A stretch of DNA of 64,000 nt from assembly GCA_020881915.1 (NCBI GenBank), contig JAJFPB010000008.1, positions 2,852,001 through 2,916,000 on the forward strand. The letters are read 5' to 3'. Below, piece after piece: positions 1-64,000 of this stretch. The DNA is from Paramyrothecium sp. XJ0827 (Eukaryota > Ascomycota > Sordariomycetes > Hypocreales > Stachybotryaceae). The first letter of the stretch is position 1. Each line of letters starts with the position of its first letter. Both the position numbers and the translations under genes were made by a program. The notes under the pieces are model-generated. The model was not told where the DNA came from and did not search any database. It worked only from the letters and a program-made list of their open reading frames with translations.

Positions 1-1093
1 TGTGCCCACACTGCGTGTTTGAATGTTGTTATATTTAGTCTGTTTGTCACTCCGTGTCAATCTTAGCTTTAATGCCTTTATTCAAGGAGTAGAACGATTC
101 TTGGAGGTATGGTCCTCTCGCAAGGACAAATAAAAGAAGAGACCTTATTTTGGCTCTTGGTCATCCACAACAGATAAGTGCCAACGTTTCAGGTGATGCA
201 TCGGCGGACCAAAGCTGCTGCAAAAGTTTGCACCTTCCTTTTCTTGACTTTGCTTCTTGGCCAGGTGCAACTGGTCGTTACTGGTTCGCCTGTATAACGA
301 CGCTGCAGTGCTGACCCCGGTGCAAGCTACTTTCCAGTTAATTATGACGCTAGTTCAGCAGCACTAACCGCTCGACTATTTGTTACTTGCTGAAAGGTTC
401 CGAACACCCCTCAAAAGCCACGCGCAATGCCCCCACTCCAAACCCATGAGCGTTTGGTTGACCTACTGTTCAGGTGCTGAACATCCTTCTAGCTATAGGG
501 TTTCCGGAAACATTGAGTCGAGGTCTTGGCAGAAGGCATGAAGTCAAACAACAAAACCGGATTTACTGAGGTGCAGTATTGATATCCATTCCAAGGATTT
601 GCCGGATAAGCACGACATCCAGTCGCTCCTTCAGCAGACTAGAGAGTTGTGTGGCTGTGTGGCCGGGCCGAGACGGGCCGGAGATCAAGACGACTCCCCT
701 CTTCGGCATATTCCACAACCACGAATGTGTTAATCGTTTGTAATTATCCGTCACTTGCACGCTTCCCCTCTTTATCGTTGCATTATTACGGCACAAGATC
801 GACAGTCTTAAATACCACACAAGGTTTGGAGAACTTACGATCCCCACAAAACCCCGCACGCGGTTCGTATATCCAAGGGACGATGCAACTTTGGATGCCA
901 CTTTCCATGTAACTACCGTCTCCTGTCGACCCCTACATCATGTCCGCTTTGTGCCGAAAGCCTAGAGCCGTATATCTAGGGTTGCATGGTCAGACGGTAG
1001 AAGTCTATAAGAATACCAGGTAGCCCGCGGTTTCTCAAACATTAGCACGATAAGTTTATCTGTAGTCTATTTTTTACCTCTCCTGCTTCAGCC
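1..1093. other. intergenic, upstream of GH2 gene
   Basis: No convincing gene is visible. Short open frames on both strands lack family features. The last 150 bases form the presumed promoter and 5' leader of the GH2 gene. Confidence 0.5.
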
Positions 1094-3706
1094 ATGAAGT
1101 TGACAGGAGTTTACGGACTCTTGAACCTAGGCTTCTTTTGCCTTCTTGGTAGTGCAGCCCCTTCTTCAGATAATGCCTACCGGAGAGCGCCATCGTCTCC
1201 GGGTCGAGAACGCATTAGTCTAAATAAGGATTGGAAGTTTTCACGTTTCACGACTGACCCAGATGGTCTGGCTTACAACACGACCCTTAAGCCTTGGATT
1301 TTGCCAGCTGCCAACGACTTCATTGTCGATGGGAAGAAGCATAAACGTCCTGATGGGCCAACGCCTGGAGGGAACGTCAGCTACATACAATCCTCATTCA
1401 ACGATGAAGATTGGGATTCTGTGAATTTACCCCATGACTGGGCCATCAAGGGACCTTTCAACGCTCCTGGAATCATCGGTGGAATGGGACGACTTCCGAT
1501 CAATGGAGTTGGCTGGTATCGCCGAAAACTCACCTTCTCTGAGGCCGATGCTGGCAGATCCGTGTTTCTCGATGTTGACGGTGCCATGTCATACTCGGCC
1601 GTATGGTTGAATGGCGTCTTAGTTGGTGGCTGGCCGTTCGGATATGCGTCATACAGGCTCGATCTAACGCCTTACATCAAAATTGGCGAGACAAATCAAT
1701 TGGCTGTTCGCCTCGAAAATGCCGTTGACTCCTCGCGGTGGTATCCTGGTGCTGGAATATACCGCAATGTGTGGTTGGTCAAGGTGAACCCGGTTCATGT
1801 GGCCCAATACGGAACTCAGATCACCACTCCGACTGTCTCGTCTGACGAGGCCGCTGTCGAAATTGTGGTAAATGTCGAGAACGACAGTGAAGACGACCAA
1901 AATGTTTTTGTGGAGTCTGAACTCAAGATCAAAGGGGGTGCTGGCGTGGTCAAGTCCGAGAAAGCATCTATCACTGTGCCTTCAGGAGGCAAAGAAGCCA
2001 CAAAGGCCTCTTTGACGATTAAGAACCCTTCACTCTGGGGTCCACCACCAGATCAAACACCGAATCTTTATGTGGCTGTCACAACTGTCTTTGCTGAGGA
2101 TGGCACGGTCATCGACCAATACGAAACCACTTTTGGCGTCCGCTCCGTTTCTTATGATGCAGATCGAGGCATTATAGTCAACGACAAGGAAGTGCGTACC
2201 TACGGAGTGAACAACCACCATGACCTAGGAAGTTTAGGTGCCGCGTTTAACGTGCGAGCTGCTGAGCGACAATTTGAGGGTCTACTGGAATTGGGTTGCA
2301 ACTCATTGCGCACATCACACAACCCGCCTGCCCCAGAGCTTTTGGACCTTGCAGATTCCTTGGGATTTCTCGTTATGGATGAGATCTTCGATGTGTGGAA
2401 CCAGGGAAAGATTGTCAACGACTTTCATCTCATCTTTCCAGACTGGCATGAGCCGGATCTCCGTTCTTTCATTCGGCGGGATTTCAATCATCCATCCGTC
2501 ATATCCTGGAGCATCGGAAACGAAATTCCAGAGCAGCGATCGGCGGCGGGCGCAGCTACTGGCAAAATACTTTATGACATTGTCTACGAGGAAGACGGGA
2601 CAAGGCCAGTTACTTCAGGTCTCAACAATGGCCAGCCCGGTGATGGTCTTGTCAACCTTGTTGACCTCAAGAGCCTGAACTACCAAGGTGAAGGCCGAGG
2701 AGGCAATAATCCCTCGTTTCCAGCGTTCCGTAGCCGCTACCCGAACAACCTGATATGGACAAGTGAAAGTGCCTCCACGCTCAGCACCCGCGGAACCTAC
2801 ATCTTCCCCGTGACGAGCAACATAAGCACTATTGTCGCAGAAGGAAGGGGCGCTAATACTTCTGCTCTCGAGGTCAGTGCCTACGATCTGTATGCACCGT
2901 CCTGGGCAGCCAGCCCAGACTATGTCTTCCGACAGCAGGACCGGCATCCTTTTGTGGCGGGCGAGTTTGTGTGGACTGGCTGGGACTACATTGGTGAGCC
3001 GACGCCCTTCGACAATGAGGAGGGCGCACGCAGCTCTTACTTTGGTATCATTGATCTTGCTGGTTTCAAGAAGGACAGATTCTTCTTGTACCAGTCGCGT
3101 TGGCGACCAGACTTGAAATTTGCCCACATCCTGCCTCACTGGAGCTTTGGGGAAGACCGCGTCGGCAAGGTCACCCCAGTGCACGTATTCTCCTCTGCTG
3201 ATGAGGCAGAGCTGTTCGTGAATGGAAAGTCAGCCGGCAAGCTTACGAGGGAGCCGTTGACCTATCGTTTCCGATGGGACAACGTTACCTACTCACCTGG
3301 AGAGATCCGCGTGGAGACGTACAAGGAAGGTTCAATTTGGGCGGTGGCAAGCAAGAAAACAGTTGGCACCGCGTCCGCCCTGAACATCACTGCCGACCGC
3401 AGCAAGATTTCTGCAGACGGCTCAGACTTGTCTTTCATCACAGTCGCTGTCATAGATGAGGATGGAGATGTAGTGCCTGAGGCGAGTAACAGTATCACCT
3501 TCTCCATCGATGGGCCTGGCGAGATTGTTGCCACAGATAATGGCAAACCGAGCGACTTGACCCCATTCCCATCGCTTACGCGTGAAGCTTTCAGTGGTTT
3601 GGCACTTGCTATCGTTCGTACATACGAAGGAGAGACGGGTGAAATTACTGTTTCAGCTACGGCCGAGGGGCTAGCGGAAGTCAGAACAGTAGTGACAGCC
3701 GCATGA
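1094..3706 (+). CDS. secreted glycoside hydrolase family 2 beta-galactosidase-type enzyme
   Basis: An intronless 870-residue protein with an N-terminal signal peptide (hydrophobic LLNLGFFCLLGSAAP), so it is probably secreted. The order is a GH2 sugar-binding jelly roll (about 40-240, with WYRRKL and LDVDGAMSYSAVWLNG), an immunoglobulin-like domain (about 240-355), a TIM barrel (about 355-690) and C-terminal beta-sandwich/Big-like domains (about 700-870). In the barrel, NNHHDLG, LRTSHNPPAPE and SWSIGNEIPEQ are visible; the Glu of GNE is the expected acid/base, and the Glu of IWTSESAS is a good nucleophile candidate. The family hydrolyses terminal beta-galactosides or related beta-linked sugars of plant polysaccharides. 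Beta-galactosidase is the best call; beta-glucuronidase or another GH2 specificity is possible. Length is typical and the frame is intact. Confidence 0.88.
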   Translation: MKLTGVYGLLNLGFFCLLGSAAPSSDNAYRRAPSSPGRERISLNKDWKFSRFTTDPDGLAYNTTLKPWILPAANDFIVDGKKHKRPDGPTPGGNVSYIQSSFNDEDWDSVNLPHDWAIKGPFNAPGIIGGMGRLPINGVGWYRRKLTFSEADAGRSVFLDVDGAMSYSAVWLNGVLVGGWPFGYASYRLDLTPYIKIGETNQLAVRLENAVDSSRWYPGAGIYRNVWLVKVNPVHVAQYGTQITTPTVSSDEAAVEIVVNVENDSEDDQNVFVESELKIKGGAGVVKSEKASITVPSGGKEATKASLTIKNPSLWGPPPDQTPNLYVAVTTVFAEDGTVIDQYETTFGVRSVSYDADRGIIVNDKEVRTYGVNNHHDLGSLGAAFNVRAAERQFEGLLELGCNSLRTSHNPPAPELLDLADSLGFLVMDEIFDVWNQGKIVNDFHLIFPDWHEPDLRSFIRRDFNHPSVISWSIGNEIPEQRSAAGAATGKILYDIVYEEDGTRPVTSGLNNGQPGDGLVNLVDLKSLNYQGEGRGGNNPSFPAFRSRYPNNLIWTSESASTLSTRGTYIFPVTSNISTIVAEGRGANTSALEVSAYDLYAPSWAASPDYVFRQQDRHPFVAGEFVWTGWDYIGEPTPFDNEEGARSSYFGIIDLAGFKKDRFFLYQSRWRPDLKFAHILPHWSFGEDRVGKVTPVHVFSSADEAELFVNGKSAGKLTREPLTYRFRWDNVTYSPGEIRVETYKEGSIWAVASKKTVGTASALNITADRSKISADGSDLSFITVAVIDEDGDVVPEASNSITFSIDGPGEIVATDNGKPSDLTPFPSLTREAFSGLALAIVRTYEGETGEITVSATAEGLAEVRTVVTAA

Positions 3707-4673
3707 ACAGACAGACAGAAAGCCGGTTATCGTTAACTATGACCAGAACCTGCTTAACAGGACGGGGTGCTTTAAATAAATTGGTATCGCCTTCCACGAT
3801 CTCCATCAACATTCCGGACCCCTGTTTTCCGACGTCCTCATCCGTGAATCATCTACGCGGTGTCATAACTCTGTGTTTGTCCATAACGACTTTACAAATC
3901 CCTCTAGTTTCTTGTTACTTTGTCACTAGGTGGGACAGGAATCTTTGGCTCGGAGCTGATATCAACCGCAAACTGGAGGACAATTGACCGTCACTCGGCT
4001 GGTTGGAGGCTTGCATCTTGCAGTTTCGATACGGCGCTATAAATTGACCTCTTCCAAGCGCATAGGAGAGCGAAAAGATTCGTATTTTCTGCTAGTAGAG
4101 ACGCCAAGAAAGCATTCTGTGTGTGTAACGATTGTTCACGTTCAGATTAATGTCTCTTTCCATGTTACATAAAAGTGATGAGAAAACTCGGCATTAAATA
4201 TGCTAGGTGACAAAACAGGGTATACTCAGGTCTTCCGGAATACTATCGGCACGTGGAGGGATGTGTGGATCATGACATAAGGAATAGGCATTTGTTTTTC
4301 GGTATGTGCCATTAGGACGTCGTTTTCAGGAGCTCTGCTGCCGTTGCAGGCAAGAACGAGCATCAGCGTAACATCTGTTAATGGTAAATACATCAAAGAC
4401 CCTAAGAAGAGACTGGGGTAGAAGAATAAAAGGACAATTTTCTGACTGAAACGAGACAATGTCTGTCTGTAATGGCTCTGAGCATACCAAGTACAGCCCC
4501 ATTTTTCCTGTGAGAACATTGGTTTGCTAACATCCAAACATGATATTGGCTAGAAAACACATGGACTCAACCAGGCCTGTGAAACCGTTAAAGAGCAAAC
4601 CAGATATAGAAGCAGAAGATTGGTGACCAGACCTGATCTATGTTTCTAGAAAAACGATCGAGTCTAGCATCTG
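3707..4673. other. intergenic, convergent 3' regions
   Basis: This lies between the ends of the GH2 gene and the bZIP gene. No supported gene or repeat is seen. Confidence 0.5.
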
Positions 4674-6141
4674 TCACCTAGTTCTGTTTTGACCTAGTTC
4701 TGTTGCCAATCCATATGTGTCAAAGTTTCTGATTACATCCCACAGTTCCTGGCTGGGGCAACAAAGCAGCATCGCTAAGACGAGCATAGCTTTTGGTAAT
4801 TCCTGCTCCGCTGAGATGGCCATTGGCATCATTATGCTTGCGACTAGAGTCCAGGTGTTTGGAATCTGTGCAGTCACTTCGTTGTTAGGGCTATTGGTAA
4901 CACGTCGGAGTGAATGGGAAAAAGGCGGACAATCTACAAAAGGGAAAAAATGACTAACCTCATGTGGGAGCGGCTGCAATATGTGTGCGAGTCCAGCAGA
5001 TTCCTTGGTCAGGCTTGCGATTTCTTTGACTTGTAATCGTTTCCTTGCTGCTACGCACTCTTCGACGTAAGCCTCTTCGGCACTTTTGAATGTTTCCCTG
5101 GTGTATGCGGCTCGCTCCCAAGTGCTCCAGGTTTTGGAGTGCTCTCTGATCCCAGATAGAAACATGGACAGGTCTCGGGCTCGACTCAGCGATTGATTGT
5201 AAGAAAGCAATGCGGAGTCGCTCAAGTCAGAGGTGTAATAGCACAGCATAGCATCTTCCAAGTTGTTGAAGCCAAGCTTCCCACTGTACTCCATAAGGAG
5301 GCTTAGTCGTCTAGGCAACGACACATCGGGCCCAACTTTGGTGGAGTATCCAGCATCGCGGCTATGCCTTGATTTGAATTCTATTGGAAGATCTCGATCG
5401 CCATGGGTTGAAGAGTCACTGCTCCCACAGGAACCGAACAGATGGATAGGGACGTCATGGTCTGCTTGCAGTGCCCCGCCGGGAAGTCTATCGGTGAGCC
5501 CGTGTGTTTTGTGTGATGGGGGGGTTGGCTCTTGTTGCACAAGTGCCGGACCAGATATAGAACCACCAAAAGCTGCCAAAGGCCAGCTACAGTCGCTTGA
5601 GACAGAGGTCCTCCCGCCTTGTGACACAGTTTCTGGAGTGACCATATGGCTTAGCGGCTCGAAACTAGCAATAGTTTGTTCGACTTCGTGATAGAAGGAT
5701 GACATTGGTTCTCCAACCGCGATGAATGAATCAGAAAAGCCACTAGTAGGGCGGATATACTTCGAAGCGCCGGTCTCCCTATCGGTGGATGCAGCTGCTG
5801 ATTCGGGCATCGGCAGACAGACTTGCTGTAACACGAGCTCTGATATGGTATCAAGTGAAGCTTCCGGTCGAGTTGCAACTCCTGGAGAAGGCGATGCTGT
5901 CTGTTCCGTCTCAAGATGCGTCTCTGGTTGCTTGTCGGACTGCTTTTCAAGCTGCTTCTCAAGCTGCCTCTCAAGTTCATGAATCCGTGACTTGAGCTTT
6001 GACCCTATACGATGGTGAGCATGCTTTTGGGGATGTGGTTGACAGAAAGTGGAACATACGATGTGTCCTTTGAGCTATGCGATTCTGAATTCTTTTCTTC
6101 TCCTTCGGGTCTGCAATGCTAGTCCAATCTTGTTTTTCCAT
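4674..6141 (-). CDS. fungal bZIP transcription factor
   Basis: Two exons: 6141-6060 and 6004-4674, joined across a 55-nt GT-AG intron (5' end GTATGT). The join restores a basic region, [14 protein letters not shown], which carries the N-x7-R signature of bZIP DNA-binding domains (N-RIAQRTH-R). It is followed by [20 protein letters not shown], a short leucine-zipper-like coiled coil. The rest (about 390 residues) is a low-complexity middle and a helical C-terminal part, as in fungal bZIP proteins with a conserved C-terminal domain of unknown function. It is a nuclear regulator with unknown target. The start is the only ATG placing the basic region near the N-terminus. A possible intron at 4958-4891 would create an early stop, so I did not use it. 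Confidence 0.8.
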
Positions 6142-8700
6142 ATTTCAATGTCTACTGTGCACGAGCCGTCCTGGCAACTGACTGGTAAGAACTGGTGAGA
6201 ATATAGTGGCCTTAACCGAGCGGAAAGAGGAACAACGAAATCAAAATCACACATCCGGTGGGATTAGAGTGAAAGCCGTCTACTAAATTAATCTGAAAGC
6301 TGAAGGCAAAACAACTCCGTTGATCAAGGGGTTATCATAGAGCCAGGCAAAGGTTTCGGCATCTGCTAGCGACGTTGACTAACCCGGTCACCATAGGTCC
6401 AGGATGGGACCGGTATGATTCCGGGGATCCCGGGGATCCCGGTGTGGGCGCTCGCATAAGGTTTACCAGGATTCATTTTCCCACATCCCGTTGCCGAAGC
6501 CGTCCCAGTACCACTACTGTACGCATTCGATTCGGATCGATTCCGGTGGGGCGCTGGCATAGGGTTTACCAGGGTCCATTCCTACCAGAGACCATAGCTG
6601 CAGCGTTCTCAAGCACCAATACGGGTAAACGGCAGCACAGGGTACGTCGGAGTCCACGTCTTCTTGAGTGTTGTCAACCACCGATTATCCAGCGGGACAA
6701 GCATGGGGTTCAATTAGAAGCCGGAAGAAGCCAGTGACTCCATGGAGCTAAGGGATTTCCGTCTCGTCACAGTAGCTCTATTCCAGCTCTATAGATTCAG
6801 CTGACGTAGGGGCTGACAAAAGTACTGCGGGGGTAGCTCCATGTTTGATGGATCATGGCAATCGAGGAGACGAGCGGTGGGTCACATTCCACGAACGGGC
6901 GCCGGGGTTTTTATAGCCCCGATAGACAGCCAGACTGGCCGTCCCAAGTGTGCTACAAAAGCATTCTTTTTCTTGTCCTGGGAGTCGTAGATATGGATTC
7001 TTATGCCATACTATCCTGATTTTTCCAAGGCTGAGGTATCTCGTTGTAATTTCTCTGATATCCTTCCCTTTCTACACATCACTTCTATTCCCTTGACTAT
7101 ATCAACGTGAGATGCATATGGCATAAGACAAAGGTAAAACAAGTCCACGACCTTTTCAATCTTTCTAAATTTCTGTGTTGTTAGCCAGATGATCATGTGC
7201 ATACCAGCATTTGATTGTACCAAATTGCCTGTTAGATGATTGTCTTCTATCCATCTCATTAATAGATGTTGCTGCCTTTGTCATAGTCTGTTAGAAATAA
7301 CTTGACTGGCAGCGCTAGTGATGTTTTCAGGCCGGATTCTAGCCGGAAAGGTCTGCCACTTACCTTTCGGTATTCTGTCTGCCATCGAGGTATCGCAAGA
7401 GGCAGCCAACATAGTAATTGTAGATGTGCGGGGTTCAGAACGGTACTGACTGAGCTCAAGTGTGTTGAGTAAGACAGGTGGGGCCGGATACATGTCTTTC
7501 GGCCTCACGCAGGCCTCTAGGTGACAGGTTCGGTTCATGCTAGGGTGCTTGGCTCTGGGGACATCCCGGTTTTCAGGTGGCTTCTTTGTCTGTGGGTCAT
7601 GATCGGCCGAGGTCTGACCGCTTATTGCCTGCCCGAGCAACGGGCTGTATGAAGTTGCCAAAATGCCTTTTTGCGCATGCTGTTGTGAAGGCCCCGTCTT
7701 CATCGCTTAATTTTCATATGAATTTGCTCAAGGCTCTAACGGGGTTAGTTCAGCCTTTTCTCCAAGTAGGTAGGGATTTCATCCAGAACCATCAATGCTC
7801 GGGTCGCTGTTGGGTTCTTTTCTTCCTATAAAACATTAGAGATCCATCCTATAATCGCCTAGGCTGGACTCTGTCCTCCAATTAATAACACACCCCTGAG
7901 TCTTTCAGCCCAATGACGGACCCCTACAGGATCGTCCATGCAGAGTAGAGAGTTGCTTGAAGCTGCGGGATACTCAGTGCGCGACCCACCCGCACGAAAC
8001 GCCCGCAAACACATCCCGTGTCTTTCTCCTCTCCAACCCGGTTCACCGAGGGACAGGGCTTATTTACGGTCACGGGCCGTCCCGTCACAGTACACTCTAC
8101 GAAGCCCATTACACCGTATGGGATTCCTGAGGTGTACAAATTGCTGTATAAACATGTCGCAATACTCGTATTTCTCGCGTGATTGCCCTTGCCGAACACC
8201 CAATCATGGCCACACTAGCAAGACGATCTAGCCAGAGACTGGATCTACTGCAGCTCGGAATTTGAACTGGCAGCTCGTGCAGCGGCACGTTTGTGCCAGT
8301 TAATGCTTGCTCGGGTCTGAACTTCATCTGAAAATCACGGAAACTGACCGAAGTGTGCATCCTGGCACTGACTTCAGGGTCATAGCTTCTATTCGCTTCC
8401 AGAAACTAGAATTCCTGGCTTCTTGCTGCGGGATGAACACTGAGATGGTGCTCCGCCACGTGCCCTAATGATTGCGCATCAGTGTTTCCCAAGTATTCCT
8501 CGAAGTACGATTAGGTAAAGTGATGCAGTCCATCGTCCTGGTCACAAAAAAAAAGAGAAGAAAGTACCTCAGCGTCGACAGAGGATCAGCGACGGGATTC
8601 GGACAGCAACCGACCGGATCGCCATGGCCTCGGTGACGCTAGAAGCAGTACCATTTATTACTATATTGCTGGCCGTTGATGGGTTTCACATTCGACAAGG
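6142..8700. other. long intergenic stretch
   Basis: About 2.5 kb without a gene I can support. It contains imperfect direct repeats at 6447-6590 and many short frames without family features. Confidence 0.4.
6447..6590. repeat. imperfect direct repeat, about 104-bp spacing
   Basis: A motif GGCGCT-GCATA-GGTTTACCAGG-TCCATT occurs near 6448-6480 and again near 6553-6585 with a few mismatches. A third, weaker resemblance lies near 6618-6655. No coding content is associated. Confidence 0.5.
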
Positions 8701-8960
8701 GACGATTTGGAAGGCAATCCGACTGTGCGAAACCGTCTTATTGCATCAACCAACCAGCTTGTGAAGGAGGTATGCATTTGTCACAAGCTTGTAAGAGAGC
8801 AGGATATGCTTTCCTTCGAGATGAAAGCGCCGGGCTTGATGGCGGGCTTGATGACATTTGTTAATTTTAAAGTTCTTAGTGTTTGTGATTATACAAACTC
8901 ACATAAGGAGACTACATCGCAAGGGCCTGCGGTGACGGTGGCTGACAGACACAAAGGGGT
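8700..8960 (+). pseudogene. relic of an NLR-type nucleoside phosphorylase (PNP_UDP) domain
   Basis: One frame reads IASTNQLVK, then LSFEMKAPGLM, then SVCDYTNSHK. These match in order and spacing the motifs IACANQVMK, LCFEMEAAGLV and GICDYSDSHK of the intact PNP domain at 31944-32993. Flanking sequence has no extended frame, no start and no NACHT part. I infer a short remnant of a decayed fungal NLR gene, so it should not be called a functional gene. Confidence 0.6.
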
Positions 8961-9390
8961 CACTCGCAACTACTGTGCCACACCCTTCCGCCGCCTCCCC
9001 CCGCTCAAAAAAGGAGGAAGAAAATTCATGGTTAGGGAATCGATTCTGTTTACTCTTATTTCGCGTTAGCCTCTTGCATGTATGCCCAAGGTAAAGTATG
9101 CCGGAAATATCTACTCATCGCCGTGTCAAGGCCGTCAATTCGTCCAATCAGAAGTCAAGTTCCACGGCTGCCTATCTATGCAACTGCAAAGTTCAATATT
9201 TCTCCACGCGATTCTTAACCCCATGTCAGTGCAGGCCATTCCTCTTGTATTACAGCGTGGAGAGATTCGAGTGTCCGTTCTAGTCTCTTGTAGTTCTTGG
9301 TAGCAAGATAATGTCTTCTCGAATCCCACTCCATACTCTGAGCACAGCATAGCACATCAGTCATGCGTGTATGTCGATTCCAATCTAGGC

Positions 9391-10174
9391 CTAAGGCTTG
9401 CGAGCCAAAGCAATGCAGCTAAATCGAAGATTTTCTTCTCCTCCTTCTGCGTTCAATTTGATGATCCTGCTGATGCCCAGGTCAAGAGCTCGCGGACTGA
9501 GAACGTCCTCGTCGTCAGCAAGACTTCCCCTCTCCAGAGGACCCATTCTCGACCCTTCTAGCTCCCAGAGCTTCCCACCGCTCCTGACAAAACTCACGAA
9601 ATGCCCACCATTACGCTCGCTCGTAGGGTCCGCGTAGCTATCGCCGGCCTGCTCGACCAACTTGTGAGCAAGTTCGAAAGGCTCGCTGTTGTATAGCATC
9701 TCGGCGCGTCTGGTCATATCCAGAGGTATGGCGAGGCTTCTGATTGTCGCGAGATCCGAATCAGGCTGGATAAAGTCGACGGCTGGACCATTGATCACGC
9801 TATGGAGTAGACCGATCGAGCCGCAGGCGTGGCCGATGGTCTGCTTGAACCAAATGACCGGTTCGTCGGGGCCAGATCCAGTGTAGGGTTCTTTTCTGGC
9901 GTCTTCGTCCTTGCGATTTCGATCCCAAGCTGGTGTCAGTGGAATTATGACCAGCAGAGCCAGGGCCGGTCGAGGAATATGTGCGAGTAGTTCGGGTTCG
10001 TTCAGGGAGTAGACGTCGTAGAATTGGAGCTCGGACGACAGACCCAACTTGGCTGCCAATTGGTTCATTACATCGGGGTTGTTCTCTGCGAGTTGCGATG
10101 AGTTTCTAACCAAGACGACTGGTCCATGACGGCTTAACTCCCTTACCAAGCATTACCCATGTCTTGTTTTCCAT
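9391..10174 (-). CDS. ubiquitin C-terminal hydrolase (peptidase C12, UCH-L type)
   Basis: Exon 1 is 10174-10147 and exon 2 is 10085-9391, with a 61-nt GT-AG intron. The join gives an N-terminus MENKTWVML-ENNPDVMNQ, matching the family's conserved start of type (F/W)VPLENNPEVMN. The catalytic site is visible: QTIGHACGSIGLLH holds the nucleophile Cys, GGHFVSFV the His, and LWELEGSRMGP the Asp-equivalent Glu/Asp region (the usual text is YELDG; here it is ELEG). DVYSLNEPELLAHIPRPALAL is also typical. About 240 residues, normal for the family. The enzyme removes small adducts from the ubiquitin C-terminus in the cytosol or nucleus. The Asp-to-Glu reading at ELEG deserves checking. It is probably a housekeeping gene outside the cluster to the right. 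Confidence 0.88.
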
Positions 10175-11326
10175 CTTGGAGAATCGGCAGATGAGGGACG
10201 TCGAAGAGCCAGAAATGCTCGCAGGAAGGAGATGTTGTAGAGATTGCAGGATCTAATCGCTAGAACTGTCGGAAACCCGGATGTCCGATAGCAGCTGTGA
10301 GATGATCAAAGGCAACCATTGCGGAAAGCCGGATGTGATACAAGCGGAGAGTCATAATGTGCTCGCGGGGCGATGTTTATCCGCGCCAAGCCTCTCCTCG
10401 ATATTGGAAAACATACAAACCACCGCTGTGTAAGTGCAGGGTCAAGTTTGATATCACACAACCGCGGATCGACCCGTTCCCTCCAACTTCTTCCTCGAGA
10501 GAACTCGCAGGCTTCGACACGCGGGAGGGTCAGACAATAGAAAGAACTTCACCAAAATCTTCTTCCTTTTCAAAAGTCTTTTTTTTTCTATTCCACAAAG
10601 GTGAAGGATCAAACTTCCGCCCGTGGAAACAAGAATTCCCCGAAACGGAGGCGGATTGATCACTGGATCCGTGATTTAATTAGAGCCGGAACGAACCCGA
10701 GGAGACTACATCTTTGAGCAGATGGGAGGGAGAAGTGCCTGGCTTATTCAGGTAGTTTTCAAGGTGCATAATATTCTTGACTCATATCTCAAGGTGTACG
10801 TATACTCTCGAGCAAGATTTGGTCATTGAGAGGACGCGCAAGCGCAGCGAACCGATGGTACACTTCGTTCAAGTTCACCTTAAGTGAAGGGGAGGTCAGC
10901 TTCCAGGGGCTCGGAGGGCGTGAGCTTCCCCGCAATTGACATACTTGACTAGTTTGACATACGAAACGAATTATTCACACTTGGCGGCACACAAGGGACA
11001 GGGATTCCGAAAGCTAATTACATGTCCGGTAGGGATGAGGTTTCCTACCGAGCAACAAATGCCAGCGGAGTTTGATTACGAAACTGACACCGATGGCTTT
11101 TCTACTTTACCACAGCATCATCCCTCTCCACAGACTGAACTTGCATAGTTATTGAGTTGCTCACATCCCACTCGTGAAGTAAGTAAGTTTGTTCTTCACT
11201 CACCCTCCAGCTCCAGTCGTCCCAACTTTATTCCCCTTTCCCCCATCCGTGGAGCTCTCGTAGCACTTCAACAGCCTGAGCACCTATTCCCCCTGTTACG
11301 ATAGGCTATCACTCAAGCCTTTCAGC
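10175..11326. other. intergenic, divergent promoters of UCH and MFS genes
   Basis: No supported gene is seen. Both flanking genes start outwards from here, so it must hold two promoters. C/T-rich runs precede the MFS start, as is common in fungal promoters. Confidence 0.5.
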
Positions 11327-13089
11327 ATGGCCCATTCTAAAGTCATACCCGTCACCCATGGCACACCCCCGCCATCGCCTCGTGTTTCTATTCTCCACGA
11401 AAAAGGCTTGGAGCTCACGTCGGACGGGCAATACGTACGCTGGTCACGGTCCAATGAGCGTCATCCGCGCAATTGGAGCAAGGCACGCAAGCTCTATGAC
11501 ACAGGGCTCATCATTTGGGTGGATGTCTTCACGTATGGGCCTCGCAATGCTGCTCTCGAGTCATGCGGATCATAGAACTGACATTTCTCTAGGACCGCAG
11601 TGAATAGCGCAGGGGTAAGCCCAAGCGTGGTTATCGCGTCTGAAAACATTAGCTAACTCTAAACAAGGCTGCTGCTGCCAGTAAAGCCCGACATGAGTAC
11701 GATATTTCAACGACCATGTCAGTATTTGTCTTCGTTACACTGTACGTATCGCCGCAATGCCGTCTGATCAGTCTTCGAAATGACTTCTAACAAGAAAAGC
11801 TACCTATTGGGACAAGGCATTGGTGGAATCATTTTCCCTCCATACTCGGAATCCTTTGGGCGAAAGAATTTGTACATAGTCAGCACAGGATTGTACAGCA
11901 TCTTCTGTGTTATCATCGCAGCAGTCCCATCCTTGGCTGGCACAGTTGTTGGTCGCTTCATTACCGGAGTACTTTCCGGAATCCCGACCACCATCACTGC
12001 TGGGAGTATCGAAGATTTGTTCAACGCTAAGGATCGGATATGGTATATTTTTCTATGGGCAATGATATCGAATGTAGGTCTAGCCTTGGGGCCAATTATG
12101 AGTGCGTATATCATAGCCGGGCTTGGATGGTGAGTTCAGCACACAGCTCTCAGCACACGCACTCTTTTCTGATGAATTGCTCCAGGCGATGGGTGTTCTA
12201 CATAGCTGCTATTGTGCTAGCAGTCACAACAGCTTGCCTGTTCGCCCTCCGCGAATCTCGACCTTCTTTGCTGCTATCCCGCGAGGTGGCTATGATCCGC
12301 AAAAGCACTGGACTGGATCATCTGCAGGCTCTCAATCCGGATTTTACGCCTGATCTCAGCGTATTCGTACGCATGGCTCTCTTTCGTCCAGCCATCCTGT
12401 TTTTCACAGAGCCCATCATCTTCATGGTGGCAGTCATCAGCGCTGTCTCTGCTGCTATAATCTACTTGTTCACCGTGGCTCTGCCGACGATCTATCAGGA
12501 TATGGGGTTCTCTGAAGAGTCTGCCTCCCTCCCCTTCCTGGCAATCGGATTGGGGCTGGTTCTTAGCTACTTCACGCGAATCTTGGATGACCGGATCGTC
12601 GTGCGGCTGCAACGCCAAGGCCGTCCTCTCACGCCTGAAGATAAACTGCTTGGGTTCACGATTGGTGCTCCAGCCCTTGCATGCGGATTGTGGTGGTTTG
12701 CGTGGACCATCCCACCCCACGTCCCCAATCTGCATTGGATAGTTCCGACATTGTCCCTGATCTTCTTCGGCTACGCTCTCAACGAGTTCGACACCGTGCT
12801 TGTTGGTTACGTAGCGGATAGCTATCTCAGCTATGCTGCTAGCGGATTTGCGGCCGTTGCCTTGCTTCGGTCAATCTTATCAGCCACTTTCCCCTTGTTC
12901 GCACCGCAGATGTTCGAGCGACTGAGTGCAAATGTCGCCATGTCCATTTTGGCGGCTTTAGGTACGGGCTTTTGCGTCGTGCCGAAGCTGTTTACCCGGT
13001 ATGGAGAGAGAATCAGAGCGAAGAGTAAGTTTGCTGCGTATAGTGTGCAAGTGTATGAGGAAAATGGTGTGGACGAGAGTGGGTACTGA
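11327..13089 (+). CDS. MFS transporter (DHA1-like), probable cluster exporter
   Basis: Five exons: 11327-11532, 11593-11614, 11668-11741, 11800-12129 and 12186-13089, all with GT-AG introns that keep frame. The protein of about 510 residues has a hydrophilic N-terminus with NWSKARK before TM1 and about 12 hydrophobic segments. It has the loop-2-3 motif GQGIGGIIFPPYSESFGRK (MFS motif A variant with P-SE-FGR, typical of fungal DHA1 drug/proton antiporters) and a GRFITGVLSGIPTTITAGSI segment. It lies beside the NRPS-like gene, so I infer product export or self-protection at the plasma membrane. Substrate cannot be told from sequence. Confidence 0.83.
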
Positions 13090-14217
13090 TCAACTCCCTA
13101 CCATGTGGCTACACGAACAACACCGCCGCCGGTCAGCAGACTAGGTTGGGGCAAACCAGGAAGTTGTCTAACACTCTTGATGAGTCAAGGGCTTCAGGAT
13201 TATCGGAGGAAAACCGTTACTTTTGTATGTATTGTGATTGGGGCGAATTGTTCTTGCTCTAGCTACCCTATAGCCCTGGAGGCAAGCTCGAAGATCTATA
13301 GAGGTTCTGAATTTACGCGTGGGAGCCTTGTCTCTCATTTGCAATTCAGGCACGGAATTGGCATCTTTTCACCGAGTTCAAGCTTCTCCTAGAATCGAAT
13401 GACCACGTGTTATCCGACCTTGTTATTAATTGTGTATGGTGTTGTCTTTTCTTCTCAAAGCTAGCATCTGACTGACTGTGATGTCGGGTCGGAAACGATC
13501 TCGGGCCAGTTTTGAGGAGATTCAGGGTAGGTAATTCCAAAGGATCATGACTGCCAATTTGTTTCTGGACAGTTTGAGATTTTTTCGTGCTAGCTGGTAA
13601 TGAATGAAGAGCTTAGGCATTTAAAAGAGACGGCTCTATGTGGAGGAACTGCTTACACTTCATTCTTGAATCCAGATTCTATTCAACAGAAGTAATGCAG
13701 GACACATCGCTTGTGATGGTGAGGCTGACAGTGGTATGGGTTCCTCCCAAATGTCTGATTTGCTGAACCAGTTATCTCTCTCAACAGAGCATATAAATTC
13801 CAAGCTATAATGGCTAGAATCTTGCACATGACAGCAATTGACTGAATATCTAACCTCTGTTGCTAGTGTTTCTGGATTTGGGATTTAATGTTGTCTCCAG
13901 TAATGCTACCAATTCATAGAGATCTATCTTCTGCCATGACTGTCTCGGAGTCTCTGGTGTCTCTTGCAAATAAGCTAATTTCTTCAATTGACAGTCTTCA
14001 GCAATTGCACGTAAAAATGTCTTGTGATCAGGCAGACAGGGGTAAAAAGACTTCGTCAATCCGCTAGTTATTTGTATTACTGGGAATATGGTCGGTGCAT
14101 ACTTTTATCACAATTTCCAGCCAACTCTATCTGAGAATGACACGATGACCACTACGTAACAAACAGCACGGAGGCTGTCGTTTTTCAAGAAAATATTCAA
14201 ATATGTGACTTGACCAA
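13090..14217. other. intergenic with a dispersed repeat copy
   Basis: This is the convergent gap between the MFS and NRPS-like genes. It contains one copy of a diverged repeat (13253-13400) also found at 33403-33546. No supported gene. Confidence 0.5.
13253..13400 (+). repeat. diverged dispersed repeat, copy 1
   Basis: It shares GCTCTA-CTACCCTATAG near its left end, and TCAGGCACGGAATT followed by AGTTCAAGCTTCTCCTA near its right end, with 33403-33546 in the same orientation and at similar spacing. The middle is strongly diverged. It could be a remnant of a mobile element or a non-coding duplication. Confidence 0.55.
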
Positions 14218-17200
14218 CTAAACCTTCACTCCAGACCGTCGAAACACATCGTGCCTCTCACTGTTTAAGACTCTCTTGCCTTGCAAAAATCCTAGGCCGG
14301 AAAGATACTCCACGCTTTTGCGTAACGCTTGCAGAGTCTTGTCGCTGGTTTCCTCATTTTGTCGGCATTCCAAAACATGTTCGTCATTGCCTTGCCCAAG
14401 ACCTGAATCGAGACATTTGCCACTGCCGGTTCTTTCTTTATACATCGCCAGACGAGCATCGCCGATTTTCCCCTTGCGCTGTTCCACCCATTCCATGACA
14501 GGCCAGAGGAGATGTGACGACCCTTGGCGGGACACATTCGCGTTCACTACACGGAACCAGTCGTCGAAATTCATCGCATGCAGCGTCATTCCAGTGCCCT
14601 CTGAGACTGCCCTCCAGAAGTCCTTCACAGGGATGCCTTCCGTCATTTTCAGAACCTGAGGTATGTGCTCGCTGTCGCATCGGCTGCCGAGGCACGCATG
14701 GATGATGCATTGTGCTACGTGATCTGCACCCGCAAGGCAAACCATCGCATCCGGCTCGCCATCGACAAAAGCCCCGGCTTCACATGCCCCGGCGACCAGC
14801 CGCCAGATAAAGTCATCTGTATTGGAGATGCCTTCGGCCGCTGTGCCAATAATGATGCCGGGCTTGACCATGTTGATACGCTGGCCAGCGGAAGCGCGAC
14901 CGATAGACCGTTGAACCAGAATATCAGATGCAAACTTGGACTGTGAATACCCGTCTGCAGAAGAGAGGCGTGAGGAGTCGCTTGCTACTGCACTCTCTGA
15001 AAGGTGCATCTCGCCGCCCGATACGTAGGTGCAATGCTGCAGAGGTCCACCTCCCGCCAACGCGAGCTTCAGGATTTGCAATGTGCTCACGACATTCGTT
15101 GCACGCAGTCTTTCGTAGCTTGAGGACCAGTTCACGTCGGCTCCGTTGTGTATGATTGCGGTGACTGCCTCTGATTCTTGGACGCATGTTCCCTGGAGGC
15201 GTGCCCACTGATCTATAGATAGACCCAGTCGCGGCTGTGCAAGGTCTCCTGGCCAGACTTCAATACGGCTCGCTAGCGCAGGCGACCACCATCTAGCGGT
15301 AGTACCGGCGGCCGCAATCCGTTCAAGGCCGGCATTCGCATCTTTCGCCCGAACTAGCACGATGACTTTCACTACACTGGGAAGAACCAATAGCTGTCGA
15401 AGAATTTGGCTGCCAAGGAACCCGGAAGCTCCTGTTAGGAACACCACACTTTTACCTGTTTGTCTTTTCGGCTTGGAAGTTTCGTGTTGGTGCGTTTGCA
15501 AACCTGCCAGCTCTTTATCAAGCTCCTCAATGTCTCGCAAGATATTGGCTGCTCTGACGCGTTCTTCAGATTGGTGGACAACGTGGTCCCGGCTGCGCAC
15601 AATCTCGGCAATGTCCCGGACTCTCAAGTTGGCCTTCCTAAAAGTCTTGACAGGGATGTCGATGCCATAAAAGTCGTTGACTGATCTGGCAAGTGAGACA
15701 GTCCTCAAGGAGTCAAGGCCGAGATTTTCCAGTGTGGCATTCTTTCCCTTGAGAGGATTTTCTCCCTCAGACTCGGGTTTGCGTAGGACGTTGACAAGTA
15801 TGTCACTAACCTCGAGCGCGATCGTGTCGTCCTGGGGTATTTCGGTCAGGACTTCCTCGCTCGAACCTGATTCGGTGTACTTGAATAGCTCGATTGTTGA
15901 GAGGGTTCGAGCATGCTCCTTGAGCTTGGCACGGTCAACCTTTCCGTTCGAATTGATCGGAAGCGTGGCAAGAGGTATGAATATTCGAGGAACCATATAC
16001 CCAGGCAATGTCTCCATGAGACGAGAGCGGATTCGGGCAATCAGTATTCCCAGTTTCCCCTCCGACATATGACTCGACTGAAGCGCACCATTGGCTACGC
16101 CATTGGTATTTCCATCCGCATTTCGATTCTCTGAGCATTTTAGGAATGCCACTAATCTAGGCCCACTGCCGTGTAAGTCCACTAAGTCGACGGCGACATC
16201 GCCGGTTATTGAAAGCTTCGATTTGATGTTTTTTTCGGTCTCCTGATCCTTTCCAGTGGAAGTGGCGTCGTCTACAGCCGTTTGACTCGATATGTCTAGG
16301 CTTTTGCGGATGACCGACTCTACTTCCTCTACCTCAAGCCTCTGTCCTCTCACTTTAACCATTGTATCTTTCCGTCCAATGTACATCATTGTACCATCGG
16401 GCAGATAGCGTACAAGATCACCGCTTTTGTAGAGCTTGGACGTGGATGCGGGAACGTCAAGACTCTGCCTCCATGACGGGGCGTCGATTAAGACTTGCTT
16501 CGTCTTCTTGGGATCTCCGAGGTACTCTTTCAGAAGACCAGGGCCCTCATAGAGCATCTCTCCAATAGCACCCAGAGGTGATAGAAGTTCGGGGTTATCA
16601 GGGTTCACGATCCAAGAATAGGTGTTAGGAGCGGGTCCAATGGGTACAATTTTGGGACAAGGACCATCAAATTCGGCCAGGAAAAATGTAGCCGACTCGG
16701 CCGGTCCATATGCTAAATCACGGCAGTTAGCAGAGCAGGCTTCTTTGCTTCAAGCATGGTCTCCTGAAGTCCTGAGACCATAGGCGGCAGCTTCTCGAGA
16801 CTGGAATAAAAAGGAGAAAAAGAACATTTTTTCCCGGAATACTTACAGTGAATGACTTTGACACGATTGTTCCACGCATTGATATCATCGGAAGTGACAA
16901 CCTCGCCCCCCATGAGCAAGGTTTGCAAACTGGGAAGGTGATATTGTGCGAACAAGCGTGCAAAAGAGGGAGTGAAGTAGGCCCAGTTGACTGCCATTCT
17001 ATTCATGCTTTCTTCCACATTGTTGAGGCGCTCTTCATCCGAGGGAATGCATATGCATCCGCCATAGATTAACGGTGCATAGATCTCTACCATGCTGACA
17101 TCAAAGGTATAACTCGACCATTGATAGGTGGAAACACCCTCCCGATCGAGATGCTGCAGAGGGGCGTTGGAAAGAATACCCGTTACAAGAGAGTTGTGTG

Positions 17201-18600
17201 TGTGCACGATGCCTTTGGGATTTCCCGTGCTGCCGGAGGTGAAGGCCACAATGCATGTATCGCTGGGCTGGACGTCTGCTGACCTGTAATGGCGTTCTTG
17301 ATGCACAAGCTCCACAGTCGGAACTAACGCGCAATGCCCATCAAAGCGGCTTTTATACTGGGTAGATGTGAGGACAAGCGATGCGTCGAGAGTATGAATA
17401 ATCGAATCGTGGCGGGCGCGTGGATGGCTCGGATCGAGACAGCAATACGCCGCTCCGGTCTTAAGTACTGCAAGCATGGAGACAATGGCCCAGGTACATT
17501 TCTCAAAGCACAAAGCCACTTTTTTCCCGGACTTCAGGTCATAAGTGTCCACGAGATGTGCTGCAAGAGCGGAAGAGCGCTTATCCAACTCCGAATACGA
17601 CATTTGCCCATCCCAGGACTTAATAGCTATAGCATCAGGCTTGTGGCGGAAGCCCTGTCCAACCAAGTCGTGGAGCAGTTTGTTGGGAATGCTTGTCGAA
17701 TGTTGGTTCCAACTAGATATAGTTGCTTTGCTTTGCGCTCCGCAGATGTCCAGGTCTGCGATAAACGTATCGAGTGGGACTGAGGAGATGGAATGAAGAG
17801 CTGCAGCAAAAGAGTCCACAAATCCTCTGGCAACAAACTCAGAGATTTGGTCAATGTTGTAAAGCATGTGTACCGACATTGACAGTTCGTCAAAATACAA
17901 GACAAGGTCTAGACCGTCCTGAGACCTGATCAGCGAAAGGTCAGTAGATTACCACTCCAAGGTTACTCACGTGCTGTATAGTAGGGATAGAAGAAAATTT
18001 ATCCATTGTATTGGGGACTAGTTTCTCAAAGACAAGGCTTGCCGTGGGCTTCTTGGCCAATCGTCCGCCGTTGAGCGTTGCAGAAGTCTTTGGATTTACC
18101 AAAAGCGGCCCCAAGTCATCATCGGACAAAATTCCATTTCCCTTAAGACCAAGAGCTGTGCGGATGCAGGTTGTAGATGCGAGCTCATAGACATATTGCA
18201 GCTGTTGGCTCCTGCTTATTGCGCCGTGGTTGTGGCCGTTCGCATCGTCTTTCGAAATAGCTTTGGCATAGATGAACTCTGCAAGATCGAAATATTGATG
18301 AATCACTATCGCAAAAGCTAGCTTTGCGATTGATACCGGGGCAACCTCGTGGCTTGAACAGAATACACCTAAGTGGGTCTGTCTGGGCATCGAGATGGCA
18401 ATCGAGGACAACATGGCTGAGATGTTGGTTTGACAACAAAACAGAAGGACTGCAGGTAAGGGATTAAGGCACTGTTGCCTATGATCAATAGATGTAAATA
18501 AAGGACCAGTCTGAGTGGAGGCGGGCCGACAACAATGTTTGCGTACAATGCTTTTAAATTGGTAAGAATGCGCCTTTGCTACCGAAGGTGAACCCTTCAA
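14218..18600 (-). CDS. NRPS-like enzyme: partial C, then A-T-R (reductive release)
   Basis: Three exons: 18600-17971, 17918-16847 and 16712-14218; introns of 52 and 134 nt keep frame (about 1,398 residues from this start; an inner ATG at 18414 gives about 1,336). The first 300 residues resemble only the C-terminal half of a condensation domain; I find no HHxxxDG. The A domain has FTSGSTGNPKG (A3), YTFDVSMVE (A4, with the Asp that holds the alpha-amino group), YGPAE (A5) and NSNGKVDRAKL with the A10 Lys. The T domain has LGLDSLR with the pantetheine Ser. The C-terminal R domain has TGASGFLGS (NADPH Rossmann) and YSQSK (catalytic Tyr/Lys). It should load an alpha-amino acid and release it as an aldehyde or alcohol. 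An eye alignment suggests the pocket D-V-V-Y-L-G-S-T-F-K. Substrate is unknown. Confidence 0.87.
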
Positions 18601-19385
18601 TCATATTTATACCTACACGAATCGTTTCTTTTGTTTACCGGAAGGTGTCAAGAGAGTGCCTGACCGTTGCTCGATAAAGGCAAAAGGTTCCCACCGAGCT
18701 CCTGCTAGGACCAGGAGCAAAATCCATGGCTCAAGACGTGGCCATCATGACAACTTTGGCTTACACCCCTTCCTGCAATGTCAGCCTCTTACTCGCCTTA
18801 CTGTGAGGTCAGGTTTTAGGGTTTGATCTGCTACAAAATACAGGGAGGTACGTTGAGAGTGGGCCGACAGGGTCTGAAATCGAATTAATTACCCCCCGGT
18901 ACTTTTCGAGGCATCCAAATTACTGAGTGAGATTTGTACCGGCCAGGGTCAAAAGTTACCTTATGCAAGTGTCCGAATATGTCCCTGTTGAAATAAATTG
19001 TCATTACTCATACCGCCTATGGAAAGAGGCAGCCAGTGACTCTCTAGTTTCTTCAAACCCAAGCACTAGGTTAGAGGGTTCACGTCGCAAATCATACAGT
19101 GAGGTTTTTTGCATTTCGCGTCTACTTCGAGGACGAGGCGTATTTGTTCAGCCAGAGCCAAATTGGATCCTTAGACTCTTATTACAAGATTATCTTATAC
19201 CCTTCCTGCAAAGGTATCGTAGTTGCTGCGCATCAAAACACATGATCTGTTGTCGGAAGCGGCGTTGCCATTGAGCAATTACTTTCGAGCAGTCCGCATT
19301 TGGGACTTGTATACACGAATTACAGTGGATAAGCTGGTCTGATGAAGCCCCAATGACTGATTCAAATCTATTCTAACTATGTGGA
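18601..19385. other. intergenic, promoter of the NRPS-like gene
   Basis: About 0.8 kb between the NRPS-like gene start and the stop of the PLP-enzyme gene, both on the minus strand. A 115-residue open frame here has no recognisable features. Presumed promoter only. Confidence 0.5.
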
Positions 19386-20829
19386 CTAGCATTGAACCCG
19401 ATGTTGGAACTGTGCCTGTACTACATGATCCAGAGCATTGATGAAAGTTTGGATGTCTTGAAGATTGTTATAGTGGACCAAGCTCACACGAAGCACACCC
19501 CCATCATCCAGTCCGAGTACGTCATGCACCGGCCTGAGTGAATAAGCGTTCCCTGCCAGTATGCGGCACGGAGATGACTCGTGTATGGCTTTGGCGATGA
19601 CTTTGGAAGACACTCCATTGACCGTGAACGAAACAAGTGATACTCGAAGCTTCGGATCAGATGACTTTTCGCCGTAAAGGGTGAACCATTTCGGGTGTGA
19701 GTTGAGGTATTCGAGCAGAGGTTGGACGATGACTACTTCATGGTTGATAATATTATCCCAACCGATGCGCTGAATGTACCGTACAACCTCAAGCACACCA
19801 TCTTCGAACTCGAAACAGTTCATGCCTAGGCGGACTTTAATGTCGAGGGGTTTGGGGTCCAAATGATAAAGGCCCAGGCTCGTCATGTACCGTTGCTGTA
19901 CGGAGCTGCGGGCGTACATTTGTGCATAGTGTGGCCCAAACAACTTGTACCAGCTGAAGAAATAGAAGTCAACGTCCATTTCTTTGACATCAATGGGCCG
20001 ATGAGGAGCCCACGCCACTCCGTCGACCGAGAGCAGGGCACCCGGAACTGTGTGGACAACATCTGCGACTGCACGGATGTCATGGATGGTACCGAATATG
20101 TTTGATACATGACCACAAGCGACAAGCCTAGTCTTGGGGGAGAGCAGCGGTTTCAGAGTCGCGATGCTAAGTTTGGCAGTAGTATTACCCTTCCCACCAG
20201 GCGGTGACCACCACTTAATCTCGATGCCCAAGGATCGTGCCAGAGCCACCCATGATGTGACGCCGGCTTCATGACACAATGTTGAAACGATGATTTCCGA
20301 GTCAGAGTTGAGCAACGGACGTAAGGAGGTTGTCACGTTACGGATGAGGCCACTAGTGGAGGGACCGAAAGCTGCACAGGGTTGTCAGAGAGCATACTTG
20401 TCATGGTATTGCAATTTTGCCTATGCCGGCTGTCACGTACCAACTTCGTCGGGCTCGGCGTTCATGAACGCTGCGAGTTCGGCGTACTTCGACTTGCGTT
20501 CATCAGTGTGACGCTGACTGACTGCATCACCGCCGATGAAGTCAAGTTGGTAGGTTGACATGGCGTTTGCGATGCTGGGTTGACTATTAACTTCGGCTCG
20601 GGCTTCTAATTGTGAATGATGAAGACTTGGAAAGGAAAAAAAAAAAAAGGAAAAACAATACGTACGCTTTGACAGCACCTTCATACACCAAGCTACCTGT
20701 GGCGTTGTTGAGGGGAACCAGATCTCCTCGCAATGCTGGAAAGTGCTGTCTAACGCTCTCAACATCGTAAGCCATCGTTGCGCCGTTTGTGCTGTGAGTA
20801 TTATCCGGGCTGGAACCAGCGGCCGTCAT
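19386..20829 (-). CDS. class V aminotransferase fold PLP enzyme (cysteine desulfurase-like)
   Basis: Exons 20829-20666, 20583-20441 and 20371-19386 with introns of 82 and 69 nt give 430 residues in frame. The N-terminus YDVESVRQHFPALRGDLVPL-NNATGS and the segment AEPDEVAFGPSTSG match the cysteine-desulfurase-like subfamily of class V PLP enzymes. LLSVDGVAWAPH carries the Asp that contacts the pyridine nitrogen, and FFSWYKLFGPH holds the PLP Lys. Members act on amino acids (desulfuration, epimerisation, C-N or C-S bond chemistry), so the reaction here is open. It lies next to the NRPS-like gene and shares a promoter with the oxygenase, which argues for a shared pathway. The first intron has a long pyrimidine tract before its 3' end. 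Confidence 0.85.
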
Positions 20830-21646
20830 GGTGGCAAAGGGATGTTTTGAGGGTATGTGAATGGTCGAAATATGGGCAGAAGGCTTCGTTCTTTTGAAGA
20901 CGCACGCTGCTGATGCACGCGTATCTACTATTCGAGGCAGTTCAAGGACAGAGAAGTGGATACGGTCGCCAATATGTTTCGCCAATGGAGCCTCTGAGTA
21001 GTTCCACCTGAACGGAAGGAATAAAAAGGAGAATGGCCTGTTATCAAGTGGAATCTACGAGGCGCCTACGCCCTCGAAGTTTGATTTCCAAGTTCTCTGT
21101 TTGTAGTAATATAGCATTGCAAGAAGGGGTGTAAGCCAACCTGACGCGAAGGTGTAAGCCAAACTTATGCTCAGGGTATAAGCTAACCTAATCAGACTGG
21201 GTATAAGCTACCATATAGGCCGAGGCATAATCCAACCTTAGGAAAAGGGAGTAAGTCAGCCTTACAGGAAGTGATATGAGCTTAGCTCCAGGAATGGTGT
21301 CAATTTACCTTGAGGGAAGCGGCGTAAGCCAGCTTTACAGGAAGGAGTGTACACTGAACTTGTAGACATTCCGTGTAAGCTACCTTGAGGGAATGGTGGC
21401 TACGCTTCTGTACGCATTGTGACTTTCGTGAGAAGCTGGATCGTTCATTGCGTAGGATTGATCGAAACATCAAAAAGTAATTCTAACGACGAACATCCTG
21501 ACAGAAAGGTTAAAAGGCATGGAAATCCCCCCCAATTCTCTGCATAGCTCTCAACTCCTTCATCCATCAGATTCTCACATATAGCTCTTCAATCCTCTCA
21601 ACAGATTCATTTATTTGGTGACCCAGTCTCCTAGCCCAGCAACAAG
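20830..21646. promoter_or_regulatory. bidirectional promoter of PLP enzyme and oxygenase genes
   Basis: An 817-bp divergent intergenic region without coding potential. It contains the 24-bp tandem array at 21129-21419. The last 130 bases before the oxygenase start are C/T-rich, as in fungal core promoters. Confidence 0.7.
21129..21419 (+). repeat. degenerate 24-bp tandem repeat array (about 12 units)
   Basis: Units of 23-26 bp follow each other without gaps. The common core is GTAAGCCAACCTTAC, followed by a purine-rich AGGAAGG-like tail. The core is an inverted repeat, GTAAG-N5-CTTAC; it is perfect in the unit near 21252-21266 and near-perfect in the units near 21131 and 21323. Copies differ at many positions, so the array is old or under partial constraint. 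I infer a cluster of binding sites for a dimeric regulator. A non-functional minisatellite is the alternative. Confidence 0.75.
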
Positions 21647-22780
21647 ATGTCTACTCTTCCTGTCATCGACTTTTCCATCTATTACAATGGCACCGACGCT
21701 GATCGTACCAAGTTGGCCACTGCAATTACGGAAGAACTCCGTAAGCACGGTGCTATGCGCCTGAAGAATACCTCGATTTCTGCCAAGACAATCCAGGAAG
21801 GCTTCAAATGGGTAGAGATCATTTGGCCCAACTTAGCAAGGTTGATAACACGACTAACGTCACATTGTTGATATAGGGCAAGAAGTTTTTCTCGCTCCCC
21901 GTTGCGGAAAAGGAAGCAATTCCGAACGAACGTAATGCAAACCCTCAGCGAGGTTGGAGCTATGTCGGCTCCGAGAATACCTCAAAGCTCGACATGGTCG
22001 AGAACGAAGGACTTGAAGACGAAAAGGTCGACTTCCTCATCTCGCTATGATTTCCTAAATGAGAAATTGCTAACATACAATCCGGCTTTGTAGGAACACT
22101 TTGACCACAGCTCTGCAGCTGATACTGAGTTCCCCAGCAAATGGCCGTTGGAATCCAGTATCCCAGGTTATCGTCAGTTCATGGAGGACTTGTTGGAGAA
22201 GTGCCACGTCGTTGGCCGGGAAGTGCTGGAAAACTTGGAACAAGGTCTCGGCCTTGCTAAAGGCGAGCTTTTGGACCGCTGCTGCGCGTCTCCAATCATC
22301 GACGAGCTTCGTATCAACTACTACGCCCCGATCTCTACAGAGAAGTTGAACACCGGCAAGTACCGTCGTGCCTGGCCGCACACTGACTTTGGGATGATTA
22401 CGCTGCTATTCCAAGACGACGCCGGAGGCCTCGAGGTGCAAGACCGCTATAGCTCCGAGCCGGAAGCGTTCATCCCCCTCGTGCACGGGGATCCCACGGA
22501 GGTGTTGGTGTACGTGAGCAACAGTCTTGAGTACATGACCAACAACTATCTCAAGGCGGGTCTGCACCAAGTTGCTACCCCGATCAGTATGCAAGACGTG
22601 GCCAAGGGCATCTTACCAGAGCGTCAATCGCTCGCATGTTTCATCAAGCCCCGTCGTGAAGTGAACGTGGGGCCAATGAAGCAATTCATTACACCGGAGA
22701 GGCCCAGGGCCTATGAGGACTTGACGGGGCTAGAACTTCACAGGGTTAGAGTTGGAAAGCTGTATGGGGCGGCTGCTTAA
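21647..22780 (+). CDS. 2-oxoglutarate/Fe(II)-dependent oxygenase (isopenicillin N synthase-like)
   Basis: Exons 21647-21811, 21877-22026 and 22094-22780 give 333 residues. The second intron has a GTCGAC donor, which is weak, but the frame and family alignment support it. The N-terminus LPVIDFS is typical of the DIOX_N domain. The Fe ligands are the HTDFG His and Asp and the His in KAGLHQV; RQSLACF provides the Arg-x-Ser that binds 2-oxoglutarate. RINYYAP is the usual RxNYYP-like strand. Such enzymes hydroxylate, desaturate or cyclise small molecules in the cytosol. It is divergent from the PLP enzyme across a repeat-bearing promoter, which suggests co-expression. Confidence 0.87.
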
Positions 22781-23586
22781 GATAAATCATTGCCGGCACA
22801 TACAGGTTCCGCACTCCGATTGCGGCTGAAAGAGATGTCGAAATCTGTGTTACATGGCAAAGATTTAGAACCAACAGGAGGGCAAAAATCACTAGTTCTT
22901 GACTAGTCAATGAAACCTGCATTTCTCAAACTTCCTAGAATTCTTTTTTCTGGACGTAGCATTGAGTAAAGGCAAGTACGTAACGAGAAGATACTACGGC
23001 GCTGGATGGAAGTGAAGATGATGAGGTTTTACTTGAGTCAATTGTGGTTCCGAAGATGCGGATGTGGAAAATGGTACATGAGATGCGAGTAAGGGTAGCG
23101 GCAAAGCTGCCGACAATCATCCAGAATTAGCCCTTCTTGATGGATAACCTAGTCAATATTCCTGTCCTTGACCTGCTTACCGACACTGTAAGAGAATGGA
23201 TTCATGACAAAGCCATTGTTTACTAGTTCGAAGCACTACCGGAGACAACTTAAAATGAGCAAGCTTCCCTAAATATGCTTGAGGACATATTCGATGGAGT
23301 CAAAAGAATGCATCGACCATGAATCAATTGTCCCAGCATAGCCGCTCCGTATTATTTCCGTGTAATATATCGTCCAGGCAGTGCCTCTAATCGTGGAACC
23401 GCGTTCTAAGTTTTCGGGATAACGTTCAGCTCAATGCATATCCATCGGGAGAATCCGTCACTGCCCTGGTGCCTTCCACATTGTTCATCTTTATTTTCTT
23501 AACTAACGTTTAGAAGATTCAGATTTGAAATGCATATCCTGTACATAGTCCCAAGGCTCAAGATTAAGATCATGGGCGGCATTGGT
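22781..23586. other. intergenic, convergent
   Basis: The gap between the oxygenase and SDR gene ends. No supported gene or repeat. Confidence 0.5.
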
Positions 23587-24533
23587 TTACCAGTCTTGAA
23601 TGCCATCTACCCGAACGACCTTTCCAACAACGTGGTCGTGCTCGCCATCTACAACAGCCTTAACAAGACGACCGCCCTCGGCAGGGTCCCTAGCTCCAAA
23701 CTGCTTGTTTGTCAGCGCAACGTTATAGAAAAACCAGGGGGGGGTCAACAACTGACCTTTTTCAGAACCTCGGCGCCAGCACCCCCCAGACCCGTAGCGA
23801 GGAATCCTGGCGAGATAGCCCATACTTTGACTCCGTCATTGAGAAGAATGCGATGCCATTCGCGCACCAACATATTGAGCCCTGTCTTTGTGCTCCGATA
23901 AGAGGTATATAAGGGTGTAGACGCCGACTTGGGCCATCCATTTGGTGGACTTGCGTTGAGGCGAGCAATATTTGCGATATCGAAGCGTTCCGATTCACTA
24001 AGAGAAGACGTGCCGCTTGTGATGAATAGTATCTTTGGTTCCGTAGATTTAAGAAGTAAAGGAACCGCCATCGTGGTCAAGATATGGGTTCCAGTCACGT
24101 TCGTGTCCCATGTCGTATTAAAGGCATCGCGAGTAGTCATTTTGCCCTGGGTGATTGATGAATCAAGTTGGATACCGCCATTATTGATGAGAACATCCAG
24201 CCGACCAAATCCTTTGTCCAAACTCCTCACTGCGGCTTCAAGTGACGAGTCGGATGAGAGGTCCGCCTGTACTGTGCTGAAGGTTGAAGTTGTATTAGGA
24301 ACAGCAAGTTTGACTTGTGCGATAGCCTCCTCGCCTTTGGTGACAGAACGGGACCCGATGACAAGTTCATAAGCGGTTGAGGTTGAAGCGGCAAGGGCTT
24401 TTACAATCTCCAAACCAAGTCCAGTGTTACCTGTAGGGGGCGGTATGAGCTCACGATGTCCTTTGCTTTGAGTTGGTAGCTTTGATGATTACTTACCACC
24501 AGTAATGAATACCACCTTCTTGTCCGTTGACAT
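23587..24533 (-). CDS. short-chain dehydrogenase/reductase
   Basis: Three exons: a short first exon from 24533 encoding MSTDKKVVFITGG, a main exon ending near 23756, and a last exon ending at 23587. The joined protein has the dinucleotide motif TGGNTGLG across the first splice. It also has INNGG (in place of the usual NNAG), ITSGTSS with the catalytic Ser, and YRSTK with the catalytic Tyr and Lys. The C-terminus ends KVVRVDGIQDW, as in many fungal classical SDRs. It is a cytosolic NAD(P)H oxidoreductase. In context it could reduce or oxidise an intermediate made from the aldehyde released by the NRPS-like enzyme. Intron 2 starts GTCAGT and contains a C8 run. Confidence 0.85.
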
Positions 24534-25117
24534 TTTATATTTGGGAATGAGGTTGCTTGAAAGGTGTCCAATTATTGAATTCAGTAGGTATAGCGATTGT
24601 TGGTCAAGCCAGCATGAGATCAGCTGCAGATTGGAGTAACAAGTTCGGAGGTTGGTAGGAGATATTTATAGGCCGCTCGTACTTCTCCAAGTACCATTTT
24701 GCCTTCGCTAGAACCGCCCAAAGCTTCTCGACATGCAATCAAACCAGTCATGTCGATAGTTGTTGTAGTGAACGGTGTTCGGGACTATAACTCGTCCGGC
24801 CCATGGACTGAGGACTCGGCTATTACGGATATTAGACCCTAGTGGGCCCCTGTAAGCGCATAGCGTGAACCGGAATAGGCAAGGATGCGGACTTAGACCG
24901 CACATATGCGCGTAACAATTGAAAGTCGTCAAACTAGCGGCGGCGGTGTTGGCGCCAAAACTCCTCCGTGCCGTCAAACTCACTCCACAAAGCACAACTT
25001 ACGTCAAAGGGTCGCTGCGGGACGGGATCTCCATTGTCTCCTTACAACCATTTTAGCTTATCCGCACGATTCTGGAGCCAGAGATATGTGTAGTTGGGTA
25101 CCTGGGCGAGCACAGTA
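24534..25117. other. intergenic, divergent promoters of SDR and Zn2Cys6 regulator
   Basis: A 584-bp divergent spacer. No gene or clear repeat is visible. It must hold both promoters. Confidence 0.5.
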
Positions 25118-27435
25118 ATGCACACCAGCATGTCACAGCGGTCCGCCCCAACGGTCCCCACTCGGACAACTCGCACACCCGTTCCTTATGGACAGGCCTG
25201 TATAGGTTGTTCCAAGGCCAAGTGCAAGTGTGTGCGTACTGGAAACTCGGCCGACGCTTCTTGTCAAAGATGTCGGCGTTTAGCCAGACCTTGTCAACCT
25301 TTGCAAACCTCTCGCAAGAGAGGCGGCGGTCGACCACCAAACAGAACTGCCAAGATCGAAGAAAGACTGGAGGACCTTATCAGTCTATTGCAGTCACCAT
25401 CTCGATCAATTGGCCTCACAAGCGGATCATCTGAAGAACGAGATCGCTTACAATACGCGTAAGTCATTGTGATCATGGCCCCCTTCCCCAACCCCTCAGA
25501 TGTACCAGCCCAATCACAGCTGGTGGATCGTGATCCATTGTCGTAGGTCTGAATACTATCGTTAGACTGATGAGGTGTGTCTAGAGTCAGATGATTAGGG
25601 TAATGTTAACTGGCCGTATTAGAAGATCTCCGCTCCGACCACGACCACCCCATCCTGGAAGAACTGGACCAGCGATACCCTCTGCCAGTATCTCGTCAGC
25701 CTCACAGATGTTATTGGAGGCATCCGCGATCGACATTTTGTGTCGTGATATTGAAGAAACGGATCTGAGCAAAGCAGAAGAACGCCTACAGCTCTTCCGA
25801 TCCACCTACATTCCCATTTTCCCCATGGCATATCTTTCACCGGAGACTACGTGAGCCTTGACACCAACAACTATAGCCACTACTCCGATAGGCTAATAGA
25901 ACTCTAGGACGACACATCTGCGACTGCAAAAGCCGTTCTTCTGGCTGGCAATCCAAGCAGTATGTAGCAGTCCAATTACATTAAAATCAATGCTCGAAGA
26001 AACTTTTCGCCGGGTGTTTGCCGAAGCCGTGTTCGTTCGATTCGAACGCAGTTTAGACCTGCTCCTGGGGCATATCGTATATTCGACTTGGGGCGATTTC
26101 GTACACAATGGAAACCAGGCATTCCAAATGGGCGCTGCAATAGCAGCATCGTTTGTCGAAGATCTTCTCCTTAATAAGCCTCCCGGTACCGAAGCAATTG
26201 GTTTCAAAACATTCGCATATGGTGCCAACGCTACGCTGGAACCGAGGAGCTCTGAACATGGCTCATCGCAGCTGCACAGAATACTGCGCACAAACGAGGA
26301 ACGGAGAATCCTTTTAGCCTGCTCTTGTCTTTGTTCAAGGTCAGTTTAAACGCCATTTACCTGGTTTGAATGCCCGCATCTCATTTATAAGTGATTGACA
26401 TGGACTAACCTGAGCTTCAGCACTTTTCACAAACTGGGCACCTCACCAATGCGCTGGACACCGCATATGAAGGAATGCTTGCACCATCTCGCAACAGAGC
26501 CCGAATGGGAAAACGATGAGGTTCTCGTAGTGTTGACAAATTGTTCTAAACTACTGGACGACGTTTTCAATGCTTTAACCTGGGAGCATGAAAATGGAAA
26601 TAGTGTCATACGAGAGCAACACAGAACGATTCCTACCATTGCCTTGAAGGTGTTAAAGCAATCCTTTGAAGAGATAAGCGGCAGGGTTCGTCCCGAATTG
26701 CTTGACAACAGTAAGCTGCCTATCAGACCCCACATGAAAAAAAAAAAGAAAACCATCGCGAATGTAGCAGAATTTTTGCTAACCAGTAGATTTCTAAAAG
26801 ACATTGTAAGATTCTGGCTTTTCTTGTCCAAAACATTGATTCACGACTTGGCATTGCAAAACCCAAGTTCATCGTCAAGCTCCCGTGTCAACCTCGCTAA
26901 GGCAGAAAGCCTATACTCCTGTCTCTATGCACTCAACTGCTTCTTCGACAGCTTCTTCGCATTAACACCCCAAGATTACCGCGCCTTACATATGCACTAT
27001 TGGCTTCAATACATGCGTTGCACCCGTGTTGTTTATCGACTGCTTCTTTCAGACGACCCAGCTTGGGACGTGAGTACTGTACAAGAGAGCGTTGATCTGA
27101 TGGCAACCCTTCAGCGCGGCGTTGACATTTGCAAGGGACTAACAGCAGCCACGAGTGGTGAACCAGATGGGAATGACCAATTCGGCGTGCTTGCTGTACA
27201 TTTGCAAATTGTCATGGCCATATGGAGTGCGGCACTCGAAAAAGCCAGGCCGTCGGCACCCGCCGCTACCAATGCGGCCAGTGACGGCAGCACAAACTCT
27301 GTGACTATAAACAACGACACTGCCGGGGGGTTCACGGTTGCACCTATGAATTTGCCTGAGAATGCTCTGAGGCTGGATTTGTTCGACGATGTATGGATGC
27401 GGCATGTCATTTTGACTGACTCTGCGCTTCTTTAA
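25118..27435 (+). CDS. Zn2Cys6 transcription factor, probable cluster regulator
   Basis: The ATG at 25118 begins a protein with the binuclear zinc cluster ACIGCSKAKCKCVRTG...SCQRCRRLARPCQP, whose six Cys have normal spacing apart from a slightly long loop. A basic linker RKRGGGRPPNRTAKIEER and a short coiled coil (LEDLISLLQ) follow, then the fungal middle homology region (LEEAFQ-like segments, PFFWLAIQAVCS). Exon 1 ends near 25458. One or two introns lie between 25459 and about 25600, and their exact joins are uncertain. Further introns are 25852-25909 and about 26339-26420. The end DDVWMRHVILTD is typical. A run of lysines from AAAAAAAAAAAG at about 26738 may lie in another small intron. Its position suggests it controls the cluster. 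Confidence 0.8.
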
Positions 27436-28488
27436 GCAAGGAAACTACTAGATTGAAAAGATGGGGTGGGAAGATAGCCTCATACATCCTCAGTTGCATT
27501 TCTACGAAAGATGAAGAAGCCTATGAGGGTCTCTGGAAATTCGTTAAATGAGATTGAAGAAATTGGGAAATCCTTTTCAAGGCGGCTCCTGTAAGTGTCT
27601 TGTTGTAAATGCGTTTCATTGTAGAGACCTTCATTGTTGACTTTGGTACTGCATCTGACGCTCTGGGCTTGGGTCTTCACACTGAGCCATTGTTATGGTA
27701 GCTATAGCCTTACTTGATATTCCCAAATCTGAGGTTTTCAAACACATAGTTCATTACAAGCCATGAGCAGACGGTTCTTCTTCCGGAAATCGAGGAGAAC
27801 CACGCGGTCGGACGCTATAGCTTTCAGCGTCAGAAATCTTCGTTGACAAAGCTATCGGGAGGCGCCGACCATTTGACAGTCTTCTTGTAGGTGATTGAAT
27901 AGCCGGATGCCCAAGACTTGGCTGAATCCGGACAACGCGCATGAGCAGGCGGCCAAATCCCAGATCATCGGCCTCAGATTAATATGCATCATTTTTGGAG
28001 GGCTGTTCCGGTCCCCATACCCAAAAGTAAATCCCAGATCATCGGCGAGATGTTGTTTACGCAATGAAAAGAGGAGAAGTGCAACAATGAATTAATGGCA
28101 GCAGGTAGCACGGGCACTATCGCGTGATATGGCATGCGTATGTTTAGGGCCTCGTTTGCACGGCTTGCTCTAGCCGCTGCTAACAGCGAAATGCTGTCAT
28201 GACTCCATGTCTCAGATTGTATAACATGATTGGACGCCTACTTATTTGTCATAGGAACTTGCTCTACGTAGTTAACTCGCTAAGTAATCTCGTCGGGGTT
28301 AATCATCGTTAAACACGTCATATACCGTCCTAAATTTGACCAGTAAACCTCAATGAAATTGTCGCCGTACTTATGGTAGATAAGTAGCCGCTCTTCCCCG
28401 TGGAGACGTCCAACAAGCTCACAACTTCCCTCACACCATCATTCAAACACGAGACTAAGACCTACGAGACAATAACAACTTATCACTG
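27436..28488. other. intergenic
   Basis: No supported gene. A 17-bp direct repeat, AAATCCCAGATCATCGG, occurs near 27955 and again near 28028. Confidence 0.5.
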
Positions 28489-29610
28489 ATGGCTACCTTG
28501 TTGAATCGTAATTATATTGCCTGGGATGCCCCAGGAGTTGAGCAGATTCCGGAGGATGAGGCTAAAGACATCCAAGCCCTGGTCGATTTGGTGCACCAAA
28601 CCCAGCGACAATTCTACGAGAAGAAGAAGCATTGTTATGGCGGAACTCATGCCCGCACCCAAGGTGTTGTGAAGGGCACCCTCACAGTCCTAAATGATCC
28701 CCCATCCCACCTCAGGCAAACCGAGCTTTTTGCGAATGGTGGCGGGTACCCCATCATCTGCCGGTACAGTTCGGAGCCCAGCGATCCTGAGTTAGACGTC
28801 ATTTGTTGAGCTTGTGGCCGTGATCTGGTCGTTGACAAAATTCCTAGGACCGGCTTCCTCAACCTCGGGGCTTGGCGATGAACATTTTCAACGTCCACGG
28901 CACGATGTTCGACGCCGGCAAGAACTATCCTACTCAAGATGTCGAGTTCAATAGTACCCCAGCCCTTGACCTAGCCAACGCAAAGACTGCCAAGGAAATA
29001 TTCGATCTCCGCCTCAAACACAGATATGGCACTACGCAAGAGTTCAAGGAAATCGAGAAACGCGACGATGCCGCCCTACAAAAGGAGCGGGGTAGGGTAC
29101 CGAACAAATATTTAGAAGCAACGACTTTCTACTCTCAGACTGCGTACCGCTTCGGTAACTACGTCGTCAAGTATAGAATCGAGCCATCGAGCGAGGAGCA
29201 GAAGCCGCGCGGCGAGGAGACAGTTAGTGCCAAACAAGGCGAGTACAGCGTCTTGAGAACCTTGAAGAACAGCCGGTCGAGGATGGAGGAGTAGAGTGGG
29301 ATGCCGAGAAGTATCCCTGGCAAACTGTCGGAAAGCTTGCATTCCCGAAACAAAACAGCTGGAACAAGGAAAGAAATTAGTTTTGGGTCAACCATCTGAG
29401 ACTCGATCCTTGGCATGGTTTGGTAAAGTTTCAACCTCTTGGAAGCTCCAACAGACTTCGCCGCGTCGGTATGTGCGCCCGAGTTGATTATTTATGCCCA
29501 AAAGCTGACGAGAACCTCTAGTGTACCCGACTAGTGCTTCATTTCGACGATCGATCAACGGCAAGGAAGAGATTAATGTGTCGAGCGTCTCTGAGATTCC
29601 AGGTTACTAG
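28489..29610 (+). pseudogene. decayed catalase-like (catalase-family peroxidase) gene
   Basis: Exon 1 is 28489-28797 and exon 2 starts at 28848. The join gives YSSEPSDPELD-DRLPQPRGLAM-NIFNVHG, the conserved core of small fungal catalase-like proteins (haem-dependent peroxide metabolism). The coding frame is intact to about 29215. There it changes frame: the continuation LENLEEQPVED lies two bases on, and about 20 residues usual for the family are missing. A second lesion is an in-frame TAG at 29378-29380, inside the conserved NSWN-ER...FW segment. Beyond it, homology runs on through DPWHGL and a 53-nt intron (29469-29521) to a normal end, EINVSSVSEIPGY, stop at 29608-29610. I infer a recent pseudogene at the cluster edge. 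Sequencing error would have to explain two separate lesions. Confidence 0.72.
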
Positions 29611-29811
29611 GAGATAGTCCACAGTAGGTCAAAAGGGCCATTATGATCTTCTAGCAAAGAGCTGGTCAGACCATGTGGCTCATTTCACCCGCTTTATTAG
29701 ATGAAAGTCTGAAGATACCCATTTAAACCAGGGAGCTTCATAATAAAACACTGTGATTAGCAGGAGATTGGTGGACTATGCAATTACATATCTATCTTGA
29801 CCAGATAGCCA

Positions 29812-32800
29812 TCAACCTTTTCTTCTATCACATTCTTTTAATCTCTCTTCCATAATTTGTACGATATCATCATGCTTTTTGCTTATGGCCACGTCGAGAG
29901 CTGTTTTTCCAAGGTCATCCTCCAGTGTGAAGTCTGCTCCTTTATCAAGAAGAAGGGTCACGCCATCCAAATACCCATAAAAAGCAGCTTTCCATATCGC
30001 TGTCTGCCCACTCGAGTCCCTTGCATCAATTTCTGCGCCTCTATCGAGAAGGATCTCGACAATGTCTAAATACTTGTAGTTAGCTGCAATGATCAAGGGC
30101 GTCCACGTAGGGCACTCCTCCTCATTACGGCTTTCGATGCTGACGCCAGCTTCAATCAGCATTTCAACCATAGGAGTGCGGCCTAATAAGACCGCACGTG
30201 ATAGAAAGAGAGAAAATGTAGTTTTTCTGGCTTCGTCGAAAAGACTTATCTTGCCCTCACCATGCATGGCTTGTAATCGGGTTAAAAGTATTTGAAATGT
30301 CTCAAATTTCGGACTTTCAATCGTCGCAAGTATAGCCTCAAACAATTGCTTTTCGAAATCTTCGTCATCTGAATTGCGAGCTAGTAGAATAGCCACGAGC
30401 CTTGTCCAGCCGTGTCTGGAGAGGCTGGTCATGAGATAAGTATCTTCATTCTCCAGGAACTGCTCGAACAATCTCGACTTATTTGATGAAACAATTTCGG
30501 AAAATACGTCCGCCTGTGGAATAGCACGTGCAGCCTCGTCTGCATGGTAGAACAGAAATCGGCCCACGTAATCCTGAAAAAGAGTCTTCCATCTGGTCCG
30601 GGCATATTCCCTGCGCTCGCTAGCATTTGATATCAAACGCCGACGGCTCGTGTCCAGAACGGCTTTCCTATACACCAAGCAACATGTTTTCAGTCGATCG
30701 TGACTTATGCTGTAAATGTCGCTCAAGTCTGGCCACAATTGTTGAAGACCATTGTGCCCGATAAGAAAGTCGCGCACTGATTCGTGAATAAACTGCACAG
30801 TTGGCCCATCCCAGGCCGTTGTCACTTCAGCCAAGCCTTTAGATGAGCTGACAACAAATCGGTGAAGTTCTTCAGTATCAGGGAGCTCGATGATGGCAGT
30901 ACCACTGTCGCCCATCTCAGGGAGCAAACCAACGACTATGGCGACGTAGAGCTCATCTATCCTCAAGGGACGAGCGGCAAATAAGATCCATTGAAGACAG
31001 AGAAGTAGCTCATCAGATTTCTTCGCATCATTTGTCAAAATCGCGCTGAACAGCTCACTTAGTCCTCCGGGTAACTCTTCAAGTCGGCTTTGAAGTCGGT
31101 ATAACGCTCCATCACTGAAGGTTTCGTTGAGGATATCCACGACTAATACGAGCCATAGGAAGACCCCGTTGGCTTTCTGAAGTACTTTTGATCGGATATC
31201 CTGAGCAGCTTCTGACTTTCCGATTCTCAGCCGCCGATCAACATACGTTTGCATGTCACTGGAATGTCCTCTTTGATCCTCCAGTGTAATTGAACTACCA
31301 AACTCGATAGCGATGTTTGGATAGTGCCGGCTAGAGAAACATATAAAGAGTGGAACCGATAGCTCGAGGGCTATTTCTTCCAAGTCTTCAAAATATGCAA
31401 CCAGATCTCGGACGTCTTTCCTATCACACTCGTCAAGAGCATCGATGAAACAAACGACACGTCTTGAGCCGAGTCGCTTCACTGCCGCCGTGAACGTTTC
31501 ACGTAGCATCTCCAAGGGCCACGAAACACCATCTTCTTCTTCGAAAAGACGGAGTTCCTTGTCCAAAACATTTCGTAAATCTGGTAATGTTTCGAGTAAC
31601 TGCAGAAGCAATGACCGATATAGTCCGAGAACGTTCCTCTCGAGCTCTTGCCCGCGTGCATTAAAAAAGAAAGAGAGGATTGCTGCATTTGCGGGACTCT
31701 GCTGCGCACGGAGGAGGGCATGCTTCATCAACGTCGATTTGCCAGTGCCAGGCTTCCCTTTTATCCATAAGAAGCCATGGTGTTCCTTGAAAAGGCTCAA
31801 GTCTGACCAGTCTATGTAAGTATCATGATGAAATAGCCATTCGCATGTATGGGCCTGCGCATGTTGAATTGTCTGCTTCCGGGAGCTCATCTGCTTGAAG
31901 CGTAATGAATCAAGAATATCCATGCGTGCACCTGTGGAGTATCTCAAAGTAAGAATTGAACTACTAAGCAGTCTATGGCGAAGCTCTTACCGGCATAGAG
32001 AGATCCTATGTCTCTCTGAGACTCTGTAGGGGACACAACGGACAGCCATTCTTTGGCATATGCCGCAGCTGCGCCCGCAGCATATCTTTGCCAACTTTTG
32101 TTCTTATGCGAATCGGAGTAATCGCATATCCCCCGGATTGCAAGGGTCGGGAGGCTGTCTACTAAGCCGGCAGCCTCCATCTCAAAACACAAAACGTTGA
32201 ATGTCTGTGCTATTTGGTCTCTTGCGACAGCATTCTTCATGACCTGGTTGGCACAGGCAATGGTCCCGTAATGTATCCTGGGACCAGTATTGTTACGGAA
32301 TTCTCTGACGACTTCTTTTGAGACATCGCAGAGGTCACAGCTATCATGACTAGGGTCATGAACGTAAGTACTCTCAAATAATCGATCTTGCAGTTGACTA
32401 CAATCTGCATATTTGGGCAAATTGGCTTTCAACTCGGCCATAAATAAAGCTATTTCGCTTTGTCCTAACTCGTGTTGAGACTGCAAAGCGGCCACAGCCG
32501 TCATGATCTCATGGGGAGGCACCCTTGGTGTAGCAGTGACGAGGAAATCAGACTCAGTCGTCTTTCCGAGGTCGTACTGAATCAGTTTCGTGCCAACGAC
32601 TACATCGCCCAAGCGTATATCAGTTCTGGTAGGTGCACCTCCTCCGATACCAACCATAAGACCCAGGCGGATGGAGGGAAAAGTCCGCCGCATATTGCTC
32701 GCAACAATGGCTGCATTATTCATACCATAGCCCTCAGCAGGAAGACAGGCAATGGCAACATTGTGCTGGCCAAGTTTCCCCAGCACATACGTGTTGCTGT

Positions 32801-32993
32801 CATCTTGCCGAGTTACCAAACGAGGATGTACTTCATCAAGCACAGCTCGAGCAGCTGCCATTTCTATAGCGAGCGCGCAAATCCATCCAATCGTGTAGTC
32901 ATCGTATGTAAGTGTTTGGCTGAATGCCTCTGTCGAGCCCAGCCCTTTGCGGGATCTTTCTGAAACATGCTGGCTTGCTCGGCTCCCAAGCAT
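29812..32993 (-). CDS. NLR-type protein: PNP_UDP-NACHT-ankyrin
   Basis: Exons 32993-31991 and 31931-29812 with a 59-nt GT-AG intron give 1,040 residues in frame. Residues about 30-320 are a nucleoside-phosphorylase-like domain (DDYTIGWICALAIEMAAA, MVGIGGGAP, FEMEAAGL, GICDYSDSHKNKSWQ). The NACHT NTPase follows, with Walker A GKPGTGKSTLMKH and Walker B VVCFIDALDECD, then a helical winged region. At the C-terminus there are about three ankyrin repeats (WTPLIIAANYKYLDIVEILLDRGA; GQTAIWKAAFYGYLDGVTLLLDKGA). Proteins of this design are fungal STAND receptors linked to non-self recognition and programmed cell death. Few repeats remain, and they are not near-identical. Intact, no lesion seen. Confidence 0.87.
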
Positions 32994-33402
32994 ATTTCTT
33001 ATCGGGTCGAGGCACTCGTGGGATATTGACAGGCTACTGAGGCGGCCTGGTTCACCAACTAAATATCGTTGAGCTCATTATGGCTCCGAGCGTTTTCTGT
33101 TTACTCGTGTTTCGTCAATTGTACGGGTCACAAGATGGGCGGGGAAGTTGGAAGAGGTGGAAACGCGACACAGCTATAAATAACTCATGTCAACCCTGCC
33201 TATGCACCAAACTGACCATGCATTGTGTTCCATATATTCATCAAGTCCATAAAACACCCATCCATGCCTACAGATATGACATGGGAAACATGTTCCACAT
33301 CTCTGGCCGCAAAAGAGGCGTATCACAGGATTTAAGTAGTCATTATACTGCATTTTTCTTGTTAGCAACAGAAGATACCGTGATTTGGAAGGGCATGCAT
33401 CT

Positions 33403-33546
33403 TGCTCTACCTACCCTATAGTTGTCAGACTCAACTCGGGGATTTGTAAATTTCCTGTACACAAGTAAGAAACCTAGCTTCCCAATGAGCAAGTCAGGCA
33501 CGGAATTCATATGTTCTTTCCCCAGTTCAAGCTTCTCCTACGGTCG
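33403..33546 (+). repeat. diverged dispersed repeat, copy 2
   Basis: Partner of 13253-13400 in the same orientation. It carries GCTCTACCTACCCTATAG at the left and CAGGCACGGAATT plus AGTTCAAGCTTCTCCTA at the right. Confidence 0.55.
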
Positions 33547-34056
33547 AAGAAACACACGCCATCTGGTTTTATTTTAGTCTCCTCAGGTGGGGAAGGGTGC
33601 TTTAGTCCCAAGCTGAGCACGATTAGACCGGAGGCGTGTTGACTGACTGCCATCTATATGCATATTAGCCGCCAGCAGCGAGAAGGGGCATTGTGAGCTT
33701 TGGCTATTCTTACCTATCTAAATCAGCTTTCTGAGTTTTGTGCGGGGGATTGGCGGCAGTGCCCTGCTGTTGACTTCATCTGCCTCCATCGCTGAAGAAA
33801 CGACCGCAACCTAGGATGGGTGGAGCGTAAATGGTCCGTGGCTAGGCGGCAGGTGAATCCTTCACTACCAGCGAGAAAAATCATGATTGAAGAGTCATCC
33901 GTCTCCTGGATCTGTCAGGAGGCTCTCAAATCTTGGCTAGCGCAAATGAGACTTGGAAGGCGTCCCGGCAAACCAACGATGTGACCTTTCCTCTACTCTG
34001 GTGCTGCTCCAATATTGGTTTTCTTATTATTTAGGTCTTACAGTCTTCCCAACTCC

Positions 34057-34129
34057 AGTGCCCAGTACCAGTGCCCGTGCCCAGTACCAGTGCTTAGTAC
34101 CAGTGCCTAGTACCAGTGCCCAGTACCAG
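34057..34129 (+). repeat. 13-bp minisatellite
   Basis: About five units of AGTGCCCAGTACC, one with a 6-bp insertion. Two units carry C-to-T changes in the CCC triplet. Confidence 0.8.
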
Positions 34130-36102
34130 AAGGGATTTAATATTCTGTGAGCGGTGGTCTTTTGAGGGATACCGGTGGTTTCGTTCAACCCCAAAAAAAA
34201 AAACCCCTTTTCCCACGTTCATCAGCGAGCAACCCAAAGGCCTGCTATTACAGGAAAATTGTGAATATTTTGGACTTTGCAACGTAAGCCCCCAGCTGCA
34301 ACCCCTACGGTGACATTTTAGAGGCGAGAAGCCCCTGTAAATACTTCATAATGCATCGGCCAAATTCGACGGTTTTGATATCTTCTTTTACTTGAACGGT
34401 GGTGGCGCTCGCCGGCGAGGAGAGTGACAAACACCGTTGCTATGCGAAGGGACAGATGCTGACATCCTGCAATAAAAAACAATCAGCCGCAAACGGGGCG
34501 TTATGGTAGTGACGAAGCAACCAGTTCCACCAGTGTACCAGGATTATTTAATGCCATGCTACGTCTTGAGTCGCAATATATAATCTGGTCGCTGGACCCG
34601 CCAAAATACTGCGTCGGAGACGATTGTACGGTAGGTCATGTCGCAAGGATATGTGCCTTAATTTGCGCTGAGCCTCCCGTTGGGTGCCTAGCCTTTCGAA
34701 TCTAGAAGACTGATACAAACCTTCAAGAGGGGAAAGATGCTGAATGAAGGTATCAACTTCCCAAGAACACCCGATCGACTTAAGGGCACCCTTATCTTCA
34801 GACACATCGCTCGGCTGGACGCAGGGGCTGGCCCCCACCCCCATGACGATCTGGTTCTTCTGCGCCGCAAGCTGTCCCGTTACCAATACTCTGTAGCCGG
34901 GTGGCTGTCGTGGCGACCCCTGAAATGTGAGTGGCTTCCGAAACCAGCCCCCACCCCAAGCCAAGCATAACAGAAGGCTGTCTATTGAGACTCCGGATAG
35001 ATCCTCACGAGAGCTTGGAGTCTTGCTCGCGTCCCAGTAATTTCGTCCCATTTGGCGTAACATGTCTCATTGTAACCATGACGGTATTGGCTACCCAAGC
35101 ATAGGGATTGTTGACGACTCCTTGCCGGATTTGGCACACATTGCACACCCCTGTGCGTCTTCAGGCGACTTCTACTCACGTTACGCAGCTACGGGCGGAC
35201 TCAGGCACCGCTCCATATTGATCGTGTTCGCATAGCCAGCCCGCTCCCGCCCCCGCCCCCTGCCCCCTTCCCTGTCCATCTTCAGCGACTACGGCTGTAA
35301 CACCGAATGCAGTCGTGGATGGAATTGCCACACTCTACCTCCGTCTCCGTATCTATCTTCAGTCACCCGAGAGAGAAGATCGGCAAATCATGTTGACTGG
35401 CGTCCTTTTTTTGGCCCATTATATGTCATAATCAGCGGCAAGCGCATTTTTATCTACCGTTGAGGTATGAATCTTTGAAGAGTCATCACGTTGTTGATCT
35501 CGCCGTTGATGTGACGGGGCCAAATGGTCATCGAACCATGTATAATCCTTCTGGTTGCTATATTCACGCATCTACTTCGTTAACCCCAGAAAGCTCATAC
35601 CGGATTTCCACACATAATGGCGCGTACCATCAGCTGCGCTACTATTGCTGCCAATGCTAGTGTGCCCACACTACTCCTCTAAACTTGATACTATACTATT
35701 ATTATTGCGACACTGGGGGTAACATAGGGCTCGTTATGCAGCATAGATCACTCACTCCAGTGAACTCGACCATAGCTAAGCTAATAATAGATGACATCAA
35801 AACGCCTGGCACTCCTACTCTGCCTTACTGCCAAGCCATATCTGCAGCCCCCCATTGTGTGTTGAGGTAGCATGCTCCAGTAAAATTCTGAAGATAGGCT
35901 GAATAGTTTGAGCATGTCTAATATCTTATCACATATTGCACTACACTGGTAGGAGTACAAAACGGATTGAATGCTCCATCCAAAATACAAATATTGGCCG
36001 AGACGCCTTTAATTTCAGAGAGCAATTATCAGCCAAGATTTGACGCATTTCTTCCTCATCCACACTACGCCCATTTATCCTTTTGCAAACAATCGCATTA
36101 TT

Positions 36103-38432
36103 ATGGCGTCGATCCTGGAGACTGATTTCGGTGTTTATTTGGGAGTCTGGACCAATTGGTCACGAGGCCCGGTTCTTGGTGCAACTCTGACTCTCACTAA
36201 ATTCAATGCCAGTATACTGATAGCATTTACATCCATCTTCCTTGGGATTGCCGGCAACCGGTTCTGGAGGATCGTCTGTCTCGTACTTCATCGATCATAT
36301 TGCAAGCCCTACGAATCGCAGGACGCGCTCCATTACCAGCAGCAAGTCATTCTCCGCAATTCACAGACTGCCGAGTCAGCATTCACTTCTTTGCTCCGGC
36401 TATATTGGGCTTGGAGGGGCTCATCGGATCATGCTCTTGTCCGTACCTCACAATCCATGCTCTTAGCCATCATGACCTTTTGCGCTTTTGTCATCGCTGG
36501 AGGTTTCTCAGTCACCATGACAACTAGTGTGGGCGATGAGGTCCTGATTGAGTCATCCAATTGTGGAATAATCTCGTTTGGACACGGTGCTAACATATGG
36601 GACGTCCAATTCCCCTACATGTCCGCCAGGATTACCAATGCTGCAAATTATGCTCAGCAATGTTACTCGCCTGGAAGGTCTAGCGCCTTAAGCTGCACGA
36701 CATTTGCCACTTCGACACTGCCTACTCTCGTCGACCGCAAAGCCGATTGCCCATTTCAGCCTGGCAGCGGGATTTGCAAGAGCGACGACTCTAACTTATT
36801 CCTTGACACCCAATTCATCGACAGCAGTGTGCATCTGGGATTAAATGCCCCTTTCGCTGAGCGGATTCAATTCAGAAACACCTACCACTGCGCCCCGCTC
36901 ACCACGAGCGGTTACACAACGTCGTACGAGTACCCTGGGGTGAATGTTACCAGATACCACTATGGAGAAGCGAGGATAGGCGCAGCAGGTAATTGGACAT
37001 CCGTCAATCACACCTACCAAGTAGAATCCTTGGAAACCCAGTATGCCTTCAACATGCGTCCCCAACGCACAGAGGGTCAATACCTCACCGGGTACGTTGC
37101 TCTCCCATCTCCTGATACCTCCTAGTTTCATATATTCTTATTGACATCACATTGCTTAGGGCATTGTATTCCTATTCGATGAATGGAAGCATCGCGCCGT
37201 TGTCTGCATTTCGCCCAATCCCCAAACTCTACAGGCAAGACGGAGATGTTTCCATCTACTTCCTCTCAGGAAATGGAGTTGTCTTCATTGCTCCGACAAC
37301 AGACCCCTGGTACAAAGCCACAACGCCTGGTCCCAAAACGAGGGAGGTAAGCACTGTTGGTGAGCGTACAGTATACCTTGCCGACGAGGCGGCTTCTCCC
37401 ATTGCATGCGTGGCTAGATACCAACTGTGTCGCGGCGGCGCATCCCCCGCATCTGGAAACTCAAAATGTGGTCCACTGGCTGGGTTCATGGATGCGGCTA
37501 TTGGTGCGGCACCATTGTTCGACTTTCCCGGAGAGCTGGATGCCATCTTCTCAGGCAACGCATCGGGCACCGAAGCAGCGAGTGCCTTTAACTGGTTCAC
37601 TTCCATCTGGCGTGTGATGAACCCAGAGCCGTATTTTATATTCAACATACTCGGCTCATCCTCTCTGGACTCTAAGCGAAGATATCGAGCAGGCGTGCAG
37701 GGACCGTTGCCGAGTGATCAGTGGCAGAACGACCTCACTCATATATGGAACGTGACGTTAGCGTCCTTTCAAGATAGCTTCGTCAGCACAGCGCAAGGGA
37801 CATCGCAGCCGGATATGCAACAGTACCTAAGGAGACCCTCAACTCAGTATCAAAAACAGCTGTGTGCTAGTCAGGTAAGAGATTACCAGACCGACTCTAT
37901 TCTCTACCAATGTATTCTTTCTGGGCATTTTCAACCTAACACTTAATCAATGCAGAAAATCCGCAGCAGTCGATTTGGATCTTTCTCGTTTCTTGGTCTC
38001 TGTCTTACGTATTCCTTTGGATTCCTCATCATTGCGATCTCATATGCCGTCGAACCAATTATTAGTTGGTGCCTCCATCGCAGTCAACGAGCATCACGAG
38101 ATGGTAGCGGTGGCGGAGCTAACGCCAAAAAGGTGACACAATCAACTTACAAATATCTGGAATGGGTTACCCATGATACGATCCAGCAGCATCGACTTGC
38201 GCAAGAAGGAACGGGATGGGGCGGCAGATGGATCGACTGTACGAGCTACATTCCAAGAACAACACGTGGAGAGTTGCTAGGAGGCCTAGACCTACGTGAT
38301 GAACAGCACCCACTATTATACCAACCAGACAATAACCATAACCATGCTGCAGAAAACCCGGAGTCTTGCTGCGACTCGGCAGATAGTTGTATCCACTTGA
38401 TCCAGGATACGGCGCCTGGCACATTCGTCTAA
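36103..38432 (+). CDS. fungal membrane protein of unknown function with large ectodomain
   Basis: Exons 36103-37091, 37160-37874 and 37956-38432 give 726 residues in frame. I see a transmembrane helix near 30-55 (ILIAFTSIFLGIAG), a second near 125-150 (MLLAIMTFCAFVIAGGF) and a third near 575-600 (GLCLTYSFGFLIIAISY). Between the second and third lies a region of about 420 residues, rich in Cys and N-glycosylation sequons (NVT, NWT, NHT, NGS, NAS), so it is probably extracellular or lumenal. The C-terminal tail of about 130 residues is hydrophilic and His/Asn/Ser-rich. This architecture recurs in filamentous ascomycetes without known function. I do not assign one. Confidence 0.75.
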
Positions 38433-38875
38433 TCGGCAATGCAGCCACATGACAGCGGCAAAGAGGTGGACCAATACTCTCAAGTACCCGATAATCCTAT
38501 GCAAACAGATTCTGGTCATTTCGCACTATTTAAGATCTTTGGCATGCTACTCTGTTCATACTAGCTATTGAAAGATATAATTAATTTACGAGATACTGAG
38601 CCTAATATGGCTGTTGAGGATGCCACTGTCAGGTTGAAACAAAATCCATACCAAGGACTCCTCAGCCCAAGACAAACACACGCAAGCTGCAAAAGCACTG
38701 ATGCTTTGAACTTAGCAAACAGAAAGTGAATATTCTATAGATTCTTTTACATGTCTTGAACTAAGAAACTCCTCACCATTTCCAATCCTTGAATCAAATC
38801 ACCTCCACCCAGCCCTCGGCTTTTTCTCCTAGACCTGGGACAGATAATGGGTCATAGTATGACAGTGTATTCCGC
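38433..38875. other. intergenic, convergent
   Basis: The 443-bp gap between two gene ends. No feature is supported. Confidence 0.5.
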
Positions 38876-39861
38876 TCACCAGACCAGCCAGAGCGTAATC
38901 ATAGGTATAATGGCGGCCCAAACCGACAGCGAAAGGACGTTCGCAGCACTGGGCGGTAGCTGGCCACCTGGAGTCGGCTGGGGTGAGCCTGGGGAGCTGG
39001 AGTTGCCAGAATCACCGCCGTTCTCGTACTGCTGGATGACGTATTGGATGACCTCCTCTCCGTGGGCCAGGACGTAGACTAGATGCGGTGTGACGCTGGG
39101 GACCGCACCTACATCACAGAACGGGTCGCCTTGATCGCAGTACGCGCGGATGCGGTTGCCTAGAGTTTCGCAAGCACTGAAGTCGCTGCGCCAGAAGATT
39201 CCGTTGCCGGTGGAGTTCCCGTGGTTGTAGGGGGCGTTGTAACTATGAGTGGGATCTCCCAATAGCACGACCGCCACGACTGATAAAATTAGAAAGGTTT
39301 GGTTGCAGAATCAAGATGATAGTAGTGCGCACCATTTTTTGTGACAGCTGGAGGTAGCGGCGAAGAAACCTCGAGAAGCTCTGCTACATCTGTGACCCCA
39401 GCCTCAATACCCCAGAAGGGTGGAGCGCCACAGAAGTTGTTGGAGGCAATTTGCGCGCCCTTGACAAGATATTAGTTTATGATCCCCAGGGGTCAATTTT
39501 CCACGCCTACTTGGGAGTATCCAAAGACAGCAATCTTAGAGTCGGGGCACGCCGCGGCGTACTCTGTGATCTTGCTTCTCAAAAGCGTGGTGCCATTTCC
39601 AACGGACTGATAATAGTTTGGAAGACCATTCGTTGCGTTGCCGTTTGCGGCTGGATATGCAATGTACTCGGAGAGGGACCCCTCGATCGCTGTCTCGATT
39701 GGCTCGATCAACTTGCCTGTCTCACCAAAGCCCATGGGCTCGCTCGTGCCGCGAGACACAAACATCTTGAGACCGGGGGCGCATCGAATTGTTGAGTTTT
39801 GGGCCAATACGGTACCTGCAACGGTGAGGCTGGCCATGATGAGGGCGTTCAGAGTAGCCAT
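38876..39861 (-). CDS. secreted CE5 esterase (cutinase / acetylxylan esterase family)
   Basis: Exons 39861-39511, 39459-39333 and 39279-38876 with introns of 51 and 53 nt give 293 residues in frame. A signal peptide MATLNALIMASLTVAGTVLAQ leads into MFVSRGTSEPMGFG (oxyanion region) and FGYSQGAQ, whose Ser is the nucleophile; the splice falls inside this motif. The Asp is in CDQGDPFCD and the His in TPHLVYV. The C-terminus has a Ser/Pro/Gly-rich linker and a hydrophobic tail (AANVLSLSVWAAIIPMITLWL), so it may be GPI-anchored, which is less usual for this family. It likely deacetylates xylan or cleaves cutin-like esters outside the cell. An in-frame upstream ATG at 39894 is possible, but the chosen one gives a cleaner signal peptide. 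Confidence 0.86.
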
Positions 39862-40680
39862 GGTAATGTTCTTGACGAGAACAGTTGCTGGCATGAGGAC
39901 GAGTGAAAGTAGAGTGAGCGAGCTGTACGATTTTGTTGTCCTAAAAGACAAAACGACAGCAGCTATTTGTATGCACGACTACGAGTCAATCTGTGACTAG
40001 TTTAACACAACATGAAAGCTGAATCTATTTTGAGGCGATCAACTTCGGCAATGCAAGGAAACGCCGCTCTTGGCCCAGGCATGGAGCGGCATTGTAGTGG
40101 GTCAGCCGATTCCCGATTTGGCGTGTATGAAGCGCTCCTCCAGCCCTCTTTGTGCTCCACAAGGCTAATCCTTCGTTTGGCGGCTGGGGCCTGGCGATGA
40201 CAGGGGTCTTAAAGCCGGGAAAGATCCTGGTAGACGCAGCCAGAAAGGAATATTGGTGCGGTCAGTGATTCAACCGGGCCGTCTTACGTACGATGCGGAG
40301 TTAGCAGTGAATGAACAGGAGTCTCTGCCTTGAACCTCTGTGTCAGCATGGTGATGATGATTCGCCTTGGCCCAGGCTGATGTTGGCAAACACTAAGCTG
40401 CTTCTGGTCTTGAATGGCTGAGACCTTGCTCCGCTATTACTTGGCATCAACCACCACGGTAGTTCCATTGGATGATGAGATCATCAGCTCCCATTATAGT
40501 GTAGATCCAAATTGACTAATTACCATGTAGACGGGCTGGCAGAGCTCCACGTTTTAGCCTTTGTGTGTGAAGCGAGTGAGACTGTCATCCGCCCGCCTCC
40601 ATCCGAGAGCTCTGAAGTGTTCTTTAAATGCGAATCTTCTCCTCGGGCAGTCACGGCTGTTTCGCTGGAGGCCATCGAAT
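39862..40680. other. intergenic, divergent promoters of CE5 esterase and Zn2Cys6 regulator
   Basis: 819 bp with no gene seen. Both neighbours start outwards from here. Confidence 0.5.
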
Positions 40681-42237
40681 ATGCCAGGTATACCCAAGAG
40701 TCGAGGCTGTGATGCCTGCCGACAGCAGAAGAAACGGGTGAGTTGTTGGTCTAGTACTTGCGAGGACTACGCATCAGCAGCCTAACGCCTGCTTAGTGTG
40801 ATCTGGTGAAACCATCTTGCGGAAGATGCAATCGTCTCAAAATCGAATGCATCGGTAACGGTGTGCGGCGTTATGCCTTCAAGGAATTCCAGAAGGAGCC
40901 CCGGCGCACTTCGCCTGCCGTTACTCGAAACCCAAGCAATGAGGTAACAAAAACAACGTCAGTTTTAGTTCATATCCTTGATATCAAGGACCCGCGGTAT
41001 GACATTCGTTCTTTTGGAGCCCGCCTCTTTACGGAGCTTCCGTCCGAACTGGGCATTAGTGCAGAGCTCGACACGGTGGTATCAGCCGTGGTTGCGCTGT
41101 ACAACCGCTCACAGTTCAGCGGCTCCCGCACCAAAGCCCTCGCTTGTTATGGAAATGCATTGACCGCCACGAGGAAAGCCTTGGCGGATCCGAATCTTCC
41201 ACTGGATCTGAAAATAAAAACGTTAATGATGATCTACGTATGCCAGGTGAGCAGTATACCGGCGCAACATTGGTCGAGGCAGACGGCTAATGCAGGAAAC
41301 CCCCACGAAAAGAACTGGGTGGACCACAGGCATGCTAATCAAAACCGCGTGATGATCTCACACTTGTTTCGTGAAGCGGTACTACAAGCGCGGACAGGAG
41401 AGATAGAACAAGGATACATCTACGGGCTTTGCCAGATGTGGTACGCCTGGTGGTCGGTTCATAGGCGTGCCAACTCCCCGCTAACGTCTATTGCAGACAT
41501 ACGCATGCTTGGTCGACCCTACATTTGAGCTGGGCCAGTGGTTCTGGGACATCCATAGCACCTGCACGACGCCTCGGCCTGTGTCGTACCACAAAGGAAC
41601 TTCCTTCCTCAGCCTTGAAGTTGCCAGTACGGCCGAAGCTGTCCTGTTTTTGCGCAGCCCAGCCCAACATATCTACCAGCTCCGCTGTATATACGACCTG
41701 ATCCAACTTGAAAGACCGCGAGTTCGCCAACTGGTTCAAATAGCAACAATAGCTGCAATGGCACCAGAAGATGGCGCTCGAGCCAACAGGCGCCTCCATT
41801 CTTACTTATTAGCTTTGGGGACCCAGCTTGGACTCGGGTCCGTCATTAATAACGTTCTCCGCACCTTCAACGACGACCTCAGCCTCGTGACGGCGGCACG
41901 AAGTGAGTACGAGGATACTCTCGCTATGGCTCAGCAAATCGAACCCTTTCGACCCTATGGGGCAGCTTTTTTCCCCGATGTCCTCAAAGCTGTCTGGGCG
42001 TCGACATCGGACTTAGCATTTGGCACAGGTGTAGAGGACTTGATTAGGGACTATGAAAAAGACGTCGAAGGAGCGAATCACATTGGAGAAGCGATTGAAC
42101 TGAGAGATCGACTCCGAAGGATAGCGATGGGCCACACAAAAACACAAATAACGGATAATGCGTCCGATTTTGTGCATCAAGATGAACACTTGATACAAGA
42201 CCATAGATTGGCATCGCCCCAATGTGTAATTCTTTGA
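40681..42237 (+). CDS. Zn2Cys6 transcription factor
   Basis: Exon 1 from 40681 encodes MPGIPKSRGCDACRQQKKR. After a GTGAGT-TTAG intron it continues CDLVKPSCGRCNRLKIECIG, completing the six-Cys zinc cluster at the extreme N-terminus. The middle matches the fungal regulator family with KTLMMIYVCQNWVDH (which needs removal of a 66-nt in-frame intron starting at GTGAGC near 41248), HLFREAVLQARTGEIEQG and VDPTFELGQWFWDI. The splice between WYAWW and TYACLVDP near 41460-41500 is uncertain because no strong phase-0 donor is visible. About 460 residues. It is divergent from the CE5 esterase, so a local regulatory link is possible but unproven. Confidence 0.8.
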
Positions 42238-42765
42238 ACTGGTGTTTCATCAGTCCTTTTCGGGATAACCATGGTGCCACTGGTTATGCCAAAAGAAGAC
42301 CTGGCAACGAAACTGTATGAAGTTGTATGTCTTGTTTGTGAATGCTGTGTGGAAGATCAAAGAAGGATGAGGCTTCGAGTGGCGGTTCTTTAGAGAAAGA
42401 AAAATGGAATCGGACTAGCAATTTAGTATTGCAGTGCAGCTTCATGTGTCGGCGCCGTAGCTGGATCGAGTGGCGACCTGGACTATGGCAAGAAGCAGCC
42501 ATTAAGTAATATATGGGCAGTCATCGCATATGTATATACTGCCAAACAGGACGCAAATTGAACGAACGCGACTTATTATATTTATCTCACTCTAGATTAT
42601 CATGCCCATCAGCACGGTATTCACGTGGACACAAGCTCTCGCTATTTATCCCAAAACCGCAGACAAGAGGAAAAGGCGCCTTCTTACACTTGAATCAGAG
42701 GCGTCTTTAAACTTGTATGCAGAGGGGAACATGATGATCGTCTGAGACAAAGGTCGAATCGCCGT
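42238..42765. other. intergenic, convergent
   Basis: 528 bp between the regulator and NB-ARC gene ends. Nothing is supported. Confidence 0.5.
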
Positions 42766-45466
42766 CTACTCATCAGATGGAATGGAGTCTTCCCTCCATT
42801 GCTCGAGCGCCTCTCTTGAAAGAACTGTACCGGGGTGGTCTGCTCCTAAAGCTTTCTTCCGTTGATCCGCAACTTCTTCCATCATGTCAATAGCAGCCGC
42901 TAGATTGTTCTGTTCCCTCCACGTGAGTGCTAAGTTGTATCTTGCTTGGAGGGTGAGTGGGTGCATTTCCCCTAAGAGCTGTAGGCGACATTTCAGCACC
43001 TGGATATACAAGGCCTCGGCTTCGTCGTGCCTACCCTGGCCGTAATAAATGTTAGCAAGTCGGGTCTGGTGCCTCGATGCATCAATACCACGCTCTCCTT
43101 GAAGTTGTAGCGAAAGATCAAGTACTTGAACCTGAATTTTCTCGGCTTCGTCAAGTCGCTGTTGGCAGGAGTAAATCTCAGCGAGCAGTGATTGTGCCTC
43201 AAGTGTTCGTGCATCAATTTCACCATGCTCTCTCGTATATTGCTCTATGGTGGGAAGACAAAGGCTTTCTGCTTCGTCATATCGCTCCTGCTCCACAAAA
43301 ATCCACGCGAGCAAATTTTGGATACCCAGTGTATCGGTGTGCGATTTCCCCAGCGTGTTTTGCCTGCCCTGTAGTACTTGAGCGGCCAACTGCTCCGCGT
43401 CATTGTAGCGATGTTGATTAACATACGTCCAAGCAAGATTATGCATGGTGTTAAGAGTGCCATTGTTCATTGCGCCCAGCGTCTTTTTCCGCCTTTCCAG
43501 CACTTCGATTTCGAGCATTTCGGCTTCACGATACTGGCCGAGACCCTGCAGTGAAGTTGCCTGCTGTGCCAAGCTGACGAGAAGGTGCTGTGGGGCATCC
43601 TGCAACAAGGCTACAGCCGTCCGATCGACCCCCTCTTTTTCCCGCCATCTCTCGCGCTGATGCAGATAATCCGAGACTCGCTGAAGTAAAAGGCCCACGC
43701 GTTCCTTTTCCTTGCAGATGGTGACGGAATCGGCCACTCGCATCGCATGCGCCAGGTACTTTTCGCACTCTTTCCAATACGGATAGTCTGCATCTTCGGG
43801 GAATAATTCCTCTAGCACGCAAAGAGCCGCCTGCGCAAAGTATTTTGCGCCTCTCTGGTGCTTTTCTCGAGCAGTTGATCCTGCAGCACCTCTGGACTCG
43901 GGCGTCAATTTTGGCCTTGGTCTTGGCCTAGATGACCGTCTTCCTCCTCTCGCTTGGGCTTGTTGTAATTGGCTCATCGGCTCTGCTGCCAATTCGGGCA
44001 TGTTGTTGAGTCTGCACCGCACGCCTTCTTGCACCAGCTTGTGCATTTCATAGCTCACTTCGCCCTCTTTCGTCGTGTTGCGTTGTCGCAAGAACGAAAA
44101 GTCCTCGAGCCGCTTGACGGCTCTCCTGATCCTTACTTGGCCGAATGCGTCTGCGGTTTCTTTCTTGCTGTTCCCGTCTTCATGTGCTGCTCCTGTCCGC
44201 TCGATCAACTGCGCCGGGATGCTCTGGTTGTCGACGTACGCAAGGGTGTGCAGCACATCGTATGCCAGCCGGTCCTTGCTGTAGATATGCTTGATGGAGA
44301 TGTCCCACGTCGCGAGGATGCTGTTCGATGCCCCCTGTAGGTACCGGTGCCGGTCAGGATATGTTTGGCTAAGCACTCGCCATCGATCCTCACTCTTCCG
44401 TAGCAGGCCTAGGTACTCTCTGATACCCGTATTCGTCTGCCGCATATACGATGCCGCCTGGGATATCGCCAACGGAAGCCACTCAAGCTCCTTCAGCAAG
44501 GTGCTTATCTCCTCGACCTCCTCCGCCTCTGTTATGTCTCGCCCTACTGTTCCTCTGAACAACTCTTCAGCCTCTTCTCCGCTCATGCGGGCCACCTCGA
44601 TTCCTCGCCGCCAATTCACCAGTTTGACAAGGATATCTTTGTCCCTTGTAGTCCAGATAACTGCGCCTCCCGGGCCCGTCGGAACATATCGATCCAGCGT
44701 CTTTGCCAGCTTTGCTTCCTCCGTAACGGCATGCCTGACGTTCGTCTGCCCTGTCGTTCGCTTCTGTCCGAATGGCATCGATGGGTGTCTTCCGGAGCTC
44801 TGCGCTCTTGAAGCGGGAGATCTTGGACCACTTATTCGTCCTTGTGTGGAGCTTTCCCCCAGCGATGTCTTCCTCATTGCATTCGTTGTTTCGTGAACTG
44901 CATCATCAACACCAAACAAGCCCAAGTTGTCCGCGTTGTCAATTATCAGCAACCACTGTGGCTCGTTCTGGATCGCATTTCGCACAGTCTCGAGAAGTTG
45001 ATCGACTTTTCGATTGTCAACGTCTATTTCTAGAGCCCGGCCAATAGCTTGGTAGCCAGAAATGAACGTTGCTTCGTCCTCCGCATGCACCCAGAACACG
45101 GAGGAACGCCCATCCTTGCTTCGAGTATATGCATATTCGAGTGCGAGCTGTGTTTTTCTTTGCATCCATCAGTACTCTTCACATTCCATTATCCATCGTC
45201 AGGCTCATCCACACTCACCCAGAGCCTCCGAGGCCATACAGTACTACATTCTGCCCGCCACCAGTCGCCGGAAGAAAGCCATCCAGCTGTGCGGCGAGAT
45301 CGGGTCTTGGCACCATGCCTTCATTGGGTGGAATTGGGATATGCCACCGACAACGACGAGTTGTTTCGGGTGCGTTGAAGTTGTTGTTGACAATCCCGCC
45401 AGGTCCGACTGCCGACGAAACGACATTGCGACCGCTAACCTGATCATGATATGCTGTTCCGCTCAT
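42766..45466 (-). CDS. NB-ARC-TPR STAND protein (fungal NLR-like)
   Basis: Exons 45466-45219 and 45157-42766 with a 61-nt intron give 879 residues in frame; the intron splits the P-loop GLGGSGKTQLALEYA. The N-terminus is only about 55 residues and holds a Gly/Asn/Val-rich stretch, GRNVVSSAVGPGGIVNNNFN. An NB-ARC NTPase follows (LLIIDNADN as Walker B, VIWTTRDKD as sensor region, LEWLPLAISQAASYM as GxP-like motif), broken by a Ser/Arg/Gly-rich insert at about 190-235. The C-terminal 300 residues are kinesin-light-chain-type TPRs of about 42 residues (LAWTYVNQHRYNDAEQLAAQVL; LAWIFVEQERYDEAESLCLPTI). The role is probably ligand-triggered oligomerisation in self/non-self signalling. No lesion seen. 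Confidence 0.86.
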
Positions 45467-48421
45467 AACGCGATCTCGGTTGTTCCCGGTGACGTATGCA
45501 CAGCCACGGCACAGGAGACGCCAGGGGTTGAAGATGGTCTCCGAAGTGTATACCTTCGGACCGGAGGAACGAACCAGTGTAGGACAATATCGACAGTCGC
45601 CAGCGAGAAATAAAGGAACTGAAGAAGCGGGGAAACATTTCGCAGCCTGATGCGACGTAAATGAGCCGTCCACGTGAGCTTCGCCTCTATCTTTTTGCAC
45701 TTTCTCAGCTGCAGCCTGATTGGAAAGGAGCCATTAAAAGAACCACTACGGGATATTTTGCTCGAAAGTCTTTTTACAAATCTGTACATGATAACTTCCT
45801 GCTTGAGAAATTAATTGCAATAACCTAAATTTAAGAATCTAGAATAGAAATAAAAATACATTGAATGGGTTTTAGTAGAAAGACCCAATACTTAGAGCCT
45901 TAGATGTAGTAGTCAATTGAATGATAACACATTAACAAGAAATATAGTATACAACAGGTACCTACGAGGCTTGAGCGATCTTTTCATGAGCTACGGTATG
46001 GTTGAAGCCATGCAGTTGATGCGAGGAGGAACTTTCTGGCAGCTTCTGGAAAGACACAGGGATCACATTTCTCAGCGACTTAAAGAAGGACAAAGAGCGA
46101 GTCGCATGAGATAAATAAGCAGGAACAAGACGTCCAAACACTACGAGAGTGCCTTGATCAAACAGCAAAAAAAATAATCAGCAGAAGACAGTACAATGGA
46201 CATTCTGGAAATGTTGATACTCCAACTTCGCAGTTATCTCAATGGATAATGGCCCCCCTTTGAGTGTGGCAAGCCAAAAAGTTGGGCGGGAGATTTATCT
46301 TGGTTCTTCAAGTGGCATAACTTTCATGGCCAGGCGCCTGCAGGCACATAACTCTCTCCTCATCCGCTTCTGCGACTCACGAGCCAATCTTAGGGCCCTT
46401 GAAGGAGATTCTAGCCAAACAATGGATGAATGACAAGTAGGGCTGAGCAGTGTATTCTGGATCGACCATCTCACTGTCCTGGAGCAGCAACATCAGACAT
46501 CGATCGGACAATCAGAAGAAAACCGAACGTCCGGAATCACAAAGGCTTGTCTCGACGCACAAATAATGTAGTTGATGAAGCAACTTCAGCCACAGCCGAT
46601 GAATTTCCATCTTAGAATTCAATGTTTACGTCGGTGTTCTCCCCAATGCTCAATGACAACTTCCCTGACAAGGATCCCGTTTGTTCTTGAGATGGTGCAT
46701 GAGACACAACATTCGTAGCGTAGACGTGCAAGGCTAGACGTTTATGTTAAACCAGTAACCTCTGCCCTGCAAGCTCGTGATACGCACCTCTAATGAGCGT
46801 GGCTGAGAAAACTCTTCCCCGCAAGCAAAATGTTTGAGCCCATCCATCCAGCCGGTTGTGGCTATGTTTATTCTTGCTGGGCTAAAGCTGTTCAAGAATT
46901 GCCAAAGATTTCCTCCAGACCATCACGTTTTCCATGATACGTTCCTTTAGTAAAGTAGCTGGCTCTTTCTATGAAAAGAACCAAACCCAACTCTTTGCAT
47001 CTTGAAACAAAAAATCTCAGAGTAAGCTAAGAACTCTGACTGCTTGGCTTTCGTTCCATGAGAGCCCTCAAGAAAATAGTGTGACGTTGTCAAGTGCCTC
47101 GAAGGGTTTAATGGACTCAGTAATGATTACCCATGACGAACCTGTTCTTCTCAGGGCCCAGAAAATGTCTGTTATTCGCTACTACAGAACAGTGGACAAA
47201 TGAGTTTTAACGAGCAATACTGTAGCACCAAACCACCAGTCAAGGGTTAGGCCAGGACTCTACGATGACATGCCAAAACCGCCGTGCAACGAAAGTCCAG
47301 CAATGCATACACTGGTTATGCCCTGATTCGTGAATTTCAGAGTAAATGCTAAGCGAGAGAAATATCAAGGACTTGACCAGTGGCTGATCGCCCGACGACC
47401 CTGGCCGTATAACTCCGTGGCGACTTGGACCCAAACAAGCTCCCTGTTGGATTTTAGTAGTTTTGTCCAGTCTTGGAGTGACCTTTTGCATCCGATTCAA
47501 TGCAATTACTAGATGACAGTCCTCACCCTCAAGCCCAGACCCAAAGCTTTGCCCACCCCTCTCGCACTCACGCGGACACCAAGCTTGATGCCGCAGGAGA
47601 CTGCGGCCTGAACTGGGCGTATAGATTTGAGAAAAGCAGCAGCGACGGGAACAAAGCACTGACGTAGATTGTAAGGTGTAATTTCTTGACTCCAGTTATG
47701 TGAGTCCTTTGCCAGTAACGAATTTGGTTGTTGGCTATGCACTTCGTTATCGACTCTTGACAAGACAATAGCAGGGAAGTAAGAACAAATGTGAATCAGA
47801 GTAAGATCCAGTGTGGGATGTACCGTGATGGTTTGGCTATGATCTCGGCCATCGCCACTCTGCAACGGCTGCTGCGGAGATCATGGACCAAATGAAAGCG
47901 CAACCGCAAGAGCGACGCACCCAAAAGAGCTCCTGATGAAAGATTCGTATATCTACGTTTAGGGCAAGGCATAGTCATGAAGATGAAAGAAGAAGGAGCT
48001 TGAGAGCGAATACACAAGATGCGACAAGAGAGTACTCGGCGCATAGTGGCAACAACTTGGCTTAACAGCCCGATCCCATCAAGATTGCTTCAACGATTTG
48101 GCGCGCTTGGATCGTGTTTTATCGCAATCTCCCTTCTTCCTGGTCCTTTTGTCCCATGTCTCATTCTGTAAGAACCTCGTAATACGCCACCCGAGATGAG
48201 GCCGCGATCTCGCCAAGGCCGCTGAGACAGGCCTCAGTGACGTCTTATCCATGTTCAGCTCGTGACTAAGGCAGGAGCCGTGTTTCTTAACTTTGACATG
48301 ACTTTGGAGGGGCAGATACAGGTATAAAGCCAGGAACACATCCTCATTTTCCTTGCACAAACACCCACTCATTTCAAGTATTGCTCGACAGCCATTCACT
48401 CCTTAAGATAATACATTCATC
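45467..48421. other. 3-kb intergenic region
   Basis: No intact gene is supported. Near 46240-46350 a frame reads VGREIYLGSSSGITFMARRL, which loosely resembles a piece of a fungal Zn2Cys6 regulator, but there is no flanking frame. The last 100 bases carry a TATA-like GTATAAAG about 100 bp before the small secreted peptide gene. Confidence 0.4.
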
Positions 48422-48666
48422 ATGAAACTAAACATAATCCTTCTTCTCGCAATCGCTGGCTTCGGCTTTGCCCTTCCAATCGCCGAAAACCAATCAACCG
48501 ACTTGCACCGACGCCTTCTAGCCGTGAGATTGTCTTGTCCAATGGGAAAAGATCCGTACGACTAACAAAGCATGCATAGCCCCTCACCGGTTTACTCAAA
48601 GGCTTGCCACTACCTACAAATGGTCTCGGTGCTATAGGCGGGCTGGCTGGCGGAGCCCCGAAATAA
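48422..48666 (+). CDS. small secreted peptide precursor (62 aa)
   Basis: Exon 1 is 48422-48523 (34 codons), intron 48524-48579 (GTGAGA...ACTAAC branch...CATAG), exon 2 48580-48666 (28 codons and stop). The N-terminus MKLNIILLLAIAGFGFALP is a clean signal peptide. After it comes a short acidic/polar piece ending DLHRR, a dibasic site that a Kex2-type protease could cut. The remainder is a Gly/Leu/Pro/Ala-rich peptide of about 31 residues (LLKGLPLPTNGLGAIGG within it) without Cys. A TATAAA lies about 100 bp upstream. I infer a secreted, possibly processed peptide of unknown role. It is too short for a family call. Confidence 0.65.
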
Positions 48667-49817
48667 TACGGCTCGGAACACTCGTTACGGTCTTGGTGGC
48701 ATACATATGACTCGGTAGCAAACCAGAACGCTCCTCTTCTACAAAAACACGTAGTGTATTCTGTGCACCTACTTTAATACATCCTTATTTCAGTTACAAC
48801 ATCTAGCTGGTTGTGTTGTCCTTCGATAGATTCAAGTCATGAGATAGGCTCTGCACCCAAGACAGCCGCTGAATTAGTCGAGAACGGGTACGGGGGCAAA
48901 GCTGGAAGACTGGCGATTTAGAGAGTCTGCAATCGCGGCTAGATCGTGTTTCTACCCATCACAGCTGCGTACGCCCGACGTCTTGCGGATGCACCGGCCA
49001 GGCTGCGGGGATGTCCAGCTTCGAAAGCTTTGTGGTGATGATCACATGCAGAGTCCTCCTGCATGAGAACCCCAAGCCGGGCCCAAGTCTTTCGCGCTGT
49101 CGCCGGCCTCTCGTTCGTCTACGCACTAATTTGTTACAAGGACAGCCGACATGCCCACGGGGAGGGGACCACGGAGGTGGTGCTTGGAACGTTTCTTCAG
49201 AGATACGACAAATCAAAAGCTTGTTTCCATGCTCCGCGCTCACACACATGACGAACATGCACACTGTGTGAGAGCTGATCTGAGACAAAACGCTCAACCC
49301 GCGATGTCTCCGATTTTCAAGTTTTACTTTTGACTTGTGCAGCCCGAGGAAATCCTCACGTCGAGCCAATGCCACGGCCCACCCCCGGCTTCCATCCAGC
49401 GTGATGGCCCCATCTCCGTCACAGACATCCATCTACAGCTCAAGGGAACGGAGTCTTGGCCTTGGCAGGCATGTTCTGTGACTGCGGAAACTCCGGCATC
49501 CCACCCCAAAATCCCCACCCAGCCCTCGCCGTCAACTCTGGTAAGTATACGCCATCACCAAACCCAAGTGGCCCCATTTCTCGATGTGCACATACACGGT
49601 TCAGTCTTCGGAAAACTTTCCGTGAAACGCTCTCAAGGCGTTATGCTCGAAGGCACTTATGTTCAAACGTGGATGTTTTATATCAACATGCATACTCGAA
49701 CTAGATACGGCATGAATCGATAACAATCAGACGCCCTCAGGATCTGAGCTGATTGCCCCAAAAACGCACATATCGTTATGAGAAGGCCCTGCGCGAAATT
49801 CCGAGGAAAGGGGATCA
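48667..49817. other. intergenic
   Basis: No supported gene. Several overlapping frames at 49011-49720 lack consistent features. Confidence 0.45.
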
Positions 49818-51805
49818 TTACAGGAGCCTGCTGATAGAACCGATATCCCCGCCGTGTCCAACCGTCAGCATACTTTGAGCGAGGTGAATGGTTGGAACAT
49901 GGGCTTCCCAGCTGCTCTCTTGCCTCGGTGTAGGATTCGTAATCAAAATCTTCAGCACAAGACCTCGCGGCTTCATTGCCTGGTGGACGAGGAAAGTAAT
50001 GGCAGTGTGCATATCGTCGGCTCTCGACTCTGTGCCGTACCAAAGGGATCCATCAATGACGATGTATATCATACCGGTAGGGATATTGTCAAGAAGCATT
50101 GTGAAAATCTCAAAAACGGTTGCCATGGGATTCCTTGAGAAAGTCTCGAGAAAGGCGTCGGTGTCGGCTGAGATGGGAAAGCTGGTGTTGCCAAACACTT
50201 GAAGCAGCTGCATGGTGAGGCTGCGCATTAGGCCGTCGGCGCCATTGAAGACAGTGTTGGATGTTGAACGCAGGCCACAGAAGAACTTGAGGCGGATCAA
50301 ACCCGGTGCCGCTAAGGTTTCTGCAATGATCGCAGCAAGGTAGCTGAGAATGGTGAGTGAGTCGTGGCTATTCAAGGCGTTTTCGTCTTGAAGCAGTAGC
50401 ACCCCATTGGACAGTGACTTGAGCCAGTTGATGAAGCCATTATCAGACATTAAGATGCCAATCTGCTCTTGGTTGAAAGCGGTGGGTACAAAGTTGATGG
50501 CAACCTGTTGGTCGACCCTAGCGCTCTCCAGTAGATCCGCTGTCACAAATTGGCCCTCTGGGGTCCGTTGAGTACATAGAAGTTGACTGAGATACGCGCT
50601 TGATATGGATTGCTGGGGGCCCATTTGCCTAAATAGCAAGGTATTCATCTGCATCCACGATCTCTCGTACATGTCGGCCTTGAACTGTTCCAGTTGCGCT
50701 GCGAGAGGAAAACGGTCACATATTAGCATAGACGGAGCGTTGGTGTCTTTTGATAGTCTTACAAGGAAAGTCTCTAACTATCCCAGCGAGCAGGAAGAAG
50801 AGCGCGATAAGAGGGTTTCTGAGGTCCTGGACGTTCTTGTCGATTTTCGCAACGCGCTGCTGGAAGCAGACTGACACAGCATCCTGGAAGGACTCTGAAG
50901 CTTTGCGGATGTTTTCGATGGCCTCGGTCAGTTGCGACGCATAATCTTCTCCTTGGAATACAGCCTTGAAAGACTCCACTATTCGATATCAGCTTTCTTC
51001 TTTTTCCAGTTTCAGCTTGCCATACCAGCACTCGACTTGTCAAGGTAAACCACTGCGTGCTGGACAAACTTGAGAATGGCCATGTAGAGGCCCTCAGACT
51101 TATCCCTCAGTTCTTGGTCATGGCTGTACAGTCTGATCTCGGCCTTTGTGTGAGATATTGTATCGCAGAGGCTGTCCAGCGCTTCCAGGATCTTTTCGCG
51201 AACAGCTTTCTTTCGCCTCGCTGTCTACAGGACATCATGAGCCTGAACACGGGGATAGAGGATGGGTCCACTCACGCTGCACAAGAGCTTCAGCCCACCA
51301 GCCAGAGCAAACGAGTATTCGCCGTTTGGTACGAGCTCAACCAGAAATTCGATGCGGCGAGCCACAGCTCCGCCAGCCCTATCTGCAATCTCGAAGGGGT
51401 TGCGCCAGTTGTAAGCTCTCTTTTCGTGTTTTTCCAAGGCTTTGAAGGCCTTTTCGGCCTCGGGTCGCAGCTCATCCCACGACTTGCAGCTAAAAGCTTC
51501 CGCTGCATCATGGTCGCCTGCCTTTGACAGAAACCCGTTCATGTTCCGGTTAAACTCGGCCACGAATTCGCGGAGTCTTTACGACTCTTCCTGTCAGCTT
51601 CCAGAGAACCACGATTGCCGGATGTAACGTACTCTGCCGAGGGCTGGAGCGGCTCCGGCGGGAGTGGGCTCGGAAGTCGACCTTGGTGGGCAGCATACAG
51701 GGCTCTGGCTTTGTCGAGGGTGCCGGGATCGATTTCCTCTCCACGGTTGGCAAAACCCCCGGCCTCGTTGGTTAATAGGAACTGGGAGACGGGACTTAGG
51801 TCCAT
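49818..51805 (-). CDS. nSTAND-like protein with degenerate P-loop
   Basis: A multi-exon gene. Clear joins are 51209-51026, 50978-50763 and 50698-49818, with GT-AG introns of 66, 47 and 64 nt; the upstream exon ends at 51276. The first half is helical (EFVAEFNRNMNGFLSKAGDHDAAE) and resembles an N-terminal domain found in many fungal NACHT-like proteins. The second half has FFCGLRSTSN...GLMRSLTMQLL and IYIVIDGSLWY, typical of a fungal NTPase-like family, but the usual GKS of Walker A is absent (VLLLQDENALNSHDS). The first exon's frame (from ATG 51805) and the next block do not join with a good intron; a one-base shift near 51590 would join them. It is divergent from the AAA+ gene. Function unknown, possibly signalling. 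Confidence 0.65.
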
Positions 51806-52299
51806 GGCTGTTGAGTTGGAGATGCTCGGTCGCCGAGCATGGAGGGTTCCGCTTCCAAGTTTAAGTAACTCGTGACTCAGGCGAGGCAGAGCGTCTGCGT
51901 GGTGCAGGATTGACCAGCTGCGTCCTGCAAAGTGCAAGGGTGGGTGGGCTGTTTTGTCTGTTGATTGGGCATTTTCGCAGACTATCGACAAACGAGCATT
52001 GAGGAGGGGCGAGAGTTACAAGACCATCCTTGAGGACAAGCGCAAGGCTGCGTATTGATTGGATCAGAACCTCTGCCATAGGGGAGCGCTTACTGCAGCT
52101 GTACGGTGGTATCCAGAGGAAATGTGTCCGGATTGAACAATACACCCCCTTCCTCAGCTGAGATCAGGCTGAGACTGCTGCGGGATAACAAGGATCCTAT
52201 ACCCCACGCGAATTTCAAACTTGCTCTATCCATTGTAAAATTCGCTCATCGCTCTCAAATTCACCCAAAATCACCAAGACTTTGGGTGAAGTCGGCATC
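51806..52299. promoter_or_regulatory. divergent promoter of the nSTAND-like and AAA+ genes
   Basis: 494 bp between two divergent starts. It ends with a perfect inverted repeat just before the AAA+ start codon. Confidence 0.6.
52260..52290 (+). repeat. perfect 10-bp inverted repeat next to start codon
   Basis: TTCACCCAAA, an 11-base spacer, then TTTGGGTGAA, ending 9 bases before the ATG at 52300. In RNA it would be a stable stem-loop in the 5' leader; in DNA it could be a dimer binding site. Confidence 0.75.
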
Positions 52300-55200
52300 A
52301 TGAAGCAAAAGCAGGCCCGGAACTTGCTGTACCGGTCGTCCATGACGATATGGAAGCAGTATCAGCAGCTCCTCGATCCAGACTCCGAAATGACGGACAA
52401 GATTGAGGAGCTTAGTGCTTCATTGGAGGCCGAACTTGAGAAAATTCAGCTGTTGAGGTTAACCGTCTCGCAGGGAGACCTGGAATCAGGATCGAGTACA
52501 GAGGATGAATCCAAATCCGAAACTACCAACGTCAAGAAAATAGTCTTTCGCACCAAGCCGCAGCTTGAGTTTGTGCCGTGGAAGGAGGCCGCTAGTCTCT
52601 CAAGCCCGGCGACGGAACACGTCACGATTCAAATCCCTTCAAGCCAACCGACCGCGGATGACCTCAACAAGCGTAAAGGCGGCCAGCCAAAAACCCGCCG
52701 CAAGGAACCAGAAGTGGACATGGAAGCTTCTGCGAACAAGAACGTCAGAGAGTTCAAGCGAGGTGGTATGTTAAACAACGACACTCCACTGGAGGAGCTC
52801 CCGGATCTCATCCGCATTTGTTCGCAACAACTCGGCATCTTTATCGACTACAACATTCACGACTCGACGCTCAACTGGAGCTCGTATCAGAGGACCCCTT
52901 ACATCATTTCACGCCCGTTCAAGATCCTGGTGGAAAAGGACAAGGAAATCCGGCGCGCCTTGTCTGAGCTGGAACAGGTCCGCTGCGAGCGCTCCCCTAG
53001 CGTGACGGAAAACGAACACGACCTGGCGTGGCGTGAAGACATACCCGCGGATGATATTCCTGCAGCGATTATAGATCCTCAGACTCTCACCGACAGACGG
53101 CTGACGGGGCTGATCAAAGAGATGCGGGTGCTCGTCCAGTTCATGGACGGCTACATCAAGCCGACCCTGAACATTGCCAGCATGAATCAAGTATACTTTT
53201 CCGACTTGTGGTTTCTCTTCCCCGCGCGCTCGCTCGTCTACGTCCGCGACAAAAAGGTCCCCCACAAGATATGGAAGGTAATTCAGCGCAGCGGAGGGAC
53301 CAGCGTAGAGACGGAGCATCCAGGCTACCAGGTAAACCGAGCACTGCTCCGCGATCCGTTCATTATCGACTGTTTCCACCTCGATTACGACGGCACACGC
53401 TACGTCCACACCTACAAGTCCATCCATATCGACCCGTACGACGGCCTCCAGCCAGTGCTGGCGCTTCCCGTGGTCCCCGTGCAGGGGGCGGAGAGGTCCG
53501 GGGCCATCGACCGCCAGGGGCTGGCCGCCCGAGGTGCCGAGTTTGTCAGATGCACGCAGCCGAGCCACAAGATTTACGCGGGGCGCAACCAGGTCCTCCG
53601 CCCGGACGGAACGAAGCTTCACGACAAGAACTCGGACGATATCCCGGAGAACGCCACCCGGTACGCCGAGTGGATCGACAGCGATGTCATGGTCGACTTT
53701 GAGCGGGCCCTGCAGGAGATGCCCGGGTGGCGACCGGGTGTCAATGAGTTGACTCTGTACAAGGCCCCCTCCGGCCGAAGAAACTTTAATGGCGAGGACT
53801 TGGACGCGGAGTGGGACTCTCGACTCTCGGGAGAGGTGTTGTTCGAAGAGCGGGAGAAGCTGCAGCGGTGGGAAAAGGAGCGCAGCAGTCCGACGGAGGA
53901 GGGGGATCTGCTACTGCTCCCAGAGAGGGTCTTTGCCTTTGTGTTTCGCACCAGGAAATGGGGTAAGTTGACGCTTGAAGCAAACGTGGTATCCCGGCTG
54001 ACGTCGTGAAGCTTGTCTCCAAATCGGCAAGGACAATGACGGGGACGAGATGCTCCGCAACAAGACGAATCGCACTGAGACGTGGAGCAGCCTGCAGCTG
54101 CCCGATGGCCACAAGCGATTGGTGCAGTCGCTTATCGAGTCGCATTCGTCACGAAAGGGCCAGCGTAATTTTCACTTTGATCTCGTCCGATCCAAAGGCA
54201 TGGAATAAGTCTGCTTCAACAGGGCTGGGTAGACAGCTAACAGATCCTGCAGGCAAGGGAGTCACGATTCTCCTCCATGGTGTTCCAGGCGTAGGCAAGA
54301 CATCAACAGCCGGTAGGACGGGAGTCTCAACTTGTGAAGGATGGCAACTGACGGGACACAGAATGCGCTGCAGAAGCAAACCACCGGCCGCTGCTCCCCA
54401 TCACATGCGGTGCGTACGTGATTCCTCCTCGTCCCTCCAGAGCTGACCAGAGCAGGTGATCTCGGAGCTTCGCCCAAAGAGGTGGAGACGAAGCTCGAAG
54501 AGGCTTTCCAGCTTGCGCAGCTGTGGGATTGCGTCTTGCTCCTAGACGAGGCCGACATTTTCCTCGCCCAGCGAAGTGAAAACGACATTGCGCGAAACGC
54601 ATTGGTCTCTGGTGAGTTGCCGTTGCCCCGCGTTGAAGCCTGAGTCCACGACCAACACATTCGCAGTGTTCCTCCGTGTCCTCGAGTACTACGAGGGCAT
54701 CCTCTTCCTCACCACCAACCGCGTCGGCGTGTTCGACGAGGCCTTCAAGTCGCGCATCCACATATCGCTCTACTACCCGCCCCTCGAGTGGAAGTACGCC
54801 GAGAAGATCTGGCGCACGCACGTCCGCAAGCTTGTCGCGAGCAAAATGGTCGACATTGACGAGGACGACATCCTCGAGTACGCTGAGGCGTTCTTCGAGA
54901 AGCAAAACGCAAAAGGGTCCCGCATCGGCCCCGTGTGGAACGGCCGGCAGATCCGCAACGCCTTCCAGAGCGTGGTGGCGCTCGCGGGCCACAAGTGCGC
55001 GGGCAACGAGCGGGTCAGGATCGAGAGGGAGCACTTTGACCGCGTGTCCAAGGTGTCCAACGAGTTCAACCACTACATCTGGAGCATCAAGCAGCAGACG
55101 GACTCGGACAAGGCGTCGCGGTGGGGGTTCCGGTACGACGGGTACCAGGCCGATGAGGCGGTGTATATGAAGCCGCCGCAGCAGGAGAGTCCGTCGATGT

Positions 55201-55538
55201 TTGGCAACGGTGCCTTTAGGCCGAGCTACTCGTTTGGCAATGGTAATTCCTTTCCAAGCTTTCCCCAGCAGCCGCGGCAGGGCTTTCCACAGCAGCAGCA
55301 GGGATTTCCCCAACAGCAGCAGACCTTTCCACAGCATAACGGGTTCGCGGGCAACATGGGACCACAGCAAGGCGTGTTTCCCGTGCATCAGGCGCAGCCG
55401 GTCGCGATGCAAGCGCATAACGTTCAAGCAGTACAGCCACAGCAGCAACAACAGCAACATCCGGGGTTCCAGCAGGGGTTGATGCCAGGCATGGTCGATA
55501 TGCGGAGCAGCTCACCACAGCCGGGAGTATCGATGTAA
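52300..55538 (+). CDS. fungal AAA+ ATPase with Gln-rich tail
   Basis: Six exons (52300-53962, 54012-54197, 54253-54312, 54362-54409, 54456-54611, 54667-55538) sum exactly to 994 codons plus stop. The first 550 residues are a coiled-coil start (LSASLEAELEKIQLL) and a conserved fungal region before the ATPase. The AAA+ core has Walker A HGVPGVGKTS, Walker B CVLLLDEADIFLA, TTNR sensor 1 and an Arg-finger region FKSRIHISLYY. The C-terminal about 120 residues are rich in Gln, Pro, Phe and Gly (GFPQQQQ repeats). Intron 2 (54198-54252) starts with GC rather than GT. This ATPase type is common in ascomycetes; substrates are unknown. It is divergent from the nSTAND-like gene. Confidence 0.85.
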
Positions 55539-57950
55539 GGTTGGTAATTAACAAGGCAAAGCGCAGAGATCAAGCTTGATCTCTTGATTATTGTTTGTAA
55601 TATGGTCCTGGCGTTTGTTTGGCAGCCCTTGGACAACCCACGGGGAGTGTAAACTGACTGATGGCTCTCCTACTAAGATCCCATTCCTCGACCCATATAT
55701 TCTCTGAATCGTCCTGGCCTAACCAAGAGGCTTCATACCACACTGACCCACCATATCTGACCTACTTCCTCCTTAAGTTGCTAAACTTAAACTCTATCTT
55801 TTTCTCACCATCCTATAAGCCCCTTGCTCCCAAGCCAACATCTGCTCATTGTGCCCAGGTATCATCTTTGGAATAAAAGTTTAGCCACCTAACTTTAAAG
55901 TAGATCCTCTGGCCAATCCGTCCTTTGCTAACAATATCTTTGACTTCAAAGTCAGTCCTCTCGATATGATCTTGATTAGGTGGGGTATCAGCTGCATTTA
56001 TGACCTCCAGGATATCAGTACCCAATTAATCATTGGTATGGACGAATCTCTCCTCAGAGGGACTTTCTTCGTACTTAATAATAGTTGACCTTAAATATTG
56101 TTTCCCCTCCGATTCGTATCTCAATTGCCTACAGCTGGGTTTCAGGTCGCCCTCGCTGAGTCAAATATAATCGAACTTTATTATCTTTGACTGGAGTTCG
56201 ATGCTTTCTTCTTTCGTTATTATTGTGGAATTCAAGATCTCAGGACCTATTAGAGTATCCCCACTAAGGGCTATTAAGTAGCTACTGCTTCTTAAATGCA
56301 TCTTTTCTTCTAAAATAATTTCTTTACTAGCAGATAGCTTATATCTCTTCCTCAATTACTTGCCCATAGTTTCCACTAATTTATTAAAAAACACATCCTT
56401 CATCTCATATTCACCTTCTATTCTATGCTCGGCCTTGAATCGCTATCATTTGCAGGTCGTAGATTTTTCTTCGCTTGCCCCTTTCATCGTCCTAAGAGGT
56501 CTAAAGGGTTTTAGCGGTTCTGGCCTATCTAGGCCATAGATGTCTTGTAGGTAGAACTCTTAGTCTAGGACTAATTTAAACTCTCCGGGGCATTTGGGCT
56601 TGGGATTTATACAACAGAGAGTTCCTATTTAACCATGTCATTTCAGTCTCAAATCATCCATGTATTTGCGCATATGGGCCGGCCAAGGTACTCTGCAGAT
56701 AAAGTGCTTCATTCTATTTCCCGGTAGAAGAGACCTATTAGCCATACAGAAGGGGCAGTAGCCTAGGTTCGCCAAGACTCCCACGCAAACCAAGTAGTCG
56801 AAATACACTAGCAATCCGCTTGCTTCTTGGCAATGTTGGTCGCAGTGCTCGTCCCATTCTAACACCAAGAACCACATATATCACATGTTGCAAATAAAGC
56901 AGAACTTAGTGCTACATTTCTCCTTATCGCATTTATAAACATGTTCCCAATCGTAATGGCCTTTTTATCGTAGCCCTAATTATCGCATTGGCATTTATCA
57001 TATCCTAGTCCTGGCCTCAACGCGACTTCAGCTCATTGTTGTTGTAGCTTGACTATATCTTCTAGTATAAAAAGCCCCAGCTCGCTTCTCATGGTTCCTT
57101 CTTAAAAAAGTTTCTTGCCAGTCGATCTCTTTCTGGCATCGCGAATCTGATACAATTGAAGATTTAGTGCTGATATTCCTGCTGAGCATCCAGATCATAG
57201 GGCTGGGTCCTCTGCCATTCCTGAAGGGATAACTTCCACACAGCTCGTTTTTAACTGAGAAGTTGCCGTAGTTGCTCTCCGCAATTGGAGCCCATATTTG
57301 ATTGCAAGATAATGATCTTCTCTTATAAATCCAGGTATTTGAGACTATTCTGAAGTTTATACTTGTGACGACCGGGCCTGAACCTAAGTACAGGGTAGGT
57401 AGTTTTTGCGGTTTATTATCTAACGCAGGGAACGGGGTTCCCTCTTGAAGCAATGGGTCACTTGTCACTAGTCTATAAGACCTCGTCTCTAGAAGCTGGT
57501 CAGAGGATATCTCGGGGACTGTATGGTATTGATAGCTGGTAGGTTCTAGTCAAGTTACAATGTGCGGAACCTCCCATCTATATAGGTTAGTTTGTTGCCG
57601 GATCGCTGGATCACGGTGTAGTCGTGATCCATCGATTTGTGTTTAGATCACGGTGTAGTTGTGATCCAGTGATCTATTACTATTGTCTTTCCATTTCGGG
57701 CCTCATTGTTTTTTACCGCGTATTAGCTACAAACAACTTTTTAGTCAAGAAATGCGAATCACGCAAAGGAAGTTTCGTAGAGCCTTTGTGAATCTGCTTG
57801 CTTGGCACGCAATGAAAAAGGTGCCATCAAGAAATGTCTGCGTAGTTGACGCATCCATAGCAAGAAGCGCTTGAAATAATTGGTCTAGGAGATCAACATC
57901 TGTTCCCGTTTCATTGTCCCCAATTTTTGTTGCCCTCCAGCTTGCCCAAC
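55539..57950. repeat. AT-rich degraded repeat island
   Basis: A 2.4-kb tract visibly richer in A/T than its neighbours, with many TAG/TAA in all frames, which suggests an old mobile element mutated by repeat-induced point mutation. Minus-strand frames at 56638-56877 (WDEHCDQHCQEAS...GYCPFCMANRSLLPGNRMKHF) and 57028-57468 keep coding-like text. The Cys/His pattern recalls a segment of repetitive fungal FluG-domain/zinc-finger proteins. I infer a decayed transposon-like element. Confidence 0.5.
57608..57670 (+). repeat. duplicated hairpin
   Basis: GGATCACG-GTGTAGT-CGTGATCC at 57608-57630, and a second copy with one base changed at about 57645-57669. Each is self-complementary at its ends. Confidence 0.75.
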
Positions 57951-57954
57951 ATGT

Positions 57955-58620
57955 CCACCGCTGAAATGGGTCCTAAAGGCGCTTGCGCCATGGAAGCTCC
58001 ATGGCACCGCCGATTCCATTGTCTTAAGCGTCAAGGCTAATGAGCTTCCGGAACTCGCATACTCGCCCCTAGAAGCGTCTTCTTATCTTGGCAGTCCTGA
58101 ATCAGGAAAGTTCTTGGGAGGCACTGTGGCCATTCAAATCATACGGTATACAGATAGTCCCGTGGGATCGTATGATGAGCTGGTCATAACACCTGGCCAA
58201 TTTGAGTATCAACTCTTGAAAATGGCACGCTCGTGACCAAGAAGAGTCTGAGAACAACCCGGATCTATGCATTGCAAAAGCATACTGCTTGGAATGGCCG
58301 TGCAAGTGAGTGAGCATTTCTGTCCCTCTCTTTCACCCGGGCTAATCCCACTTCGTTGTGTCAACAACGCAGATTGGAACATATGTAAGTATCTAGCAAT
58401 ATTCGACTTTACGGACTTGCCAGGCGGCGGATACCACGTGAAAGTCTTCCCCCATGACACTACGGGCGACCCGGAGGAGACAAGCCCTCATACAGTCCCA
58501 TTCTTCCAAGCTACAGTCAGCCCCAAAATCGCATAGACGCCTTCGTTTCAGCTGGAGTTTGCTTGGCTCCGGGTGTTCGGCATCGAGACAAGATCAGCGC
58601 ACCCACCCCTGCCGGGAAAG
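57955..58620 (+). pseudogene. decayed acetoacetate-decarboxylase-like gene
   Basis: One frame carries PWKLHGTADS, LAYSPLEASSYLGSPESGKFLGG and RYTDSPVGSYDELVITPGQFEY, conserved in fungal proteins of the acetoacetate-decarboxylase fold. At about 58215 the frame breaks; the continuation ENGTLVTKKSLRTTRIYALQ lies in another frame. It then crosses an intron (58306-58372) to NWNICKY and VKVFPHDTTGDPEE. An in-frame TAG at 58534-58536 interrupts the end, after which the C-terminal FGIETRSAHPPLPG is still readable. No in-frame ATG precedes the first block. A frameshift, a stop and no start together argue for a pseudogene beside the repeat island. Confidence 0.65.
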
Positions 58621-59382
58621 ATAACAGCACAGTGTGAAATAGCCAGTACAGACCGCTGGTGCTTGAGTGATGGTAGCATCAAAGTGTGGACCACCATCGC
58701 CTGGGTGGATCTGAGCATGCGCGACGATCATGGGACACTCCAGGGCGATTTTGAAAACTTTTGGCCTGGCTTGAAGCGCTGGCATTATTGTGTCCGAGTG
58801 GCGAATGGTTCTCTCGTGTCCAGACTGTCCGTACAGAAGAGAAATGTATCCTTGTAAAGGCAAAGGAAAAGTCACAACCAACTCCGCAATCCTCCAATCC
58901 TGGCGCCCTTCCAATGTGATCTTCACCAGCCTGGGCTTGCACGTGGCCCAAAGTGTCACCCAACGGTCCTTAGCGTCATTGATTCCAAAGCTCACGCCCG
59001 TCAAATACCAAGTGGCATTGGCGGTCGTACTGTCGACGAGATTGATTTCTTGGGAAATAACAGCATGCTGGGTCTTCAAAATCTTGGTGCTGTCTTGGAA
59101 CATTTTTGTGAGGGTGGAGATTCCGTCCAGTGGTCCGGGAGGTCCGGGATACATCGCTTGGACATTGGAGGTGAAGGCGCTGGCAAAAAGGGCCCAATCT
59201 TTGAGTTCCAGGCCAAAATAGTACCGCGCCATGCAGTTGCGGATGAGTTCGTGATCTGGGGATTTTACGTAAATTACCATGACATTCTGGAATGGAGTAG
59301 GCTGCTTCGAGTATGGCAAAGTGATGAAGGCGTCACAGCCATGACATCTCCTAACAGCAGCAGGCTCGCAAGGCATGACCAA
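58594..59382 (-). CDS. SnoaL-like domain protein
   Basis: The core HELIRNCMARYYFGLELKDWALFASAFTSNV, the segment TKILKTQHAVISQEINLVDSTTANATWYLTGV and DWRIAELVVTF match the SnoaL-like cone fold (about 130 residues), whose members are small-molecule hydrolases, isomerases or dehydratases, or have no known activity. Start is uncertain: the inner ATG at 59280 (MVIYVKSPDHELIRN) would give a more usual N-terminus than 59382, and an intron is possible between them. The last about 85 residues have no SnoaL character and overlap the relic next door, so the true end may lie upstream, possibly after an intron. Confidence 0.6.
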   Translation of the reverse strand: MVMPCEPAAVRRCHGCDAFITLPYSKQPTPFQNVMVIYVKSPDHELIRNCMARYYFGLELKDWALFASAFTSNVQAMYPGPPGPLDGISTLTKMFQDSTKILKTQHAVISQEINLVDSTTANATWYLTGVSFGINDAKDRWVTLWATCKPRLVKITLEGRQDWRIAELVVTFPLPLQGYISLLYGQSGHERTIRHSDTIMPALQARPKVFKIALECPMIVAHAQIHPGDGGPHFDATITQAPAVCTGYFTLCCYLSRQGWVR

Positions 59383-59752
59383 TGTCTACTGACACATATC
59401 ACATCACCATCCGGAACCTAATGTATTTTATGCGACAAGGTGACTTACTACGAAAGACAAAAGACAGCAGAACATCATACATGGGTCTGGGAGAATTCCA
59501 AGATGCGCTGAATTGTTAATGCCTTCACAAAATCAAGTCTAAAATTGGTTGATTTCACTACAGGCTATTTGAAGAAACTGTGGGTAAGCGCCTTGACTTC
59601 TATTTACGAGCTTTATTGAAAGTCTTCCAAAGCCATCAATACATCTGTCCAAGTCGCCCTGATCCAAATTTCATCTCCTCCTGAGCGAAGCAAGGCCGGA
59701 CGAGCCTTTGGTTGGCAAACACGAAACGGTTGAAGAGAGAAAAAGATCCATA
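59383..59752. other. intergenic, divergent
   Basis: 370 bp between the SnoaL-like and Fmp52-like starts. No feature is supported. Confidence 0.5.
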
Positions 59753-60445
59753 ATGGCGACCGCTGTAGTTGTCGGCTCCACTGGCCTTGTCGGCTCCTGC
59801 ATCATCACCAAATTGGCCGCTTCTGCCGAGTTCTCCACGATACATTCCATTTCGCGTCGCCCGCCTACGCGCCCAGAACAAAAGGTCAGCGCCATTGTCG
59901 AACCCAACACCGCCGCTTGGGAAGAGGCTCTACTGTGTGCCTCCCCACAGCCTCGCGTTTTCTTCTCCGCGCTTGGCACAACGCGTAGTGCAGCTGGTAC
60001 TCTAGAGGCGCATTGGAAGATCGACCATGATCTCAACGTCGAGCTCGTGCGTGCGGCAAAGACAGCTGGGGTCGAGACGGTTGTGTTAATCTCCAGTGTA
60101 ACTACGGATGGCGCTTTGTCCGGTCGTGCGCAGTACAGTAAGATGAAGAAAGGCGTGGAGAATGCTATCCGAGAGCATGAATTCAAACACGCAATCATAC
60201 TGCGCCCAGGCCTCATCATGGGCCCGCGACAGGACCAGAGGATTGTAGAGGGGATATCCAGTGCAGTTTTCCGCGGCTTGGGTAAAGTAAGCTCTGCCCT
60301 CGGAGACAGCTTGACCCAGGATGCCGACGTTATTGCCAATGCTGCAGTGCAAGCCGCCATCTTGGCCCAGCGAGGGGAAGCACCATGCGCCTTGTGGATA
60401 ATGGAAGCTGCGGATATAATCAAATTCGGGCAGAATTCGAAATGA
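59753..60445 (+). CDS. Fmp52-like NAD(P)-binding protein
   Basis: About 230 residues without introns. The ATG at 59753 gives MATAVVVGSTGLVGSCIITKL, the Rossmann dinucleotide motif GxTGxxG. Further family marks are ISRRPPT, VFFSALGTTRSAAGTLEAHWKIDHDLN, VVLISSVTTDG and ILRPGLIMGPRQ. These match fungal Fmp52, reported as a mitochondrial outer membrane protein in yeast and related to TIP30/HTATIP2 atypical SDRs. Length is normal. An in-frame ATG at 59708 adds 15 hydrophilic residues and is less likely. Confidence 0.88.
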   Translation: MATAVVVGSTGLVGSCIITKLAASAEFSTIHSISRRPPTRPEQKVSAIVEPNTAAWEEALLCASPQPRVFFSALGTTRSAAGTLEAHWKIDHDLNVELVRAAKTAGVETVVLISSVTTDGALSGRAQYSKMKKGVENAIREHEFKHAIILRPGLIMGPRQDQRIVEGISSAVFRGLGKVSSALGDSLTQDADVIANAAVQAAILAQRGEAPCALWIMEAADIIKFGQNSK

Positions 60446-61121
60446 AATCAATGATTACATCAACGAATCTAGTTACACAATCTTGGCATTGTTGCAAGAA
60501 AGCTCCACGTCAGTAACGAATTATGCACTGTCGTCTGTTGCCGAACAAGGAGAGCCGAATAACTTGGGTTAGTTGATATTGACTTGGTCAGAAAGGACAT
60601 GAAAGAAGCATAGAGAACGGGTTCTCACATAGTGAGAGCACTGAGTCTCCAAATCAACCTTCAGATATGTGTCTAAGAGCATCTGGACTTTGAATGCGAA
60701 ATATGGATCTGAAATCCCTTTCGCTAACTAAGTATTAGTCGGCGCGCAATCAGAAGAATTTAATTCACTTGATATGCACTTTTATTAGCCGCAGCCTGAT
60801 CTGGCTGGGGACTGGGCTAAAAAAACCGCAATCAGGATATTTTACTTGGAATTCTTGTTATTACTCTTTCCTTAATGACTCTTTTACAGAAACTCCCAGT
60901 CTTAAGCTTCTTTTCAGATCCTCTTTCTTATGATTGCATAGTTTGCAAATGACACGCATGCGCCAAAGCATGCTCGCTCCACGGCACAAAGCAGCGTCAC
61001 AAGAGTTTGGCAACCACGCTTGACAGTAACGTGAGTCAGGATTGACATTTAGGTTCTAGTAAGGATAACAAGACCTTAGATTTACTACGGAATGACGATG
61101 TTTCGACATAGATTGCCCTTC
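60446..61121. other. intergenic, convergent
   Basis: 676 bp between the Fmp52-like and xylanase gene ends. It is AT-rich in parts and no gene is seen. Confidence 0.5.
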
Positions 61122-62518
61122 TTACAAAGCATTTACCAAAGTGTTGTATGCCGCCTTTGGCTGATAGTTGCGATCGAAGAGAAGCGGGTTGTCATTGGCT
61201 CTCCATGAGTCTTTGTCCGACACGCCCCACACAGTCTGTAATGGGTTCATAGTTAGCTGTTGTTGATTTGAATGGAAGAGGTATTACTCACGATTCCGAC
61301 ACACTTGGAGACCTGGAGACAGGCGTTCATTACGGTGAGGTAATCATTGGCGGAGGCGCCGGCAATATCGAGCTCAGTAATCGCAACCTCCTTAACATTG
61401 GCAGCTGCCAGAACTCTCAAGGCAGCGGGAACACCAGAGGCAGGATTCCATCCACCAGAAGCAGCCAAGTGGGCCTGGCTGCCAATGCCGTCAATGGGAA
61501 TGCCTTGGGAGATCCACTTGTTGACGTGATCGACCATGCCGCGGGTGACCTTTGCGTAGTTGGCAATGTCGAGGTTATAATCGTTGATGTAGAGTTTAGC
61601 GTTGGGGTCAGCCGCACGTGCAGCGCGGAAGGCGATGCCTACAAAGTCTTCGCCAAGAACACGACTGAAGACGCTGTTGCGGAGACTTCCATCCTCAGCA
61701 AAGATCTCATTAACGACATCCCACTGGACAATCTTTCCCTTGTAGCGGTTCACCATGGTGGTGACGTGGTTCTGGATGACCTGAGTCAAGGTGTTGCGAT
61801 CATTGATGCTGTCAACCCAACTCGGTAACTGAGAATGCCAGAGAAGGGTATGGCCACGAATGAGCTTGCCATTGGATTGAGCAAAGTTGACCACGGCGTC
61901 AGCATTGGTAAACGTGAATTGGCCTCGGCTTGCTGTCCTAAATTAGATTTCACAACCAAAATGTAAACGTCAAAAAAAGACAACTCACGCTCAATAGCAT
62001 CCCACTTCATGCTATTTTCATTGGTAACCTGCCCAAAGCTGTTCTTAACAATGGTGGTGATTTGACTGTTGCTAAGATGGTAGTGGTCGATCTCGGTTCC
62101 GAAGTAGAGTTTTCCCTTGGCCTTGAACTTGTTGTGTAGACCATTTCCACCCGTACCAGGGTTGTTGGTAGGGTTAGGATTGTTGCCTTGAGTTGTCGAG
62201 GCCGGAGGATTGCCGCCGGATCCGGGCACACATTGAGAGTACCATTGGCTAGAAAGATCGACATCAATAACTGGCAGCTACGCAAGGGTTTCATTTGGAG
62301 GGGAAAGTGCTCACTTGCTGACTTGGCATACAGCGCCGGAAACGCAGGTGGTCGGACCAGTCCAACCTTGACCGCCACCTGTAGGACAGAGGTTGTCAGT
62401 AAATTATATCGGTGGAAATGGTTGCGCAGGAAGTTTATGACGTACACTGGCCCCAAAGAGGGGACTGTGCAAGCACAGCTGCTGGAAGGATAGCAAGCAC
62501 GACTGGAAGAGTGTACAT
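61122..62518 (-). CDS. secreted GH10 endo-beta-1,4-xylanase with N-terminal CBM1
   Basis: Exons 62518-62446, 62378-62315, 62248 to about 62010, a main catalytic exon and a last exon ending at 61122, with introns of about 66 nt. After the signal peptide [18 protein letters not shown] comes a CBM1 cellulose-binding module, [15 protein letters not shown]...CQVSNQWYSQC, with four Cys. A Ser/Thr/Pro/Asn linker and the GH10 barrel follow. Catalytic sites are WDVVNEIF (acid/base Glu) and ITELDIAG (nucleophile Glu); [12 protein letters not shown] is the substrate His region. The end is [31 protein letters not shown]. It cleaves xylan outside the cell. A GGCTAA motif at 62685-62690 upstream fits an XlnR/Xyr1-type site. 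Confidence 0.92.
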
Positions 62519-62684
62519 GATGACCGATGTTCAAGCAAAGTTAAGTATGGTGAGCGATCTAGGGTCAAACAATTGAAAACAAATGATCATGCTCCGGGTT
62601 CAATTGCCCTCTTTAAATGCGTCAACATCAACAACTGAGCCCGGGTTCACATGCCGTAAATGAGGATTAATCTAAACTGGCAGG

Positions 62685-62690
62685 GGCTAA
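62685..62690 (+). promoter_or_regulatory. possible XlnR/Xyr1-type site
   Basis: GGCTAA lies 167 bp upstream of the xylanase ATG. The motif is known for xylanolytic regulators, but six bases occur often by chance. Confidence 0.35.
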
Positions 62691-62695
62691 CTGAT

Positions 62696-62940
62696 GGATG
62701 GGTCATACTACGGACGTTCTTTCGTCCCATGGCTTAGTTCCGTAGACCACAAAGGTAAGGTGGCTGGGTTACTCAATGGATGGAATATTCTCCGGTCAAC
62801 TTTCTCAAAGACTCTCCATCCGCATGCCACAAAGAGCTCCAAACTGTGGCCAGTTACTGGGTGGAATATTCCACACGGAGTTAGTTTCGCCAAACGTTGA
62901 CATCCGCAGGCTGTAAAGAGTTAGAAGCTCTAAGCGTTAA
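62696..62940 (+). repeat. degenerate 82-bp tandem repeat, three copies
   Basis: Units begin at 62696, 62778 and 62859 with GGATGGGTCATA, GGATGGAATATT and GGGTGGAATATT. Each also has a CCACAAAG / CTGTAAAG block about 56 bases in. Copies are strongly diverged. Confidence 0.6.
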
Positions 62941-63933
62941 ACTTGTTTGGCGCTCGAAACGGAGCATGGTCGGCAGATGAATTTCCTTGCGTACCTGTCA
63001 AGTGCTTGTATTTCCGATTAGCCTAATTTCCCATGGGTTTCACGAGCGCCAATCCAGCCGAGACAGCTGAGTCTTTTAAACAACCGGACAGCCGCCCGGC
63101 TGTGTAAGAAAGACCCCACAAACCCCGTGGCGGTTTGAGAATGGTTCGTTGGTAGCAGCAAGAAGGAACACAGTAGCAGCCGCACCAATGAGAAAGCCCT
63201 AGGTTGTGTGGCTTTCGCAGAAGTACCATTTGCATGCCACCGTGATCTCGATCAAGGTTGAAGTTGCGAGTCATCTGCTCCTCTCTTCACGTACGTTACA
63301 CTACTGCTTCTCTTTTCATGTAGATACTTCACTTCAACCCGTACAAACAATCGATACAAGACAACGTTGGTAGCTGATTGAGAGATCTCTCGGCAAACAA
63401 ATGAGTTGGCTGAGACAAGTTCATCCATGCCATTATGAGCCTCGTGATAACACGATGTGCGCCTAAGCAATTATTGACCCATTGCAATGAAGAAATGAAG
63501 TTTGACATTCTCCACTCTCCGTGAATTAGCCAAGTTGTGAGGGCAGGGTGCTGACATTATCCTAGTGGTCGGTTTTGTGAAGTGCCACTTCCCCAGTTAA
63601 AAAATGCCGGCACATGGATGACGCGCAAAGTTTCGCGTGACAATAGAGGCTCGACACAATTAAAAGCCCAGCTACGGTGTTCATATTTTAATAAAGACGT
63701 GTTTCGTATGATACCGAGGAACTACAGAAGAAAATAAAGAGGAACTGATGGAGGAAAAGAAAAAAAGGAAAAGAATACCTTATACTTAAATTCAGGAGCC
63801 ACTGGGTATTTTTGCCACAAATCAAGAGCGCAGATTTGAAAAGGGGAACCCAATCGTGCGCTACTTGTACTGTGCAAGACGTTAGGAAGTGTTGTTAGCA
63901 AGAGACTCATGGTTGCTTGCTTTTGTATAGAGT

Positions 63934-63959
63934 CCCCCCCCCAAAAAAAAGGGGGGGGG
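63934..63959 (+). repeat. C9-A8-G9 homopolymer palindrome
   Basis: Nine C, eight A and nine G in direct succession, so the C and G runs can pair as a hairpin with an A loop. Confidence 0.85.
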
Positions 63960-64000
63960 AAACCGTGATCAACAACACTCGTGAAACACAGAAACAGAGT

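Follow-up and report, generated by a model that had tools for sequence, protein, structure and literature searches.

A degenerate direct-repeat array in the divergent promoter of a Paramyrothecium gene cluster, with a near-exact copy of its unit before a neighbouring NRPS-like gene

Introduction

What is the role, if any, of the short direct repeats that fill part of the intergenic region between a class-V PLP-enzyme gene and a divergently oriented 2OG-Fe(II) oxygenase gene of Paramyrothecium sp. XJ0827? A preliminary description of this locus had proposed twelve 24-bp units built around a dyad-symmetric core, GTAAG-N5-CTTAC, displayed nearly on one face of the helix as an operator-like array and bound, perhaps, by the Zn2Cys6 protein encoded close by. 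We have re-examined these proposals in the window, that is, the whole 64-kb stretch of DNA analysed (contig C14, 2852001-2916000), and in the genome to which it belongs (51.77 Mb in 15 contigs). The picture that emerges departs from the proposed dimer operator: judging from the sequence comparisons presented below, we think it probable that the array represents an amplified, asymmetric element serving the cluster, with drifted copies in the promoter common to the two divergent genes and single copies before the neighbouring NRPS-like gene.

Results

The locus and its genes

Table 1. Features of the locus, in coordinates of the window
Feature	Positions	Strand	Remarks
NRPS-like gene (AMP-binding, carrier, NAD_binding_4 reductase)	14218..18414	-	ATG 18414 from reading frame
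Isolated copy, CATTGCAGGAAGGGGTGTAAGCCAA	18756..18780	-	24/25 identical to 21115-21139 (blastn)
Second, marginal copy, TTTGCAGGAAGGGTATAAGATAATCTTGTA	19183..19213	-	after the 3' end of the PLP gene, ahead of the NRPS-like gene
Class-V PLP-enzyme gene	19386..20829	-	ATG 20829 from open frame
Degenerate direct-repeat array	21115..21390	+	8 clear units, 11 at most; spaced 24.4 bp on average
Claimed twelfth unit	21391..21419	+	leave-one-out score -13.5; unsupported as copy
2OG-Fe(II) oxygenase gene	21647..22780	+	start 21647 from open frame
Short-chain dehydrogenase (SDR) gene	23745..24530	-	upper end approximate
Zn2Cys6-like regulator gene	25118..27435	+	exon model by eye

The closest solved structures are UstD (7mkv) and FGM3 (9x4u) for the PLP enzyme and UcsF (9ktp) for the oxygenase, and the closest named proteins to both the PLP and the NRPS-like products come from filamentous ascomycetes. 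UstD being a decarboxylative aldolase according to a published abstract, the association of a UstD/FGM3-like PLP enzyme with a UcsF-like oxygenase suggests, by analogy with these relatives only, a modified and perhaps gamma-hydroxylated amino-acid product; the NRPS-like protein, with its terminal reductase, could, again to judge from its relatives, give an aldehyde. One other relative of the PLP enzyme, 44% identical, was found in the same genome, and further searches with the enzyme returned no match on viral contigs and two distant bacterial loci on genome contigs.

The translation of the regulator gene displays the cysteine pattern CX2CX6CX10CX2CX6C, and the gene, at a distance of 2.3 kb from that of the oxygenase, is readable throughout with the exon model drawn by eye; its exon-1 protein yielded no Pfam match at E 0.01. 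Other nearby DNA-binding genes were sought by a Pfam scan of 35 frame entries (including 2 exact repeats and 3 that overlap earlier ones), covering some of the 162 stop-to-stop frames of at least 75 residues outside the named genes. Neither bZIP nor C2H2 families were encountered among the frames scanned, nor was any bANK-type protein, the ankyrin matches belonging to a NACHT protein. The latter belongs to a set of adjoining minus-strand frames at 29812-32993 that encode PNP_UDP_1, NACHT and ankyrin domains and are read as a fungal gene of the NLR-like kind; another candidate lies at 42766-45165, where a protein rich in TPR repeats matches AAA weakly.

A real but worn array

That a direct-repeat array separates the PLP-enzyme and oxygenase genes, as originally described, is borne out by the self-identity of the region. 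Between 21121 and 21420 this amounts to 0.445 at lag 73, 0.413 at lag 24 and 0.390 at lag 49, values that all exceed the highest one (0.387) attained at any lag from 5 to 119 in 1000 dinucleotide shuffles, and lag 24 at the array is the strongest among lags 15-60 over the 300-base stretches of the window. A repeat search likewise retrieved a 33-nt family of eight copies, seven of which are 61-76% identical to the reference copy. The periodicity of these head-to-tail copies thus goes beyond that of shuffled sequences, yet Tandem Repeats Finder, the tool by which the array was to have been verified, reports nothing here down to a score of 30. Elsewhere in the window, at a score of 50, the same program finds arrays only at 34055-34129 (periods 6, 13 and 19) and 55260-55336 (period 21).

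The extent and regularity of the array call for revision. The 24-bp period survives in the spacings, which range from 23 to 26 bp with a mean of 24.4 bp over the first 11 anchors, but the units themselves are degenerate, their mean pairwise identity being 0.53 (11 units, 24 columns). Leave-one-out scores are 27.3, 17.1, 14.3, 13.1, 13.3 and 11.7 for units u1 to u6, and 0.3, 13.8, 17.5, 5.4, 5.5 and -13.5 for u7 to u12; eight units (u1-u6, u8 and u9) are therefore clear with scores from 11.7 to 27.3, u10 and u11 are weak, u7 lies near zero and is doubtful as a copy, and u12, whose score is negative, is no copy in this register and must be dropped. At the opposite end, matching sequence begins at 21115, further left than the position 21129 assigned to it before. 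With these limits the array lies 257-532 bp upstream of the oxygenase ATG and 286-561 bp upstream of that of the PLP enzyme.

The wear of the units is what would be expected of a decayed minisatellite, generated by slippage or unequal exchange and devoid of any regulatory role, whose copies outside the array would be stray pieces. The prominence of lag 73 over lag 24 also agrees with this explanation inasmuch as block duplication gives such a pattern, though a higher-order repeat of three units, tested for without gaps, found no support (p 0.77).

What is conserved in the unit

A sharper distinction between decay and selection can be sought in the columns of the unit, which we number with the G of GTAAG as 0. 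When all 12 units are counted, conservation is highest in columns T+11 (12/12), G-2 and T+1 (11 each) and G-3, A+3 and C+5 (10 each), and the column counts indicate that the left arm of the core is better kept than the right arm. The best-kept part of the unit reads approximately GGTRTAAGC; the consensus of the element is approximately TTGCAGGAAGGGGTRTAAGCCAA(N)CTT, and the element can also be written TTGCAGGAAGGGGTRTAAGC.

When uniform decay was simulated 2000 times under each of two models, a star and a duplication tree, the overall spread of column conservation proved ordinary (SD p 0.054 and 0.32, respectively), as a decayed minisatellite would have it. The best block of nine columns, from -3 to +5 in 11 units, nevertheless exceeds what uniform decay produces, with p 0.0095 (star) and 0.023 (duplication tree), and thereby tells against that explanation. 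This best-block test allows for the columns having been seen beforehand, which the fixed-block values of p 0.0005 and 0.0015 do not.

Dyad symmetry and helical phasing

The dyad ascribed to the core is only partly upheld. Among nine registers tried its own comes first, with 32 matches as compared to at most 20 in the eight slid ones, but of the 12 units only u6 has the core GTAAG-N5-CTTAC exactly, and three more (u1, u2 and u9) join it when one mismatch is allowed. Permuting the right arms among 11 units reaches the observed sum in 48% of cases, therefore the arms do not covary; moreover, a perfect 5/5 dyad occurs in 6% of random 25-mers with the composition of the consensus as typed. Counted by hand, dyad matches outside the array amount to 2/5 in the first copy, which is the best one, and 4/5 in the second. 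The idea that the sites fall nearly on one helical face has to be abandoned: 24.4 bp correspond to 2.32 turns, each site is rotated by about 117 degrees with respect to the preceding one, and the phases of 11 sites are scattered, with a resultant of 0.14-0.18 at 10.4-10.6 bp per turn.

These observations bear directly on the possibility that the array is an operator whose dyads would be bound by the adjoining Zn2Cys6 protein as a dimer. Such an operator would be in keeping with the preferred register and with a readable regulator gene at so short a distance; the rarity of exact dyads, the independence of the arms, the ease with which a dyad arises by chance and the poor symmetry of the best outside copy all speak against it. 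Zn2Cys6 dimer sites commonly use CGG half-sites, and CGG or CCG occur in the array at scattered places only, none of them in register in the unit. Taken together with the distribution of regulator homologues considered below, we regard a dyad operator of this kind as improbable.

The short inverted repeats present in the region could alternatively belong to a structured transcript, either a leader or a non-coding RNA, acting in place of a DNA site. The fold z-score of -1.03, the 29 of 200 shuffles that fold equally well (plus strand) and the lack of any Rfam match in 18400-21700 leave this alternative with a negligible probability. A scan for bacterial-type promoters gave 2 matches versus 1.5 expected, a result of no relevance to a fungus.

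Copies outside the array within the cluster

A more telling observation is that the element recurs before a third gene. A profile derived solely from the array and run on both strands of the 64 kb ranks 18749-18772(-) first among off-array places with 20.3 bits, 19183-19206(-) second with 17.4 bits and 55979 third with 15.4 bits; a third-order Markov background, estimated with the same columns as the array profile and slightly different base frequencies, predicts 0.006, 0.055 and 0.23 matches at these scores. The first outside copy (18756-18780) precedes the NRPS-like ATG by 342-366 bp and has the same sense as that gene. By blastn of the two intergenic regions it aligns with the left end of the array over 24 of 25 positions in opposite orientation (E 1.6e-5), and in a search of the window with a 12-unit sequence model at E up to 10, which returned 12 matches consisting of 11 in the array and this copy, it ranks second (E 0.025).

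The second outside copy is a borderline case. It shares the 12-mer TTGCAGGAAGGG with the first and is missing from the matches of the 12-unit model at E up to 10. A score of 15.4 bits is reached with the 24-column profile at 55979, an unrelated place; with a narrower profile of 22 columns the first copy scores 23.2 and the second 14.6, followed by 54195 at 13.5, and the second copy then falls below locus L018 on another contig, C15 (17.2). Among the 12 blastn matches listed between the two intergenic regions, one or other of the outside copies takes part in each of the six best (E up to 0.12), hence there is no long segmental duplication; the remaining six, at E 0.88-2.4, are short or overlap these copies.

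The search of other cluster promoters that had been proposed as a check accordingly turns up a near-exact copy before the NRPS-like gene, and no element in the promoter common to the SDR and the Zn2Cys6-like regulator (best score 6.1), so that the element is present for three of the five genes examined, through the common PLP/oxygenase promoter and the NRPS-like promoter. The operator-like character attributed to the array is supported by this recurrence, together with the lack of near-exact copies of the 19-mer elsewhere in the genome (see below); of its other supports, the dyad is weakened and the single helical face lost. The recurrence also speaks against a decayed minisatellite: one would not expect a stray piece to sit before a third core gene, about as far from the start codon and oriented like the gene itself, and still to be identical at 24 of 25 positions while the array has decayed. 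We accordingly hold the minisatellite explanation to be rather unlikely, and the amplified asymmetric element remains the reading we favour.

Occurrence across the genome

If the element served mainly this cluster, its near-exact copies would be found here rather than elsewhere. The 19-mer AGGAAGGGGTGTAAGCCAA, allowing up to 3 mismatches, occurs at 39 places in the genome versus 9 for the reversed control, and the only two places with 0-1 mismatches are the two cluster sites; near-exact 19-mers are confined to the cluster. Nineteen of the 39 places are AGGTC/AGATC variants with 2-3 mismatches. In all eight of these copies that were viewed with their flanks, the flanks are near-identical to one another and unlike the array, and in one copy that was translated the match is in frame with a CX2CX4HX4C knuckle; the 19 places are therefore taken as one retroelement-like repeat whose match is coincidental. 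Contig C2, whose 2.17 Mb amount to about 4% of the genome, carries nine of these 19 copies; it may represent an accessory chromosome or one rich in repeats.

The remaining 18 places are scattered, have 2-3 mismatches and are twice as numerous as the 9 of the reversed control (two are mutually identical), and the element may thus not be confined entirely to the cluster. Ten of the 18 were searched as loci, and none has a second copy of at least 13 bits within 3 kb. No second array was revealed by a pattern of two neighbouring units, whose 17 matches in the genome (3 in the reversed control) comprise 14 of one dispersed repeat, 1 lone match and 2 in this array. The dispersed repeat with 14 copies reads TAAGCTCCCCTAATTAAAGAAACTAAGCT, with small variants; it occurs on contigs C1, C5, C7, C8, C9 and C12, and at least 2 copies are no more than about 21 kb away from the end of their contig. 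A shorter 15-mer at up to 1 mismatch gives 9 matches, 3 of which are in the array; the reversed control gives 9 as well.

The 19 retroelement-like near-matches, at 2-3 mismatches, are also what might lead one to see in the array the subterminal repeats of a transposon. Against this, the eight flanked copies have nothing further in common with the array, the translated match belongs to a knuckle frame and, by BLAST, the whole array finds only itself in the genome. A transposon origin, which would call for dispersed copies of the array, was consequently rejected; it is scarcely credible.

The candidate binder and the enzyme pair in other species

The adjoining Zn2Cys6-like protein had been put forward as the binder of the element. 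A search with this protein retrieved 8 homologues, the best being 41% identical over 96% (Thozetella) or 58% over 48% (Paramyrothecium). None of them came from the eight named species in which the PLP enzyme is 82-89% identical to the present one, a result that covers the 7988 most word-sharing candidates and so does not prove the regulator absent from those species. This distribution tells against the Zn2Cys6 protein as binder, as does the lack of the element in its own promoter, and in the case of the dyad operator it adds to the objections already raised.

The enzymes, on the other hand, recur together. In Plenodomus tracheiphilus, Ascochyta rabiei, Exserohilum turcica and Xylaria curta the PLP and NRPS-like proteins, searched for among the best 120 relatives of each, lie on contigs whose lengths agree, and in Ascochyta rabiei they carry the neighbouring locus tags EKO05_0006125 and _0006126; Neoarthrinium moseri, within the same best 120, has both proteins on contigs that differ in length. 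The occurrence of the pair in distant ascomycetes may point to a unit that is old or that has moved horizontally. The pair thus looks old, and the regulator, no homologue of which came to light in the eight species, looks to be no constant companion of it; the Zn2Cys6-like protein may still be the local regulator, as such genes turn over. We therefore retain it as a possible, if doubtful, binder of the element.

Discussion

Proposed mode of action

The observations above may be brought together by assuming that an element of about 20-27 bp, asymmetric in its best-kept part, is the recognition site of a regulator that serves mainly this cluster. Tandem duplication in the common PLP/oxygenase promoter would have raised it to eight to eleven copies, which would then have drifted apart while their central part stayed better conserved. 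The outcome would be many sites of graded strength, strong ones such as u1, u2 and u9 among weaker ones, whose joint effect would be a higher occupancy by the regulator, and this occupancy would drive the two divergent genes together with the NRPS-like gene. From the position of the sites and from analogous systems we would guess that the regulator is probably an activator. A more specific version, which we consider unlikely, holds that the array is a bidirectional enhancer made of graded-affinity copies, that copy number sets output and that the regulator is outside the known CGG-binding mode.

Such a view would have several implications. The element suggests that the regulated core comprises the PLP, oxygenase and NRPS-like genes, to which the SDR gene need not belong, and sequence comparison by itself here points both to an element common to three core genes and to its multiplication in the promoter common to two of them. 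The element might be used as bait to fish out its regulator, and, were copy number indeed to set output, arrays of this sort would amount to natural dials for silent clusters.

Comparison with known promoter elements

The closest known kind appears to be the pathway-specific promoter element, of which the Tox-box and the Api-box are examples, and the membership of the present element in it is putative. Zn2Cys6 dimer sites bear a more distant resemblance: a Zn2Cys6-like gene is nearby, but the unit has no in-register CGG pair. A literature search with four core 9-mers gave no fungal promoter by title among the matches listed.

The Tox-box, which belongs to the HC-toxin cluster of Cochliobolus carbonum, is not known to have dyad symmetry. 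As described in PMC4109984, it is pathway-specific, occurs singly in divergent promoters and is bound by a bANK-type protein. The present element resembles it as a pathway-specific element that would serve divergent genes, and differs from it in being multiplied and in that no bANK-type protein was met among the frames scanned. The Api-box of the apicidin F cluster of Fusarium fujikuroi, an NRPS cluster, is 8 bp long and nearly palindromic; it is enriched in its cluster, with one copy apiece in three named bidirectional promoters, and is not in the promoter of the regulator gene (PMC4109984). Here again we find an element that is enriched in its cluster, present in common as well as single promoters and lacking from the promoter of the regulator; unlike the Api-box, the present one is about 20-27 bp long, asymmetric and repeated eight to eleven times in one bidirectional promoter.

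Promoter motifs common to neighbouring genes are also what CASSIS uses to delimit clusters (PMC9335490, PMC5576322). The present element is like those motifs in that it is common to neighbouring cluster promoters and rare elsewhere; CASSIS deals with any motif of this sort, and the tandem multiplication within one promoter is an additional feature here. To the extent that a limited literature together with PMC4109984, as distinct from a full survey, can be relied upon, multiplied elements are unusual in cluster promoters. Common cluster motifs and single-copy boxes are known from these sources, and what would be new at this locus is the multiplied copy number of such an element in a common promoter.
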